The notes beneath the pieces were generated by a model. The model was not told the origin of the DNA. It saw nothing but the letters and a program-made list of their open reading frames with translations, and did not search any database. DNA of 49,285 nucleotides from Actibacterium sp. (GTDB lineage: Bacteria > Pseudomonadota > Alphaproteobacteria > Rhodobacterales > Rhodobacteraceae). Below are positions 1-49,285 of the stretch, piece after piece. Numbering within the stretch: position 1 is the first letter of the stretch; every line of letters starts with the position of its first letter. The DNA lies in the NCBI GenBank assembly GCA_016278285.1, contig JADQCD010000049.1:1-49285 (forward strand), read 5' to 3'. The position numbers and the translations under genes are program-made.

Positions 1-1
1 G

Positions 2-559
2 GCCGTTTTCGACATCAAGATGCCGCGCATGGACGGCATGGACCTGTTGCAGCGGGTGCGCCAGAAAACCAACATGCCGGTGATCTTCCTGACATCGAAA
101 GATGATGAGATCGACGAGGTTCTGGGCCTGCGCATGGGCGCCGATGATTACGTCAAGAAACCCTTTTCGCAGCGCCTTCTGGTGGAGCGGATCCGCGCAC
201 TTCTGCGCCGGCAGGAGGCCATCGCGTCGGATGACGGGCCGTCGCCCGAGGAAAGCAAGGTAATGGTCCGCGGCGAGCTGACCATGGATCCCCTGCGCCA
301 CGCGGTTGCCTGGAAGGGCAAGGACGTTTCGCTGACCGTGACCGAGTTTCTGCTTCTTCAGGCGCTCGCCCAGCGGCCCGGCTTTGTCAAAAGCCGCGAT
401 CAACTGATGGATGTTGCCTATGACGATCAGGTCTATGTCGACGACCGCACGATCGACAGTCATATCAAGCGGCTGCGCAAGAAGATGCGCCAGTCCGACC
501 CGGAATTCTCGGCGATCGAAACGCTTTATGGCATCGGTTACCGCTATAACGAAGAGTAG
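2..559 (+). CDS. chvI: DNA-binding response regulator, ChvI-like (5' end truncated by window)
   Basis: Frame is open from base 2; receiver-domain remnant ([41 protein letters not shown]) plus OmpR-type winged helix ([16 protein letters not shown]...[11 protein letters not shown]); followed by a sensor kinase. Confidence 0.9.
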
Positions 560-593
560 TAACGAGGCCGCCTGAATATCAACTGACGGATCA

Positions 594-2315
594 ATGCCAT
601 CGCGACCGCCACGGGGGGCTGACTTGCGCGATTCAAGGCCCACATCGGACGGTTTCGTTCTTCTCGGGGAAGACTGGGTTGCCCCGACGCAGACCGATAC
701 CGACTTGTCCGCCCGGCGGCGGAAACGGGGGATCTTTTCCGTCAACCGGTCGCCACTGGCGCGCAAGATCATAATCTTCAACCTGCTGGGGTTGATCATC
801 CTTCTGGCCGGCGTTCTGTATCTTAATCCCGGCCGTGACAGCCTGGTCAAGCAACGCGCATCGGCATTCATCTCGCAAGCGAACCTGGTTGCCGACGTGT
901 TCGAGGCGCGGCTTCCTGCAATCGGCCCGGTGAACCTGGCTTCGGGCGACGGGATCGACGCGCGGGCCGTCATGTCCGGACTGGACCTGCCCCCCGGGGT
1001 GGATCTTTTCGTGTTCGACCCGGCGGCCAGGATGGTCGCCTCGTCCGAAGGGCTTGACCGGCGCGCGCCCGGGCCAGAGGGCAGCGGATCGGAGACGACG
1101 ATCATCACCAATTTCCTCAACCGCGTATGGACAACAATGTCCAGCCTGCTGGGCGCGCCTCCCCAGGCAGAGCGGCTGCCACCCGTCGCGGTGGGCCGGA
1201 AAATGGCGCCGCGCGCGATGACGGGGCAGACCGCCTTCGAAACCGGCCGGGATGCAGCAGGCAACACGATCTTTACCGTGGCCACGCCCATCATGCGCGA
1301 CGATCAGGTCCTGGGCGTCATCACGATGAGTTCGGCCGCCGGAGAGATCGACAGCCTGGTCCGGAGCGAGCGGGAACAGGTGCTTCGGATGTTTGTCGTC
1401 GCCATTCTGGTGTCGGTCGGTCTGTCGCTGGTGCTGGCCGGAACCATCGCGAATCCGCTGTCCGATCTGGCCGCGGCGGCCGAGATCGGCCGCGACAAGA
1501 ACGCCCGCAAGATGAACCCGGGCCGCGTCCGCATTCCGGATCTGACCGCGCGCCCTGACGAGATCGGCCGCCTTTCAGGCGCGTTGCGCGGTATGGTTGC
1601 GGCGCTCTATGACCGGATCGACGCGAACGAACAGTTCGCAGCGGATGTCGCGCATGAGATCAAGAACCCTCTGGCGTCGCTGCGGTCGGCCGTCGGCACG
1701 ATGCATCTGGCAAAGGATGAAACCCAACGCAAGAAACTGCTCGACGTGATCGAGCACGACGTGCGGCGTCTTGATCGCCTGGTCAGCGACATTTCCAGCG
1801 CGTCGCGCCTGGACAGCGAGCTGGTCAAGGAAGAAGAAGACAGTTTCGACCTGGTCACGCTGCTTCGAAACCTTTCGGATCATCTGGGCCAGGAAGCACG
1901 CCAGAAGAAGATCGATTTCATCGCCGACCTGCCACAGCAGCCGGTTGAAATTCAGGGCCTGGAAGCGCGACTCGCACAGGTTTTCGTGAATCTCATCACC
2001 AACGCGATCTCGTTCTGCGAAGAGGGGGACGCGGTTCGACTCTGGGCGCGGAAGCGGGAAAATCGGATTCTGGTCGTGGTGGAGGATACTGGATCAGGCA
2101 TCCCGGAACAGGCCCTTAACAAGATCTTCGAGCGTTTCTATTCCGAACGTCCGGTCGGCCAGTTCGGCGACCATTCCGGTCTGGGTCTGGCCATCTCGAA
2201 GCAGATCGTCGAGGCGCATGGCGGCGTCATCTGGGCAGAAAACATCCGCCCCACCGATGCCGACATCACGTCCGAGCCGCTGGGCGCGCGGTTCGTCGTC
2301 GGCCTTCCATTATGA
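594..2315 (+). CDS. chvG: Sensor histidine kinase, ChvG-like
   Basis: N-terminal TM, periplasmic region, HAMP-like segment, H-box (FAADVAHEIKNPLASLRSAV), N/G boxes (NLITNAISFC, VEDTGSGIP, GDHSGLGLAISKQIVEAHGG). Confidence 0.9.
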   Translation: MPSRPPRGADLRDSRPTSDGFVLLGEDWVAPTQTDTDLSARRRKRGIFSVNRSPLARKIIIFNLLGLIILLAGVLYLNPGRDSLVKQRASAFISQANLVADVFEARLPAIGPVNLASGDGIDARAVMSGLDLPPGVDLFVFDPAARMVASSEGLDRRAPGPEGSGSETTIITNFLNRVWTTMSSLLGAPPQAERLPPVAVGRKMAPRAMTGQTAFETGRDAAGNTIFTVATPIMRDDQVLGVITMSSAAGEIDSLVRSEREQVLRMFVVAILVSVGLSLVLAGTIANPLSDLAAAAEIGRDKNARKMNPGRVRIPDLTARPDEIGRLSGALRGMVAALYDRIDANEQFAADVAHEIKNPLASLRSAVGTMHLAKDETQRKKLLDVIEHDVRRLDRLVSDISSASRLDSELVKEEEDSFDLVTLLRNLSDHLGQEARQKKIDFIADLPQQPVEIQGLEARLAQVFVNLITNAISFCEEGDAVRLWARKRENRILVVVEDTGSGIPEQALNKIFERFYSERPVGQFGDHSGLGLAISKQIVEAHGGVIWAENIRPTDADITSEPLGARFVVGLPL

Positions 2316-2340
2316 CCGGGGCGGCCCGAATCGCGCATCC

Positions 2341-2769
2341 ATGACCGCCGGATCGGAACAGATCCTTCATGCGAGCTGCGTCGCGGTAAGCGGCCGCGCG
2401 GCCCTTGTCCTGGGCGCCTCGGGCAGCGGCAAGTCGGCCTTGGCGCTGGAGTTGATGGCACTTGGCGCAACGCTGGTGGCCGATGACCGGACCCGGCTGC
2501 AACTGATCCGAGGCATCCCGCATGCCTCGGCCCCGGACAGCATCCGGGGCATGATCGAGGCCCGCGGCGTCGGCCTGCTGCGGGCCGAGATGCTGGAAAA
2601 CGCGCCTGTCACGCTGGTCGTCGACCTGGACCGCAACGAAAGGGACCGTTTGCCACATAATCATGAGATCCGGCTTCTCGGATGCGCCCTTCCCTTGCTT
2701 CACAAATCCGAATATGGGCATTTTCCAGCTGCGATAATGCAATATCTGAAAGGCGGCACGGCCAGTTGA
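2341..2769 (+). CDS. hprK: Short HPr kinase/phosphatase (C-terminal catalytic domain only)
   Basis: Walker [41 protein letters not shown] motif; located chvG-hprK-rapZ-EIIA-HPr; start chosen at ATG 2341 inside ORF 2218..2769. Confidence 0.87.
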
Positions 2770-2788
2770 TGAAGGAAGGAATGCCATC

Positions 2789-3712
2789 ATGCCCCTGACC
2801 GGGGAGCATCCCGAAGCCGGCGATTTGCGCCTGGTCCTGGTGACCGGCCCCTCCGGTGCGGGACGCTCGACCGCACTGAACGCCTTCGAGGATCTCGGCT
2901 ATGAGGCGATCGACAACCTTCCGATATCCCTGATCCCGCGCCTGCTGTCCCGGCCGGCCCCGGAGGGGCCTCTGGTGCTCGGGGTGGACACCCGGAACCG
3001 CGAGTTCAGTTCGACCGGCCTGGCCGAGTTGTTCGCGCAACTCAAGCATGACCCGCGCGTGCAAGCCGAGATCCTTTACATCGATTGCTCCGCCCCCGTC
3101 TTGCTGCGCCGGTTCTCGGAAACCCGGCGCCGCCACCCCATGGCCCCGGCGGAAAGCCCCGAACGCGGAATCGCGCTGGAGCTGGATCTTCTGACGCCAA
3201 TTCGCGCCCTTGCCGACGCCCTTATCGACAGCACCGAGATGACCCCCCACGACCTGCGCGCGGAAATCGCAACCCAGTTCGATCGCAGCGGCGGCGCACG
3301 GCTGGCGGTTTCGATCCATTCATTTTCCTACAAGCGGGGCATCCCGCGCGGGGCCGACATGGTGTTCGACTGCCGCTTCCTGCAGAACCCGTATTGGCAG
3401 GACAGCCTGCGCCACCTGGACGGAACCGCGCCCGGCGTGGCGGCCTATGTGGCACGCGATCCGTTGTTCGACGAATTTTTCGCGAAGATCCTGGATCTGC
3501 TTCTGTTGTTGCTGCCGGCCTATACCGACGAAGGCAAATCCCACCTGTCTATCGCCCTGGGCTGCACCGGTGGACAGCATCGATCGGTCGTCGTGGCCGA
3601 AAAACTGGCCGATGCGCTTGCAGCGACAGGATGGCGGGTGTCTAAAAGACATCGAGAGCTTGAACGAAAAGCCCGCATCGACGGGACCAACCTGATGGGG
3701 AAGACTGCGTGA
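2789..3712 (+). CDS. rapZ: RNase adapter protein RapZ (YvcJ family P-loop)
   Basis: [29 protein letters not shown]-terminal [17 protein letters not shown]. Confidence 0.93.
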
Positions 3713-4101
3713 TCGGCATTGTGATCGTGGCGCATGGCGGGCTTGCCCGGGAATATCTGGCAGCGGTCGAGCATGTGGTCGGCAAGCAACAGGGAATCCG
3801 TGCAATCTCGATCGCGCCCGACCACAACCGTGGCGCCAAACAGGCCGAGATCGCTGTTGCGGCGGATGAGGTCGATGACGGCAGCGGTGTTGTCGTTGTT
3901 ACCGACATGTTCGGCGGTTCGCCCTCCAACCTGTCGCTTCGGGCCTGCGACCGGCCCAATCGCAAGATCCTTTACGGCGCCAACCTGCCGATGCTGATTA
4001 AACTCGCGAAATCGCGCCGGATGCCGATGGCGGATGCCGTCGCGGGCGCGCTCGATGCAGGGCGGAAATACATCAACTGCTTCGACGGGCAACCGGGCTG
4101 A
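3709..4101 (+). CDS. PTS mannose-type EIIA component
   Basis: [16 protein letters not shown] (active-site His), [18 protein letters not shown]; 4-nt overlap with rapZ. Confidence 0.9.
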
Positions 4102-4120
4102 ACCCGTCGCGGGGCGCAAC

Positions 4121-4390
4121 ATGGCAATCATTCACCTGAACATCATCAACGAGAAGGGCCTGCATGCCCGCGCCTCGGCCAGGTTCGTCGAAACCGTCGA
4201 GGCGCATGACGCTCGGGCCGAGGTCCGCCGCGACGGCCTGTCCGCCTCGGGCGACTCAATCATGGGGCTTTTGATGTTGGCAGCCTCCAGGGGAACGACT
4301 ATTGAGGTCGAAACGAGCGGGCCAGACGCCGAGAAACTGGCCGCCGCCTTGAAAACCCTTGTCGCGGGTCGCTTCGGCGAAGATTACTGA
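4121..4390 (+). CDS. ptsH: HPr family phosphocarrier protein
   Basis: NEKGLHARASARFVE (active-site His) and GDSIMGLLMLAAS (Ser46 region); start at ATG 4121. Confidence 0.93.
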   Translation: MAIIHLNIINEKGLHARASARFVETVEAHDARAEVRRDGLSASGDSIMGLLMLAASRGTTIEVETSGPDAEKLAAALKTLVAGRFGEDY

Positions 4391-4406
4391 GCGGGGCGGC
4401 CCGGCC

Positions 4407-5294
4407 GTGTTGGAGGGACGGAAACCCTTGGTCGAAAGCTATCAGGACGGCGCGCCCCGGCTGGACGAGTCGAACCGCTATGACAAGCGGAAACTGTCCT
4501 ATGCGACGACCTTCACAAACCCGGTTCAGAGCGCGGTGATCCGCACGATGGAATGGATGACCGGCAAGGTGACGCTTCTGCGGCTGATCCGGCAGTACGA
4601 GAACGCCGGGCGCGTGCATGGACAGGAATTCTGGCGCACCGCGCTGCGCATTCTCGACATCCCCGTGATCACGCCGCCCGAACAGTCCGACCGTATCCCC
4701 CGCGAAGGACCGCTCGTGATTGTGGCGAACCATCCGCATGGCCTGGTCGACGGAATGATCCTCGCCGAACTGGTCGGCCGGGTTCGGCGCGACTACAAAA
4801 TCCTGATCCGCTCACTTCTGACCGGGGCCGGTGAAATCGAACCTTTCGTGATCCCCGTGCCCTTTCCGCACGAAAAGGACGCACGCGCCCAGAACCTGCA
4901 GATGCGTCGCCAGGCAATGGAACAGCTCAGACAGGGAGGCGTCGTGATCCTGTTCCCGTCCGGGTCGGTCGCGTCCAGCGCATCATGGTTCGGTCTCGCG
5001 ATCGAGGCGGAATGGAGCGCCTTCACCGCCAAGATGGTTCAGAAATCCGGCGCAGTCGTGGTGCCTGTCCGGTTCCGCGGCCAGAACTCGCGCGCCTACC
5101 AGATCGCAAACCGGCTGTCGGCGACGTTGCGCCAGGGGTTGCTCATCCACGAGGTCGTGCACGCAAGACACAAGCCGCAGGCGCCGATCGTGGGTCATCC
5201 CATCCCGCGAAACGAGATCGAGACCTGGGCTGGAAACCCGCGTGGGTTTGTCGCCTGGCTGCGCGCCCACACCCTGGCTCTGACTGACAGCTGA
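4407..5294 (+). CDS. PlsC-like 1-acylglycerol-3-phosphate acyltransferase
   Basis: VIVANHPHGLVDGMILAEL (NHx4D-like) and VVILFPSGSVASS; GTG 4407 or TTG 4428 are likelier starts than ATG 4359, which overlaps HPr. Confidence 0.8.
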   Translation: MLEGRKPLVESYQDGAPRLDESNRYDKRKLSYATTFTNPVQSAVIRTMEWMTGKVTLLRLIRQYENAGRVHGQEFWRTALRILDIPVITPPEQSDRIPREGPLVIVANHPHGLVDGMILAELVGRVRRDYKILIRSLLTGAGEIEPFVIPVPFPHEKDARAQNLQMRRQAMEQLRQGGVVILFPSGSVASSASWFGLAIEAEWSAFTAKMVQKSGAVVVPVRFRGQNSRAYQIANRLSATLRQGLLIHEVVHARHKPQAPIVGHPIPRNEIETWAGNPRGFVAWLRAHTLALTDS

Positions 5295-5321
5295 GTGGCC
5301 GGCACGGATCAAATCCGGCTC

Positions 5322-6197
5322 TCAGCGCGTCGGCACCGGGGTTTCTCCGCGATAGTCATAAAACCCCCGATCGGTCTTGCGGCCCAACCAGCCTGCCTCG
5401 ACATATTTCACCAGCAACGGGCATGGTCGATACTTTGTATCCGCCAGCCCGTCATGCAGGACGTTCATGATGGCCAGGCATGTGTCCAGGCCGATGAAAT
5501 CGGCCAGTTCCAGCGGCCCCATCGGGTGGTTGGCCCCAAGCTTCATCGACTCGTCGATCGAGGTGACACGGCCCACACCTTCGTAAAGGGTGTAGACGGC
5601 CTCGTTGATCATCGGCATCAGGATGCGGTTGACGATGAAAGCCGGAAAATCTTCTGCGCTGGCAGCGGTCTTTCCCAGCTTGTTGACGACCTGAAGGCAG
5701 GCGCTGAAGGTCGCCTCGTCAGTGGCGATGCCGCGGATCAGCTCGACCAGTTGCATCACCGGAACCGGGTTCATGAAATGGAACCCCATGAACTTTTCCG
5801 GACGATCAGTCCGGCTGGCCAGCCGCGTGATCGAGATCGATGAGGTATTCGAGGTCAGAATCGTCTCGGGCTTCAGATGCGGCAGCAGGTCTTCGAAGAT
5901 CGCCTGCTTGACGGTCTCTCGTTCGGTCGCAGCCTCGATGATCAGGTCACACTGCCCCAGATCCGACAGCTTCAGCGTCGTCCGGATCCGGCCCAGGGCG
6001 GCTTGCTTTTCGTCGGCGGAAATACGGTCGCGGCTCACCTGGCGTTCCAGGTTGCGGTCGATCAGGTTCAACGCACGGGTCAGGTTTTCCTGCGACACGT
6101 CGGTCAGCAGCACATCATACTCCGCCAGCGCCATCACATGCGCGATGCCGTTGCCCATCTGACCTGCACCGACCACGCCCACCGATCTGATTTCCAT
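5322..6197 (-). CDS. 3-hydroxybutyryl-CoA / 3-hydroxyacyl-CoA dehydrogenase
   Basis: Rossmann MEIRSVGVVGAGQMGNGIAHVMA; GFHFMNPVPVMQLVELIRG; NRILMPMINEAV; start at internal Met. Confidence 0.92.
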   Translation of the reverse strand: MEIRSVGVVGAGQMGNGIAHVMALAEYDVLLTDVSQENLTRALNLIDRNLERQVSRDRISADEKQAALGRIRTTLKLSDLGQCDLIIEAATERETVKQAIFEDLLPHLKPETILTSNTSSISITRLASRTDRPEKFMGFHFMNPVPVMQLVELIRGIATDEATFSACLQVVNKLGKTAASAEDFPAFIVNRILMPMINEAVYTLYEGVGRVTSIDESMKLGANHPMGPLELADFIGLDTCLAIMNVLHDGLADTKYRPCPLLVKYVEAGWLGRKTDRGFYDYRGETPVPTR

Positions 6198-6365
6198 GAC
6201 AGTCCTCTTACCCGCATTCGCGCAGACCATATGCCCGCCGTCCCGGCGGGCGCAAGCCCGAACACCCCGAACAATTCGAGACGAATACGCGGTTTAGCTC
6301 TTTGGAAACATGCTCAGCGCAATCTTGTCACGGGTGAGTCGAAAACAGTGTGAGTGGGTGGAAAG

Positions 6366-7184
6366 ATGTATGAAAATCCCGGCGAGGGGTCCCTCGATTA
6401 TTCCGTGTGCCGCTACGGTCGGTCCAAGCTTCTGTTCCGCGGGCCGAAGCGCGCGCTGGACGCGCCATATTGCGCCATCATGGGCGGCACCGAAACCTAT
6501 GGAAAGTTCATCGAAACGCCGTTCCCGGCGATTCTGGAACAACAGACAGGGCACATGGTGGTCAATCTGGGATGTGTGAATGCCGGAATTGACGCGTTCG
6601 TGCACGATCCGTCCATCCTGGACATTTGCGCCGGGGCCAGGGTCGCCGTGGTTAAAACATTGGGCGCACAGAACCTGAGCAACCGGTTCTTCACGGTCCA
6701 CCCCCGGCGCAACGATCGGTTTGTGCGGGCATCGAAGATGATGAAGGCAATCTATCCCGAGGTGGATTTTACCGAGTTCCACTTCACGCGGCACATGCTC
6801 GTCAGCCTTCGCGACACTTCGGCCGAACGGTTCGCGCTGGTCGAACATGAGTTGAAGACAGCCTGGATCGCCCGAATGTCGGCGCTGGCCCGCGGTATCC
6901 CGGGCGAAACCGTGCTTCTGCACGTCACGTCCCCGCCGCGGGGGGGCGAGGGCGATCTTGGCCCCGAGCCGCTGTTCATCGATGACGACATGGTTGCACA
7001 GGCCGGCGCGGACTATGACCGGGTGGTGCGGATCGTGCCCTCGGATGCGGCGCTGGCCAAGGGAACCGACGGGATGATCTTCGCCCCGCTGGATGCCCCC
7101 GTGGCGTGCCGGATGGCCGGTCCGGCCATCCATCGGGAAGTGGCCGAGGCCCTCGATCCGGTCGTGACCGCCCTTATGGGGTAA
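6366..7184 (+). CDS. DUF6473-like protein of unknown function
   Basis: MYENPGEGSLDYSVCRYGRSKLLFRGPKRALDAPYCAIMGGTETYGKFIETPFP...; family assignment from memory. Confidence 0.7.
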   Translation: MYENPGEGSLDYSVCRYGRSKLLFRGPKRALDAPYCAIMGGTETYGKFIETPFPAILEQQTGHMVVNLGCVNAGIDAFVHDPSILDICAGARVAVVKTLGAQNLSNRFFTVHPRRNDRFVRASKMMKAIYPEVDFTEFHFTRHMLVSLRDTSAERFALVEHELKTAWIARMSALARGIPGETVLLHVTSPPRGGEGDLGPEPLFIDDDMVAQAGADYDRVVRIVPSDAALAKGTDGMIFAPLDAPVACRMAGPAIHREVAEALDPVVTALMG

Positions 7185-7295
7185 TTCGCCGAACGTGGGA
7201 CGATCGACCGGCCCTGATCGGAATTTGCGGTGCAAGGTGATCGGCGGCACCTGCCACTTTCGTCTTTCGCGCAAGGAGCCGCCGACGTCCCGCGA

Positions 7296-8411
7296 TCACG
7301 GCGCATCGCGCTCTGCGGTTCGACTGATGCCGTTTTCTTCCGTGACTTCGACATATTGCGCGCGAACGCCCAACGCCCGGAAAAGGCCGGCATCGGTGCC
7401 GGTCATGAAGGCCTGGGCCCCCAGCACGCATATCTCGTCGTAAAGCGCAGCACGCCGCGCGGCATCAAGATGCGCCGCCACCTCATCCAGCAGCAGAATC
7501 GGCGGCGCGCCGAAATCCTGCGCAAGGGCGCGGGCATTGGCCAGGATCAGTGAGATCAGCAACGCCTTCTGTTCGCCCGTGGAACATTGCCGCGCCGCAA
7601 TTCCCTTCGCGGCAAAGACCGCGTCCAGATCGGCGCGATGCGGTCCGATCAAGGTGCGACCGGCCGCCAGATCCCGCTGCCGCCCCCGGGCCAATGCCGC
7701 GGCAAAAGCCGGCGCATCGCCACCCAAATCGGCATCTTCCGGTCCGATGATCGTCAATTCGGCGGCGGGAAAGGCCGTCTCGGCTCTATCCTGTGCCTCG
7801 GCGATCCGCAACAGGGCTGCCACACGGTTCGCATGAATCGCCGCCCCGGTTTGCGCCATTTGCGCCTCCAGCGCGCCATACCAGGTCGCATCGCGCACCT
7901 GATCCTTCAACAACCGGTTGCGCTCTCGCATTGCCTTTTCATAGCTCAGCACGGCCTCGGCATGGGACGGCGTGAAACTCATCACCATGCGGTCAAGAAA
8001 GCGCCGCCGCCCCTCGGCCGCTTCGATCCACAACCGATCCATGGATGGCACCAGCCACAGAACCCGCGCGACCGTCCCCAAGGCAACCTGCGGCACCGCC
8101 TTGCCATTCATACGCACCTGGCGCGGATCGCCGCCTTCGGACCACGTGTCGATCTCGTGCAGGTCGTTCAGGCGGCGCAGCACCGCGCCAACCTTCCAGC
8201 CCACCGCCTCGGGCCGGCGGGCAAGCTCATCGCTGGCCGCCCGGCGCAGGCCACGTCCGGGCGACAACAGCGATATTGCCTCCAACACATTGGTCTTCCC
8301 TGCCCCGTTCGGACCGAAAATCGCCACCGGGCGCCCATCCAGCGCCAAACGGGCCGACAGGTGCGATCGGAAATGGGACAGGCGCAGATCGGACAATGCC
8401 AGCCCTGTCAT
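7296..8411 (-). CDS. recF: DNA replication/repair protein RecF
   Basis: LRLSHFRSH..., Walker A IFGPNGAGKTNVLEAISLLSPGRGLRR, STGEQKALLISLILANA, ILLLDEVAAHLDAARR. Confidence 0.95.
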   Translation of the reverse strand: MTGLALSDLRLSHFRSHLSARLALDGRPVAIFGPNGAGKTNVLEAISLLSPGRGLRRAASDELARRPEAVGWKVGAVLRRLNDLHEIDTWSEGGDPRQVRMNGKAVPQVALGTVARVLWLVPSMDRLWIEAAEGRRRFLDRMVMSFTPSHAEAVLSYEKAMRERNRLLKDQVRDATWYGALEAQMAQTGAAIHANRVAALLRIAEAQDRAETAFPAAELTIIGPEDADLGGDAPAFAAALARGRQRDLAAGRTLIGPHRADLDAVFAAKGIAARQCSTGEQKALLISLILANARALAQDFGAPPILLLDEVAAHLDAARRAALYDEICVLGAQAFMTGTDAGLFRALGVRAQYVEVTEENGISRTAERDAP

Positions 8412-8478
8412 GCCCGGACCTTCATCTTGCCCAAAAATACTCCTGCCGGAGGCATGAAGTTCTTGAGACGACCGACGA

Positions 8479-9597
8479 TCACACCCGCATCGGCATCACG
8501 ACATAAACCGCGCTGGTATCATTGCCTTCGCGCATCAGAGTCGGGTCGCCGGAAGAGTTGAACAGAAACACCGCATTTTCGCGATCCACCTGGCTGGAAA
8601 TCTCCAGCAGGTATTTCGCATTGAAGCCGATTTCGAGCGGCTCGTCGGCATAGGCGACGGCCAACTCCTCTTCGGCCGCGCCGGCATCGGGCGCGTTCAC
8701 CGACAAGACCAGCCGATCCTCGTCGAGCGACAGCTTCACCGCGCGCGAACGTTCCGACGACACCGTGGCAACGCGGTCCACCGCCTGGGCGAACTCGCGC
8801 GCGTCGACCTCCAGCTTGCGGGTGTTGCCCTGCGGGATGACGCGGGTGTAATCCGGGAACGTGCCATCAATCACCTTGGATGTCAGCGTGATGTCCGGCG
8901 TCGCAAAGCGCACCTTGGTTTCGCTGACCGAGACCGCAATCTGCACATCGTCATCATCAAGAAGCTTGCGCAATTCGCCCACTGTCTTGCGCGGGACGAT
9001 CACGCCCGGCATCGTTTCGGCCCCTTCGGGCAGGGGCGCGTCGATCCGGGCCAGGCGGTGGCCATCCGTTGCCACGCAGCGCAGGACCTGGCCCTCGTCG
9101 CCCTGGGCCACATGCAGGTAAACCCCATTGAGGTAATAGCGTGTCTCTTCCGTCGAAATGGCGAATTTCGACTTGTCGAAGAGCCGCCGCAGAACCGGCG
9201 CGGGGGCGGCGAAATTGGCGGTGTATTCCGATGATGCCATCACCGGAAAATCCTCTTTAGGCAAGGTCGCGAGCGAGAAGTTCGATCGTCCTGCCCGCAC
9301 GGTCAACCGGCCGCTGGCGCCATCATCGGCCAGTTCGACCAATGCCCCATCGGGCAGCTTGCGCACGATCTCGTGCAGGGTCACGGCCGACACGGTCGTT
9401 GCACCCGCGCGCTCGACCTGGGCGACGACCTTGTCCACCACCTCGATATCCAGATCCGTGGCACGAAAACTGACGGAATTCGCATCGGCTTCGATCAACA
9501 CGTTGGCCAGGATCGGAATCGTGTTGCGCCGCTCCACGACCGACTGCGCCTGGCCGACCGCCTTCAGAAGCGTGCCGCGTTCGATGCTGAATTTCAT
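8479..9597 (-). CDS. dnaN: DNA polymerase III subunit beta (sliding clamp)
   Basis: MKFSIERGTLLKAVGQAQSVVERRNTIPILANVLIEA; C-terminal YVVMPMRV; start at internal Met. Confidence 0.96.
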   Translation of the reverse strand: MKFSIERGTLLKAVGQAQSVVERRNTIPILANVLIEADANSVSFRATDLDIEVVDKVVAQVERAGATTVSAVTLHEIVRKLPDGALVELADDGASGRLTVRAGRSNFSLATLPKEDFPVMASSEYTANFAAPAPVLRRLFDKSKFAISTEETRYYLNGVYLHVAQGDEGQVLRCVATDGHRLARIDAPLPEGAETMPGVIVPRKTVGELRKLLDDDDVQIAVSVSETKVRFATPDITLTSKVIDGTFPDYTRVIPQGNTRKLEVDAREFAQAVDRVATVSSERSRAVKLSLDEDRLVLSVNAPDAGAAEEELAVAYADEPLEIGFNAKYLLEISSQVDRENAVFLFNSSGDPTLMREGNDTSAVYVVMPMRV

Positions 9598-9717
9598 TCC
9601 CTCGCTCCCCACGATGCCTGGAAAGAGACAATACATGTCCCTTTACGGCTCAAGACTTTTGTCAGACCTTCTGACGCTTTGGCAAAGGCGTCAAGACCGC
9701 AAGCCCGGTTTGCCCTG

Positions 9718-11076
9718 TCAGGCTTCCAGCATGCGGCGCAGAAGCTCCAGATCCTCTGCGATCTGGGTATCGGTAGCGCGCAGATCGTCTATGCGCTTGA
9801 CGGCATGCATCACCGTGGTGTGGTCGCGCCCGCCGAACCGGCGCCCGATCTCGGGCAAGGAACGGGCCGTCAGCTGCTTGGCCAGATACATCGCGATCTG
9901 GCGCGGTCGCGCGATTGCACGGGTGCGTTTCGGGCCGATCAGATCCGACAGCCGGACGTTGAAATGCTCGCCCACCCGGCGCTGAATCTCTTCGACCGTC
10001 ACCTTCCGGTCCGAAGCGCGCAGAATGTCGGCCAGGCAGTCCTGCGCGAGTTCCAGCGTAATCTCGCGCCCGACCAGCGAGGCAAAGGCGAAAAGCCGCG
10101 TCAGCGCCCCTTCGAGCACACGCACATTGGTCGAAATGCGGTGCGCCAGAAATTCGAGTACACCCTTGGAGATGACAAGATCCTGATACTGCGCGCGGTA
10201 GAGTTCCACCTTTTGCTGCAAGACGCCGAGGCGCAGTTCATAATCGGTCGGGTGCAGATCCACCACCAGGCCGCATTGCAAACGGCTCTTGATCCGGTCC
10301 TCCAGGTCCTTGATCTCGCCCGGCGCGCGGTCGGCAGAGATAATGATCTGCTTGTTCTGGTCGACCAGCGCGTTGAAGGTGTGAAAGAATTCTTCCTGCG
10401 TGGACTCCTTGCCGGCGATGAACTGCACGTCATCGACCATCAGCACATCGACGGAACGAAACAGCTCCTTGAAGCCCATGGTGTTGCGGTCCCGCAGGGC
10501 CTGGATGAAACGATACATGAACTGTTCGGCGGATAGATAGACGACGCGCGACTCGGGCGCATGGTCGCGCAGCTCGTGCGCAATGGCATGCATCAGGTGT
10601 GTCTTGCCCAGCCCCACCCCACCGTAAAGGAACAGTGGGTTGAACGTGACCGGTCCGCCTTCGGCAACGCGTCGCGCGGCGGCATGGGCCAATTCATTCG
10701 GCTTGCCCACCACGAAGGTATCGAAGGTCAGCCGCCGGTCGATCGGGGCGCCCAGAATCTGGCCATCGGGTTCGGTGGCGTCGGGACTCGTGCCAGGCCG
10801 TGCCGTCGGCAAGGATGCCGATGGTTCGGGTTTGCGCGGCGCCACGCGAAATTCCAGCCGGTCCACCGGAGCGCCGTTCCGACACAGGTGGTGCTTTATC
10901 TCGTCGCCGAAATTGCGCGAAACCCAGTCGCCAAGAAAGCTGGTTGGAACATGGAATTGTGCGACCCCGTCGCCAAGTTCACTAAGCCTGAGTGGCTTGA
11001 TCCATGTGACAAAATTGTTTTCCCCGATCGAGTCCTGGATATCCCTGCATACCTGTCCCCATGTTTCGCTTGTCAT
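9718..11076 (-). CDS. dnaA: Chromosomal replication initiator protein DnaA
   Basis: FLYGGVGLGKTHLMHAIAHEL (Walker A), DVLMVDDVQFIAGKESTQEEFFHTFN, C-terminal GRDHTTVMHAVKRI. Confidence 0.97.
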   Translation of the reverse strand: MTSETWGQVCRDIQDSIGENNFVTWIKPLRLSELGDGVAQFHVPTSFLGDWVSRNFGDEIKHHLCRNGAPVDRLEFRVAPRKPEPSASLPTARPGTSPDATEPDGQILGAPIDRRLTFDTFVVGKPNELAHAAARRVAEGGPVTFNPLFLYGGVGLGKTHLMHAIAHELRDHAPESRVVYLSAEQFMYRFIQALRDRNTMGFKELFRSVDVLMVDDVQFIAGKESTQEEFFHTFNALVDQNKQIIISADRAPGEIKDLEDRIKSRLQCGLVVDLHPTDYELRLGVLQQKVELYRAQYQDLVISKGVLEFLAHRISTNVRVLEGALTRLFAFASLVGREITLELAQDCLADILRASDRKVTVEEIQRRVGEHFNVRLSDLIGPKRTRAIARPRQIAMYLAKQLTARSLPEIGRRFGGRDHTTVMHAVKRIDDLRATDTQIAEDLELLRRMLEA

Positions 11077-11643
11077 CGTTCACCCGCTCCAGCATCCATC
11101 CCCATGTCGCACCATGAACCGGCGTGTGGGCCTGTCCCCGCTCCACGCGTCGTCCGTGCGGCGAAATCATCGATCGGGAACAGAAGACCCGGGCCTCGCC
11201 GCGGCACGCGATGAAGCCGGTCCCGCATGCCTTTGCGGGTTCCGCGCAGCAAATGTCGCCACAGAGAGGATGAGCGAGCCCCTTCACACACCCTCTGCAT
11301 TCCGCGCTACGCAGTCTCCATGGACAGGCCGGTTTTCCGGGTGCGCGGCAGGTCGCCGCGCGCGCCGGGCCGACAGGAACCAGGTTCTGCGCAGCGCCAC
11401 GGGCTGCGACATATCCTGACCCCGACAAGCACCCCCGCACGTTCCTAGGCAGCTGATTTCGTGCAGGCGGGGTAATGCTTGTACCGTGTCCCCCCAAGAC
11501 GATGTGAATCGCAGGGACGAAATTAGCCACGCCGGGACGGCAGTCGCAACAGAACTTCACGCTTGACTATCGCTTTGCCCGGCCGAATCCAAAAAGCCCT
11601 TTCGGCACAATCGCGATGTGGGGAAAAATGCAACAATCCACCG

Positions 11644-11676
11644 AAAAAACGGGACACGCCATGGGCGCATCCCGTT
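11644..11676 (-). terminator. Rho-independent terminator downstream of rpsT
   Basis: Minus-strand AACGGGATGCGCC-CAT-GGCGTGTCCCGTT-TTTT: 13-pair stem (two G-T wobbles), 3-nt loop, T-run. Confidence 0.88.
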
Positions 11677-11700
11677 CAGAAACCGTTCGGTCGGTGATGG

Positions 11701-11967
11701 TCAGACGCCGAGCGCCTTGACCCGGGACGACAGGCGCGACACTTTCCGCGCCGCCGTGTTCTTGTGCAGAACGCCCTTGGTGACGCCGCGCATGATCTCG
11801 GGCTGTGCGGCGCGCAGGGCGGCCTCGGCGGCGGCCTTGTCGCCGGAGGCGATCGCCTCCTCAACCTTGCGCAGATAGGTGCGGATACGCGAACGGCGTG
11901 CCTTGTTTACGGCGAAACGGCGCTCATTCTCGCGGGCGCGCTTCTTTGCCTGGGGCGAATTTGCCAT
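11701..11967 (-). CDS. rpsT: 30S ribosomal protein S20
   Basis: [39 protein letters not shown]...[21 protein letters not shown]. Confidence 0.96.
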
Positions 11968-12137
11968 GTTGTGTTTCCCTTCATCGGGTCAATTGAATGT
12001 CGATTACGCAATTAGCCCGACCGGGTTCTGAACCGGCTGATTCTGGCCAGAGCGGGCCTCACGCGCATATGTGGCGCACTCTATAGTGTAGGGTTTGCGC
12101 GAAGGAAACCGAAAAAACGCCCCGGCGCCCGTGCCTG

Positions 12138-12914
12138 TCACTTGTCGCGAAACTGCGGCTCGCGTTTTTCGAGGAAGGCCGACATGCCTTCTTTCTGGTC
12201 GTCGGTGGCGAAGAGCGAATGAAAAACGCGCCGCTCGAACAGCAAACCCTCGCGCAGCGTCGTCTCATAGCTGCGATTGACGCATTCCTTGACCGCGATG
12301 GTGGTAAGCCTCGATTTTTCGGCGATCTTGTCAGCGACGACCATGACCTCTTCCATCAGCTTCTTCGCCGGCACCACGCGGCTGACAAGGCCCGAGCGTT
12401 CAGCCTCGTCCGCATCCATGAAGCGGCCGGTCAGGTGCATGTCCATCGACTTTGACTTGCCGACGAAACGGGTCAGGCGCTGCGTGCCACCGATGCCGGC
12501 GATCACACCCAGATTGATTTCCGGCTGGCCGAACTTGGCCGTATCGGAAGCGATGATGAAGTCGCACAGCATGGCCAGTTCGCAGCCGCCCCCCAGGGCA
12601 TATCCGGAGACCGCCGCGATGATCGGTTTGCGGCAGCGCAGGATATCCTCGGTCTCGGGCGTGAAGAAATCATTGCCGAAGACATCGACGAAGCCCTTCT
12701 GGCTCATCTCCTTGATGTCGGCGCCCGCCGCGAATGCCTTTTCCGAGCCGGTCAAGACGATGCAGCGCACCTTGTCGTTCCTGTCCGCCTGTCCGATCGC
12801 GTCCGCCAGTTCCGACATCAGTTCTGCATTCAGTGCGTTCAGCGCGTCGGGGCGATTCAACCGGATCAGGGCGACATGTTCTTCGATCTCGACGATCAGG
12901 GTCTTGTAGGCCAT
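12138..12914 (-). CDS. Enoyl-CoA hydratase
   Basis: Crotonase fold motifs: KAFAAGADIKEM, IAAVSGYALGGGCELAMLCDFIIAS, FGQPEINLGVIAGIGGTQRLTR. Confidence 0.93.
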   Translation of the reverse strand: MAYKTLIVEIEEHVALIRLNRPDALNALNAELMSELADAIGQADRNDKVRCIVLTGSEKAFAAGADIKEMSQKGFVDVFGNDFFTPETEDILRCRKPIIAAVSGYALGGGCELAMLCDFIIASDTAKFGQPEINLGVIAGIGGTQRLTRFVGKSKSMDMHLTGRFMDADEAERSGLVSRVVPAKKLMEEVMVVADKIAEKSRLTTIAVKECVNRSYETTLREGLLFERRVFHSLFATDDQKEGMSAFLEKREPQFRDK

Positions 12915-12976
12915 GCGCGGGGCGCCTCCCTATGTGTTCGAGGAGATTCCTTACCAGCCTCAATCAGACGATCAAG

Positions 12977-13828
12977 TTATCTTTGGCATTGCGGACAATG
13001 GAAGGTCGAGCGGCCCGACTGGACGATTCGGGCGATTTCGCCGTGGCATCCGGGGGTTGCGCAGGGCTGACCGGCGCGACCGTAGGCGCGAAAATCATGC
13101 TGGAAGTAACCCAGTTCGCCATCGGTCCGGCGATGATCGCGCAGGCTGGACCCGCCTGCGGCGATCGCCTCGGTCAGCACGTCCCGAATAATCGGCACCA
13201 GCGATGCGACCCGCCGGGCGGCGATGTTTCCGGCCTTGCGACGCGGCGAAATTCCGGCCCTGTGCAACGCTTCGCAAACATAGATATTGCCAAGGCCAGC
13301 GACGATCCGCTGATCCAGCAACGCCATCTTGATCGAGGTCATCCGATCCTTCAGACGCGTGACGAGATACTCTTCGTTGAAGCCGTTTCCCAAAGGTTCG
13401 GGCCCCAGATCGCGCAGCAGCCAGTGGTCTTGCGCCCGCGCGGTTTCGATCAGGTCCATCGCCCCGAACCGGCGTGTATCGTTGAAGGTGACGCGCGCAC
13501 CCTGCTGCATGTCCAGCACTACATGGTCATGTTTCTGCGGCGCCGCGCGGGCATGATGGAAATGGCCCAACGTGATGCCGGAAATAAGCATTCGGCCGGA
13601 CATGCCCAGATGGATCAGAAGCGTCTCGCCGGACGACAGATCGGCCAGGATATACTTTGACCGGCGTCGCAACTGTTCGACGCGCGCGCCGGTCAGGCGT
13701 TCGGCCATGCGCGTCGGGAACGGCCAGCGAAGATCAGGGCGGTTGATCCGCGCCGCGGCAATCACGCATCCCTCCATCACCGGGGCCAGGCCGCGGCGGA
13801 CCGTTTCGACCTCGGGCAATTCAGGCAT
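12977..13828 (-). CDS. mutM: Formamidopyrimidine-DNA glycosylase
   Basis: [15 protein letters not shown]-terminus; C-terminal zinc finger C-x4-C-x16-C-x2-C ([30 protein letters not shown]). Confidence 0.95.
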
Positions 13829-13894
13829 GTGGCGCTTCCTCTCGGCCGGCATTCGTTGTAACGGCGGGTGGGCATCCTATAAAAAGGGTGCGTT

Positions 13895-14668
13895 TTGAGC
13901 GACGGCAAGGGGCGGATGACCCACGACGACCAGAAAACCACGCATTTCGGGTTCCAGACCGTTCCCGAGGGCGAAAAGGCCGGCAAGGTCCACGGTGTGT
14001 TTACCAGCGTAGCGTCGCGTTACGACGTGATGAACGACGTCATGTCGGCCGGTATTCATCGATTGTGGAAGGATGCGATGATGGACTGGCTGGCGCCCCG
14101 GCCTGGCCAGCGTCTTCTGGATGTGGCCGGCGGCACCGGCGACATCGCCTTTCGCTTTCTCAAGCGGGCGCCGGGTGCAGGGGCTGTCGTGCTGGACATG
14201 ACCGAGTCGATGCTTCAGGCTGGCCGGCAAAGGGCCGAGGCCGAAGACATGGCCGCCAGCCTCGAATGGGTGGTGGGCGACGCGATGGCGCTTCCGTTCG
14301 CGGCCAACAGTTTCGACGTATATTCCATTTCCTTCGGCATCCGGAACGTCACCCGCATCGAGGACGCATTGTCCGAGGCGTTCCGCGTGCTGCGCCCCGG
14401 CGGGCGGCTGATGGTTCTGGAATTCAGCCAGTTGCCCAACCGGATGATGCAATGGGCTTATGACCGTTATTCCTTCAACGTGATCCCGGCGATGGGGCAG
14501 CTGGTGGCGAACGACCGCGACAGCTATCAGTATCTGGTGGAATCGATCCGACGTTTTCCGGACCAGGAGGCATTCGCCGGGATGATCCGCGCGGCGGGGT
14601 TCGAGAACGTGAAATACCGAAACCTGACCATGGGTGTCGCAGCATTGCATTCCGGCTGGAAGATCTGA
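13895..14668 (+). CDS. ubiE: Ubiquinone/menaquinone biosynthesis C-methyltransferase UbiE
   Basis: [59 protein letters not shown] start. Confidence 0.95.
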
Positions 14669-14669
14669 G

Positions 14670-16199
14670 GTGCGCGGACCGCATAATATTTGGCGGCTGA
14701 TCCGCACCGGCGCGACGCTCGAACGCACTGGCGCGATGGGCGCGGTGCTGGCCGCGTTCGACGCGCCGCGGCACCTGCGCATCCTGGCGCGCGTAATCGG
14801 ATGGCCCTTCGCGTGGCTTGGCTATCGCGGCGATCCGGCGCACCCGCCCGTTCCGCGCGCGCTGACCGCGTTGGGTCCGGCCTATATCAAGTTCGGCCAG
14901 ATTCTTTCGACCCGACCCGATGTGGTGGGCGACGAGCTGGCGCAACAATTGCGGGTGCTGCAAGACAAGCTTCCGCCATTTTCCATGGAAGCGGCCAGGC
15001 AGACCATCGAAGCCGAGCTTGGTCTGCCGGTGGATCAGATCTTTTCCGATTTCGGCGCGCCGGTCGCGGCAGCGTCCATCGCGCAGGTGCACAAGGCCCG
15101 CCTGGCCGACACCGGCGAGGAGGTCGCGGTCAAGGTCTTGCGTCCACGGATCGAGCGGGATTTCCAGAAGGATATCGACGCTTTCTATTTCGCCGCCGGC
15201 CTGGTCGAGGCGCTGTCTCCCTCATCGCGGCGCTTGCGTCCCACCGACGTGATCGCGCATTTCGAAGGCGTGGTGCTGGGCGAGCTGGATCTGCGACTGG
15301 AAGCCTCGGCCGCATCGGAATTTGCCGCGAACACGGCCGAGGATGACGGGTTTTTCGTGCCCGAACCCCACTGGTCCTTCAGCAGCCGCCGGGTGCTGAC
15401 GCTGACCTGGGCCGAGGGCATTTCCCTGGGCGACAACCCCGCCATCGACGCTGCGGGGCATGACCGGCGCGAACTTGGCGAACGGGTGCTGCGCTTCTTC
15501 CTGCGCCACGCCCTGCGCGATGGTTTTTTTCATGCGGACATGCACCAGGGCAACCTGAAAGTCGCGGCCAATGGCGACATCATCGCGCTGGACTTCGGAA
15601 TCATGGGGCGGATCGACGAATATACCCGCCGCGTCTATGCCGAGATCCTGTTCGGGTTCATCCGCAAGGATTATCGCCGCGTCGCGGAAGTGCATTTCGA
15701 GGCCGGATATGTCCCCGCCGACCGGGACATGGATGAATTCGCCCGCGCGCTGCGGGCCGTGGGCGACCCGATTTTCGGCATGGATGCCTCGCATATCTCG
15801 ATGGGACGGTTGCTGAGCTATCTTTTCGAGGTGACGGAACGCTTCGGGATGCAGACACGCACCGAATTGATTCTGCTGCAACGGACAATGGTGGTGGTCG
15901 AAGGTGTGGCAAGGTCGTTGAACCCGCACACCAACATATGGGAGGTCGCTCGCCCGATCGTCGAGGATTACATAAAGGAAAATGTAGGGCCCAAGGCCTT
16001 CCTGCGCGATCTGGCCCGCACGATCGTGGTGCTCTCGCGCTTCGGTCCGAAATTGCCGCATATGGCCGAAGCCGCCTTGCTGCGTCAGGCCGGGCCTGCC
16101 GACCCTCCAGCCCGGCCCTCGCGGTTCTGGCCCGTTCTCTGGCTGATCCTCGGCGCCGGTGCGGGGGCCGGCGCAGCGATGCTTGCCTTCACGCTTTAG
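14670..16199 (+). CDS. ubiB: 2-polyprenylphenol 6-hydroxylase / ABC1-UbiB kinase-like
   Basis: LGPAYIKFGQILSTRPDVVG, VAVKVLRP, FFHADMHQGNLKV, ALDFGIMGRID; GTG start. Confidence 0.93.
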   Translation: MRGPHNIWRLIRTGATLERTGAMGAVLAAFDAPRHLRILARVIGWPFAWLGYRGDPAHPPVPRALTALGPAYIKFGQILSTRPDVVGDELAQQLRVLQDKLPPFSMEAARQTIEAELGLPVDQIFSDFGAPVAAASIAQVHKARLADTGEEVAVKVLRPRIERDFQKDIDAFYFAAGLVEALSPSSRRLRPTDVIAHFEGVVLGELDLRLEASAASEFAANTAEDDGFFVPEPHWSFSSRRVLTLTWAEGISLGDNPAIDAAGHDRRELGERVLRFFLRHALRDGFFHADMHQGNLKVAANGDIIALDFGIMGRIDEYTRRVYAEILFGFIRKDYRRVAEVHFEAGYVPADRDMDEFARALRAVGDPIFGMDASHISMGRLLSYLFEVTERFGMQTRTELILLQRTMVVVEGVARSLNPHTNIWEVARPIVEDYIKENVGPKAFLRDLARTIVVLSRFGPKLPHMAEAALLRQAGPADPPARPSRFWPVLWLILGAGAGAGAAMLAFTL

Positions 16200-16870
16200 C
16201 CTGCCGGATCACGCAAACCGGATACATCGTCAACCGCGACACGCATCCCGCCCTCCAGAACCAGAACCGGTTTGCCATCCTCGATCCGCGCCTCGGAAAT
16301 CATCGAATAGACCTGGGGGGGCGAACTGTCGATCACCCCGGTTCCGTCAATGCTTTCGACTGCGAAACTGTATTGACCGGCAGGCAGCCGGGCCCCGCTC
16401 GCGGTCAGACCGCTCCATGTCATCGGCTGGTTGGAAAGGCCGATGTCCAATCGCTGAACCGCCGCCCCTTCGGCGTTGCGGACGACCAGTTCGGCCCGTT
16501 CCGCGGCCGGGTCCGGCGCCGGATCGATGGTCACCGGGGTTCCGTCATAGAAAACCGGCGCGGCGACCCGAGCTTCCTTTCCAACCCAACCGGCATATTG
16601 CGAGATTCCGGCGCCTCCCAACTGGTTTGCAAGGTCGGACAGGATGTTATTCGTCTGAACCTGCTGCTCGACATTCGAGAACGTGGCCAGCTGCACCGCG
16701 AAATCCGTGGACTTCACGGGGTTCAAGGGATCCTGATTTTGAAGCTGTGTCGTCAACATGTTCAGGAAAGTTTCGAAATCCGAGCTTATGACCGGCGAAT
16801 TACTGTTCTTCGTTTCAGTGGCTCGCACCGGGCCCGTCGTGCCGGCAGGGGCGGTTTGTGTAACGTCCAT
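16196..16870 (-). CDS. flgD: Flagellar hook capping protein FlgD
   Basis: SSDFETFLNMLTTQLQNQDPLNPVKSTDFAVQLATFSNVEQQVQTN. Confidence 0.92.
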   Translation of the reverse strand: MDVTQTAPAGTTGPVRATETKNSNSPVISSDFETFLNMLTTQLQNQDPLNPVKSTDFAVQLATFSNVEQQVQTNNILSDLANQLGGAGISQYAGWVGKEARVAAPVFYDGTPVTIDPAPDPAAERAELVVRNAEGAAVQRLDIGLSNQPMTWSGLTASGARLPAGQYSFAVESIDGTGVIDSSPPQVYSMISEARIEDGKPVLVLEGGMRVAVDDVSGLRDPAG

Positions 16871-16882
16871 GGGGCATTCCTT

Positions 16883-17941
16883 TCACAGGCGAATGTCCAA
16901 CCCGTCGGCTGGCTCAGGGGCGGATGAATGCGGTTGCGGCATATCCGCGGCGGGCGCGTCCGGTTGCGGTTCGGCCCGCTCGGGCAGCGGTCCCGGGGTC
17001 CCATGCCCGTGCTGACCCGACCCGGCGAAATTGAAACGGACGTCCCGGTAACCGAGATCGCGAAATTCCTGGGCAAGCGTATCGGCATGCCGCCGGAACA
17101 GTTCGGCGGTTTCCGGGCGGTCGGCGCTGATTGTGACCGTGATCCCCGAGTCGCCCGGCGACAGGGTCATCCGCAACCGGCCCAGTTCTTCGGGGCTGAG
17201 GGTCAGATCGACAGTGTCGTTCGACGCCTGGTGAAGGGCAACGGCCATCTGGTTCAGCACCGTTTGCGGCGGCAGAGCCGGCATGGATGAGGCGGAAGGT
17301 AAAACGCTGCGGGGCCCCTCGGGTCCGGCGGGCGCCGTCGTCAGCTGGGCCTGGGCCTCGGAAGGCATCATGTCGGATGGCAGAGCGGGCGAGCCGCCGA
17401 GCGCGATCCCCCCCTGCGTCGGCCCCCCTTTTGCCAATTGCGAGTCCGCGGCTGCTGGCCCGGGCGGGGCGGAACGATCCGATTGTGGCCCTTGGCCTTC
17501 CATTTCTGGCGATCCTTCCCGCGTTGGCTTCGCGTCCGGCGAGAAAGCCGGCAGGCCCCTCTCATATTGCGCGAATGCGGTTCCGCTGCCCGCCGCACGG
17601 GTGGCGCGCATCATGACTTCCCCGGTCGCGCCGGCGGTCGCCCCGCCGGCCATTGACCGGCGCCCCTCCTCCAGCCTTGCCATTCCGGCGGGTTCCGGGG
17701 GATGCCGCATCGCCTTTGCTTCATCGCCGACGCGGCGGAATGCCCCGAGGCCCATCTGCAACGGCCGATCCGTCCGGGCGTCACCGCTTTTTTTCTGTCT
17801 CGACCGGTCTCGTGACACATCAGCCGGACCTACCGCAACAGGGGCCTGCGCGGCCGGCCCTCCGCCCTCATGGAGCGCCCCGGAAAAGGGCCCAGGCGGC
17901 AGCCAGCCCGGCGATTCCATCGTCGTGGCCGCTGGCACCAT
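16883..17941 (-). CDS. fliK: Flagellar hook-length control protein FliK, C-terminal part (see split finding)
   Basis: C-terminal domain: VDLTLSPEELGRLRMTLSPGDSGITVTISADRPETAELFRRHADTLAQEFRDLGY. Confidence 0.82.
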   Translation of the reverse strand: MVPAATTMESPGWLPPGPFSGALHEGGGPAAQAPVAVGPADVSRDRSRQKKSGDARTDRPLQMGLGAFRRVGDEAKAMRHPPEPAGMARLEEGRRSMAGGATAGATGEVMMRATRAAGSGTAFAQYERGLPAFSPDAKPTREGSPEMEGQGPQSDRSAPPGPAAADSQLAKGGPTQGGIALGGSPALPSDMMPSEAQAQLTTAPAGPEGPRSVLPSASSMPALPPQTVLNQMAVALHQASNDTVDLTLSPEELGRLRMTLSPGDSGITVTISADRPETAELFRRHADTLAQEFRDLGYRDVRFNFAGSGQHGHGTPGPLPERAEPQPDAPAADMPQPHSSAPEPADGLDIRL

Positions 17942-19139
17942 TGCCGGCAGTGTTGGTTGCGTCCCTCCCCGCGTCCGTCCTTTGCGCGGCGGGGATTTTC
18001 ACATGACGCAGATTCGGCGTCGTGTTCTTGCCATGACGCGCCTTTTCGGACTGCCCGCCCCCTGGAAGCAGACCCGCACCAGCCTTGACACCGTCGCGTC
18101 GCGCTTCGGACACCACGGATGAAGCGTCCGTCGCGGTGCGCCCCATCGTAACCTTGTGCCCGCTGTCATGCGGCTCTGCGCGCATGCGTTTATGGCCAAG
18201 ATCGGAAACAGGTGTTGGGCCCATTTTCAAAATTCGCTCATTCGCATCTTCGACACCAGAGGCCGGCATCGTGGACGGATTGCGCGCAATCCGTTCATTC
18301 CCGTTCGTCAAGGCCGCGAATCCGCCCTTTTCGGTTTCGCCCCCCGCCAATCCGACCGAACGGCGGGAAAGCCCGTCTTGCGGATCAGAGGCCCTTTCGG
18401 GCCGCAAGGCATCGGCGGAATGGTTTCTCGTGCCGCTCTTCGTTCGAATTTTCTCCACCCGATTCCCCAGCCTTTCCGCGGCGGTGGTTTCGGCGCGAGC
18501 GACAGCGGCAGGTCTGTCATTCGGCGACGCGACGGCACTTTCAGCCCCAGCAGGGACGTGCCCGACCTTGTCTGACAATCGCTTGTCCACATTGGCGAAA
18601 GCGCCCGGAAGGGTGACGTTGTTCGGAATATGTTCGCCATTGACGCCACTCTTCGGATTGACCGGGCCTGGCCCGGTGCTGGCCCGGAAAACTGTGTCTG
18701 CGTGCGCGACGAACTGCATTGCCGTGGCGCTGCCCTCGATCGAGGGGATGCTGGGCTCGGACCCGAGGACAATTGCCCCGGCACCCTGGTCGGACTTGTC
18801 CGCCTGGTGCTGTTTCCCCGGCGGTTCGGTCATGCCTGCCAGCAGCTGTCGATCACGGTCGTCAACCACGCCGAAAGGACGCACATCCTTGGGACCCGCC
18901 GCCAGAAAGGCTGGCGACGGCCCACCGTGCGAAGCGGGTCTTTTGGGAATCTGCCCGGGCGGGCTTGGTATCATCCCTTCGCGCGCTTCAAGCGCGCTGG
19001 CTGGCCAGGTTTTCGCGGAAATTTCCATCTCCGCGGCGAAGCTGTCCGTCATCGCGCTGACTGGAACCACCGCGAAAGGCGCGCCTTTCCTGGCGGAACC
19101 GGCCGCATAAACCCCTTCTGGGCGGATTGTGTTCGGCAT
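17868..19139 (-). CDS. Probable N-terminal part of FliK in a different frame
   Basis: 423-aa low-complexity ORF immediately upstream of the FliK C-terminal ORF on the same strand, overlapping it by 74 nt; no independent domain recognised. Confidence 0.55.
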   Translation of the reverse strand: MPNTIRPEGVYAAGSARKGAPFAVVPVSAMTDSFAAEMEISAKTWPASALEAREGMIPSPPGQIPKRPASHGGPSPAFLAAGPKDVRPFGVVDDRDRQLLAGMTEPPGKQHQADKSDQGAGAIVLGSEPSIPSIEGSATAMQFVAHADTVFRASTGPGPVNPKSGVNGEHIPNNVTLPGAFANVDKRLSDKVGHVPAGAESAVASPNDRPAAVARAETTAAERLGNRVEKIRTKSGTRNHSADALRPERASDPQDGLSRRSVGLAGGETEKGGFAALTNGNERIARNPSTMPASGVEDANERILKMGPTPVSDLGHKRMRAEPHDSGHKVTMGRTATDASSVVSEARRDGVKAGAGLLPGGGQSEKARHGKNTTPNLRHVKIPAAQRTDAGRDATNTAGNGASGHDDGIAGLAAAWALFRGAP

Positions 19140-19189
19140 TTCTTCCTCGGCGGCGTGCCTTCAATGCCGACCAGTCTTGCCCCCGGAGG

Positions 19190-19204
19190 TTACCACTTCT
19201 TTAC
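19190..19204. promoter_or_regulatory. CtrA-like site TTAC-N7-TTAC in divergent fliK / rod-binding gene intergenic
   Basis: TTAC CACTTCT TTAC read directly; 6/8 to TTAA-N7-TTAA. Confidence 0.35.
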
Positions 19205-19254
19205 CCGTACAGGGTCATAAACCCGAAAACCCATCGCAATTGAAGGAATTCCGG

Positions 19255-19533
19255 ATGCCAGAGATTGCCGCCATGACCAGCGCCACAGCACCCACCACGC
19301 CCGATATGCAATTGCGCCGGCTTTCGCGAGAGCTGGAAGTCAACTTTATGGCCGAAATGCTGAAATCCGCGGGCTTCGGCAAGGCGCGCGATGCTTTCGG
19401 CGGCGGCGCCGGGGAAGAACAGTTCGGCTCTTTCATGCGCCGGGCGCAGGCCCGGGAAATGGTCAGATCCGGCGGGATCGGCTTGGCCGAGCACCTTTTC
19501 GAAGCCCTGAAGGAGCGTGCTGATGGCGAATGA
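19255..19533 (+). CDS. FlgJ-like rod-binding protein without muramidase domain
   Basis: LEVNFMAEMLKSAGFGKARDAFGGGAGEEQFGSFMRRAQAREMVRSGGIGLAEHLFEAL. Confidence 0.8.
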   Translation: MPEIAAMTSATAPTTPDMQLRRLSRELEVNFMAEMLKSAGFGKARDAFGGGAGEEQFGSFMRRAQAREMVRSGGIGLAEHLFEALKERADGE

Positions 19534-19864
19534 CACGACCACCGACCTTCACGACCTGCTAGAGCGGGAACGTCAGGCGCTTCGCAGCGGAGCGTTGAAT
19601 CTCATGGCCCAGCTAACCGAAGAGAAGGAGCACCTGATGACGCGGCTGAAAGCGGAAGAGCCTGATCGCCGAACCCTGGATCAGCTGCGTGACATGGCGG
19701 TGAGGAATTCCCGGCTGCTGGCGGCGACGCGGCGCGGGATCGAGACAGCGCAAAAGCAGATCGCCCAGATCCGCAGCGGCGGGCCACGGTTGAACACTTA
19801 TGACAGCCATGGCCAGCGCAATTGTCTGAACAGCGCGGCCGGCCGTCTGGAACGCCGGGCCTGA
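19523..19864 (+). CDS. FlgN-like flagellar chaperone/coiled-coil protein
   Basis: Helical LHDLLERERQALRSGALNLMAQLTEEKEHLMTRL; placed between the rod-binding gene and flagellin. Confidence 0.6.
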   Translation: MANDTTTDLHDLLERERQALRSGALNLMAQLTEEKEHLMTRLKAEEPDRRTLDQLRDMAVRNSRLLAATRRGIETAQKQIAQIRSGGPRLNTYDSHGQRNCLNSAAGRLERRA

Positions 19865-19905
19865 CAGGATTTCGATTCAAATCAGACGGGTTCGGCCGGG
19901 ACCGT

Positions 19906-19920
19906 TTAGCGAGTTCTTAG
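19906..19920. promoter_or_regulatory. CtrA-like site TTAG-N7-TTAG upstream of flagellin
   Basis: TTAG CGAGTTC TTAG read directly; 6/8 to TTAA-N7-TTAA. Confidence 0.35.
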
Positions 19921-19999
19921 CACTTGGCCCCGAGACTGCCCTTGCATTCCAAGTGGGGTGGCGCGGCACAAAAACCGCATGGGCGAAGCACCAAAAGCC

Positions 20000-20035
20000 G
20001 CCGCTTATCGCGGCACTGTTCCGGCGCAAAGCGCC
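20000..20035 (+). promoter_or_regulatory. Tandem short hairpins in flagellin 5' leader
   Basis: GCCGC-TTATC-GCGGC (20000-20014) and GGCGC-AAA-GCGCC (20023-20035), ending 24 nt before the flagellin ATG. Confidence 0.45.
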
Positions 20036-20059
20036 ATGTGCGAGAAGGAAGCAGCTACA

Positions 20060-21541
20060 ATGTCGAGTATTCTGACTAACAACAGCGCAATGGTTGCCCT
20101 GCAGACTCTGAAGGGGATCAACAACGACCTGAGACAGACGCAGGCCGAGATTTCGACCGGCAAGACGGTAGGCTCGGCGAAAGACAATGCCGCCGTCTGG
20201 GCGATTTCCAAGGTGATGGAGGCCGACGTCAACGGATTCAAGGCGATTTCGGACAGCCTGTCGCTGGGGGAGTCCACAGTGGCGGTGGCCCGGCAGGCAT
20301 CCGAAACCGTCACCGACCTGCTGACCGAAATCAAGGGCAAGGTCGTCGCCGCGCAACAAAGCAACGTCGACCGCGAGAAGATCCAGACCGACATCTCCGC
20401 CCTTCGCGACCAGATCAATTCGGTCGTCGGCGCCGCGCAATTCAACGGGTTGAACCTGGTCAAGGGGACCGAGGGCGTCGAAATCCTTTCGTCGCTGGAC
20501 CGCGGAAACGACGGCTCGGTGACCGCGTCGAACATCAATGTCGCGCGTCAGGATCTGACCACCAGCGCGGGCACATACGGCTCCGGCACCTCGTTGAACG
20601 CGAACGCCACAGCCAGCGCCGCCGCCGTGACCGATACCGGCAACACCGCCAACGTCACCATCGCAGCCGATACCGACATGAGCGACAATGCCGTCTCCGT
20701 AACCATCGCTGGCACAACCCTGTCTTTCGCTGCGGGCGAGTTGAGTGGCGACCAGGATGCGGCCGCCACGACCATTAGCGGTGCGATCAACGCGCTGGGT
20801 CTGGAAGGCATCACCGCCGCTGTCGATGGTACCAATGCCAACCAGATCAACATTTCCTCGGCCCGCTCCTTCGAATCCGTCTCGCTTGCGGCAACGGGGG
20901 CCACGGCAAGCGCGGCCAGCATTGCCGAACGGGCGGAAAACGTCACCTTCTCTGCCTCTGCCAAGGTCAACGAGGGCGACGGCTACAAGGTCACTGTCGG
21001 CTCCGATTCCTACGAATACATCGCCGGCAGTAACGAGACCTTCTCCAACGTTGCGAAGGGTCTGAAAGCGGCAATCGACGCGGCCGGGCTTACCGGTGTC
21101 AGTACGAAAGTGACCACGAACAGCTCGGGACAGGCGCTTCTGAAGGTCGATAATGACGGAACGGGCAGTGCCAGCCTGTCCTTTTCCGCAGTCGGCGTTT
21201 CCGGCGGCAAGGCGTCGGGGGGGTTGTACGGCCTGGACAATATCGACGTCACCAGCAATGCCGGTGCATCCGCAGCTCTTGACAACATCGAAACGCTTAT
21301 CAGCAACTCGATCGATGCCGCGGCCGCCTTTGGCTCGTCAGAGGGGCGGATCGCGACCCAGAACGATTTCATCACCAAGCTGACGGACTCGCTCAAATCC
21401 GGGATCGGTACACTGGTGGATGCCGACATGGAGGCCGCCTCGGCCCGGCTTCAGGCGCTCCAGGTTCAGCAACAACTGGGCACCCAGGCGCTCTCCATCG
21501 CCAACCAGGCACCGCAGAGCATCCTCGCACTGTTCCGCTAA
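20060..21541 (+). CDS. fliC: Flagellin
   Basis: N-term SSILTNNSAMVALQTLKGINNDLRQTQAEISTGKTVGSAKDNAAVWAISK; C-term ARLQALQVQQQLGTQALSIANQAPQSILALFR. Confidence 0.95.
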   Translation: MSSILTNNSAMVALQTLKGINNDLRQTQAEISTGKTVGSAKDNAAVWAISKVMEADVNGFKAISDSLSLGESTVAVARQASETVTDLLTEIKGKVVAAQQSNVDREKIQTDISALRDQINSVVGAAQFNGLNLVKGTEGVEILSSLDRGNDGSVTASNINVARQDLTTSAGTYGSGTSLNANATASAAAVTDTGNTANVTIAADTDMSDNAVSVTIAGTTLSFAAGELSGDQDAAATTISGAINALGLEGITAAVDGTNANQINISSARSFESVSLAATGATASAASIAERAENVTFSASAKVNEGDGYKVTVGSDSYEYIAGSNETFSNVAKGLKAAIDAAGLTGVSTKVTTNSSGQALLKVDNDGTGSASLSFSAVGVSGGKASGGLYGLDNIDVTSNAGASAALDNIETLISNSIDAAAAFGSSEGRIATQNDFITKLTDSLKSGIGTLVDADMEAASARLQALQVQQQLGTQALSIANQAPQSILALFR

Positions 21542-21552
21542 AGCGGCCGGGT

Positions 21553-21574
21553 GGGGCGGCAGACGCGCCGCCCC
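21553..21574 (+). other. GC-rich hairpin between flagellin and flaF (no T-run)
   Basis: GGGGCGGC-AGACGC-GCCGCCCC, perfect 8-bp stem. Confidence 0.6.
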
Positions 21575-21612
21575 CTGACCTGCCCACCACATAGCCACTG
21601 GAAGGACAGACC

Positions 21613-21993
21613 TTGACCGCGCAATCGATGGCCAAGACCGCCTACTCAACCTCGAAACAGGCTTCGTTTCGCAACCCGCGCAGTATCGAGTACGATCTTT
21701 TCGCACAAATCACGGCCCGGTTGAAATCCGCAGCCGAAGGCGGCACCACGAACTTCCCTTCGCTCGCATCGGCCTTGCATGACAACCGCAAGCTCTGGAC
21801 GGCAATGGCGGTCGACGTCGCACAGGACGGCAATGCGCTTCCCGGCACGCTTCGGGCGCGAATCTTCTACCTTGCCGAATTCACACGGCTGCACACCAGC
21901 AAGGTCTTGTCCCGGTCCGATACCGTGGATGCGCTGATAGAGGTGAATACCGCGATCATGCGCGGCCTGGACGACGGGCGGCAGACAGCATGA
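21613..21993 (+). CDS. flaF: Flagellar biosynthesis regulator FlaF
   Basis: YSTSKQASFRNPRSIEYDLFAQITARLK...LHDNRKLWTAMAVDVAQDGNALP. Confidence 0.92.
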   Translation: MTAQSMAKTAYSTSKQASFRNPRSIEYDLFAQITARLKSAAEGGTTNFPSLASALHDNRKLWTAMAVDVAQDGNALPGTLRARIFYLAEFTRLHTSKVLSRSDTVDALIEVNTAIMRGLDDGRQTA

Positions 21994-22394
21994 GCGGCCT
22001 CGTCCTGAAACTCGCCCCGAGGGAACGCGTGCTGATAAACGGTGCCGTGATCGAGAATGGAGACCGCCGCTCCCGCCTGTCGATCATAACCCCGGGGGCC
22101 AACATTCTTCGGCTGCGTGACGCGATCCACCCCGAAGAGGTAACAACCCCTGTCCGGCGTGTTTGCTATGTCGCACAACTCGTTCTGTCGGGCGATGCCA
22201 CGCCGGAGGATGCACGGATTCAGCTGTTGCGCGGCATCGAACAGTTAAGCCAGGTGCTGACCGATCATGACAGCCGGACACAGCTGAACACCGCCAGCGC
22301 GGCCGTCCTAGAGGGTCAGTTCTATCAGGCGCTCAAGGCAATGCGCGGACTTCTTCCACGCGAGGAGCGGCTGCTTGCCGCAGCGCGCGCATGA
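21990..22394 (+). CDS. flbT: Flagellar biosynthesis repressor FlbT
   Basis: LKLAPRERVLINGAVIENGDRRSRLSIITPGANILRLRDAI; overlaps flaF by 4 nt. Confidence 0.93.
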   Translation: MSGLVLKLAPRERVLINGAVIENGDRRSRLSIITPGANILRLRDAIHPEEVTTPVRRVCYVAQLVLSGDATPEDARIQLLRGIEQLSQVLTDHDSRTQLNTASAAVLEGQFYQALKAMRGLLPREERLLAAARA

Positions 22395-23191
22395 GTTTTC
22401 AACCCGTCATCCCGTTCGCCGGATATACCGGCTGGAGCTTCCTGACCCGTACACGCGAGGCACAGCAGGCAGCGTTCGAGCAATCGCCGACGATGCGGCG
22501 CGATCTGGCCTATTTCGAAGAGAATATTGCACGGGCGACCACCGCAGAGGCGCTTGTATCGGACCGGCGGCTGTTGTCAGTCGCGCTGGGGGCTTTCGGC
22601 CTGAGCAATGACCTCGAAAATCGCTATTTCATAAGAAAGGTCCTGGAAGATGGCACCCGGGGGAACGATGCCCTTGCCAACCGTCTGGCCGACAAACGCT
22701 ATCACAAGCTGTCGCGTGCCTTTGGCTATGGCGATCTGGCAGTGCCCAACACCGCACGATCCGATTTCCCCGAGAAGATTGCCGCGATGTATCAGAACCG
22801 GCGATTCGAAGTCGCTGTGGGTCGGAAGGCTCCGGACATGCGGCTGGCGCTCAATCTGACGCGCGAGTTGGGCCCGTTGGCAACGGACGACAGCTCCGAC
22901 ACGACCAAATGGTTCACCGTCATGGGCTCCGGGCCGTTGCGCAAGGTGTTCGAGACGGCGCTGGGGCTTCCGTCCTCCTTTGGTGCGCTGGATATCGACA
23001 AGCAGGTCGGTGTGTTCCGGGATAAGGCGGCCCGTGCCTTCGGCGATGGCACGATCGCCCAATTCGCAGACCCCGCGCGTCAGGAAAAGTTGGTGCGCCT
23101 ATTCCTCGTGCGTTCTCAAATTGCCGATGGCTCCGGAAGTCTCGATTCCGCAGCCACGGCGCTTGCCCTGTTGCAGAACGCAGCACGCTGA
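22391..23191 (+). CDS. DUF1217-domain flagellar-cluster protein
   Basis: MSFQPVIPFAGYTGWSFLTRTREAQQAAFEQSPTMRRDLAYFEENIA...; 4-nt overlap with flbT. Confidence 0.8.
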   Translation: MSFQPVIPFAGYTGWSFLTRTREAQQAAFEQSPTMRRDLAYFEENIARATTAEALVSDRRLLSVALGAFGLSNDLENRYFIRKVLEDGTRGNDALANRLADKRYHKLSRAFGYGDLAVPNTARSDFPEKIAAMYQNRRFEVAVGRKAPDMRLALNLTRELGPLATDDSSDTTKWFTVMGSGPLRKVFETALGLPSSFGALDIDKQVGVFRDKAARAFGDGTIAQFADPARQEKLVRLFLVRSQIADGSGSLDSAATALALLQNAAR

Positions 23192-23194
23192 ATG

Positions 23195-24553
23195 TCACAC
23201 CGGGACTTGTGGCGCGGTGACGATTTCCGGAGACATTGCCTGGGCCAGACACTCGGACAGGCGTGTGAAACTTTCCGCGGCCCCGCCGGGCTCATCCTCG
23301 GCCAGAAAGGCATCCAGCGCCGGCCAAACCGCTATGGCTGCGTCGATTTCCGGATCGGACCCGGATGCGTAAAGCCCGGCCTGGATCATCATTTCCGCCC
23401 TATCGTACGCTCCGAGAAGACGCCGTGCCCGGCTGATCAGCAGGTTTTCATCCCTGGTTGCGGCCTTCGGCAGGCTGCGCGAAACCGAGCGCAGCAGATC
23501 GACCGCGGGGAAACGGCCACGCTCGGCGATCTGTCGATCCATCACCACATGCCCGTCAAGTACCCCGCGAAGGATGTCGGCCACGGGCTCCTCCATGTCC
23601 GAGCCGGCGACAAGGACGCTGAAGACGGCCGTGATATCCCCCATGCTGCCCGCGCCCGGGCCAGCACGTTCTGCAAGGCCGGTGATCATCTGCGCAGTGG
23701 ATGGCGGATAGCCGCGCAGCGAGGCCGGTTCTCCGCTGGCCAGGGCAATCTCGCGATGCGCTTCGGCAAACCGGGTGACGGAATCGGCCATGAAAAGAAC
23801 ATGCGCGCCCTGGTCGCGAAAATGTTCGGCCACCGACATGGCCGACCAGGCCGCGCGGCGACGCAGGAGCGGCGACTCGTCCGATGTGGCGGCGACAACG
23901 ACGGAACGCGCCATGCCTTCGGCGCCGAGCACATCATCAACGAATTCCCTGACTTCCCGCCCCCGCTCTCCGACAAGGGCGATCACCGCCAGGTCCGCCG
24001 CGACACCGCGCGCGAGTGATGCGAGCAATTGCGACTTGCCCACCCCCGAGCCTGCGAAGAGTCCGATACGCTGACCGCGAACCAAGGGCAGCATCGTGTT
24101 GAAGACGGCAAGCCCGGTGTCCAGGCGAGGGCCGAGTGGCCGACGGCCGGTGGCCGCCGGCGGATCTGCGCGGATCGGTCGCGCAGCGGGGCCACGTAAC
24201 AACGGACGACCGTCCAGCGCCGCACCGAACGGGTCGATCACCCGGCCAAGCCAGCTGTCGTCGGGCGCAAGCGCGGCCGGTCCTGAAAGCATCACGCGAT
24301 CCCCGATCGACAGTCCCTGAGGCGCACCATCGGGCAGCACCGTAACTGTTTCCGGGGAAAGCGCCAGCACCTCTCCTCGCCTGATTTGCCCGTCCTGATG
24401 CCGGATTTGCACGAGATCCCCCAGCCCGGCCAACCCGGAAAGCCCGGAAACCGCGACCGTTGCGCCGTGAACCGACATGACTCGCCCCACCGGGAGTGTC
24501 GTGCGAAGGTCGGCGATCTGTTCCCTCAGGCCGGCGATCGAAAGGGTCTGCAT
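23195..24553 (-). CDS. fliI: Flagellum-specific ATP synthase FliI
   Basis: Walker A GLFAGSGVGKSQLLASLARG; ALVGERGREVREFV; start at internal Met MQTLSIAG. Confidence 0.93.
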   Translation of the reverse strand: MQTLSIAGLREQIADLRTTLPVGRVMSVHGATVAVSGLSGLAGLGDLVQIRHQDGQIRRGEVLALSPETVTVLPDGAPQGLSIGDRVMLSGPAALAPDDSWLGRVIDPFGAALDGRPLLRGPAARPIRADPPAATGRRPLGPRLDTGLAVFNTMLPLVRGQRIGLFAGSGVGKSQLLASLARGVAADLAVIALVGERGREVREFVDDVLGAEGMARSVVVAATSDESPLLRRRAAWSAMSVAEHFRDQGAHVLFMADSVTRFAEAHREIALASGEPASLRGYPPSTAQMITGLAERAGPGAGSMGDITAVFSVLVAGSDMEEPVADILRGVLDGHVVMDRQIAERGRFPAVDLLRSVSRSLPKAATRDENLLISRARRLLGAYDRAEMMIQAGLYASGSDPEIDAAIAVWPALDAFLAEDEPGGAAESFTRLSECLAQAMSPEIVTAPQVPV

Positions 24554-24602
24554 AGAGGATTCTCCGTTCCGTCTTCGAAAACGGTTTCTAAAGGAATCGG
24601 GG

Positions 24603-24617
24603 TTAAGCCTTGATTGA
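24603..24617. promoter_or_regulatory. CtrA-like site TTAA-N7-TTGA in divergent fliI / flgB intergenic
   Basis: TTAA GCCTTGA TTGA; 7/8 to TTAA-N7-TTAA. Confidence 0.45.
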
Positions 24618-24637
24618 AACCCGAGGGAGAAACCCGG

Positions 24638-25018
24638 ATGTTCACAAGTCTTGAGATATTTCGGATGGCGTTCGACATGGCCACCCATGCCAGCGCGCGC
24701 CAATCGGTGATCGCCCGAAATATCGCCAATGCGGATACCCCCGGCTACAAGGCGCGCGACCTGCCGTCGTTCGCGGAAACCTATGATGACTTCACCGGTG
24801 AGCTTTCCTTGCGGACCTCACGGGCGGGACATTTGACGTCGGATCAGACGCCTGCCGCAGAGATTATGCGCGACGTGCCATCATCCCCGAACGGCAATTC
24901 GGTTTCGATTGAAACGGAAATGGCGAAGGCCACAGAGGCCAAGGGCCGGCACGAAACCGCCCTGGCCATTTACAAGAGTGCGCTGGACATACTGCGCACC
25001 AGCATCGGCCGCGGATAG
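24638..25018 (+). CDS. flgB: Flagellar basal-body rod protein FlgB
   Basis: MATHASARQSVIARNIANADTPGYKARDLPSF; first gene of flgB-flgC-fliE. Confidence 0.93.
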   Translation: MFTSLEIFRMAFDMATHASARQSVIARNIANADTPGYKARDLPSFAETYDDFTGELSLRTSRAGHLTSDQTPAAEIMRDVPSSPNGNSVSIETEMAKATEAKGRHETALAIYKSALDILRTSIGRG

Positions 25019-25029
25019 GAGAGCAGGAT

Positions 25030-25410
25030 ATGAGCGATCTGGGCATGATCAAGGCATTGGCGAGTAGCGGAATGCGGGCACAGGCCACGCGACTGCGCCA
25101 TATCTCGGAAAACATCGCCAATGTGGACACCCCCGGCTATCACCGGAAGATCGTCGCGTTCCGAAACATGGTGCAAGACGGGACGGTCGCCACCGGCCCC
25201 GTGCAATTTGACCAGCGGCCACTTAAGGAAATCTACGATCCGGGTCACCCGCTGGCCGATGGAACCGGCCATTACGATGGCTCGAACGTCGATCTGATGG
25301 TCGAAATCGCGGACGCCCGCGAAGCGCAGCGCAGCTATGAGGCGAACCTGAAATTGTTCGATCAGGCCCGACAGATGAAGTCCGGCCTGCTGGACCTGCT
25401 TCGCCGATAG
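25030..25410 (+). CDS. flgC: Flagellar basal-body rod protein FlgC
   Basis: ALASSGMRAQATRLRHISENIANVDTPGYHRKIV; VDLMVEIADAREAQRSYEANL. Confidence 0.93.
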   Translation: MSDLGMIKALASSGMRAQATRLRHISENIANVDTPGYHRKIVAFRNMVQDGTVATGPVQFDQRPLKEIYDPGHPLADGTGHYDGSNVDLMVEIADAREAQRSYEANLKLFDQARQMKSGLLDLLRR

Positions 25411-25420
25411 AGGGAGAACC

Positions 25421-25717
25421 ATGATGGACATCAGATCCTCCACCGTCGCAGTCCAGGGCTATAATACGGCCCGGAGTGCAACCCGCCCCGAATCGCCAGC
25501 CGGTACCCAGGAGGGCGGATTTGCCCGCATGGCACGGGAATTCACGGCGACGCTGCAGGAAGGCGAGCAAACCGCAAAGGCCGCGATGACAGGTGACGCG
25601 GACCCTCACGCGCTGGTTCAGGCATTGGCCCAGACCGAATTGGCCGTCGAGACCGCCGTGACGGTGCGTGACAAGGTGGTCGAAGCCTACCAGGAAATCC
25701 TGCGGATGCCGGTCTGA
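25421..25717 (+). CDS. fliE: Flagellar hook-basal body complex protein FliE
   Basis: DPHALVQALAQTELAVETAVTVRDKVVEAYQEILRMPV. Confidence 0.92.
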   Translation: MMDIRSSTVAVQGYNTARSATRPESPAGTQEGGFARMAREFTATLQEGEQTAKAAMTGDADPHALVQALAQTELAVETAVTVRDKVVEAYQEILRMPV

Positions 25718-25721
25718 TCCC

Positions 25722-25988
25722 ATGGATGATGTCGTCTTCTATGACACGTTGCGGCAGGGGCTTTGGGTCGCGGTCGAGATTTCCACTCCGATCCTGGTCG
25801 TGGCCCTGGCCGTCGGGCTGATCATCGGTCTGTTCCAGGCACTGACCTCGGTGCAGGAAATGACCCTGACATTCGTCCCCAAGCTCGCGGCGATCCTGAT
25901 CGTCTTCTGGGCGTCGATGGGGTTCATGACGGAAACCCTTGCGGGTTTTTTCACCAATGACCTGATCCCGATCATCGTGGGGGGATGA
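25722..25988 (+). CDS. fliQ: Flagellar export protein FliQ
   Basis: Two-TM protein: VALAVGLIIGLFQALTSVQEMTLTFVPKLAAILIVFWASMGFMTETLAGFF. Confidence 0.93.
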   Translation: MDDVVFYDTLRQGLWVAVEISTPILVVALAVGLIIGLFQALTSVQEMTLTFVPKLAAILIVFWASMGFMTETLAGFFTNDLIPIIVGG

Positions 25989-25991
25989 GCG

Positions 25992-26708
25992 ATGGACAAT
26001 TCCAGTTACGCGGCGTTGACCCGGCAGACTGGCCTGCTGCGTGAAATGCAAACCGTTGCCAACAATATCGCCAACGCCTCGACGACGGGCTACCGCAGCG
26101 AAGGCGTCATGTTCGCCGAATATGTTCATTCGACCGGGATCGGGGAATCGTTATCCATGGCGGTGGCGCATGGACGGTGGACAGACCGGGCACAGGGCCC
26201 GCTGAACCGGACCGGCGGGCGCTTCGACTTTGCGGTCGAGGGGGCCGGTTTCTTTTTGGTGCAGACCCCCCGGGGCAATATGCTGACCCGCGCCGGCGCC
26301 TTCAGCCGGAACCAGGCCGGCGATCTGGTAACGCCGGAGGGGCATGCCCTGCTTGATGCCGGCGGGACGCCGATATTCGTGCCACCAGATGCGCGCGACG
26401 TCGAACTTGCCGCCGACGGAACGCTCAGTGCCGGAGGACGTCCGCTTACCCGGATCGGTCTGTTCCAGCCCATCGACCCCGCGGACCTGCAACACCGGTC
26501 CGGCACGCTGTTTGCCACATCATCCGGAACGGAACCCGCCGTCGAAGCGGGAAGGATCCTTCAGGGCTTTCTGGAGGGTTCCAATGTCGATCCCATGACG
26601 CAGGTCGCACGGATGATCGAGGTGCAACGATCCTATGAGCTCGGCCAGAGCTTTCTGGAGCGTGAGGATGAGCGCATTCGCAACGTCCTTAGCACCATGG
26701 GTCGCTAA
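25992..26708 (+). CDS. flgF: Flagellar basal-body rod protein FlgF
   Basis: LLREMQTVANNIANASTTGYRSEGVMF; FAVEGAGFFLVQTPRGNMLTRAGAFSRNQAG. Confidence 0.9.
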   Translation: MDNSSYAALTRQTGLLREMQTVANNIANASTTGYRSEGVMFAEYVHSTGIGESLSMAVAHGRWTDRAQGPLNRTGGRFDFAVEGAGFFLVQTPRGNMLTRAGAFSRNQAGDLVTPEGHALLDAGGTPIFVPPDARDVELAADGTLSAGGRPLTRIGLFQPIDPADLQHRSGTLFATSSGTEPAVEAGRILQGFLEGSNVDPMTQVARMIEVQRSYELGQSFLEREDERIRNVLSTMGR

Positions 26709-26726
26709 CCTGAAAGGAGGTGCCGA

Positions 26727-27512
26727 ATGCGCGCCCTGAAAATTGCCGCCACAGGCATGAGCGCCCAGCAAATGCGGGTCGAGGTAATCTCCAACAACCT
26801 CGCCAACATGAACACCACGGCCTATGACGCGCGACGGGCAGAGTTTGCCGATCTGCATTATCAGCAGATGACCCGCGCCGGCACGATCAATGGCGCCGAC
26901 GGCACGGTCGTTCCCACCGGCGTGCAGATCGGTCTCGGGGTGCGTCCGGCAGCTGTAAGCGTGGTTCTTTCACAAGGATCGCTGTCGCAGACCGGCGGCG
27001 ATCTCGACCTCGCCATCGAAGGGCGAGGGTATCTGGAAGTCACGCTGCCTTCGGGCCGGCCGGCCTATACCCGCGATGGCGCGCTGAAACGCTCGGCCGA
27101 AGGGCTTATCGTGACCTCGGACGGATACGCGGTGGCCCCCGATATCACGATCCCCGACGATGCGCGCAGTATCTCGGTCAACGCGCAGGGCGAAGTTTAC
27201 GGCTACTTCGCCGATCAGGTGCAACCGGAACTTTTGGGCCAGTTCAGCCTGGCGAGTTTCTCGAACGAAAAGGGCCTGGAGGCGAAGGGCTCCAACCTCT
27301 TCCTCGAAACCGCCGCCTCCGGCCCGGCCTTCGTGGCGGCGCCGGGTGAAAACGGGCTGGGGACATTCCGGCAGGGCTACCTGGAAAGCAGCTCGGTCGA
27401 TGCGGTTCGCGAGGTGACCGAACTGATCGAGGCGCAGCGCGGTTATGAGCTGAATGCCAAGGTCATCACCGCCGCTGACCAGATGCTCGGCGCAACGACC
27501 AAGGTGCGTTGA
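26727..27512 (+). CDS. flgG: Flagellar basal-body rod protein FlgG
   Basis: MRALKIAATGMSAQQMRVEVISNNLANMNTTAYDARRAEFADLHYQ; AREVTELIEAQRGYELNAK-type C-terminus. Confidence 0.94.
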   Translation: MRALKIAATGMSAQQMRVEVISNNLANMNTTAYDARRAEFADLHYQQMTRAGTINGADGTVVPTGVQIGLGVRPAAVSVVLSQGSLSQTGGDLDLAIEGRGYLEVTLPSGRPAYTRDGALKRSAEGLIVTSDGYAVAPDITIPDDARSISVNAQGEVYGYFADQVQPELLGQFSLASFSNEKGLEAKGSNLFLETAASGPAFVAAPGENGLGTFRQGYLESSSVDAVREVTELIEAQRGYELNAKVITAADQMLGATTKVR

Positions 27513-27934
27513 TGAAATACTTTTTTCTGTTCGCTTTTCTTCTATCCAGCCCCGCGGCCGCCGATACGCTGATCGCTTCCCGAACGATCCGCAGCCAGGC
27601 GATCATCCGCACTGGCGATGTCACCGTGGTCAAGGACGAGGTGCCAGGCGCGCTTAGCTCCATCGACGCGGTCTTGGGGATGGAGGCGCGCGTCATCCTT
27701 TATGCAGGCAGGCCGATACGGCGCGGCGACGTCGGGCCGCCTGCACTTGTAGAACGCAACCAGATTGTCACCCTTCGTTACGCAACAGGCGGGCTGAGCA
27801 TCACGGCCGAGGCCCGCGCCCTGGATCGCGCCGGCGTAGGGGACAGGTTGCGCGTGATGAATCTGGCCTCACGAACCACCGTGACAGGCCATGTCTCGTC
27901 GGCAGGAGAGGTTATCGCCAGCCCGGCCCATTAG
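27509..27934 (+). CDS. flgA: Flagellar basal body P-ring formation chaperone FlgA
   Basis: Signal peptide; SAF-like region AGRPIRRGDVGPPALVERNQIVTLRYATGGLSITAEARALDRAGVGDRLRVMN. Confidence 0.88.
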   Translation: MMKYFFLFAFLLSSPAAADTLIASRTIRSQAIIRTGDVTVVKDEVPGALSSIDAVLGMEARVILYAGRPIRRGDVGPPALVERNQIVTLRYATGGLSITAEARALDRAGVGDRLRVMNLASRTTVTGHVSSAGEVIASPAH

Positions 27935-27948
27935 ATTGAGGATTTATC

Positions 27949-28677
27949 ATGTTTCGCATTTGCTTTTCAGGGTTCCTGCTGCTTTCCGCCGCCGCGTGTT
28001 CACGGATGGAAAATGTCGGCAAAGCTCCGGATTTCTCAAAATCCGTCGGAACCGATGCCTATTATGCGATGACCACCTCCGCGATGCCGGAGGACGTGCA
28101 ACCCCGTGACGCATTGGGCGAAGCATCGCTTTGGAGCCGCGAGCGCGATTCCCTGTTGGGCGACAGGCGTGCGGAAAGGCGGGGCGACATCCTGACTGTC
28201 GTGATCAAGATCGATGACAAGGCCGAGATTTCGAATTCGACAGGCCGCTCGCGGAACGGGTCGGAAAGCATGGCGATACCGGATTTCCTGGGCATTCCCC
28301 AGCGTATTGGCAGTCAATTGCCGAATGGCGCGGACATGGACAACGCGGTTTCGACAAATTCGTCGAGCGGCTATAGCGGCGAAGGGTCCGTCAGCCGGAA
28401 CGAACGCCTGACCTTGCGCGTGGCTGCGACCGTGACACGCGTTCTTCCCAATGGGGTGTTGCAGATACAGGGGTCGCAGGAGGTGCGCGTGAATTTCGAA
28501 TTGCGCGAACTTCTTGTCAGCGGTTTCGTCCAGCCGCAGGACATTTCCCGCCGGAACGAGATCTCCTATGACAAGATTGCGGCAGCGCGAATTTCGTACG
28601 GCGGACGCGGCCAGATCAGTGATGTTCAGCAGCCGCGTTATGGTCAGCAGGTGGCTGACATCATTCTTCCGTTCTGA
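27949..28677 (+). CDS. flgH: Flagellar L-ring protein FlgH
   Basis: Lipoprotein signal LLSAAACS; RAERRGDILTVVIKIDDKAEISNSTGRSR; YGGRGQISDVQQPRYGQQVADIILPF. Confidence 0.93.
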   Translation: MFRICFSGFLLLSAAACSRMENVGKAPDFSKSVGTDAYYAMTTSAMPEDVQPRDALGEASLWSRERDSLLGDRRAERRGDILTVVIKIDDKAEISNSTGRSRNGSESMAIPDFLGIPQRIGSQLPNGADMDNAVSTNSSSGYSGEGSVSRNERLTLRVAATVTRVLPNGVLQIQGSQEVRVNFELRELLVSGFVQPQDISRRNEISYDKIAAARISYGGRGQISDVQQPRYGQQVADIILPF

Positions 28678-28689
28678 GGAAATTTTCAG

Positions 28690-29205
28690 TTGTCGAAGAT
28701 CCTGCCGATTCTTTTTGCGATTCTTGGCCTGGCGACAGGCGGCGGTGCTGGTTATGTCCTGCGCCCTGACGGGCATGGCGCCGATGCGACCGCGCAGAGC
28801 GGAACGCGCCCGCCCGCATCGTCGGAATCGCAAGCCGATGTCGCGCAACCGGATCTTTCGTCGTCACAAAGCGAGGGTCAGAATACGGAATTCGTCAAGC
28901 TCAACAACCAGTTCGTGATCCCGGTCGTCGTTGAGGCGCGTGTCACCGCGCTTGTCGTTCTATCGGTCAATCTGGAAATTGAGGCCGGGAATTCCTCCAA
29001 AGTATATCAACTGGAACCCAAGCTGCGCGACGCCTTTCTTACGGTCCTTTTCGATCACGCCAACACCGGCGGCTTCTCCGGGGAATTTACCGCCTCGACC
29101 AAGATGGCCCGCCTGCGGATCGCGCTGAACGAAACCGCCAAGCGCGTCCTGGGGCCATTTTTTCGGGACGTGCTGATCACCGAACTGGTCCGACAGGACA
29201 CTTGA
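28690..29205 (+). CDS. FliL-like flagellar basal body-associated protein (copy 1)
   Basis: TTG start; single N-terminal TM; short C-terminal FliL-like ...LNETAKRVLGPFFRDVLITELVRQDT. Confidence 0.62.
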   Translation: MSKILPILFAILGLATGGGAGYVLRPDGHGADATAQSGTRPPASSESQADVAQPDLSSSQSEGQNTEFVKLNNQFVIPVVVEARVTALVVLSVNLEIEAGNSSKVYQLEPKLRDAFLTVLFDHANTGGFSGEFTASTKMARLRIALNETAKRVLGPFFRDVLITELVRQDT

Positions 29206-29209
29206 AGCA

Positions 29210-29569
29210 TCACCATCCGCGCCGCCTGGATCGCGCCAGAAGGTTCGTCAACGCCTGATCGCGGCCAAGCGCAAGCTTCGCGGCGCGCCTGGCGCGGCTT
29301 TCCTCGGCACGCGCGCGCGCCAGCGCCATGTTCAACTCGGCGCGTCTTGAATCGGCCCACCGTTGCCACAACAGATCGACGCCGGCCCGCGTTGACGCGG
29401 ATTCCACGTTTGCGCTTACCCTGCGCCGATCCGCATCCAGCCCGGCGATGGATTCTTCCAGCTCGCGCCCGGCTCGGACTGCCTTTTTCAGCCGCGACAG
29501 GTTGACATCAAGCGCCAATCGGGTGACCCGATTCAACCGCGCGGCTTTTTGGTGATATGGCGGGATCAT
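29210..29569 (-). CDS. Small coiled-coil protein, possible FliJ analogue
   Basis: Highly charged, Arg/Ala-rich helical ORF at the end of the flhA-fliR-flhB operon, overlapping flhB by 4 nt. Confidence 0.55.
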   Translation of the reverse strand: MIPPYHQKAARLNRVTRLALDVNLSRLKKAVRAGRELEESIAGLDADRRRVSANVESASTRAGVDLLWQRWADSRRAELNMALARARAEESRARRAAKLALGRDQALTNLLARSRRRGW

Positions 29570-30654
29570 GGCCGCAGCCCTGCGCTCGCGCGCATCTTCT
29601 CGGCAAATCGGATCGCAGCGGCCACGGCCTTGTAATGTTCGCGCCGGATTTCCTCGCCGATTTCGACACTGGCATAAAGGGCCCGCGCCGTCGGCGGATC
29701 CGAATGTATCGGAACACCGTGTTCGACGGCGGTTTCGCGAATTCGGGCAGCGATCTCATCCATCCCCTTCGCCACGCAGACCGGCGCGCCGGGACCTGAA
29801 CGATCCCATTTCAGCGCAACAGCGAAATGCGTCGGGTTCACGACCACGACATCGGCGGCCGGCACATCGGCCAGAACCTGCTTCATGGCAATGGCCGTCC
29901 CGCGCTGGCGTCGCTGGTTTTTCATGTGGGGGTCGCCCTCGGACTGCTTGACCTCGTCCTTGAGCTCCTTGTGCGACATCCGGTTCTTCCGCAAATGTTC
30001 AAAAATCTGCCAGACATAATCGATTACCCCGATGAAGGTGGAAATCACCACGACCACGAGAATGAACTCGAGCGACATGCGCATCATGCGCGCGACGGCC
30101 ATGGCAGGGGAAAGGTGCATGACCGTCAGGATTTCGGGCAGGCGCCGGATCAGGTAAAGGGCGAGAAGGATGCAATATACCGCAAGCTTTGTTGCGCTCT
30201 TCGCAAATTCGAACAGGCCCGCACGGCCAAACTTGCTCTTCGCATTCGAGATTGGGGAAATTCTGGAAGCTTTCGGCAGGAGTTTTTCCGGTGCGACGAT
30301 CAGGCTGCGTTGCAGAAGGATGGACAGAAGCACCAGCACCGCAGGGCCCAGAAACCACGGAGCGACCGCCAGAAGGATCGTGCCGGCCAGTCCGCCGCCC
30401 AGGGTGGTCGCGCTGCCGTCAAAGAAACGCGGGGCCAAAGAGTCGGCCTGATCGAAAAGGACAAGTCCGGAATTGGCCAGCTTCAAGAGTGATGCGGCGC
30501 CGATACTGGCCGCCACCAGCGACAGCCCCGCATATCCGGCAGCTGCGTTAAGATCCGCCGACCGGGCAACTTCACCCTTTTTCCGTGCATCCTCAAGCCG
30601 CTTGGCTGTCGGATCGTGGCTTTTTTCCTCGTCGTCGGAACCCGCGCCACTCAT
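29566..30654 (-). CDS. flhB: Flagellar export protein FlhB
   Basis: EKSHDPTAKRLEDARKKGEVARSADL; autocleavage motif VVVNPTHFAVALKWD. Confidence 0.95.
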   Translation of the reverse strand: MSGAGSDDEEKSHDPTAKRLEDARKKGEVARSADLNAAAGYAGLSLVAASIGAASLLKLANSGLVLFDQADSLAPRFFDGSATTLGGGLAGTILLAVAPWFLGPAVLVLLSILLQRSLIVAPEKLLPKASRISPISNAKSKFGRAGLFEFAKSATKLAVYCILLALYLIRRLPEILTVMHLSPAMAVARMMRMSLEFILVVVVISTFIGVIDYVWQIFEHLRKNRMSHKELKDEVKQSEGDPHMKNQRRQRGTAIAMKQVLADVPAADVVVVNPTHFAVALKWDRSGPGAPVCVAKGMDEIAARIRETAVEHGVPIHSDPPTARALYASVEIGEEIRREHYKAVAAAIRFAEKMRASAGLRP

Positions 30655-31430
30655 GGCGAAACCTCGAACGGATTGGCCAGAATCGCGATCATCCAGTCTG
30701 ACCAGATCGATAGCAATGCAGGCGCCGCCAAAAACAGCAGGATCAAACCCGCAGCGGTGATGGCGGGGGCCCCAACCAGAGCCACCATGAGCTGCGGCAT
30801 CGCACGGTTGATGACACCAAGGGCCAGGTTGTAAATCAGCGAAGCAATCACGAAGGGCATGGCCAGCGTCACTGCCAGCGCGAAGCCGCGGGCAATCTGC
30901 GCGACTCCCCAGTCGGCCAGCACCCCGGCATCGGGCAGGCGCCCGGGGGGCAGTATTTCATAGGACAGGATCATCGCTTGCGCCGCACGCACATGCAGCC
31001 CGGTTGCCACCGCCAGCGCGAGCCCCGCGAACACCAGGACTGCCCCCATCGCCGGTTGCGGATTCACCCCGGCGCCACCGAAAGCCTGCGAAAGCGATGT
31101 GGAATGTGCGGCGACAGTTCCCGCGATCTCAAGCACCAGAACCAGAAGCCGTAACATCATGCCCAGCGCCAGCCCGATAATGATTTCGGAAAGCAGGAAC
31201 GGCGCGATGATGCGAGCGCCCTGTTTCAAGGGTACGACGGAAGACCCGACAGCCGGGGCGATAACCAGCGTGAAAGCCAGCGCGAGTGCCAGTTTCACAC
31301 GCTGCGGCACCGATTTTTCTCCGAAAGCCGGCAAAAGAGTCACTACCGCAGCCACGCGCAAGAAGACGATGAACCCGGCAAAAAGCGTCTTTTGTGCGAT
31401 GGGAATCAGCCCAGCCAGTGTATCGGTCAT
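30651..31430 (-). CDS. fliR: Flagellar export protein FliR
   Basis: Multi-TM; FLRVAAVVTLLPAFGEKSVPQRVKLALALAFTLVIAP; between flhA and flhB. Confidence 0.92.
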   Translation of the reverse strand: MTDTLAGLIPIAQKTLFAGFIVFLRVAAVVTLLPAFGEKSVPQRVKLALALAFTLVIAPAVGSSVVPLKQGARIIAPFLLSEIIIGLALGMMLRLLVLVLEIAGTVAAHSTSLSQAFGGAGVNPQPAMGAVLVFAGLALAVATGLHVRAAQAMILSYEILPPGRLPDAGVLADWGVAQIARGFALAVTLAMPFVIASLIYNLALGVINRAMPQLMVALVGAPAITAAGLILLFLAAPALLSIWSDWMIAILANPFEVSP

Positions 31431-33523
31431 GCCTCCACCAGACCGACCAACGCGGGCCGTGCCTCGGTGCCGACTTCCTCGAAGGACAGAACCGGCGCAG
31501 GGATGCCCTTAGCCGACAGGACCGTTCGAAGAAAGCGCCGGCGTCGGGTCGATGTGACAAGCGCGGGAAAGACGCCGGTTTCGCCGGCTTTCGACAGTTT
31601 GTCCGAGACCGCAGTTGCCAGCCTATTGAACTCATCCGGTGGAAGCGCAACATCGCCTGATCCGCCTTCGCCGTCGACCTGGTATTGAACAAAGCGCTCT
31701 TCCCATTCCGGGGCCAGTTGCATGAGCGGAATGGTTCCGTCGGGGCGGCGATGCTCGGCAATCAGCTGAAAACCCAGGCGGTGACGTACATGCTCGCATA
31801 TCGCTTCGGCCGTTGGGTGGGCATGCCGCGCTTCCGCGATGGCCTCGAGGATCAATGGCATATTGCGGATCGAAACCCGCTCTTCCAGAAGCAATCGCAG
31901 CACCGCGAGCAGCAGGTCCACGGGCACCTTGTCGGGCACAAGTTCGTCGATCATCCGGCGGTTGGCATCGGCCCGTCCCTGATCGGTCAGGTTGCACAAT
32001 TCGTCGAGAAGCCGGCGCAGCGCCTTGAGCGTGAGCAACCGGGAAAAGTTTCTGCGGATCACCTCGAGAAGATGAGTGGCAAGAACCTCGGTCGGGTTGA
32101 CCAGCGTCACCCCGCTCAGCGCCATGTCCTCTCGCTCGCCGGGTCCGATCCAGCGGGCCGGGGCGCCATAGACCGGCTCCTTGACATCTTCGCCGGGAGG
32201 AAGCGGAGCGGAATCTTCGGTCAGCAGCGCCAGCACCTTTTCCGGACGCAGAACATCACGGGCCTGTTCGACACCCTGGATGCGGATAACATAAGTGCCA
32301 TCAAGCAATGCGCCGCTGTCGGTGAGGCGAATTTCCGGCAGGATCAGGCCGTAGGTTTCGGCGACGTGGCGGCGCATGTTGCCGATCCGCGCATCCAGCC
32401 CCGTGGAGGAGTCCAGAACCATCGTGACAAGGTCCGGCGCGAATTCCAGGTGTATGTCGTCCAGATCCAGAAGATCGCCCATCGGTCGTTCAACCTCGGC
32501 CTCGGGCGCATCCGCGGAAACGGCGTCGGCCTGAGCGGCGCGGCGGGCGGCGTTGCGCTGCACGGTCCAGGCGGCGCCGGCCAGGACCAGCGCGCCGGCG
32601 ATGAAGGGCAGGAAAGGCAGGCCCGGAACCAAAGCGAAAAGCCCCATCAGCAGGGCCACCGTGGCCAGCGCCGGCGGATATCGGCCCAACTGCCCGATCA
32701 AGGCAGTGTCGGCGGCGCCGGTCGCACCACCGCGTGCCAGCAAGAGCGCCGAGGCGATGGAAATGATCACCGCCGGAATCTGGCTGACCAGCCCGTCGCC
32801 CACCGTAAGAATGGCGTAGGTGTGGAAGGCGCGCGAAAGCGGCATGCCATGAATCGCGATTCCGATCACCAGGCCCATTACCAGATTCAGAATCGTAATC
32901 AGGAGGCCGGCGATCGCATCCCCCTTTACGAATTTTGATGCGCCGTCCAGCGAGCCGAAAAAAGTCGTTTCCGCCTGCTCCGTCTCGCGCCGCGCCTTGG
33001 CCTGCGCATGGTCGATGGCGCCCGCGCTCATGTCACTGTCGATGGCCAACTGTTTGCCGGGCATCCCGTCGAGGGCAAAGCGGGCACCGACCTCGGCCAT
33101 GCGCGTCGCCCCCTTGGTTATGACGATGAAATTGACGATCAGAAGGACGCCGAACACGACCAGTCCGATCAGCACGCTGCCGCCCATAATGAAATTGGCG
33201 AACCCCTCTATGACGTTTCCGGCGGCATGTGTGCCCTTGTGCCCCTCGCCGATGATAAGCTTGGTGGAAGAGACATTGAGGGACAGGCGCAGCATCAACG
33301 AGGCCAGAAGAACAGTGGGAAAGGCCGAAAAATCAAGCGGTCGTTCGATGAACAGGGTCACCGTAAAGACCAGGATCGCCAAAGCGAAAGACATGGCCAA
33401 ACCGACATCCAGAACCCAGGACGGCACCGGCAGGATCATCATCACGATCACTGCCATCAACGCCAGTGCCAGAAGGATGGTCGGGCGGAAAATTCCTCTC
33501 ATCGAAGGTAGCACGAGCATCAT
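31427..33523 (-). CDS. flhA: Flagellar export protein FlhA
   Basis: FPTVLLASLMLRLSLNVSSTKLI, ATRMAEVGARFALDGMPGKQLAIDSDMSAG (FHIPEP-like region); start may be 33502. Confidence 0.95.
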   Translation of the reverse strand: MMLVLPSMRGIFRPTILLALALMAVIVMMILPVPSWVLDVGLAMSFALAILVFTVTLFIERPLDFSAFPTVLLASLMLRLSLNVSSTKLIIGEGHKGTHAAGNVIEGFANFIMGGSVLIGLVVFGVLLIVNFIVITKGATRMAEVGARFALDGMPGKQLAIDSDMSAGAIDHAQAKARRETEQAETTFFGSLDGASKFVKGDAIAGLLITILNLVMGLVIGIAIHGMPLSRAFHTYAILTVGDGLVSQIPAVIISIASALLLARGGATGAADTALIGQLGRYPPALATVALLMGLFALVPGLPFLPFIAGALVLAGAAWTVQRNAARRAAQADAVSADAPEAEVERPMGDLLDLDDIHLEFAPDLVTMVLDSSTGLDARIGNMRRHVAETYGLILPEIRLTDSGALLDGTYVIRIQGVEQARDVLRPEKVLALLTEDSAPLPPGEDVKEPVYGAPARWIGPGEREDMALSGVTLVNPTEVLATHLLEVIRRNFSRLLTLKALRRLLDELCNLTDQGRADANRRMIDELVPDKVPVDLLLAVLRLLLEERVSIRNMPLILEAIAEARHAHPTAEAICEHVRHRLGFQLIAEHRRPDGTIPLMQLAPEWEERFVQYQVDGEGGSGDVALPPDEFNRLATAVSDKLSKAGETGVFPALVTSTRRRRFLRTVLSAKGIPAPVLSFEEVGTEARPALVGLVEA

Positions 33524-34305
33524 TCCGCCCGGCGGAACAGCCCGCCCGAAGCCGTTGTCACCGGCACCAATGAGCCGAGACCACGCGCGCCTTCGCCGCC
33601 CTGCAACAGAGGGTATCCGTTGACCCGTGCCAACCTGCGCACGGGGGGAGGCGATGGCGTACGCGCAGGGGTCATCGGCGTCCGGACCATTCTGAGTGCG
33701 CTTAACGGGGCCAGCCCCCGATCCTGTGGCGGCAGGTTCGCGCGGATCCGCTTGAAGCGGCGGACATACCGGTCCGCATATTTTCTTGTCCGCGAGTGAT
33801 AGGCACCGGCGGCCTTGACCCAGTCACCCAGTTCCGTGTGCAAGTCGCGCAGGAAGTTCGCCGCGTACAGCGCGTTTTTATCGGGTTGGAACATCTCGGC
33901 GATCGAACGGAAATTCTGACCATGCCATTTGTAGTTGACCTGGAAACACCCGACATCAAAGCTGCGCGCCCCACGGTCGAAACTCTTCTCGGCAAACGCC
34001 AGGGCCTTGGCCGGATCATCGAACCAGATCCCCTTGCCTTCCATGTTCACCGTCCAGGGCCAGGCGCGAAATTCCCCGCCCCGCTTTCGACCGGTCTCGG
34101 CAAGAGAAATCGCCCGCAGCACGGACAGCGGCACCCCGGTCGCATTTGCCGCACGCCGAGCCGCCGTATCGCAAAGTGCCGCCGGTTCCGACGCCCAGGC
34201 CGGCGATGTCAGGCCGACCGCCAGTAACCAGAGCAGGATTCCATGCGAAGTCAATCGAACGTTTCGACCGTGCGCACCTCCACCCTGCGAGTCATCGCGA
34301 GCCAT
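33520..34305 (-). CDS. Lytic transglycosylase (SLT domain), flagellar-cluster type
   Basis: Signal peptide; GVPLSVLRAISLAETGR...SFDVGCFQVNYKWHG...AANFLRDLHTELGDWVKAAGAYHSRTRKYADRYV. Confidence 0.85.
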   Translation of the reverse strand: MARDDSQGGGAHGRNVRLTSHGILLWLLAVGLTSPAWASEPAALCDTAARRAANATGVPLSVLRAISLAETGRKRGGEFRAWPWTVNMEGKGIWFDDPAKALAFAEKSFDRGARSFDVGCFQVNYKWHGQNFRSIAEMFQPDKNALYAANFLRDLHTELGDWVKAAGAYHSRTRKYADRYVRRFKRIRANLPPQDRGLAPLSALRMVRTPMTPARTPSPPPVRRLARVNGYPLLQGGEGARGLGSLVPVTTASGGLFRRAE

Positions 34306-34381
34306 TCTGGCCTCTCCTCATGTTTTCTTCATAAGGAGCCTATGAAAGCGGGGTTTAGAATTGGTAAGCGCGATTGCGCCG

Positions 34382-36637
34382 TCAGGGGCTTTCTGCGGCA
34401 GCCTCCGCCGACAACAAATCGCCCAGCACATCGCGGGCTGACCGGCTATGCTCCAGAAGCATGCGGACCCGTGACAAGGAAGGCGCAGCTTCTGCGTCTT
34501 CCGGGGCAGGCTTCAGCCCACTTTTTTCGCGCTGCAATTTCGCAAACTCTTTCTGCGCCGCGCTGCCGTGCCGCAAGACATGGCGCCAATCGCCGGCTTT
34601 CCAGGCCATCGCTTTTTGTTCATCGACCGCGCCCGCCGCCGCGAAACTCTTCAGGGCAGAGGGTGAATCGCCAAGTTCCGACAACGCGGCGCCGCGCAAC
34701 CGTTCCACCTCACGCCCCGAAAGGCCTTCCAGAAATGAAAGCGTGGCGGCGGAATGCCCCTCGTACAGGGCAAGTCTGGCGCGCAAAATAGACATGTCCA
34801 TCGACTCCGTCGAGGCGCGTGCAGGCAACAGCATGGATGCGCGCCGGGGAAAACCCAGCGCCAACAGGCGTGCCGCCATCTTGAGAGACAGACCGTCGGG
34901 CCGCGCGTCATCCGGCGCCATGGCAAAAGCGTGCCGCAGGAATGCTGCGTCCGTTCCATCCTCGGTGAGAATTGTCACCACGCGGCGACGCAACGCCGGG
35001 GAGGCGCGGGCTTTGATCCGCGCCAACCCCTCGAAAGCGGCGGCGAAGTGCCCGTTTCGGGCATGCGCGAGAATCGCGGCGCGGAGAAATCGTGCCCCCT
35101 TTTCGGTGCCCCGGTATTCCCGGGCGAATGCTTCTGAGGTCGTCACGTCCTGCGGCTTTGGCCTCTGTCCGGCCTCAAGTTGGGACTCGATAATCGTCAG
35201 AAGCGCCGCGGGTGCCAGGTTTTGGTCATCTGCGATGACCTGGCGCAGTTTTAACAGTGCTGCGGCCCGATTCCCGGTCGCAAGATCATGTTTCGCCTGC
35301 ATATACAGCAGACGTGCCCCGCCACGCGCGCCGGCCCGCGCCAAGGCATTGCGGATGCGAGCGGCGGTTTCCAGATCCTTGATCGCCAGAAATCTTTCTG
35401 CCAGCCCGGGCCCCAGATGTCGTCGCAAATGCAACGGCAATGAAGAGAACGCAGACACGATCGCACGCCGGTCGATATCCGTCCCGCCTGGCAGTTCCGG
35501 GCGCGCCATCGCCGCCCAAAGTGCAACCGGCGCAGAGCATCCGATCTGTCCGTCGAGAATGGTGGGATCGGCGGCTTGTCCGTCATCCAGAACCTGCGCC
35601 ATGACCCGGAAAAATGCGGCGTTTGGCAGATCGGCTGCAAAAGCGGTCATCAGCACCTGGGCTTCAGCGCCAAAGCCGAGATAGAGATATGTTTTTACCA
35701 TATCTTGCAGGTCTTTAGGTGCAACATCATCGAACTCACCCAACAAGTTCGAGCGCGCTTCGCCTATCAACATTCCGACCGGCGCGCCGGCTTGTTTTCT
35801 GGACAGATCGAATATCGAAGCTGGCAGGCATGTTCGGCCGGAAGCATTGCCGGCTGGTCGGTTGGATGCCGGGTTGGCGCGGTCGATGCTGGTCTCGATC
35901 CGGAGGCCGACCGCAAGATTGCGCGCGATTGTCGGGGGGGCCGGCGGATCGATGTCCGCCGGGGGCATGGGGGCCGGACGAACCGCTGGCGGCGGATCGA
36001 TATCTGCCTCGACCAAACCCTGCGCAGCGGCACGGCCGAGTTCCTTCAAAAGGACCGTTTTCATTTCGTTCAGCCTGGCCGTGCCGGGCAGGGAAGTTTC
36101 GATGCGGGATTTGCCGGCCGGGTTGGGCGCGAAAGGCCGATCTGGTTCCGCATCTTCCGAACCGAGCCCGACCGGAAAATCCCCGATGACCGGAACGCGC
36201 GGACGGCGGAACACTCCTTGCGTGGCGGCTGATGCCGATTGAGGTGTCGGACTGATATCGCTGACGTCCGGATCCTCCGATGACGGCCCGTCCTTGATAT
36301 CCACGACCAGTCGGTCCGCCCCGATCATGAAGGCATTCGCGTGGCATGTGCAGTCGACCCGCAGCAGCAGCCGTGCCTCGCCGGGCTGCGCGGCAATGTC
36401 GCGCAAGCGGGCTCGCGGAATGAAGCGGAACACCTGCGCAAGATCGAAGCGAATGTCGCTGCGCGAAAATTGCAGGTCGAAACCTTCCGCGTTTCGTTGC
36501 AACGTCCATCCCGTGGGTTGGTCGAAATCGAAGACCAGACGGGAAAAGGACTCATGTTCGCCAGACCGGACCCGCACGGTTTCACCCAGCGCAGAGCTCG
36601 GTATCAGGAACAATAGAAGGCAAATCGCACGGATCAT
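34382..36637 (-). CDS. Large exported protein: N-terminal AMIN-like region plus long alpha-helical repeat region; function unknown
   Basis: Signal peptide MIRAICLLLFLIPSSALG; VRVRSGEHESFSRLVFDFDQPTGWTLQ...; helical/TPR-like C-terminal half; 4-nt overlap with motA. Confidence 0.7.
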   Translation of the reverse strand: MIRAICLLLFLIPSSALGETVRVRSGEHESFSRLVFDFDQPTGWTLQRNAEGFDLQFSRSDIRFDLAQVFRFIPRARLRDIAAQPGEARLLLRVDCTCHANAFMIGADRLVVDIKDGPSSEDPDVSDISPTPQSASAATQGVFRRPRVPVIGDFPVGLGSEDAEPDRPFAPNPAGKSRIETSLPGTARLNEMKTVLLKELGRAAAQGLVEADIDPPPAVRPAPMPPADIDPPAPPTIARNLAVGLRIETSIDRANPASNRPAGNASGRTCLPASIFDLSRKQAGAPVGMLIGEARSNLLGEFDDVAPKDLQDMVKTYLYLGFGAEAQVLMTAFAADLPNAAFFRVMAQVLDDGQAADPTILDGQIGCSAPVALWAAMARPELPGGTDIDRRAIVSAFSSLPLHLRRHLGPGLAERFLAIKDLETAARIRNALARAGARGGARLLYMQAKHDLATGNRAAALLKLRQVIADDQNLAPAALLTIIESQLEAGQRPKPQDVTTSEAFAREYRGTEKGARFLRAAILAHARNGHFAAAFEGLARIKARASPALRRRVVTILTEDGTDAAFLRHAFAMAPDDARPDGLSLKMAARLLALGFPRRASMLLPARASTESMDMSILRARLALYEGHSAATLSFLEGLSGREVERLRGAALSELGDSPSALKSFAAAGAVDEQKAMAWKAGDWRHVLRHGSAAQKEFAKLQREKSGLKPAPEDAEAAPSLSRVRMLLEHSRSARDVLGDLLSAEAAAESP

Positions 36638-37500
36638 GCGGCAGTCTTCGTGGTCTTGAGGGCCTCTTCGAGATCGTTGAACGAGGGCCGGTTGCGACTG
36701 GGCGTATTCTGACGTCCGACCTCGATGCAGATATTGGTGGCATGGTTATAGAGGTTGGCAACAAGAACCTCGCGGATCAACTGATAGAAATGTCCGTCCT
36801 CCTCCGTGATCGTCTTCAGCTTCGCGGCAAAAGGGCCGACCAGCCCATAGGCGAGGAAGACCCCCATGAATGTTCCGACCAGAGCGCCGCCGATCAGCTT
36901 GCCCAATATTTCGGGCGGCTGGTCGATCGAACCCATCGTCTTGATCACCCCCAGAACCGCGGCCACGATCCCCAACGCCGGAAGCCCGTCTGCAAGCGTC
37001 TGCAGCGCGTGGCTGGAATGCAGGGCCTGATGTGCATGCGCCTCCATCCTCTTTTCCAGAACTTCCTCGACCTGATGGGGGTCATCGTAGTTCATGGACG
37101 CCGACCGCAGCGTATCGCAGATTATTTCCACCGCCTCGTCATCGGCCAGGATCCTGGGATAGCGGCCGAAAACCGAAGATGTCGCGGGGGCCTCGATATG
37201 TTCCTCCAGCGTCACCGGATTCTGTCGCGAAAGGCGGATCAGTTCGAACAGGAGGCAAAGCAGATCGCGGTAATCGGCCGGCTTCCACCGGGGCCCCTTG
37301 AAAACCTTCGCCATGTCCCGGAACGTTTGCCTGATGGCCTGGACATCGTTACTGATGATGAAGGCACCGCAGGATGCGCCACCGATAATGACCATTTCAG
37401 TCGGCAGCGCATGCAGGATGATACCGAGATGACCGCCGGCCAGCATGTAGCCGCCGAAAACCATCACGAAGATCATGGCAATTCCGAAGAGTCCGATCAT
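36634..37500 (-). CDS. motA: Flagellar motor stator protein MotA
   Basis: MIGLFGIAMIFVMVFGGYMLAGGHLGIILHALPTEMVIIGGASCGAFI; GLPALGIVAAVLGVIKTMGSID; start at internal Met. Confidence 0.93.
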   Translation of the reverse strand: MIGLFGIAMIFVMVFGGYMLAGGHLGIILHALPTEMVIIGGASCGAFIISNDVQAIRQTFRDMAKVFKGPRWKPADYRDLLCLLFELIRLSRQNPVTLEEHIEAPATSSVFGRYPRILADDEAVEIICDTLRSASMNYDDPHQVEEVLEKRMEAHAHQALHSSHALQTLADGLPALGIVAAVLGVIKTMGSIDQPPEILGKLIGGALVGTFMGVFLAYGLVGPFAAKLKTITEEDGHFYQLIREVLVANLYNHATNICIEVGRQNTPSRNRPSFNDLEEALKTTKTAA

Positions 37501-37569
37501 TTCCCGCCCTCCAATGCGGGGCTGCCACCGCAGGGCAAAGGCTTGCACCTGAGGGTTAACAAAACCTGT

Positions 37570-38172
37570 TCACCGGGTGGGCACATTCATGTTACGACTG
37601 GCGAGGATGACGCTGATCGAATAGGCGGCTTGAGACGAGAGTCCGGCCATGATCTCGGCAGCGGCTTCAGGGCGCATACGGCCCAGGAACCCTGCCGCAA
37701 AATCCGGGGCCATTTCCTCGAAAAGGGCAGAGGCCTGCTCCGGTTTCATGTTTTCGTAGACCGCGACAAGGCGCGCAACGTCATCCTCGGCAGCCCCGTC
37801 CGCCTGGGCGAGCGTGGCCTTTAACCGTGTCTCGGCCTGCTTCAGAGCCGCCAGTTGGGATTCAATTTCTTTTCTGGCCAGATCGAGGCTTCTTTCGCGC
37901 CGCTCCTGATCGCGTTCCCGCGCGGACAATTTCTTTTCCCGTGTTTGAAACGCACGCATCAGCTTTGCGATATCGGGCGGCGGCGGGCACGCGTCCCGGG
38001 CCGGACTTTCCGCGGGTCCCGTGGCCGCAGCAATCCCCTCCACTTCGCGCGCGATGGCAAGTCCCGTGCCGGCGCCCAGGCGGGTCAGGCCCGACCCGAC
38101 GAACAGCAGGAAAATAGCCAGAAGGGCACCTTGCCCGGCGCGGCGGCGGGCTTTTCCCTTGCGCCGGGTCAT
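37570..38172 (-). CDS. MotE-like protein (MgtE-N-like domain) of the flagellar cluster
   Basis: N-terminal TM, coiled coil, then VAVYENMKPEQASALFEEMAPDFAAGFLGRMRPEAAAEIMAGLSSQAAYSISVILASRN. Confidence 0.78.
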   Translation of the reverse strand: MTRRKGKARRRAGQGALLAIFLLFVGSGLTRLGAGTGLAIAREVEGIAAATGPAESPARDACPPPPDIAKLMRAFQTREKKLSARERDQERRERSLDLARKEIESQLAALKQAETRLKATLAQADGAAEDDVARLVAVYENMKPEQASALFEEMAPDFAAGFLGRMRPEAAAEIMAGLSSQAAYSISVILASRNMNVPTR

Positions 38173-38651
38173 TCCGCAGCCTCCGTCCGGTCGCGCAGAA
38201 CCAGCGGGGTGCTTTTTCCCACAGGTTCGGAATTTTCACGGCGGTGGGCACGAATGAATGCAAGTGCCGGGCCGGAGTCCTTTGCCCTGTCCTCCGTTGC
38301 TGATCCTGCATCCCGGCGGCGCTTTGCCCTTTCCGGCCCGTCGGCCGCACTGTCCGGATTTTCGTCCACGGGAAGGTCATGAAGCGAGGCCACCAGAAGT
38401 TCCAGCCGCTGGGCGACCCCTTCTGCGCGATCGGTCAGGTCACCAAGCGACGCGCTGGAACTGCGCGCCGAACTGCGCGCCCCCTCAAGGGCGCGGGTCA
38501 TGTCGTCGACCTGCGCCGAAAGCACCGCAATCGCGCCACCCATCCCCGATTCCAGATCGTTGAAGCGCCGCAACCGCCGTGACAGAACCATGCAGTAGAA
38601 TGCGGCGCCCAGAGCCCCCGCGACCAGAAGGATGTCCGCAATCAACGCCAT
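38169..38651 (-). CDS. DUF6468-like membrane-anchored protein
   Basis: ALIADILLVAGALGAAFYCMVLSRRLRRFNDLESGMGGAIAVLSAQVDDMTRAL; location between fliL and the motE-like gene; family named from memory. Confidence 0.6.
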   Translation of the reverse strand: MALIADILLVAGALGAAFYCMVLSRRLRRFNDLESGMGGAIAVLSAQVDDMTRALEGARSSARSSSASLGDLTDRAEGVAQRLELLVASLHDLPVDENPDSAADGPERAKRRRDAGSATEDRAKDSGPALAFIRAHRRENSEPVGKSTPLVLRDRTEAAE

Positions 38652-38662
38652 CGCTCTCCTCC

Positions 38663-39157
38663 TCAGTTCAGAACGAATTCCGTGACCAGAAGGTCGCGCA
38701 CGCGTCCTTCACCGGTCACGATCTGGACTCGACGCAACATTTGCGCCCTAAGCCGGATCAGGGCTGACGGGTCTTGCAATTCGGCGATATCCACGGCCCG
38801 CAGATACCCGTTCAGAACATCCATTACGCGCGGCTTCAAATCCGCGACATATGCCGCCTGAGGTGCGGCGACCTCCAGTGTCGCGGAAAAGCGCAGATGC
38901 CGATTCGATGCGGCCGGGCCCAGCGAAATGAGCAGCGGTTCGAGCGGCACGAAGGCGCCGGCTGGGGTTTCTTGCACAGCTTTGGCACGGTTGCTTTCTG
39001 TTGCGAGGTTCTCGCGCAGAAGGCTTTCCAACATACCGGAATAAATGCCGAAAAAGCCACCTGCGCCCAGCAGGACGAACAACACGAGGCCGATCAGAAT
39101 CGGACCTTTTGACTTCTTTTTCGGCGGGTTTTCTTCGGCTGCTTCGGACGTCGCCAT
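38663..39157 (-). CDS. fliL: Flagellar basal body-associated protein FliL (copy 2)
   Basis: PILIGLVLFVLLGAGGFFGIYSGML; FVPLEPLLISLGPAASNRHLRFSATLEV; divergent from fliF. Confidence 0.85.
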   Translation of the reverse strand: MATSEAAEENPPKKKSKGPILIGLVLFVLLGAGGFFGIYSGMLESLLRENLATESNRAKAVQETPAGAFVPLEPLLISLGPAASNRHLRFSATLEVAAPQAAYVADLKPRVMDVLNGYLRAVDIAELQDPSALIRLRAQMLRRVQIVTGEGRVRDLLVTEFVLN

Positions 39158-39206
39158 GTTTCGCCATTTCCTGTTTTTTGCTCTCTCTCCCATAAACCGC
39201 CAAGGA

Positions 39207-39221
39207 CTAACCGATTGTTAA
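39207..39221. promoter_or_regulatory. CtrA-like site (minus strand TTAA-N7-TTAG) in divergent fliL / fliF intergenic
   Basis: Plus strand CTAA CCGATTG TTAA; 7/8 to TTAA-N7-TTAA. Confidence 0.5.
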
Positions 39222-39282
39222 GCCGGAGCCGCCAATCATGGGCGCACGAACAAGGCAGAATGCCGTCTGAGGGGAACCGCTC

Positions 39283-40890
39283 GTGCAACAACTGGTGGCC
39301 GTATGGACCAATCTCGATTCGCGTCGCCGCATCGTGGCGGGTTTGGCGGCGCTTGCAGTTTTCACCACCATTCTCGCCATGTCCCGAATGGCATCCTCGC
39401 CGCAGATGCAACTTCTGTATTCGGGACTGGAAAATGCCGCCGCCGGCGAAGTCGTGCAGGCGCTCGAGGCCCGCGCGGTCCCCTATGAGGTGCGGGGCGG
39501 CGCCATTTTCGTGGCTGGCGACCAGCGTGACGCCTTGCGTATGACCCTCGCCAGCGAAGGGCTGCCAACGATGGGGGCCGCAGGGTATGAACTGCTTGAT
39601 TCGCTGTCCGGTTTCGGCACGACGTCACAAATGTTCGACGCCGCCTATTGGCGTGCGAAAGAAGGGGAGCTGGCGCGCACCATCATTGCCTCACCCGGAA
39701 TACGCGCGGCCCGCGTACATATCGCGAACACGACCCGGCAACCGTTTCGGCGCGACCTGAAACCCAGCGCCGCCGTCACCGTCACCACGATCACCGGTCG
39801 GGTGTCCGCACAAAAAGCCGAAGCATTGAAATACCTTGTCTCGTCATCGGTCGCCGGTCTGGTCCCCGAAGATGTTTCCGTGATCGACTCGGTCGGTGGG
39901 CTTGTCGGTGGCCGGGACGACTCCGATGTCGGTATTCCGGCCAACGACCGCGCGGCGATGCTGGAAGCCAATGTCCGCAACCTGCTTGACGCATTCATGG
40001 GTCCGGGCCGTGCGGTGGTCGAGGTCAGCGTCCAGACCGTGCGGAACAGGGAAACCCTGGTTGAGCGCCGGATCGACCCCGAAAGCCAGGTAGCCATATC
40101 GATGGAAAGCTCGGAAAAATCCCTGAACTCAAGGGATCAGGGCGGCGCTGCGGTGACCGTGGCCAGCAACCTGCCTGCGAACGATGCTGGCGGCGACCGC
40201 TCTGCCACAAGCAATGAGTCACGGACCGAAGAACGGGTCAATTTCGATGTTTCCGAGACCACCCGAGAAATCATCCGTCCTGCCGGCGCGGTGAAACGCC
40301 TGAGCGTCGCCGTCCTGCTGGACGGCACGCGAGGCACCGATGCGAACGGAAATCTGACCTGGTCGCCAGTGCCCGATTCGAAACTCGAAACCGTGAAGGA
40401 CCTGGTCGCTTCGGCGGTCGGCTTCGATGCCGCACGGGGGGATGTGATTACCGTCAAGTCGATGCAGTTCGATCCCCCGGAACCTCGGGGAACCCTTGTC
40501 GAGCCGGACCTGATGGACAAGCTGGACCTCGATATCATGGCATTGACACAGTTCGCGGTGCTAAGTCTGGTTGCCCTGATTCTCGGACTCTTCGTGCTGC
40601 GCCCGATTCTTGCCGGGCGAACTGTATCGGCCCCGCCCGGCCTGCCGGCCCCGGAGACCGGGGGTAATTCGACCGATCCCGCCCTGACCGGCGAGATTGA
40701 CGAGGGCACCCTGCCCGAGATCGCCATCAACTCCGCCTCGGACGCGATGCAGGCCGCCGTCGACCAAGCCGCGCTTTCGCTGTCTTCGACCGACCCGGTG
40801 GACCGCCTGCGACACCTGATCGAAGACCGCCGGGAGGAAACCGTACAGATCCTACGCGACTGGATGGAAAACGAAGAGGAGCGTACCTGA
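39283..40890 (+). CDS. fliF: Flagellar MS-ring protein FliF
   Basis: GTG start; QMQLLYSGLENAAAGEVVQALEARAVPYEVRGGAIFV; TTSQMFDAAYWRAKEGELARTIIASPGIRAARVHIA; cytoplasmic tail DPVDRLRHLIEDRREETVQILRDWMENEEE. Confidence 0.95.
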   Translation: MQQLVAVWTNLDSRRRIVAGLAALAVFTTILAMSRMASSPQMQLLYSGLENAAAGEVVQALEARAVPYEVRGGAIFVAGDQRDALRMTLASEGLPTMGAAGYELLDSLSGFGTTSQMFDAAYWRAKEGELARTIIASPGIRAARVHIANTTRQPFRRDLKPSAAVTVTTITGRVSAQKAEALKYLVSSSVAGLVPEDVSVIDSVGGLVGGRDDSDVGIPANDRAAMLEANVRNLLDAFMGPGRAVVEVSVQTVRNRETLVERRIDPESQVAISMESSEKSLNSRDQGGAAVTVASNLPANDAGGDRSATSNESRTEERVNFDVSETTREIIRPAGAVKRLSVAVLLDGTRGTDANGNLTWSPVPDSKLETVKDLVASAVGFDAARGDVITVKSMQFDPPEPRGTLVEPDLMDKLDLDIMALTQFAVLSLVALILGLFVLRPILAGRTVSAPPGLPAPETGGNSTDPALTGEIDEGTLPEIAINSASDAMQAAVDQAALSLSSTDPVDRLRHLIEDRREETVQILRDWMENEEERT

Positions 40891-41498
40891 TGCCCCGCAC
40901 CCTTGTGCTGGAGGATTTTACGCCGGAGAGCGCGCAGCCCGAGCAGGCTGAGGACAGAGCCCCCATCTTCACCGAGGAGGCGCGTCTTGCCGCATATGAA
41001 GAAGGTTACACGGCCGGCTGGGACGACGCCGCTGCGGCAGAGACGCAGACCCGCGAAAGGATCGGCGCCGATTTCGCCAACTCGCTCGGCGAACTGGCTT
41101 TCACCTTCCATGAGGCGCGCGCGCATGTCCTTCAGGGCGTGGCGCCGCTGCTGACCCTCATGGTCGAGAAGGTCCTGCCGAATATCGCGCGCGAGGGCTT
41201 GGCCGAAACACTGGCCGGCATCGTGAACACCGCCGCGGAGCAGGCCGCGAACCGCCCCGTCGAACTGGTCATAAATCCGGAAAATCGCGCGGCGGTGAAC
41301 TCGTTGCTGGCACAGGACCCGCCCCTTCCGCTGAAAATTGTCGAAGAGCCGAGCCTCGGGCCCGGGCAAGCCTATATCCGCGCGGGCAGCGGCCAGGAAA
41401 CCGCGCTCGATCTCGATGAGGTTCTCAGCGAGATCCGCAACGCGGTTTCAGGGTTTCTGAGCGCGAGCCAACCACAGGAGCAACGCGAGAATGGCTGA
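40890..41498 (+). CDS. FliH-like flagellar export regulator
   Basis: AAYEEGYTAGWDDAAAAE...; position between fliF and fliN. Confidence 0.72.
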   Translation: MPRTLVLEDFTPESAQPEQAEDRAPIFTEEARLAAYEEGYTAGWDDAAAAETQTRERIGADFANSLGELAFTFHEARAHVLQGVAPLLTLMVEKVLPNIAREGLAETLAGIVNTAAEQAANRPVELVINPENRAAVNSLLAQDPPLPLKIVEEPSLGPGQAYIRAGSGQETALDLDEVLSEIRNAVSGFLSASQPQEQRENG

Positions 41499-41769
41499 GT
41501 CAGACGATCGGGACATGGCCAATCCGTTGACCAGCGTTCCGTTGGAAATCACCGTTTCGGTCGGCCATGCCCGGCCAACCATCGGCGAGTTGTTGCACCT
41601 GGAACAGAACGCGGTCCTGTCTCTGGACAGCCGCATAGAGGACCCGGTCGAACTTTATATCGGTGATCGCCTGATCGCGCGGGGCGAATTGCAGGAAATC
41701 GACGGCACACAGCCGGGTCAGCTCGCCGTGCGTCTGACCGAGGTCATCGACCTGAAGGCCGGGCTCTGA
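41491..41769 (+). CDS. fliN: Flagellar motor switch protein FliN
   Basis: SVPLEITVSVGHARPTIGELLHLEQNAVLSLDSRIEDPVELYIGDRLIARGELQEID (SpoA/C-ring domain). Confidence 0.92.
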   Translation: MAESDDRDMANPLTSVPLEITVSVGHARPTIGELLHLEQNAVLSLDSRIEDPVELYIGDRLIARGELQEIDGTQPGQLAVRLTEVIDLKAGL

Positions 41770-41770
41770 C

Positions 41771-42505
41771 ATGCAGCGCGGCGCGCTCTGTCTGCTTGTG
41801 ATATTGGCGGCGGCCTTTACCGCGCCAGGTGCGGCTGTGGCGCAGGAACTCAGCATCAATTTCGGAACCGAAGGCTCACTGGCCGGTCGTAGCGTGCAGC
41901 TGATCGCGCTGATCACCGTACTCAGCCTGGTGCCGGGGCTGGCGATCATGCTGACCTGTTTTCCGTTCATCGTGACGGTGCTGGCCATACTGCGGCAGGC
42001 GATCGGCCTGCAGCAATCGCCGCCCAACATGCTGATCGTCAGCCTTGCCCTGTTCCTGACCTATTTCGTGATGGAGCCGACCTTCACCGAGGCCTGGCAG
42101 GGCGGCATCGTGCCTCTCATGGAGAATGACATCCAGCCGGAAGAAGCCTTCAGACGAAGCCTGGCGCCATTCCGTGATTTCATGGCCGCCCGGACCGAAG
42201 ACGACACCTTAGACGCACTGCAATCCCTGCGCCCCGAGGCCGTTCCCGCCCCCGCATCCGAGGCGCCGCTTTCGTTGCTGGTGCCATCCTTTCTTCTCAG
42301 CGAAATCTCCCGCGCGTTCGAGATCGGTTTCCTGATCTATCTGCCGTTCCTGATCATCGACCTGGTCGTGGCCGCGGTTCTGATGTCGATGGGCATGATG
42401 ATGGTCCCGCCGGCCGTGGTCTCGATGCCGTTCAAGCTGGCCTTCTTCGTGGTCGCCGATGGCTGGACACTGATATCCGAGGCACTGGTACGCGGCTATT
42501 TCTGA
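41771..42505 (+). CDS. fliP: Flagellar export protein FliP
   Basis: LSLVPGLAIMLTCFPFIVTVLAILRQAIGLQQSPPNMLIVSLALFLTYFVM; LLVPSFLLSEISRAFEIGFLIYLPFLIIDLVVAAVLMSMGMMMVPP. Confidence 0.96.
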   Translation: MQRGALCLLVILAAAFTAPGAAVAQELSINFGTEGSLAGRSVQLIALITVLSLVPGLAIMLTCFPFIVTVLAILRQAIGLQQSPPNMLIVSLALFLTYFVMEPTFTEAWQGGIVPLMENDIQPEEAFRRSLAPFRDFMAARTEDDTLDALQSLRPEAVPAPASEAPLSLLVPSFLLSEISRAFEIGFLIYLPFLIIDLVVAAVLMSMGMMMVPPAVVSMPFKLAFFVVADGWTLISEALVRGYF

Positions 42506-42514
42506 ACGCCGCTT

Positions 42515-42934
42515 CTAACCCCGGTATCCGCCAAGCTCGCAGACGACCTTCCATTCGTCCTCGGTCACGGGCTGCACCGAAAGGCGCGTGTTGTTGACCA
42601 GGACCATGTCGGCCAGCCGCCGGTCGGCCTTGCACATGTCCAGCGTCACCGGCGTGGGCATCGGCGCCACCGCCCTGATGTCGACGCATTCCCAGCGCGG
42701 ATCGTCCGTCGTCGAATCGGGATGCACCTGTGCGCAGACCTCGACGATTCCCACCACGGCCTTTTCGCTTTGCGAATGATAGAAGAACCCCAGATCGCCC
42801 AAGGCCATCCGGCGCATGTTGTTTCGCGCCTGATAGTTGCGCACGCCGTCCCATTCCTCGCCGGCGTCGCCCCTGGCCAACTGGTCGTCCCAGCTCCAGG
42901 TGCCGGGTTCGGATTTGAAAAGCCAATAAGCCAT
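42515..42934 (-). CDS. EVE-domain protein
   Basis: MAYWLFKSEPGTWSWDDQLARGDAGEEWDGVRNYQARNNMRRMALGDLGFFYHS. Confidence 0.93.
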   Translation of the reverse strand: MAYWLFKSEPGTWSWDDQLARGDAGEEWDGVRNYQARNNMRRMALGDLGFFYHSQSEKAVVGIVEVCAQVHPDSTTDDPRWECVDIRAVAPMPTPVTLDMCKADRRLADMVLVNNTRLSVQPVTEDEWKVVCELGGYRG

Positions 42935-43209
42935 CAGCCGATTACCCTGTTCCAGGCCTGAATGGTAACGCTTTCGAACAGCCCTGCCCGCGCATAGGGA
43001 TCCTGCGCAGCCCAGGCATCTGCGGCCGCACGGTCCGGCACATCCAGGATCAGCAGAGAGCCACACATCGTTCCGTTGTCATCCAGAAACGGTCCCGCCT
43101 GTTGCACGACGCCCGTCTCGCGCAGGTAGGCGAGATGTGCGTCACGATTGGCCTTTCGAACCTCCAGCTGGCCCGGCCTGTCCTGGCAGATTACGGCGAA
43201 AAGCGGCAT
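42934..43209 (-). CDS. YciI-like protein
   Basis: MPLFAVICQDRPGQLEVRKANRDAHLAYLRETG...RAAADAWAAQDPYARAGLFESVTIQAWNRVIG. Confidence 0.9.
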   Translation of the reverse strand: MPLFAVICQDRPGQLEVRKANRDAHLAYLRETGVVQQAGPFLDDNGTMCGSLLILDVPDRAAADAWAAQDPYARAGLFESVTIQAWNRVIG

Positions 43210-44178
43210 TCATTCCTCCTTCAGCGGGCGGGCCATCAGTGCCTCGACGGCAGCGGAGACGGCCAGGTTTCCGGTCACGACTTGCGCCACCATAGCGATA
43301 ATCGGCGTGTCGATTCCACGCTCTTTCGCCAGTCGCGCCACCGCCTGCGCCGTGGCGACACCCTCGACCGTGACGCCTTCGTCCAACGCCTCGCCCCGCC
43401 CAAGCGCGCGGCCATGGCGGAAGTTTCTGGACTGCTCCGAGGTGCAGGTCAGCACCAGATCGCCCAGCCCCGAAAGCCCGCTCAACGTTTCCGGCCGGGC
43501 CCCGGTCGCATCCGCAAAGCGCCGCATTTCAGCGAAGCCGCGGGTCATCAAGGCCGCGCGCGCGCTGTCGCCCAGTCCTGCACCGATGACGATACCCGCA
43601 GCGATGGCGATGACGTTCTTGAGCGCACCGCCCAGTTCCGCCCCCATCGTATCGGTCGTTCGGTAGAGCCGCAGCGTCGGCGTTGACAGCATCCGTTGCA
43701 ACATCTCGCCCACAACGGCGTCGCGACAGGCAAGCGTCAGGGCCGTGGGCAGACGCCGGGCGATATCGGCGGCGAAACTCGGACCCGTCAGGATCGCTGC
43801 CGGCGAGTCCGGGCAATACATCGCCATGATCCCGGTCGGCCCGGTGCCGGTGTGCAACGACACCCCCTTGCAGCATGCAACGAGCGGGACGCAACCAAGC
43901 AGCCCGGCGTAGCTGTCGAGAAATCCGACAAGCGCCTGCATCGGCACCGCCAGCAGCACCGCATCGGCCCCGGAAAGGCACGCGGTTTCGGCTGTGACAC
44001 AGAGATTTCCGGGCAACTCCACCCCGGGCAGCCGCCCGTGGTTTTCCCCCGCCTTGACGATTGCGGCGGCAAGATCTGCATTTCGCGCCCAAAGCGTCAC
44101 GTCATGCCCCGCCCGGGCCAGGGTCACGGCCAGCGCCGTCCCGAATGCACCGGCGCCGGCGACGGTGATCCTGCTCAT
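43210..44178 (-). CDS. gpsA: NAD(P)H-dependent glycerol-3-phosphate dehydrogenase
   Basis: [79 protein letters not shown]. Confidence 0.95.
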
Positions 44179-45272
44179 GCCTTGGCCCCTTTCCTGCCGC
44201 CACCCAACAGCGCGCTGCTTGTCGTATCCAGCGGCCAGCGGGGCCGGGCGATCAGCTCCATGCCATCACGGTGCCCGGCACGAAACAACTCGATCCCGGC
44301 CCAGGCGATCATCGCCGCATTATCGGTGCAAAGCTTCAGCGGGGGTGCGACAAAACGCGCCCCGGTCCGCGCCGCGACCGCCTGCAAACCGGCCCGGATC
44401 GCCTGGTTGGCCGCCACACCGCCGGCCACGGCGAAGGCCGGCGCGGTCGGCGCCTCGGCCAGATAAAGCGCCAGCGCCCTGCGCGATTTCTCGATCAGAA
44501 CGTCGCGCACCGCGGTCTGAAAGCCGGCGCACAGATCCGCCCGGTCCTGCCGCGTGATCCCGCCCTGTTCGGCGACCAGCGCGTCGCGCGCGCGCAGCAC
44601 TGCCGTCTTGAGCCCTGAAAATGACAGATCGCAGCCCTCGCGGTTCAACAGCGGGCGCGGAAAGGCGAAGCGGTCCGGATCACCCTTGCGCGCCTCGGCC
44701 TCGACCGAAGGTCCGCCGGGCTGCGGCAACCCCAGAAGTCGCGCGGTCTTGTCGAACGCCTCGCCAGGCGCATCGTCGATGGTCCCGCCCAACCGGGTAA
44801 ACCCCTGGGGGCCGCGCACCAGCAGGAATTGGCAATGCCCGCCGGAAACCAGCAGCATCAGGTAAGGATAGGCCAGCTCATCGGTCAGGCGCGGGGTCAG
44901 CGCGTGGCCGGCCAGATGGTTGACGCCGATCAGCGGCAGCCCCGCCCCCGCGGCAAGACCCTTGGCGCACATCACGCCCGACAGGACGCCGCCGATCAGG
45001 CCGGGCCCGGCGGTCACGGCGATCGCGTCAATCTCGCGCAGGGTCAAACCGGCCTTTGAAAGGGCCTGCTCCACGCAGATATCAAGCTTTTCGGCATGGG
45101 CGCGGGCGGCGATCTCGGGGACCACGCCGCCATAGGCCGCGTGAAGCGCGGCCTGGCCGGCCACCACCGATGAAAGGATTTCCCCTGCCTGGCCGGGCGT
45201 ATGGCGGACGACTGCGGCGGCGGAATCGTCGCAGCTGCTTTCCAGCCCCAGGATCGTCAGGGTCTCGGCCAT
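44175..45272 (-). CDS. tsaD: tRNA N6-adenosine threonylcarbamoyltransferase TsaD
   Basis: [54 protein letters not shown]; start at internal Met. Confidence 0.95.
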
Positions 45273-45345
45273 CGTTCCGCCGTTGCGTGGTTTACCCGTG
45301 GCAGGTAACACCGGCAGAGGTTCCAGGCAATCCCGGCAGGTGGAC

Positions 45346-46089
45346 ATGCGCGACCGCGGCCCTACCCTTCTTCTGACCCGGCCCGAGGCGCAGGCCACCG
45401 CCTTTGCAGCCGACTTCGCGGCGCGGTTCGGGCATGACGTGCCGGTAATCGCCTCGCCCGTCCTGCGGATCGTGCCGGTGGCCGCCCGATTGTCCCTGGA
45501 CGGGGTGACGGGGCTGATCTTCACCTCGGGGCGGGCCGTGGCGCGCTTTGTCCAGCTCTCCGATAACCGTGCGCTTTCGGCCTATTGCGTCGGAGAGCGC
45601 ACCGCCGCCCTTGCGCGAAAGGCGGGTCTGGCGGCGCGGATCGCGGGCACCGACGCGCAGGGCGCGCTGGACTTTCTGCGCGCGGAACCGCCCGGCGGCC
45701 GCCTGCTGCACCTGCGGGGACGACACAGCCGGGGTGATATCGGCGCCTCGCTTCGAGCTGCGGGCCAGCCATGCGAAGAGGTCGTTGTCTACGATCAGCA
45801 GGAACAGCCGCTTGACCGGGCGGCGCAGGCCCTGCTGGCCGGGTGCGCGCCGATCTTGCTGCCGCTTTTCTCACCGCGCAGCGCCGCCATCGTGTCAGGG
45901 CAGATGCACCAGGCTGCGGCACCGATCGCGGTTGCCGCGATCAGCCGGGCCACGATGGTGGCCTGGTCCGGACCCGTGCCGGCATTGACCCGGATCGCCG
46001 TTCGCCCGGATGCGTCGGCCATGCTCGATGCACTCGACGAACTGATTGATGCATGTCATCGGCTTGAGACCGAACATCGGCCAAGATAA
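45346..46089 (+). CDS. hemD: Uroporphyrinogen-III synthase
   Basis: [48 protein letters not shown]; followed by mic60-like and hemY genes. Confidence 0.85.
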
Positions 46090-46148
46090 GCTGAATCCGT
46101 CGTGGCCACATGGCCGCGCGGCATATTTTCAACGGAAGGATCAGGTCC

Positions 46149-47513
46149 GTGGCGAATTCCAGAAAGTCGAAACAGGCACCGGACGCAACGGCCGAGCCGG
46201 AAGATGAGGGCGCCTTGGCCGAAACGACCGACGCGAAGGACGGCACCGAAAGCGGCTTGGAACCGGGCGAGGGGGACGCATCCTCCGAAGCCTCGCCAGA
46301 ATCGGATGAGCAGGCCGACGCGGCAATGGCCGAGCCTGCGGATACGACCGGTCCTGAGCGAACGGGCGCAGTCGATGCGAAGGACGACCGTGACGCGGCC
46401 GCCCCGGACGCAACGCAACAAGGCGCGCCCATTGCACCGCAACCGGCACCGTCCCGGCGGCGGGGCGGTTTCCTTGGCATGGTCCTGGGCGGCATCGTCG
46501 CGGCGGTGATCGGGTTCGGCACGGCGCAATATATCGGACCCGACGGTTGGCCCTTTGACACCGGAACGGATGAAAACGCCGCGCTTCAGACCCTCGAACA
46601 GCGCATCGGCGAGCTGAGCGACCGGGTGCAGGATGTCGAGACATCGATGACCGAGGTTCAGACGCGCGAACCGACACCAGTCCCCACGGAAGACCTGACC
46701 GCACGAATCGATTCTATCGAAACCGACCTTGGCGATCGTATAGACGCGCTTTCCGCAGAGCTCGGGTCCATTTCGGGGCGGATCGACGAGATCGGCACAC
46801 GGCTTGACGATATCGACGCACGGCTGACCGCCGTCGAAAAGCGGCCGATCGCGCAGGCAGACAGCACGGAAATCTCTTCTGCCGTTGCCGCCTATGAAAA
46901 ACAGCTGGAAGCGATGCGAAACGAGCTGGCCGCACAGCGGGACCGAAATGCCGATCTTGCCGACGAGGTCGCCGCCGCTGCCCGGTCAGCGACGACCGAG
47001 ATCGCCGATGCGGTGGAAAATGCCCGCGCGCTGCAAAAACGCGCCGCCCTGATGCGTGTGCGCGCCGCACTCGATTCCGGCACCGGCTTTGTGACCTCCC
47101 TGACGCTGCTGGAAGATGTCGGCGTTCCTCCCGCGCTGCGCAGCGTCGCCGAAACCGGCGTCCCGACGCTGGACGAACTTCGACAAGGCTTTGCCGAGCC
47201 GGCGCGCACGGCGCTTGCAGCCTCGTTGCGCGAAACCGCCGGAGGCGATACCGGCGACCGGCTGGCCGCGTTCCTGCGCACCCAGCTTGGCGCGCGTTCG
47301 CTGACCCCGCGCGAAGGCAACGATCCCGGCGCGATCCTGTCGCGGGCCGAGGCCGCGCTGCGCGACGGACAGGTGCGGACGGCATTGGATGAGATCGCCG
47401 CACTGCCCCGGGCGGGGCAGGACGCCATGGCCGACTGGGTCGCGCAAGCCGACGACCGGCTTCAAGCGATCGATGCCGTCGAGGCGCTGGCCGCCTCCCT
47501 GAACTCGAACTGA
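46149..47513 (+). CDS. Mitofilin/Mic60-like inner-membrane protein (COG4223 type)
   Basis: Acidic N-terminus, single TM GGFLGMVLGGIVAAVIGFGTAQYI, long coiled coil, C-terminal mitofilin-like region; between hemD and hemY; GTG start. Confidence 0.8.
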   Translation: MANSRKSKQAPDATAEPEDEGALAETTDAKDGTESGLEPGEGDASSEASPESDEQADAAMAEPADTTGPERTGAVDAKDDRDAAAPDATQQGAPIAPQPAPSRRRGGFLGMVLGGIVAAVIGFGTAQYIGPDGWPFDTGTDENAALQTLEQRIGELSDRVQDVETSMTEVQTREPTPVPTEDLTARIDSIETDLGDRIDALSAELGSISGRIDEIGTRLDDIDARLTAVEKRPIAQADSTEISSAVAAYEKQLEAMRNELAAQRDRNADLADEVAAAARSATTEIADAVENARALQKRAALMRVRAALDSGTGFVTSLTLLEDVGVPPALRSVAETGVPTLDELRQGFAEPARTALAASLRETAGGDTGDRLAAFLRTQLGARSLTPREGNDPGAILSRAEAALRDGQVRTALDEIAALPRAGQDAMADWVAQADDRLQAIDAVEALAASLNSN

Positions 47514-47526
47514 GGACGTCCTGCAC

Positions 47527-49149
47527 ATGCTCTGGTCCCTGCTGAAGATCCTGTTCTTCGTCGTCCTCATCGCAGCCGCCACGCTGGGCGCCGCATATCT
47601 GATCGAAAGCGACGCGGGATTGCGCATCGCCTTTGCCGGCTGGGAGATCACGCTCGGCCCACTGCAGGGGATCATCGTCGCGCTGGTGCTGCTGGTTCTT
47701 GTCTGGCTGATACTGAAACTGGCCGGGCTTCTGGTCGCCGTTGTCCGCTTTCTTACAGGCGACGAGACCGCGATATCGCGCCATTTCAGCCGCAACCGGG
47801 AACGGCGCGGCTTCAAGGCGCTGGCTGACGGGATGCTTGCCCTGGCCGCGGGCGACGGGCGCGAAGCGATCGCCAAGGCCCACCGGGCCGAGCGCCTGCT
47901 GCACCGCCCCGAACTCAGCAATCTTCTGATTGCGCAGGCCGCCGAGGTCACCGGTGACACCAAATCCGCGCTGGCCACCTACAAGAAGCTGTTGCAGGAC
48001 GACCGGACCCGTTTTGTCGGGGTGCGTGGGATCATGAAACAGAAACTCGCCGAGGGCGACATGGCAACCGCCATGAAACTGGCCGAGAACGCCTTCGCCC
48101 TCAAGCCCGGCCACGAAGAGACACAGGACATCCTTTTGCGACTTCAGGCCGAGGCGGCAGACTGGGCCGGGGCACGCAAAACGCTGAACGCCAAACTTAA
48201 ACACGGCGCCTTGCCGCGCAATGTTCACAAGCGGCGCGATGCGGTGCTGGCGCTTTCCGAAGCGCGCGATGCGCTTGAGCAGGACAGAACCGGCACGGCG
48301 CATGACCTGGCGATCGAGGCCAACCGCCTGTCACCGGATCTGATCCCGGCGGCGGTGATGGCGGCCCGGTTCCATGTCTCTCATGACAGGCCGCGCCAGG
48401 CCGCGCGCGTTCTCAAGAAAGCGTGGCAGGCAAACCCGCATCCCGATCTTGCCGCCGCCTTCGCCGAGATCACCCCCGACGAGGCACCGCAGGCCCGGAT
48501 AAAGCGCTTCGGCGCGCTGACCGCGCTTGTCCCCGACCATCCGGAAACCCGGATGCTGCTGGCCGAACTGCATATCGCCGCCGAGGATTTCCCGGCGGCA
48601 AGAAAGGCCTTGGGGGACCTGTCCGAAACCGAACCGACAGCCCGCAGCCTGACCCTGATGGCGGCGATCGAACGCGGTATGGGCGCCGATGACAGCGTCG
48701 TGCGCGGATGGCTGACCAAGGCGCTGACGGCACCGCGCGGTCGGCAATGGATCTGCGATCATTGCGGCGCGGTCCATGCCAGCTGGGTTCCGGTCTGCAC
48801 GCAATGCAGCAGCTTTGACACCCTGTCGTGGAAGCCTGCCCCGGCCGGCGATCTGTCTCTGCCCCATTCGGCGGAAATGTTGCCCCTGATCGTGGGCGCG
48901 CTGGAGAAGAAGCCCCAAGGCGACTCTGCCGAGGAAACCGACGAAGCGAACCCGACGACCGATGAGTCCCGCCCTGAGGAGACCGACGAGGCCCAGGATG
49001 CGCCGGCCGACACCGTTCCCGAAGATGACAGCGGGAGATCTGCGGAAGAGATCGAAAACGAGGTCGATCACGGCGCCGGAGACATGGCAGAGGTCCGTTT
49101 CGAGGATGCAAGAATTGTGGATCCGACCCGGAAACCGGGAAGAGATTGA
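47527..49149 (+). CDS. hemY: HemY-like TPR membrane protein of heme biosynthesis region
   Basis: Two N-terminal TMs, DETAISRHFSRNRERRGFKALADGMLALAAGDGREAIAKAHRAERLL; C-terminal CxxC...CxxC. Confidence 0.88.
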   Translation: MLWSLLKILFFVVLIAAATLGAAYLIESDAGLRIAFAGWEITLGPLQGIIVALVLLVLVWLILKLAGLLVAVVRFLTGDETAISRHFSRNRERRGFKALADGMLALAAGDGREAIAKAHRAERLLHRPELSNLLIAQAAEVTGDTKSALATYKKLLQDDRTRFVGVRGIMKQKLAEGDMATAMKLAENAFALKPGHEETQDILLRLQAEAADWAGARKTLNAKLKHGALPRNVHKRRDAVLALSEARDALEQDRTGTAHDLAIEANRLSPDLIPAAVMAARFHVSHDRPRQAARVLKKAWQANPHPDLAAAFAEITPDEAPQARIKRFGALTALVPDHPETRMLLAELHIAAEDFPAARKALGDLSETEPTARSLTLMAAIERGMGADDSVVRGWLTKALTAPRGRQWICDHCGAVHASWVPVCTQCSSFDTLSWKPAPAGDLSLPHSAEMLPLIVGALEKKPQGDSAEETDEANPTTDESRPEETDEAQDAPADTVPEDDSGRSAEEIENEVDHGAGDMAEVRFEDARIVDPTRKPGRD

Positions 49150-49285
49150 CCCTTGGGAAACCCGATGCCGGCGAGGTTCTGAGGCTGACCTGAAAAACAG
49201 CAATCCGGAACGAAGGAACCTGCCTGCGCCGGGAGATATGGGCAAAAGTTGGTGACGCTTGATCAGGCGGCCGCTTGAAGTTGGC

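Follow-up and report, generated by a model that had tools for sequence, protein, structure and literature searches.

The window, i.e. the 49,285-nucleotide stretch of DNA analysed here, comprises a whole contig (G000:C148) of the 3.11-Mb draft genome of an Actibacterium sp. (G000, 322 contigs) and carries a flagellar cluster of the Rhodobacterales type. Within this cluster, the hook-length control gene fliK is divided between two overlapping reading frames (Table 1). Both open reading frames (ORFs) were found exactly at the coordinates reported in the first-pass annotation. The codons quoted there for the end of ORF 1 and for ORF 2 were also correct, as was the offset of +1 (equivalently -2) from ORF 1 to ORF 2.

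Table 1. Features at and around the split fliK gene of the window
Feature	Position	Strand	Description
fliK N-terminal half (ORF 1)	17868..19139	-	423-aa ORF, MPNTIRPEG...; low-complexity ruler/linker part
fliK C-terminal half (ORF 2), hook-length control/specificity-switch domain	16883..17941	-	352-aa ORF; frame open from 17998
Overlap of both frames	17868..17998	-	frame map; must contain the net +1 (or -2) change
flgD, hook cap	16196..16870	-	intact, directly downstream of fliK; PF03963 (6.5e-17), PF13860 (5.6e-14); 77% to the congener G001, one frame
flgJ-like rod-binding protein gene	19129..19533	+	divergent, marks the upstream fliK end (synteny anchor); PF10135 (5e-7)
flhB, FliK partner	29566..30654	-	full length; TIGR00328 at residues 9-351 of 362 (E 5.4e-90)

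Since the frame of ORF 2 opens right after a TGA at 18001-17999 (a stop that had first been placed near 18003), the break has to lie within the overlap, at the other end of which ORF 1 is terminated by a TGA at 17868. The GC content by codon position showed a switch of the coding phase between approximately 18000 and 17900. Two scans for the site of the frame change were both nearly flat over 17870-17975: a codon-model scan weakly prefers the region around 17930-17975, by only a few log units, and the scan of the junction against the FliK of the congener yielded scores of 814-832. The hook domain PF02120 (Flg_hook) was detected in ORF 2 at residues 236-310 (E 1.3e-14, 54.2 bits compared to a cut-off of 29.8). 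For ORF 1, no Pfam match was obtained, and a search of the genome for a second PF02120 protein found ORF 2 as the only match. On the opposite strand, a 341-aa ORF (18085-19110, +) runs antisense to fliK; like many other long ORFs of this GC-rich window, it is spurious.

Relation of the two ORFs to FliK

The sole other Actibacterium genome compared (G001) is a MAG of Actibacterium sp. Soudan_12_2, with the contig JADQCB010000007.1 assigned by match. Its FliK is encoded by a single 756-aa ORF. In BLASTP, ORF 1 matches residues 1-416 of this protein (26%, E 4e-10), and its C-terminal end is matched by ORF 2 (E 2e-58, 61% over 193 aa), so that the two halves are colinear with the two ends of the FliK of the congener, with one frame for each end. 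Since low-complexity sequence can mislead, the frame specificity of the N-terminal half was tested. The global score against the FliK of G001 was 221 in the frame of ORF 1, compared to -95 and -86 in the other frames and to 1.0 ± 20.7 for shuffled sequences (maximum of 52 in 300). Without the first 40 residues, the score was 140, compared to -2 ± 19 for the shuffles.

ORF 1 and ORF 2 are two halves of one FliK. As in relatives, the start of fliK adjoins the divergent flgJ-like gene, and with flgD as the other neighbour the flagellar context of a FliK is present. The ruler part and the switch domain, in turn, stand in different frames, +1 apart, and are not encoded as one polypeptide. The intact gene of the congener together with the synteny in the family thus bears out the earlier proposal of one fliK split by a frameshift, with the N-terminal half in ORF 1 and the hook domain in ORF 2. 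In annotation, gene callers would give two hypothetical proteins or a pseudogene for this one gene.

Broken and intact fliK copies in the Rhodobacteraceae

A search of the contigs with ORF 2 alone matched nothing, and a profile of ten hook domains was successful. The profile scan yielded 80 named loci, nearly all of them from Rhodobacteraceae, 75 of which could be judged by the extension of the hook-domain frame to the divergent flgJ-like gene, taken as the upstream end of fliK. In 72 of these 75 loci, fliK was one frame up to the flgJ-like gene, while the hook-domain frame stopped short in the remaining three (L181, L184 and L199, all MAGs). A two-ORF layout conserved among relatives as separate proteins, which the first-pass annotation had considered, was therefore not found. 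This bears directly on the assumption that the ruler and the switch are made as separate N-terminal and C-terminal proteins in the window organism. Although the overlap offers ORF 2 an ATG at 17941, no Shine-Dalgarno-like sequence was found before 17941, 17938 or 17920, and the C-terminal part would be made without the N-terminal export part of FliK. Together with the missing conservation of the layout, this makes two separate proteins highly improbable.

In the whole family, the domain was present in 252 of 298 genomes, and three further breaks (G014, G010 and G202) were found among the shortest open frames. Altogether 20 short-frame FliKs, suspected of being split as well, were fetched, comprising these three split copies and three uninformative ones cut by a contig end; among the remaining, one was cut by the upstream contig end or simply short, and, apart from the short match of G012, the rest were naturally short or in one frame.

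The near-complete genome G014 (2 contigs) showed a fliK split of -1 that coincides exactly with an A4G7 tract and has a GTGA stop/start overlap (L100:1895-3879, G014:C1); the split could originate from slippage (phase variation) or from a homopolymer error. In G202, a fliK-like gene upstream of fliL is split at a T7 run (L109:1819-3773, G202:C14), and the +1 split of G010 falls within a sequence that contains G6 and C6 runs (L110, reverse strand 3182-4727, G010:C3). The broken copies of the three MAGs (L181:3152-5387, L184:1768-3384 and L199:3856-5402) are independent of each other, and at L199 flgD is frame-broken as well.

With respect to direction, the window, L181 and G010 show +1 breaks and G014, G202 and L199 show -1 breaks, while in L184 a stop interrupts fliK without a change of frame. 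The distances of the breaks from the hook domain also differ. Since the breaks differ in frame, place and cause, they are independent, and fliK breaks are rare and scattered with no shared two-frame design. As a survey result, nearly all checked Rhodobacteraceae loci have a one-frame fliK, with a few independent breaks in the linker.

This distribution also has to be considered for a programmed +1 ribosomal frameshift, by which the two ORFs would be joined into one FliK. The overlap of two frames that are both kept open and the read-through length of 751 aa, which is close to that of the congener, would be in agreement with such a mechanism. However, fliK is one frame in the congener and in the 72 intact named relatives, and the other broken copies shift at other places, in other directions, or are interrupted by a stop. 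Moreover, ORF 1 ends with GCT CCA TGA and not with a prfB-like slip site (CTT TGA or CCC TGA), and a Shine-Dalgarno-like stimulator was not found before its stop. In the literature, no paper was found dealing with both programmed frameshifting and fliK, and no report of a programmed or phase-variable fliK in Rhodobacteraceae was found. Altogether, programmed frameshifting is extremely improbable, and the same low degree of belief applies to its species-specific variant, in which a non-canonical site would set the ratio of ruler-only to full FliK and thereby tune the hook length. Phase variation by slippage at a repeat tract is practically negligible for the window: the 7-base homopolymers at the breaks of two relatives (A4G7 in G014, T7 in G202) could slip, but no run above 4 is present in the window overlap.

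In the named loci, flgD was broken in 1 of 79 cases (L199) and other real neighbours in 0 or 1 of about 50, compared to 3 of 75 for fliK, which is the longer gene. The neighbour control by tblastn produced many false breaks, caused by long spurious ORFs that extend over two genes, so the count was restricted to real genes. The break rate of fliK represents a mild excess at most, and the data are too thin for a hot spot.

Integrity of the assembly and cause of the frame change

The window is colinear with G001:C43 from 16.2 to 49 kb, and no frame break was found in the other genuine genes of this region. Full length or nearly full length was observed for FlhA, FlhB, FliR, FlgG, FlgH, a FliI-type ATPase, MotA, FliL and flagellin. 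The comparison was extended to 0.74 Mb of G000 and 0.80 Mb of G001, comprising 189 gene pairs outside fliK. Six candidate breaks in each direction were checked by the codon-position pattern of mismatches. According to this pattern, the candidates in G000 were spurious out-of-frame start extensions of ORFs, except for a single ambiguous candidate located where a contig ends, leaving no clear frame break elsewhere in about 185 comparable genes. Accordingly, the assembly of G000 is not full of indels, although a single error is possible. In the opposite direction, a true single-base break was observed in an 835-aa gene, which is broken in G001 (L126:11947-14450, G001:C27) and intact in G000 (L140:1241-3748), with 90% identity on both sides of the break. 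Assemblies of this type can thus contain single breaks of this kind.

The split very probably goes back to one sporadic frame change, be it a mutation or a consensus error, and all other readings taken together are unlikely. From the four explanations offered by the first-pass annotation, sequence error and true mutation thus remain, while separate proteins and programmed frameshifting are disfavoured by the one-frame relatives and by the absence of a slippery stop, a ribosome-binding site and a conserved break position. Neither half has lost its open frame, and the divergence of the hook domain is still biased by codon position. As decay is seen neither in the halves of fliK nor elsewhere in the cluster, the break is either recent or only apparent.

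If it is only apparent, the fliK of the organism would be intact and a one-off small indel would have entered the consensus within the overlap. This is quite possible, at somewhat less than an even chance. It is in agreement with the lack of decay in either half and with the fragmentation of the assembly into 322 contigs, and the MAG with fliK and flgD both broken (L199) demonstrates that poor assemblies can yield such breaks. All other examined flagellar genes are intact, which would be equally compatible with a working flagellum and therefore with an error. Two observations speak against an error, namely the lack of another clear break in the approximately 185 comparable genes and the shortness of the runs in the overlap (4 at most). 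The latter also limits the weight of the homopolymer runs pointed out in the first-pass annotation: they are real, but outside the overlap fliK reads in frame through runs of 5-7, which argues mildly against a homopolymer-type error and for a mutation.

A real and recent mutation of fliK in the sampled strain or population is slightly preferred, with about an even chance. A one-base consensus error would give the same picture, and the comparison includes one genome of the species. For a mutation, we infer an ancestral fliK of about 750 codons and one small event of net +1 or -2 in the disordered linker, at codons of approximately 380-423. Translation from 19139 would then stop at the TGA at 17868 and give a product of 423 aa, in which the ruler part is kept and the switch domain is lost. 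The downstream hook domain would lack a start, the ruler and the N-terminal export part, so that neither its synthesis nor its proper delivery to FlhB would be expected.

In Salmonella, the N-terminal part of FliK serves as the ruler, and its C-terminal switch domain acts on FlhB while FliK is being secreted; the loss of FliK results in polyhooks, no filament and non-motile cells (PMC13060781). Some C-terminal changes of FlhB bypass the loss of FliK in this organism (PMC13060781). Based on the coverage of TIGR00328, a truncation of FlhB of this kind was not found in the window genome, and FlhB shows 87% identity to the compared part of the FlhB of G001. For a real break, a fliK-null phenotype with polyhooks, without filament and without motility would be predicted, and the strain would then allow the function of FliK to be tested in a simple way in this lineage.

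Comparison with known systems

The gene for release factor 2, prfB, is an example of programmed +1 frameshifting. The window fliK shares with it the overlapping frames and the +1 offset, but differs by the lack of a slip-prone codon before the stop, of an upstream stimulator and of conservation. Compared to FliK proteins in general (PF02120), it has the conserved hook domain, the flgD neighbour, the divergent flgJ-like gene, the low-complexity N-terminal part and the single copy in common, while the frame change interrupts its coding sequence, so that it is not one ORF. The split fliK is a sporadic defect, neither a new kind of gene nor a programmed frameshift. Nothing was found that sets it apart from sporadically frameshifted flagellar genes, which are associated with motility loss or assembly breaks and with which it shares the single change, the intact cluster without decay and the unaffected congener.
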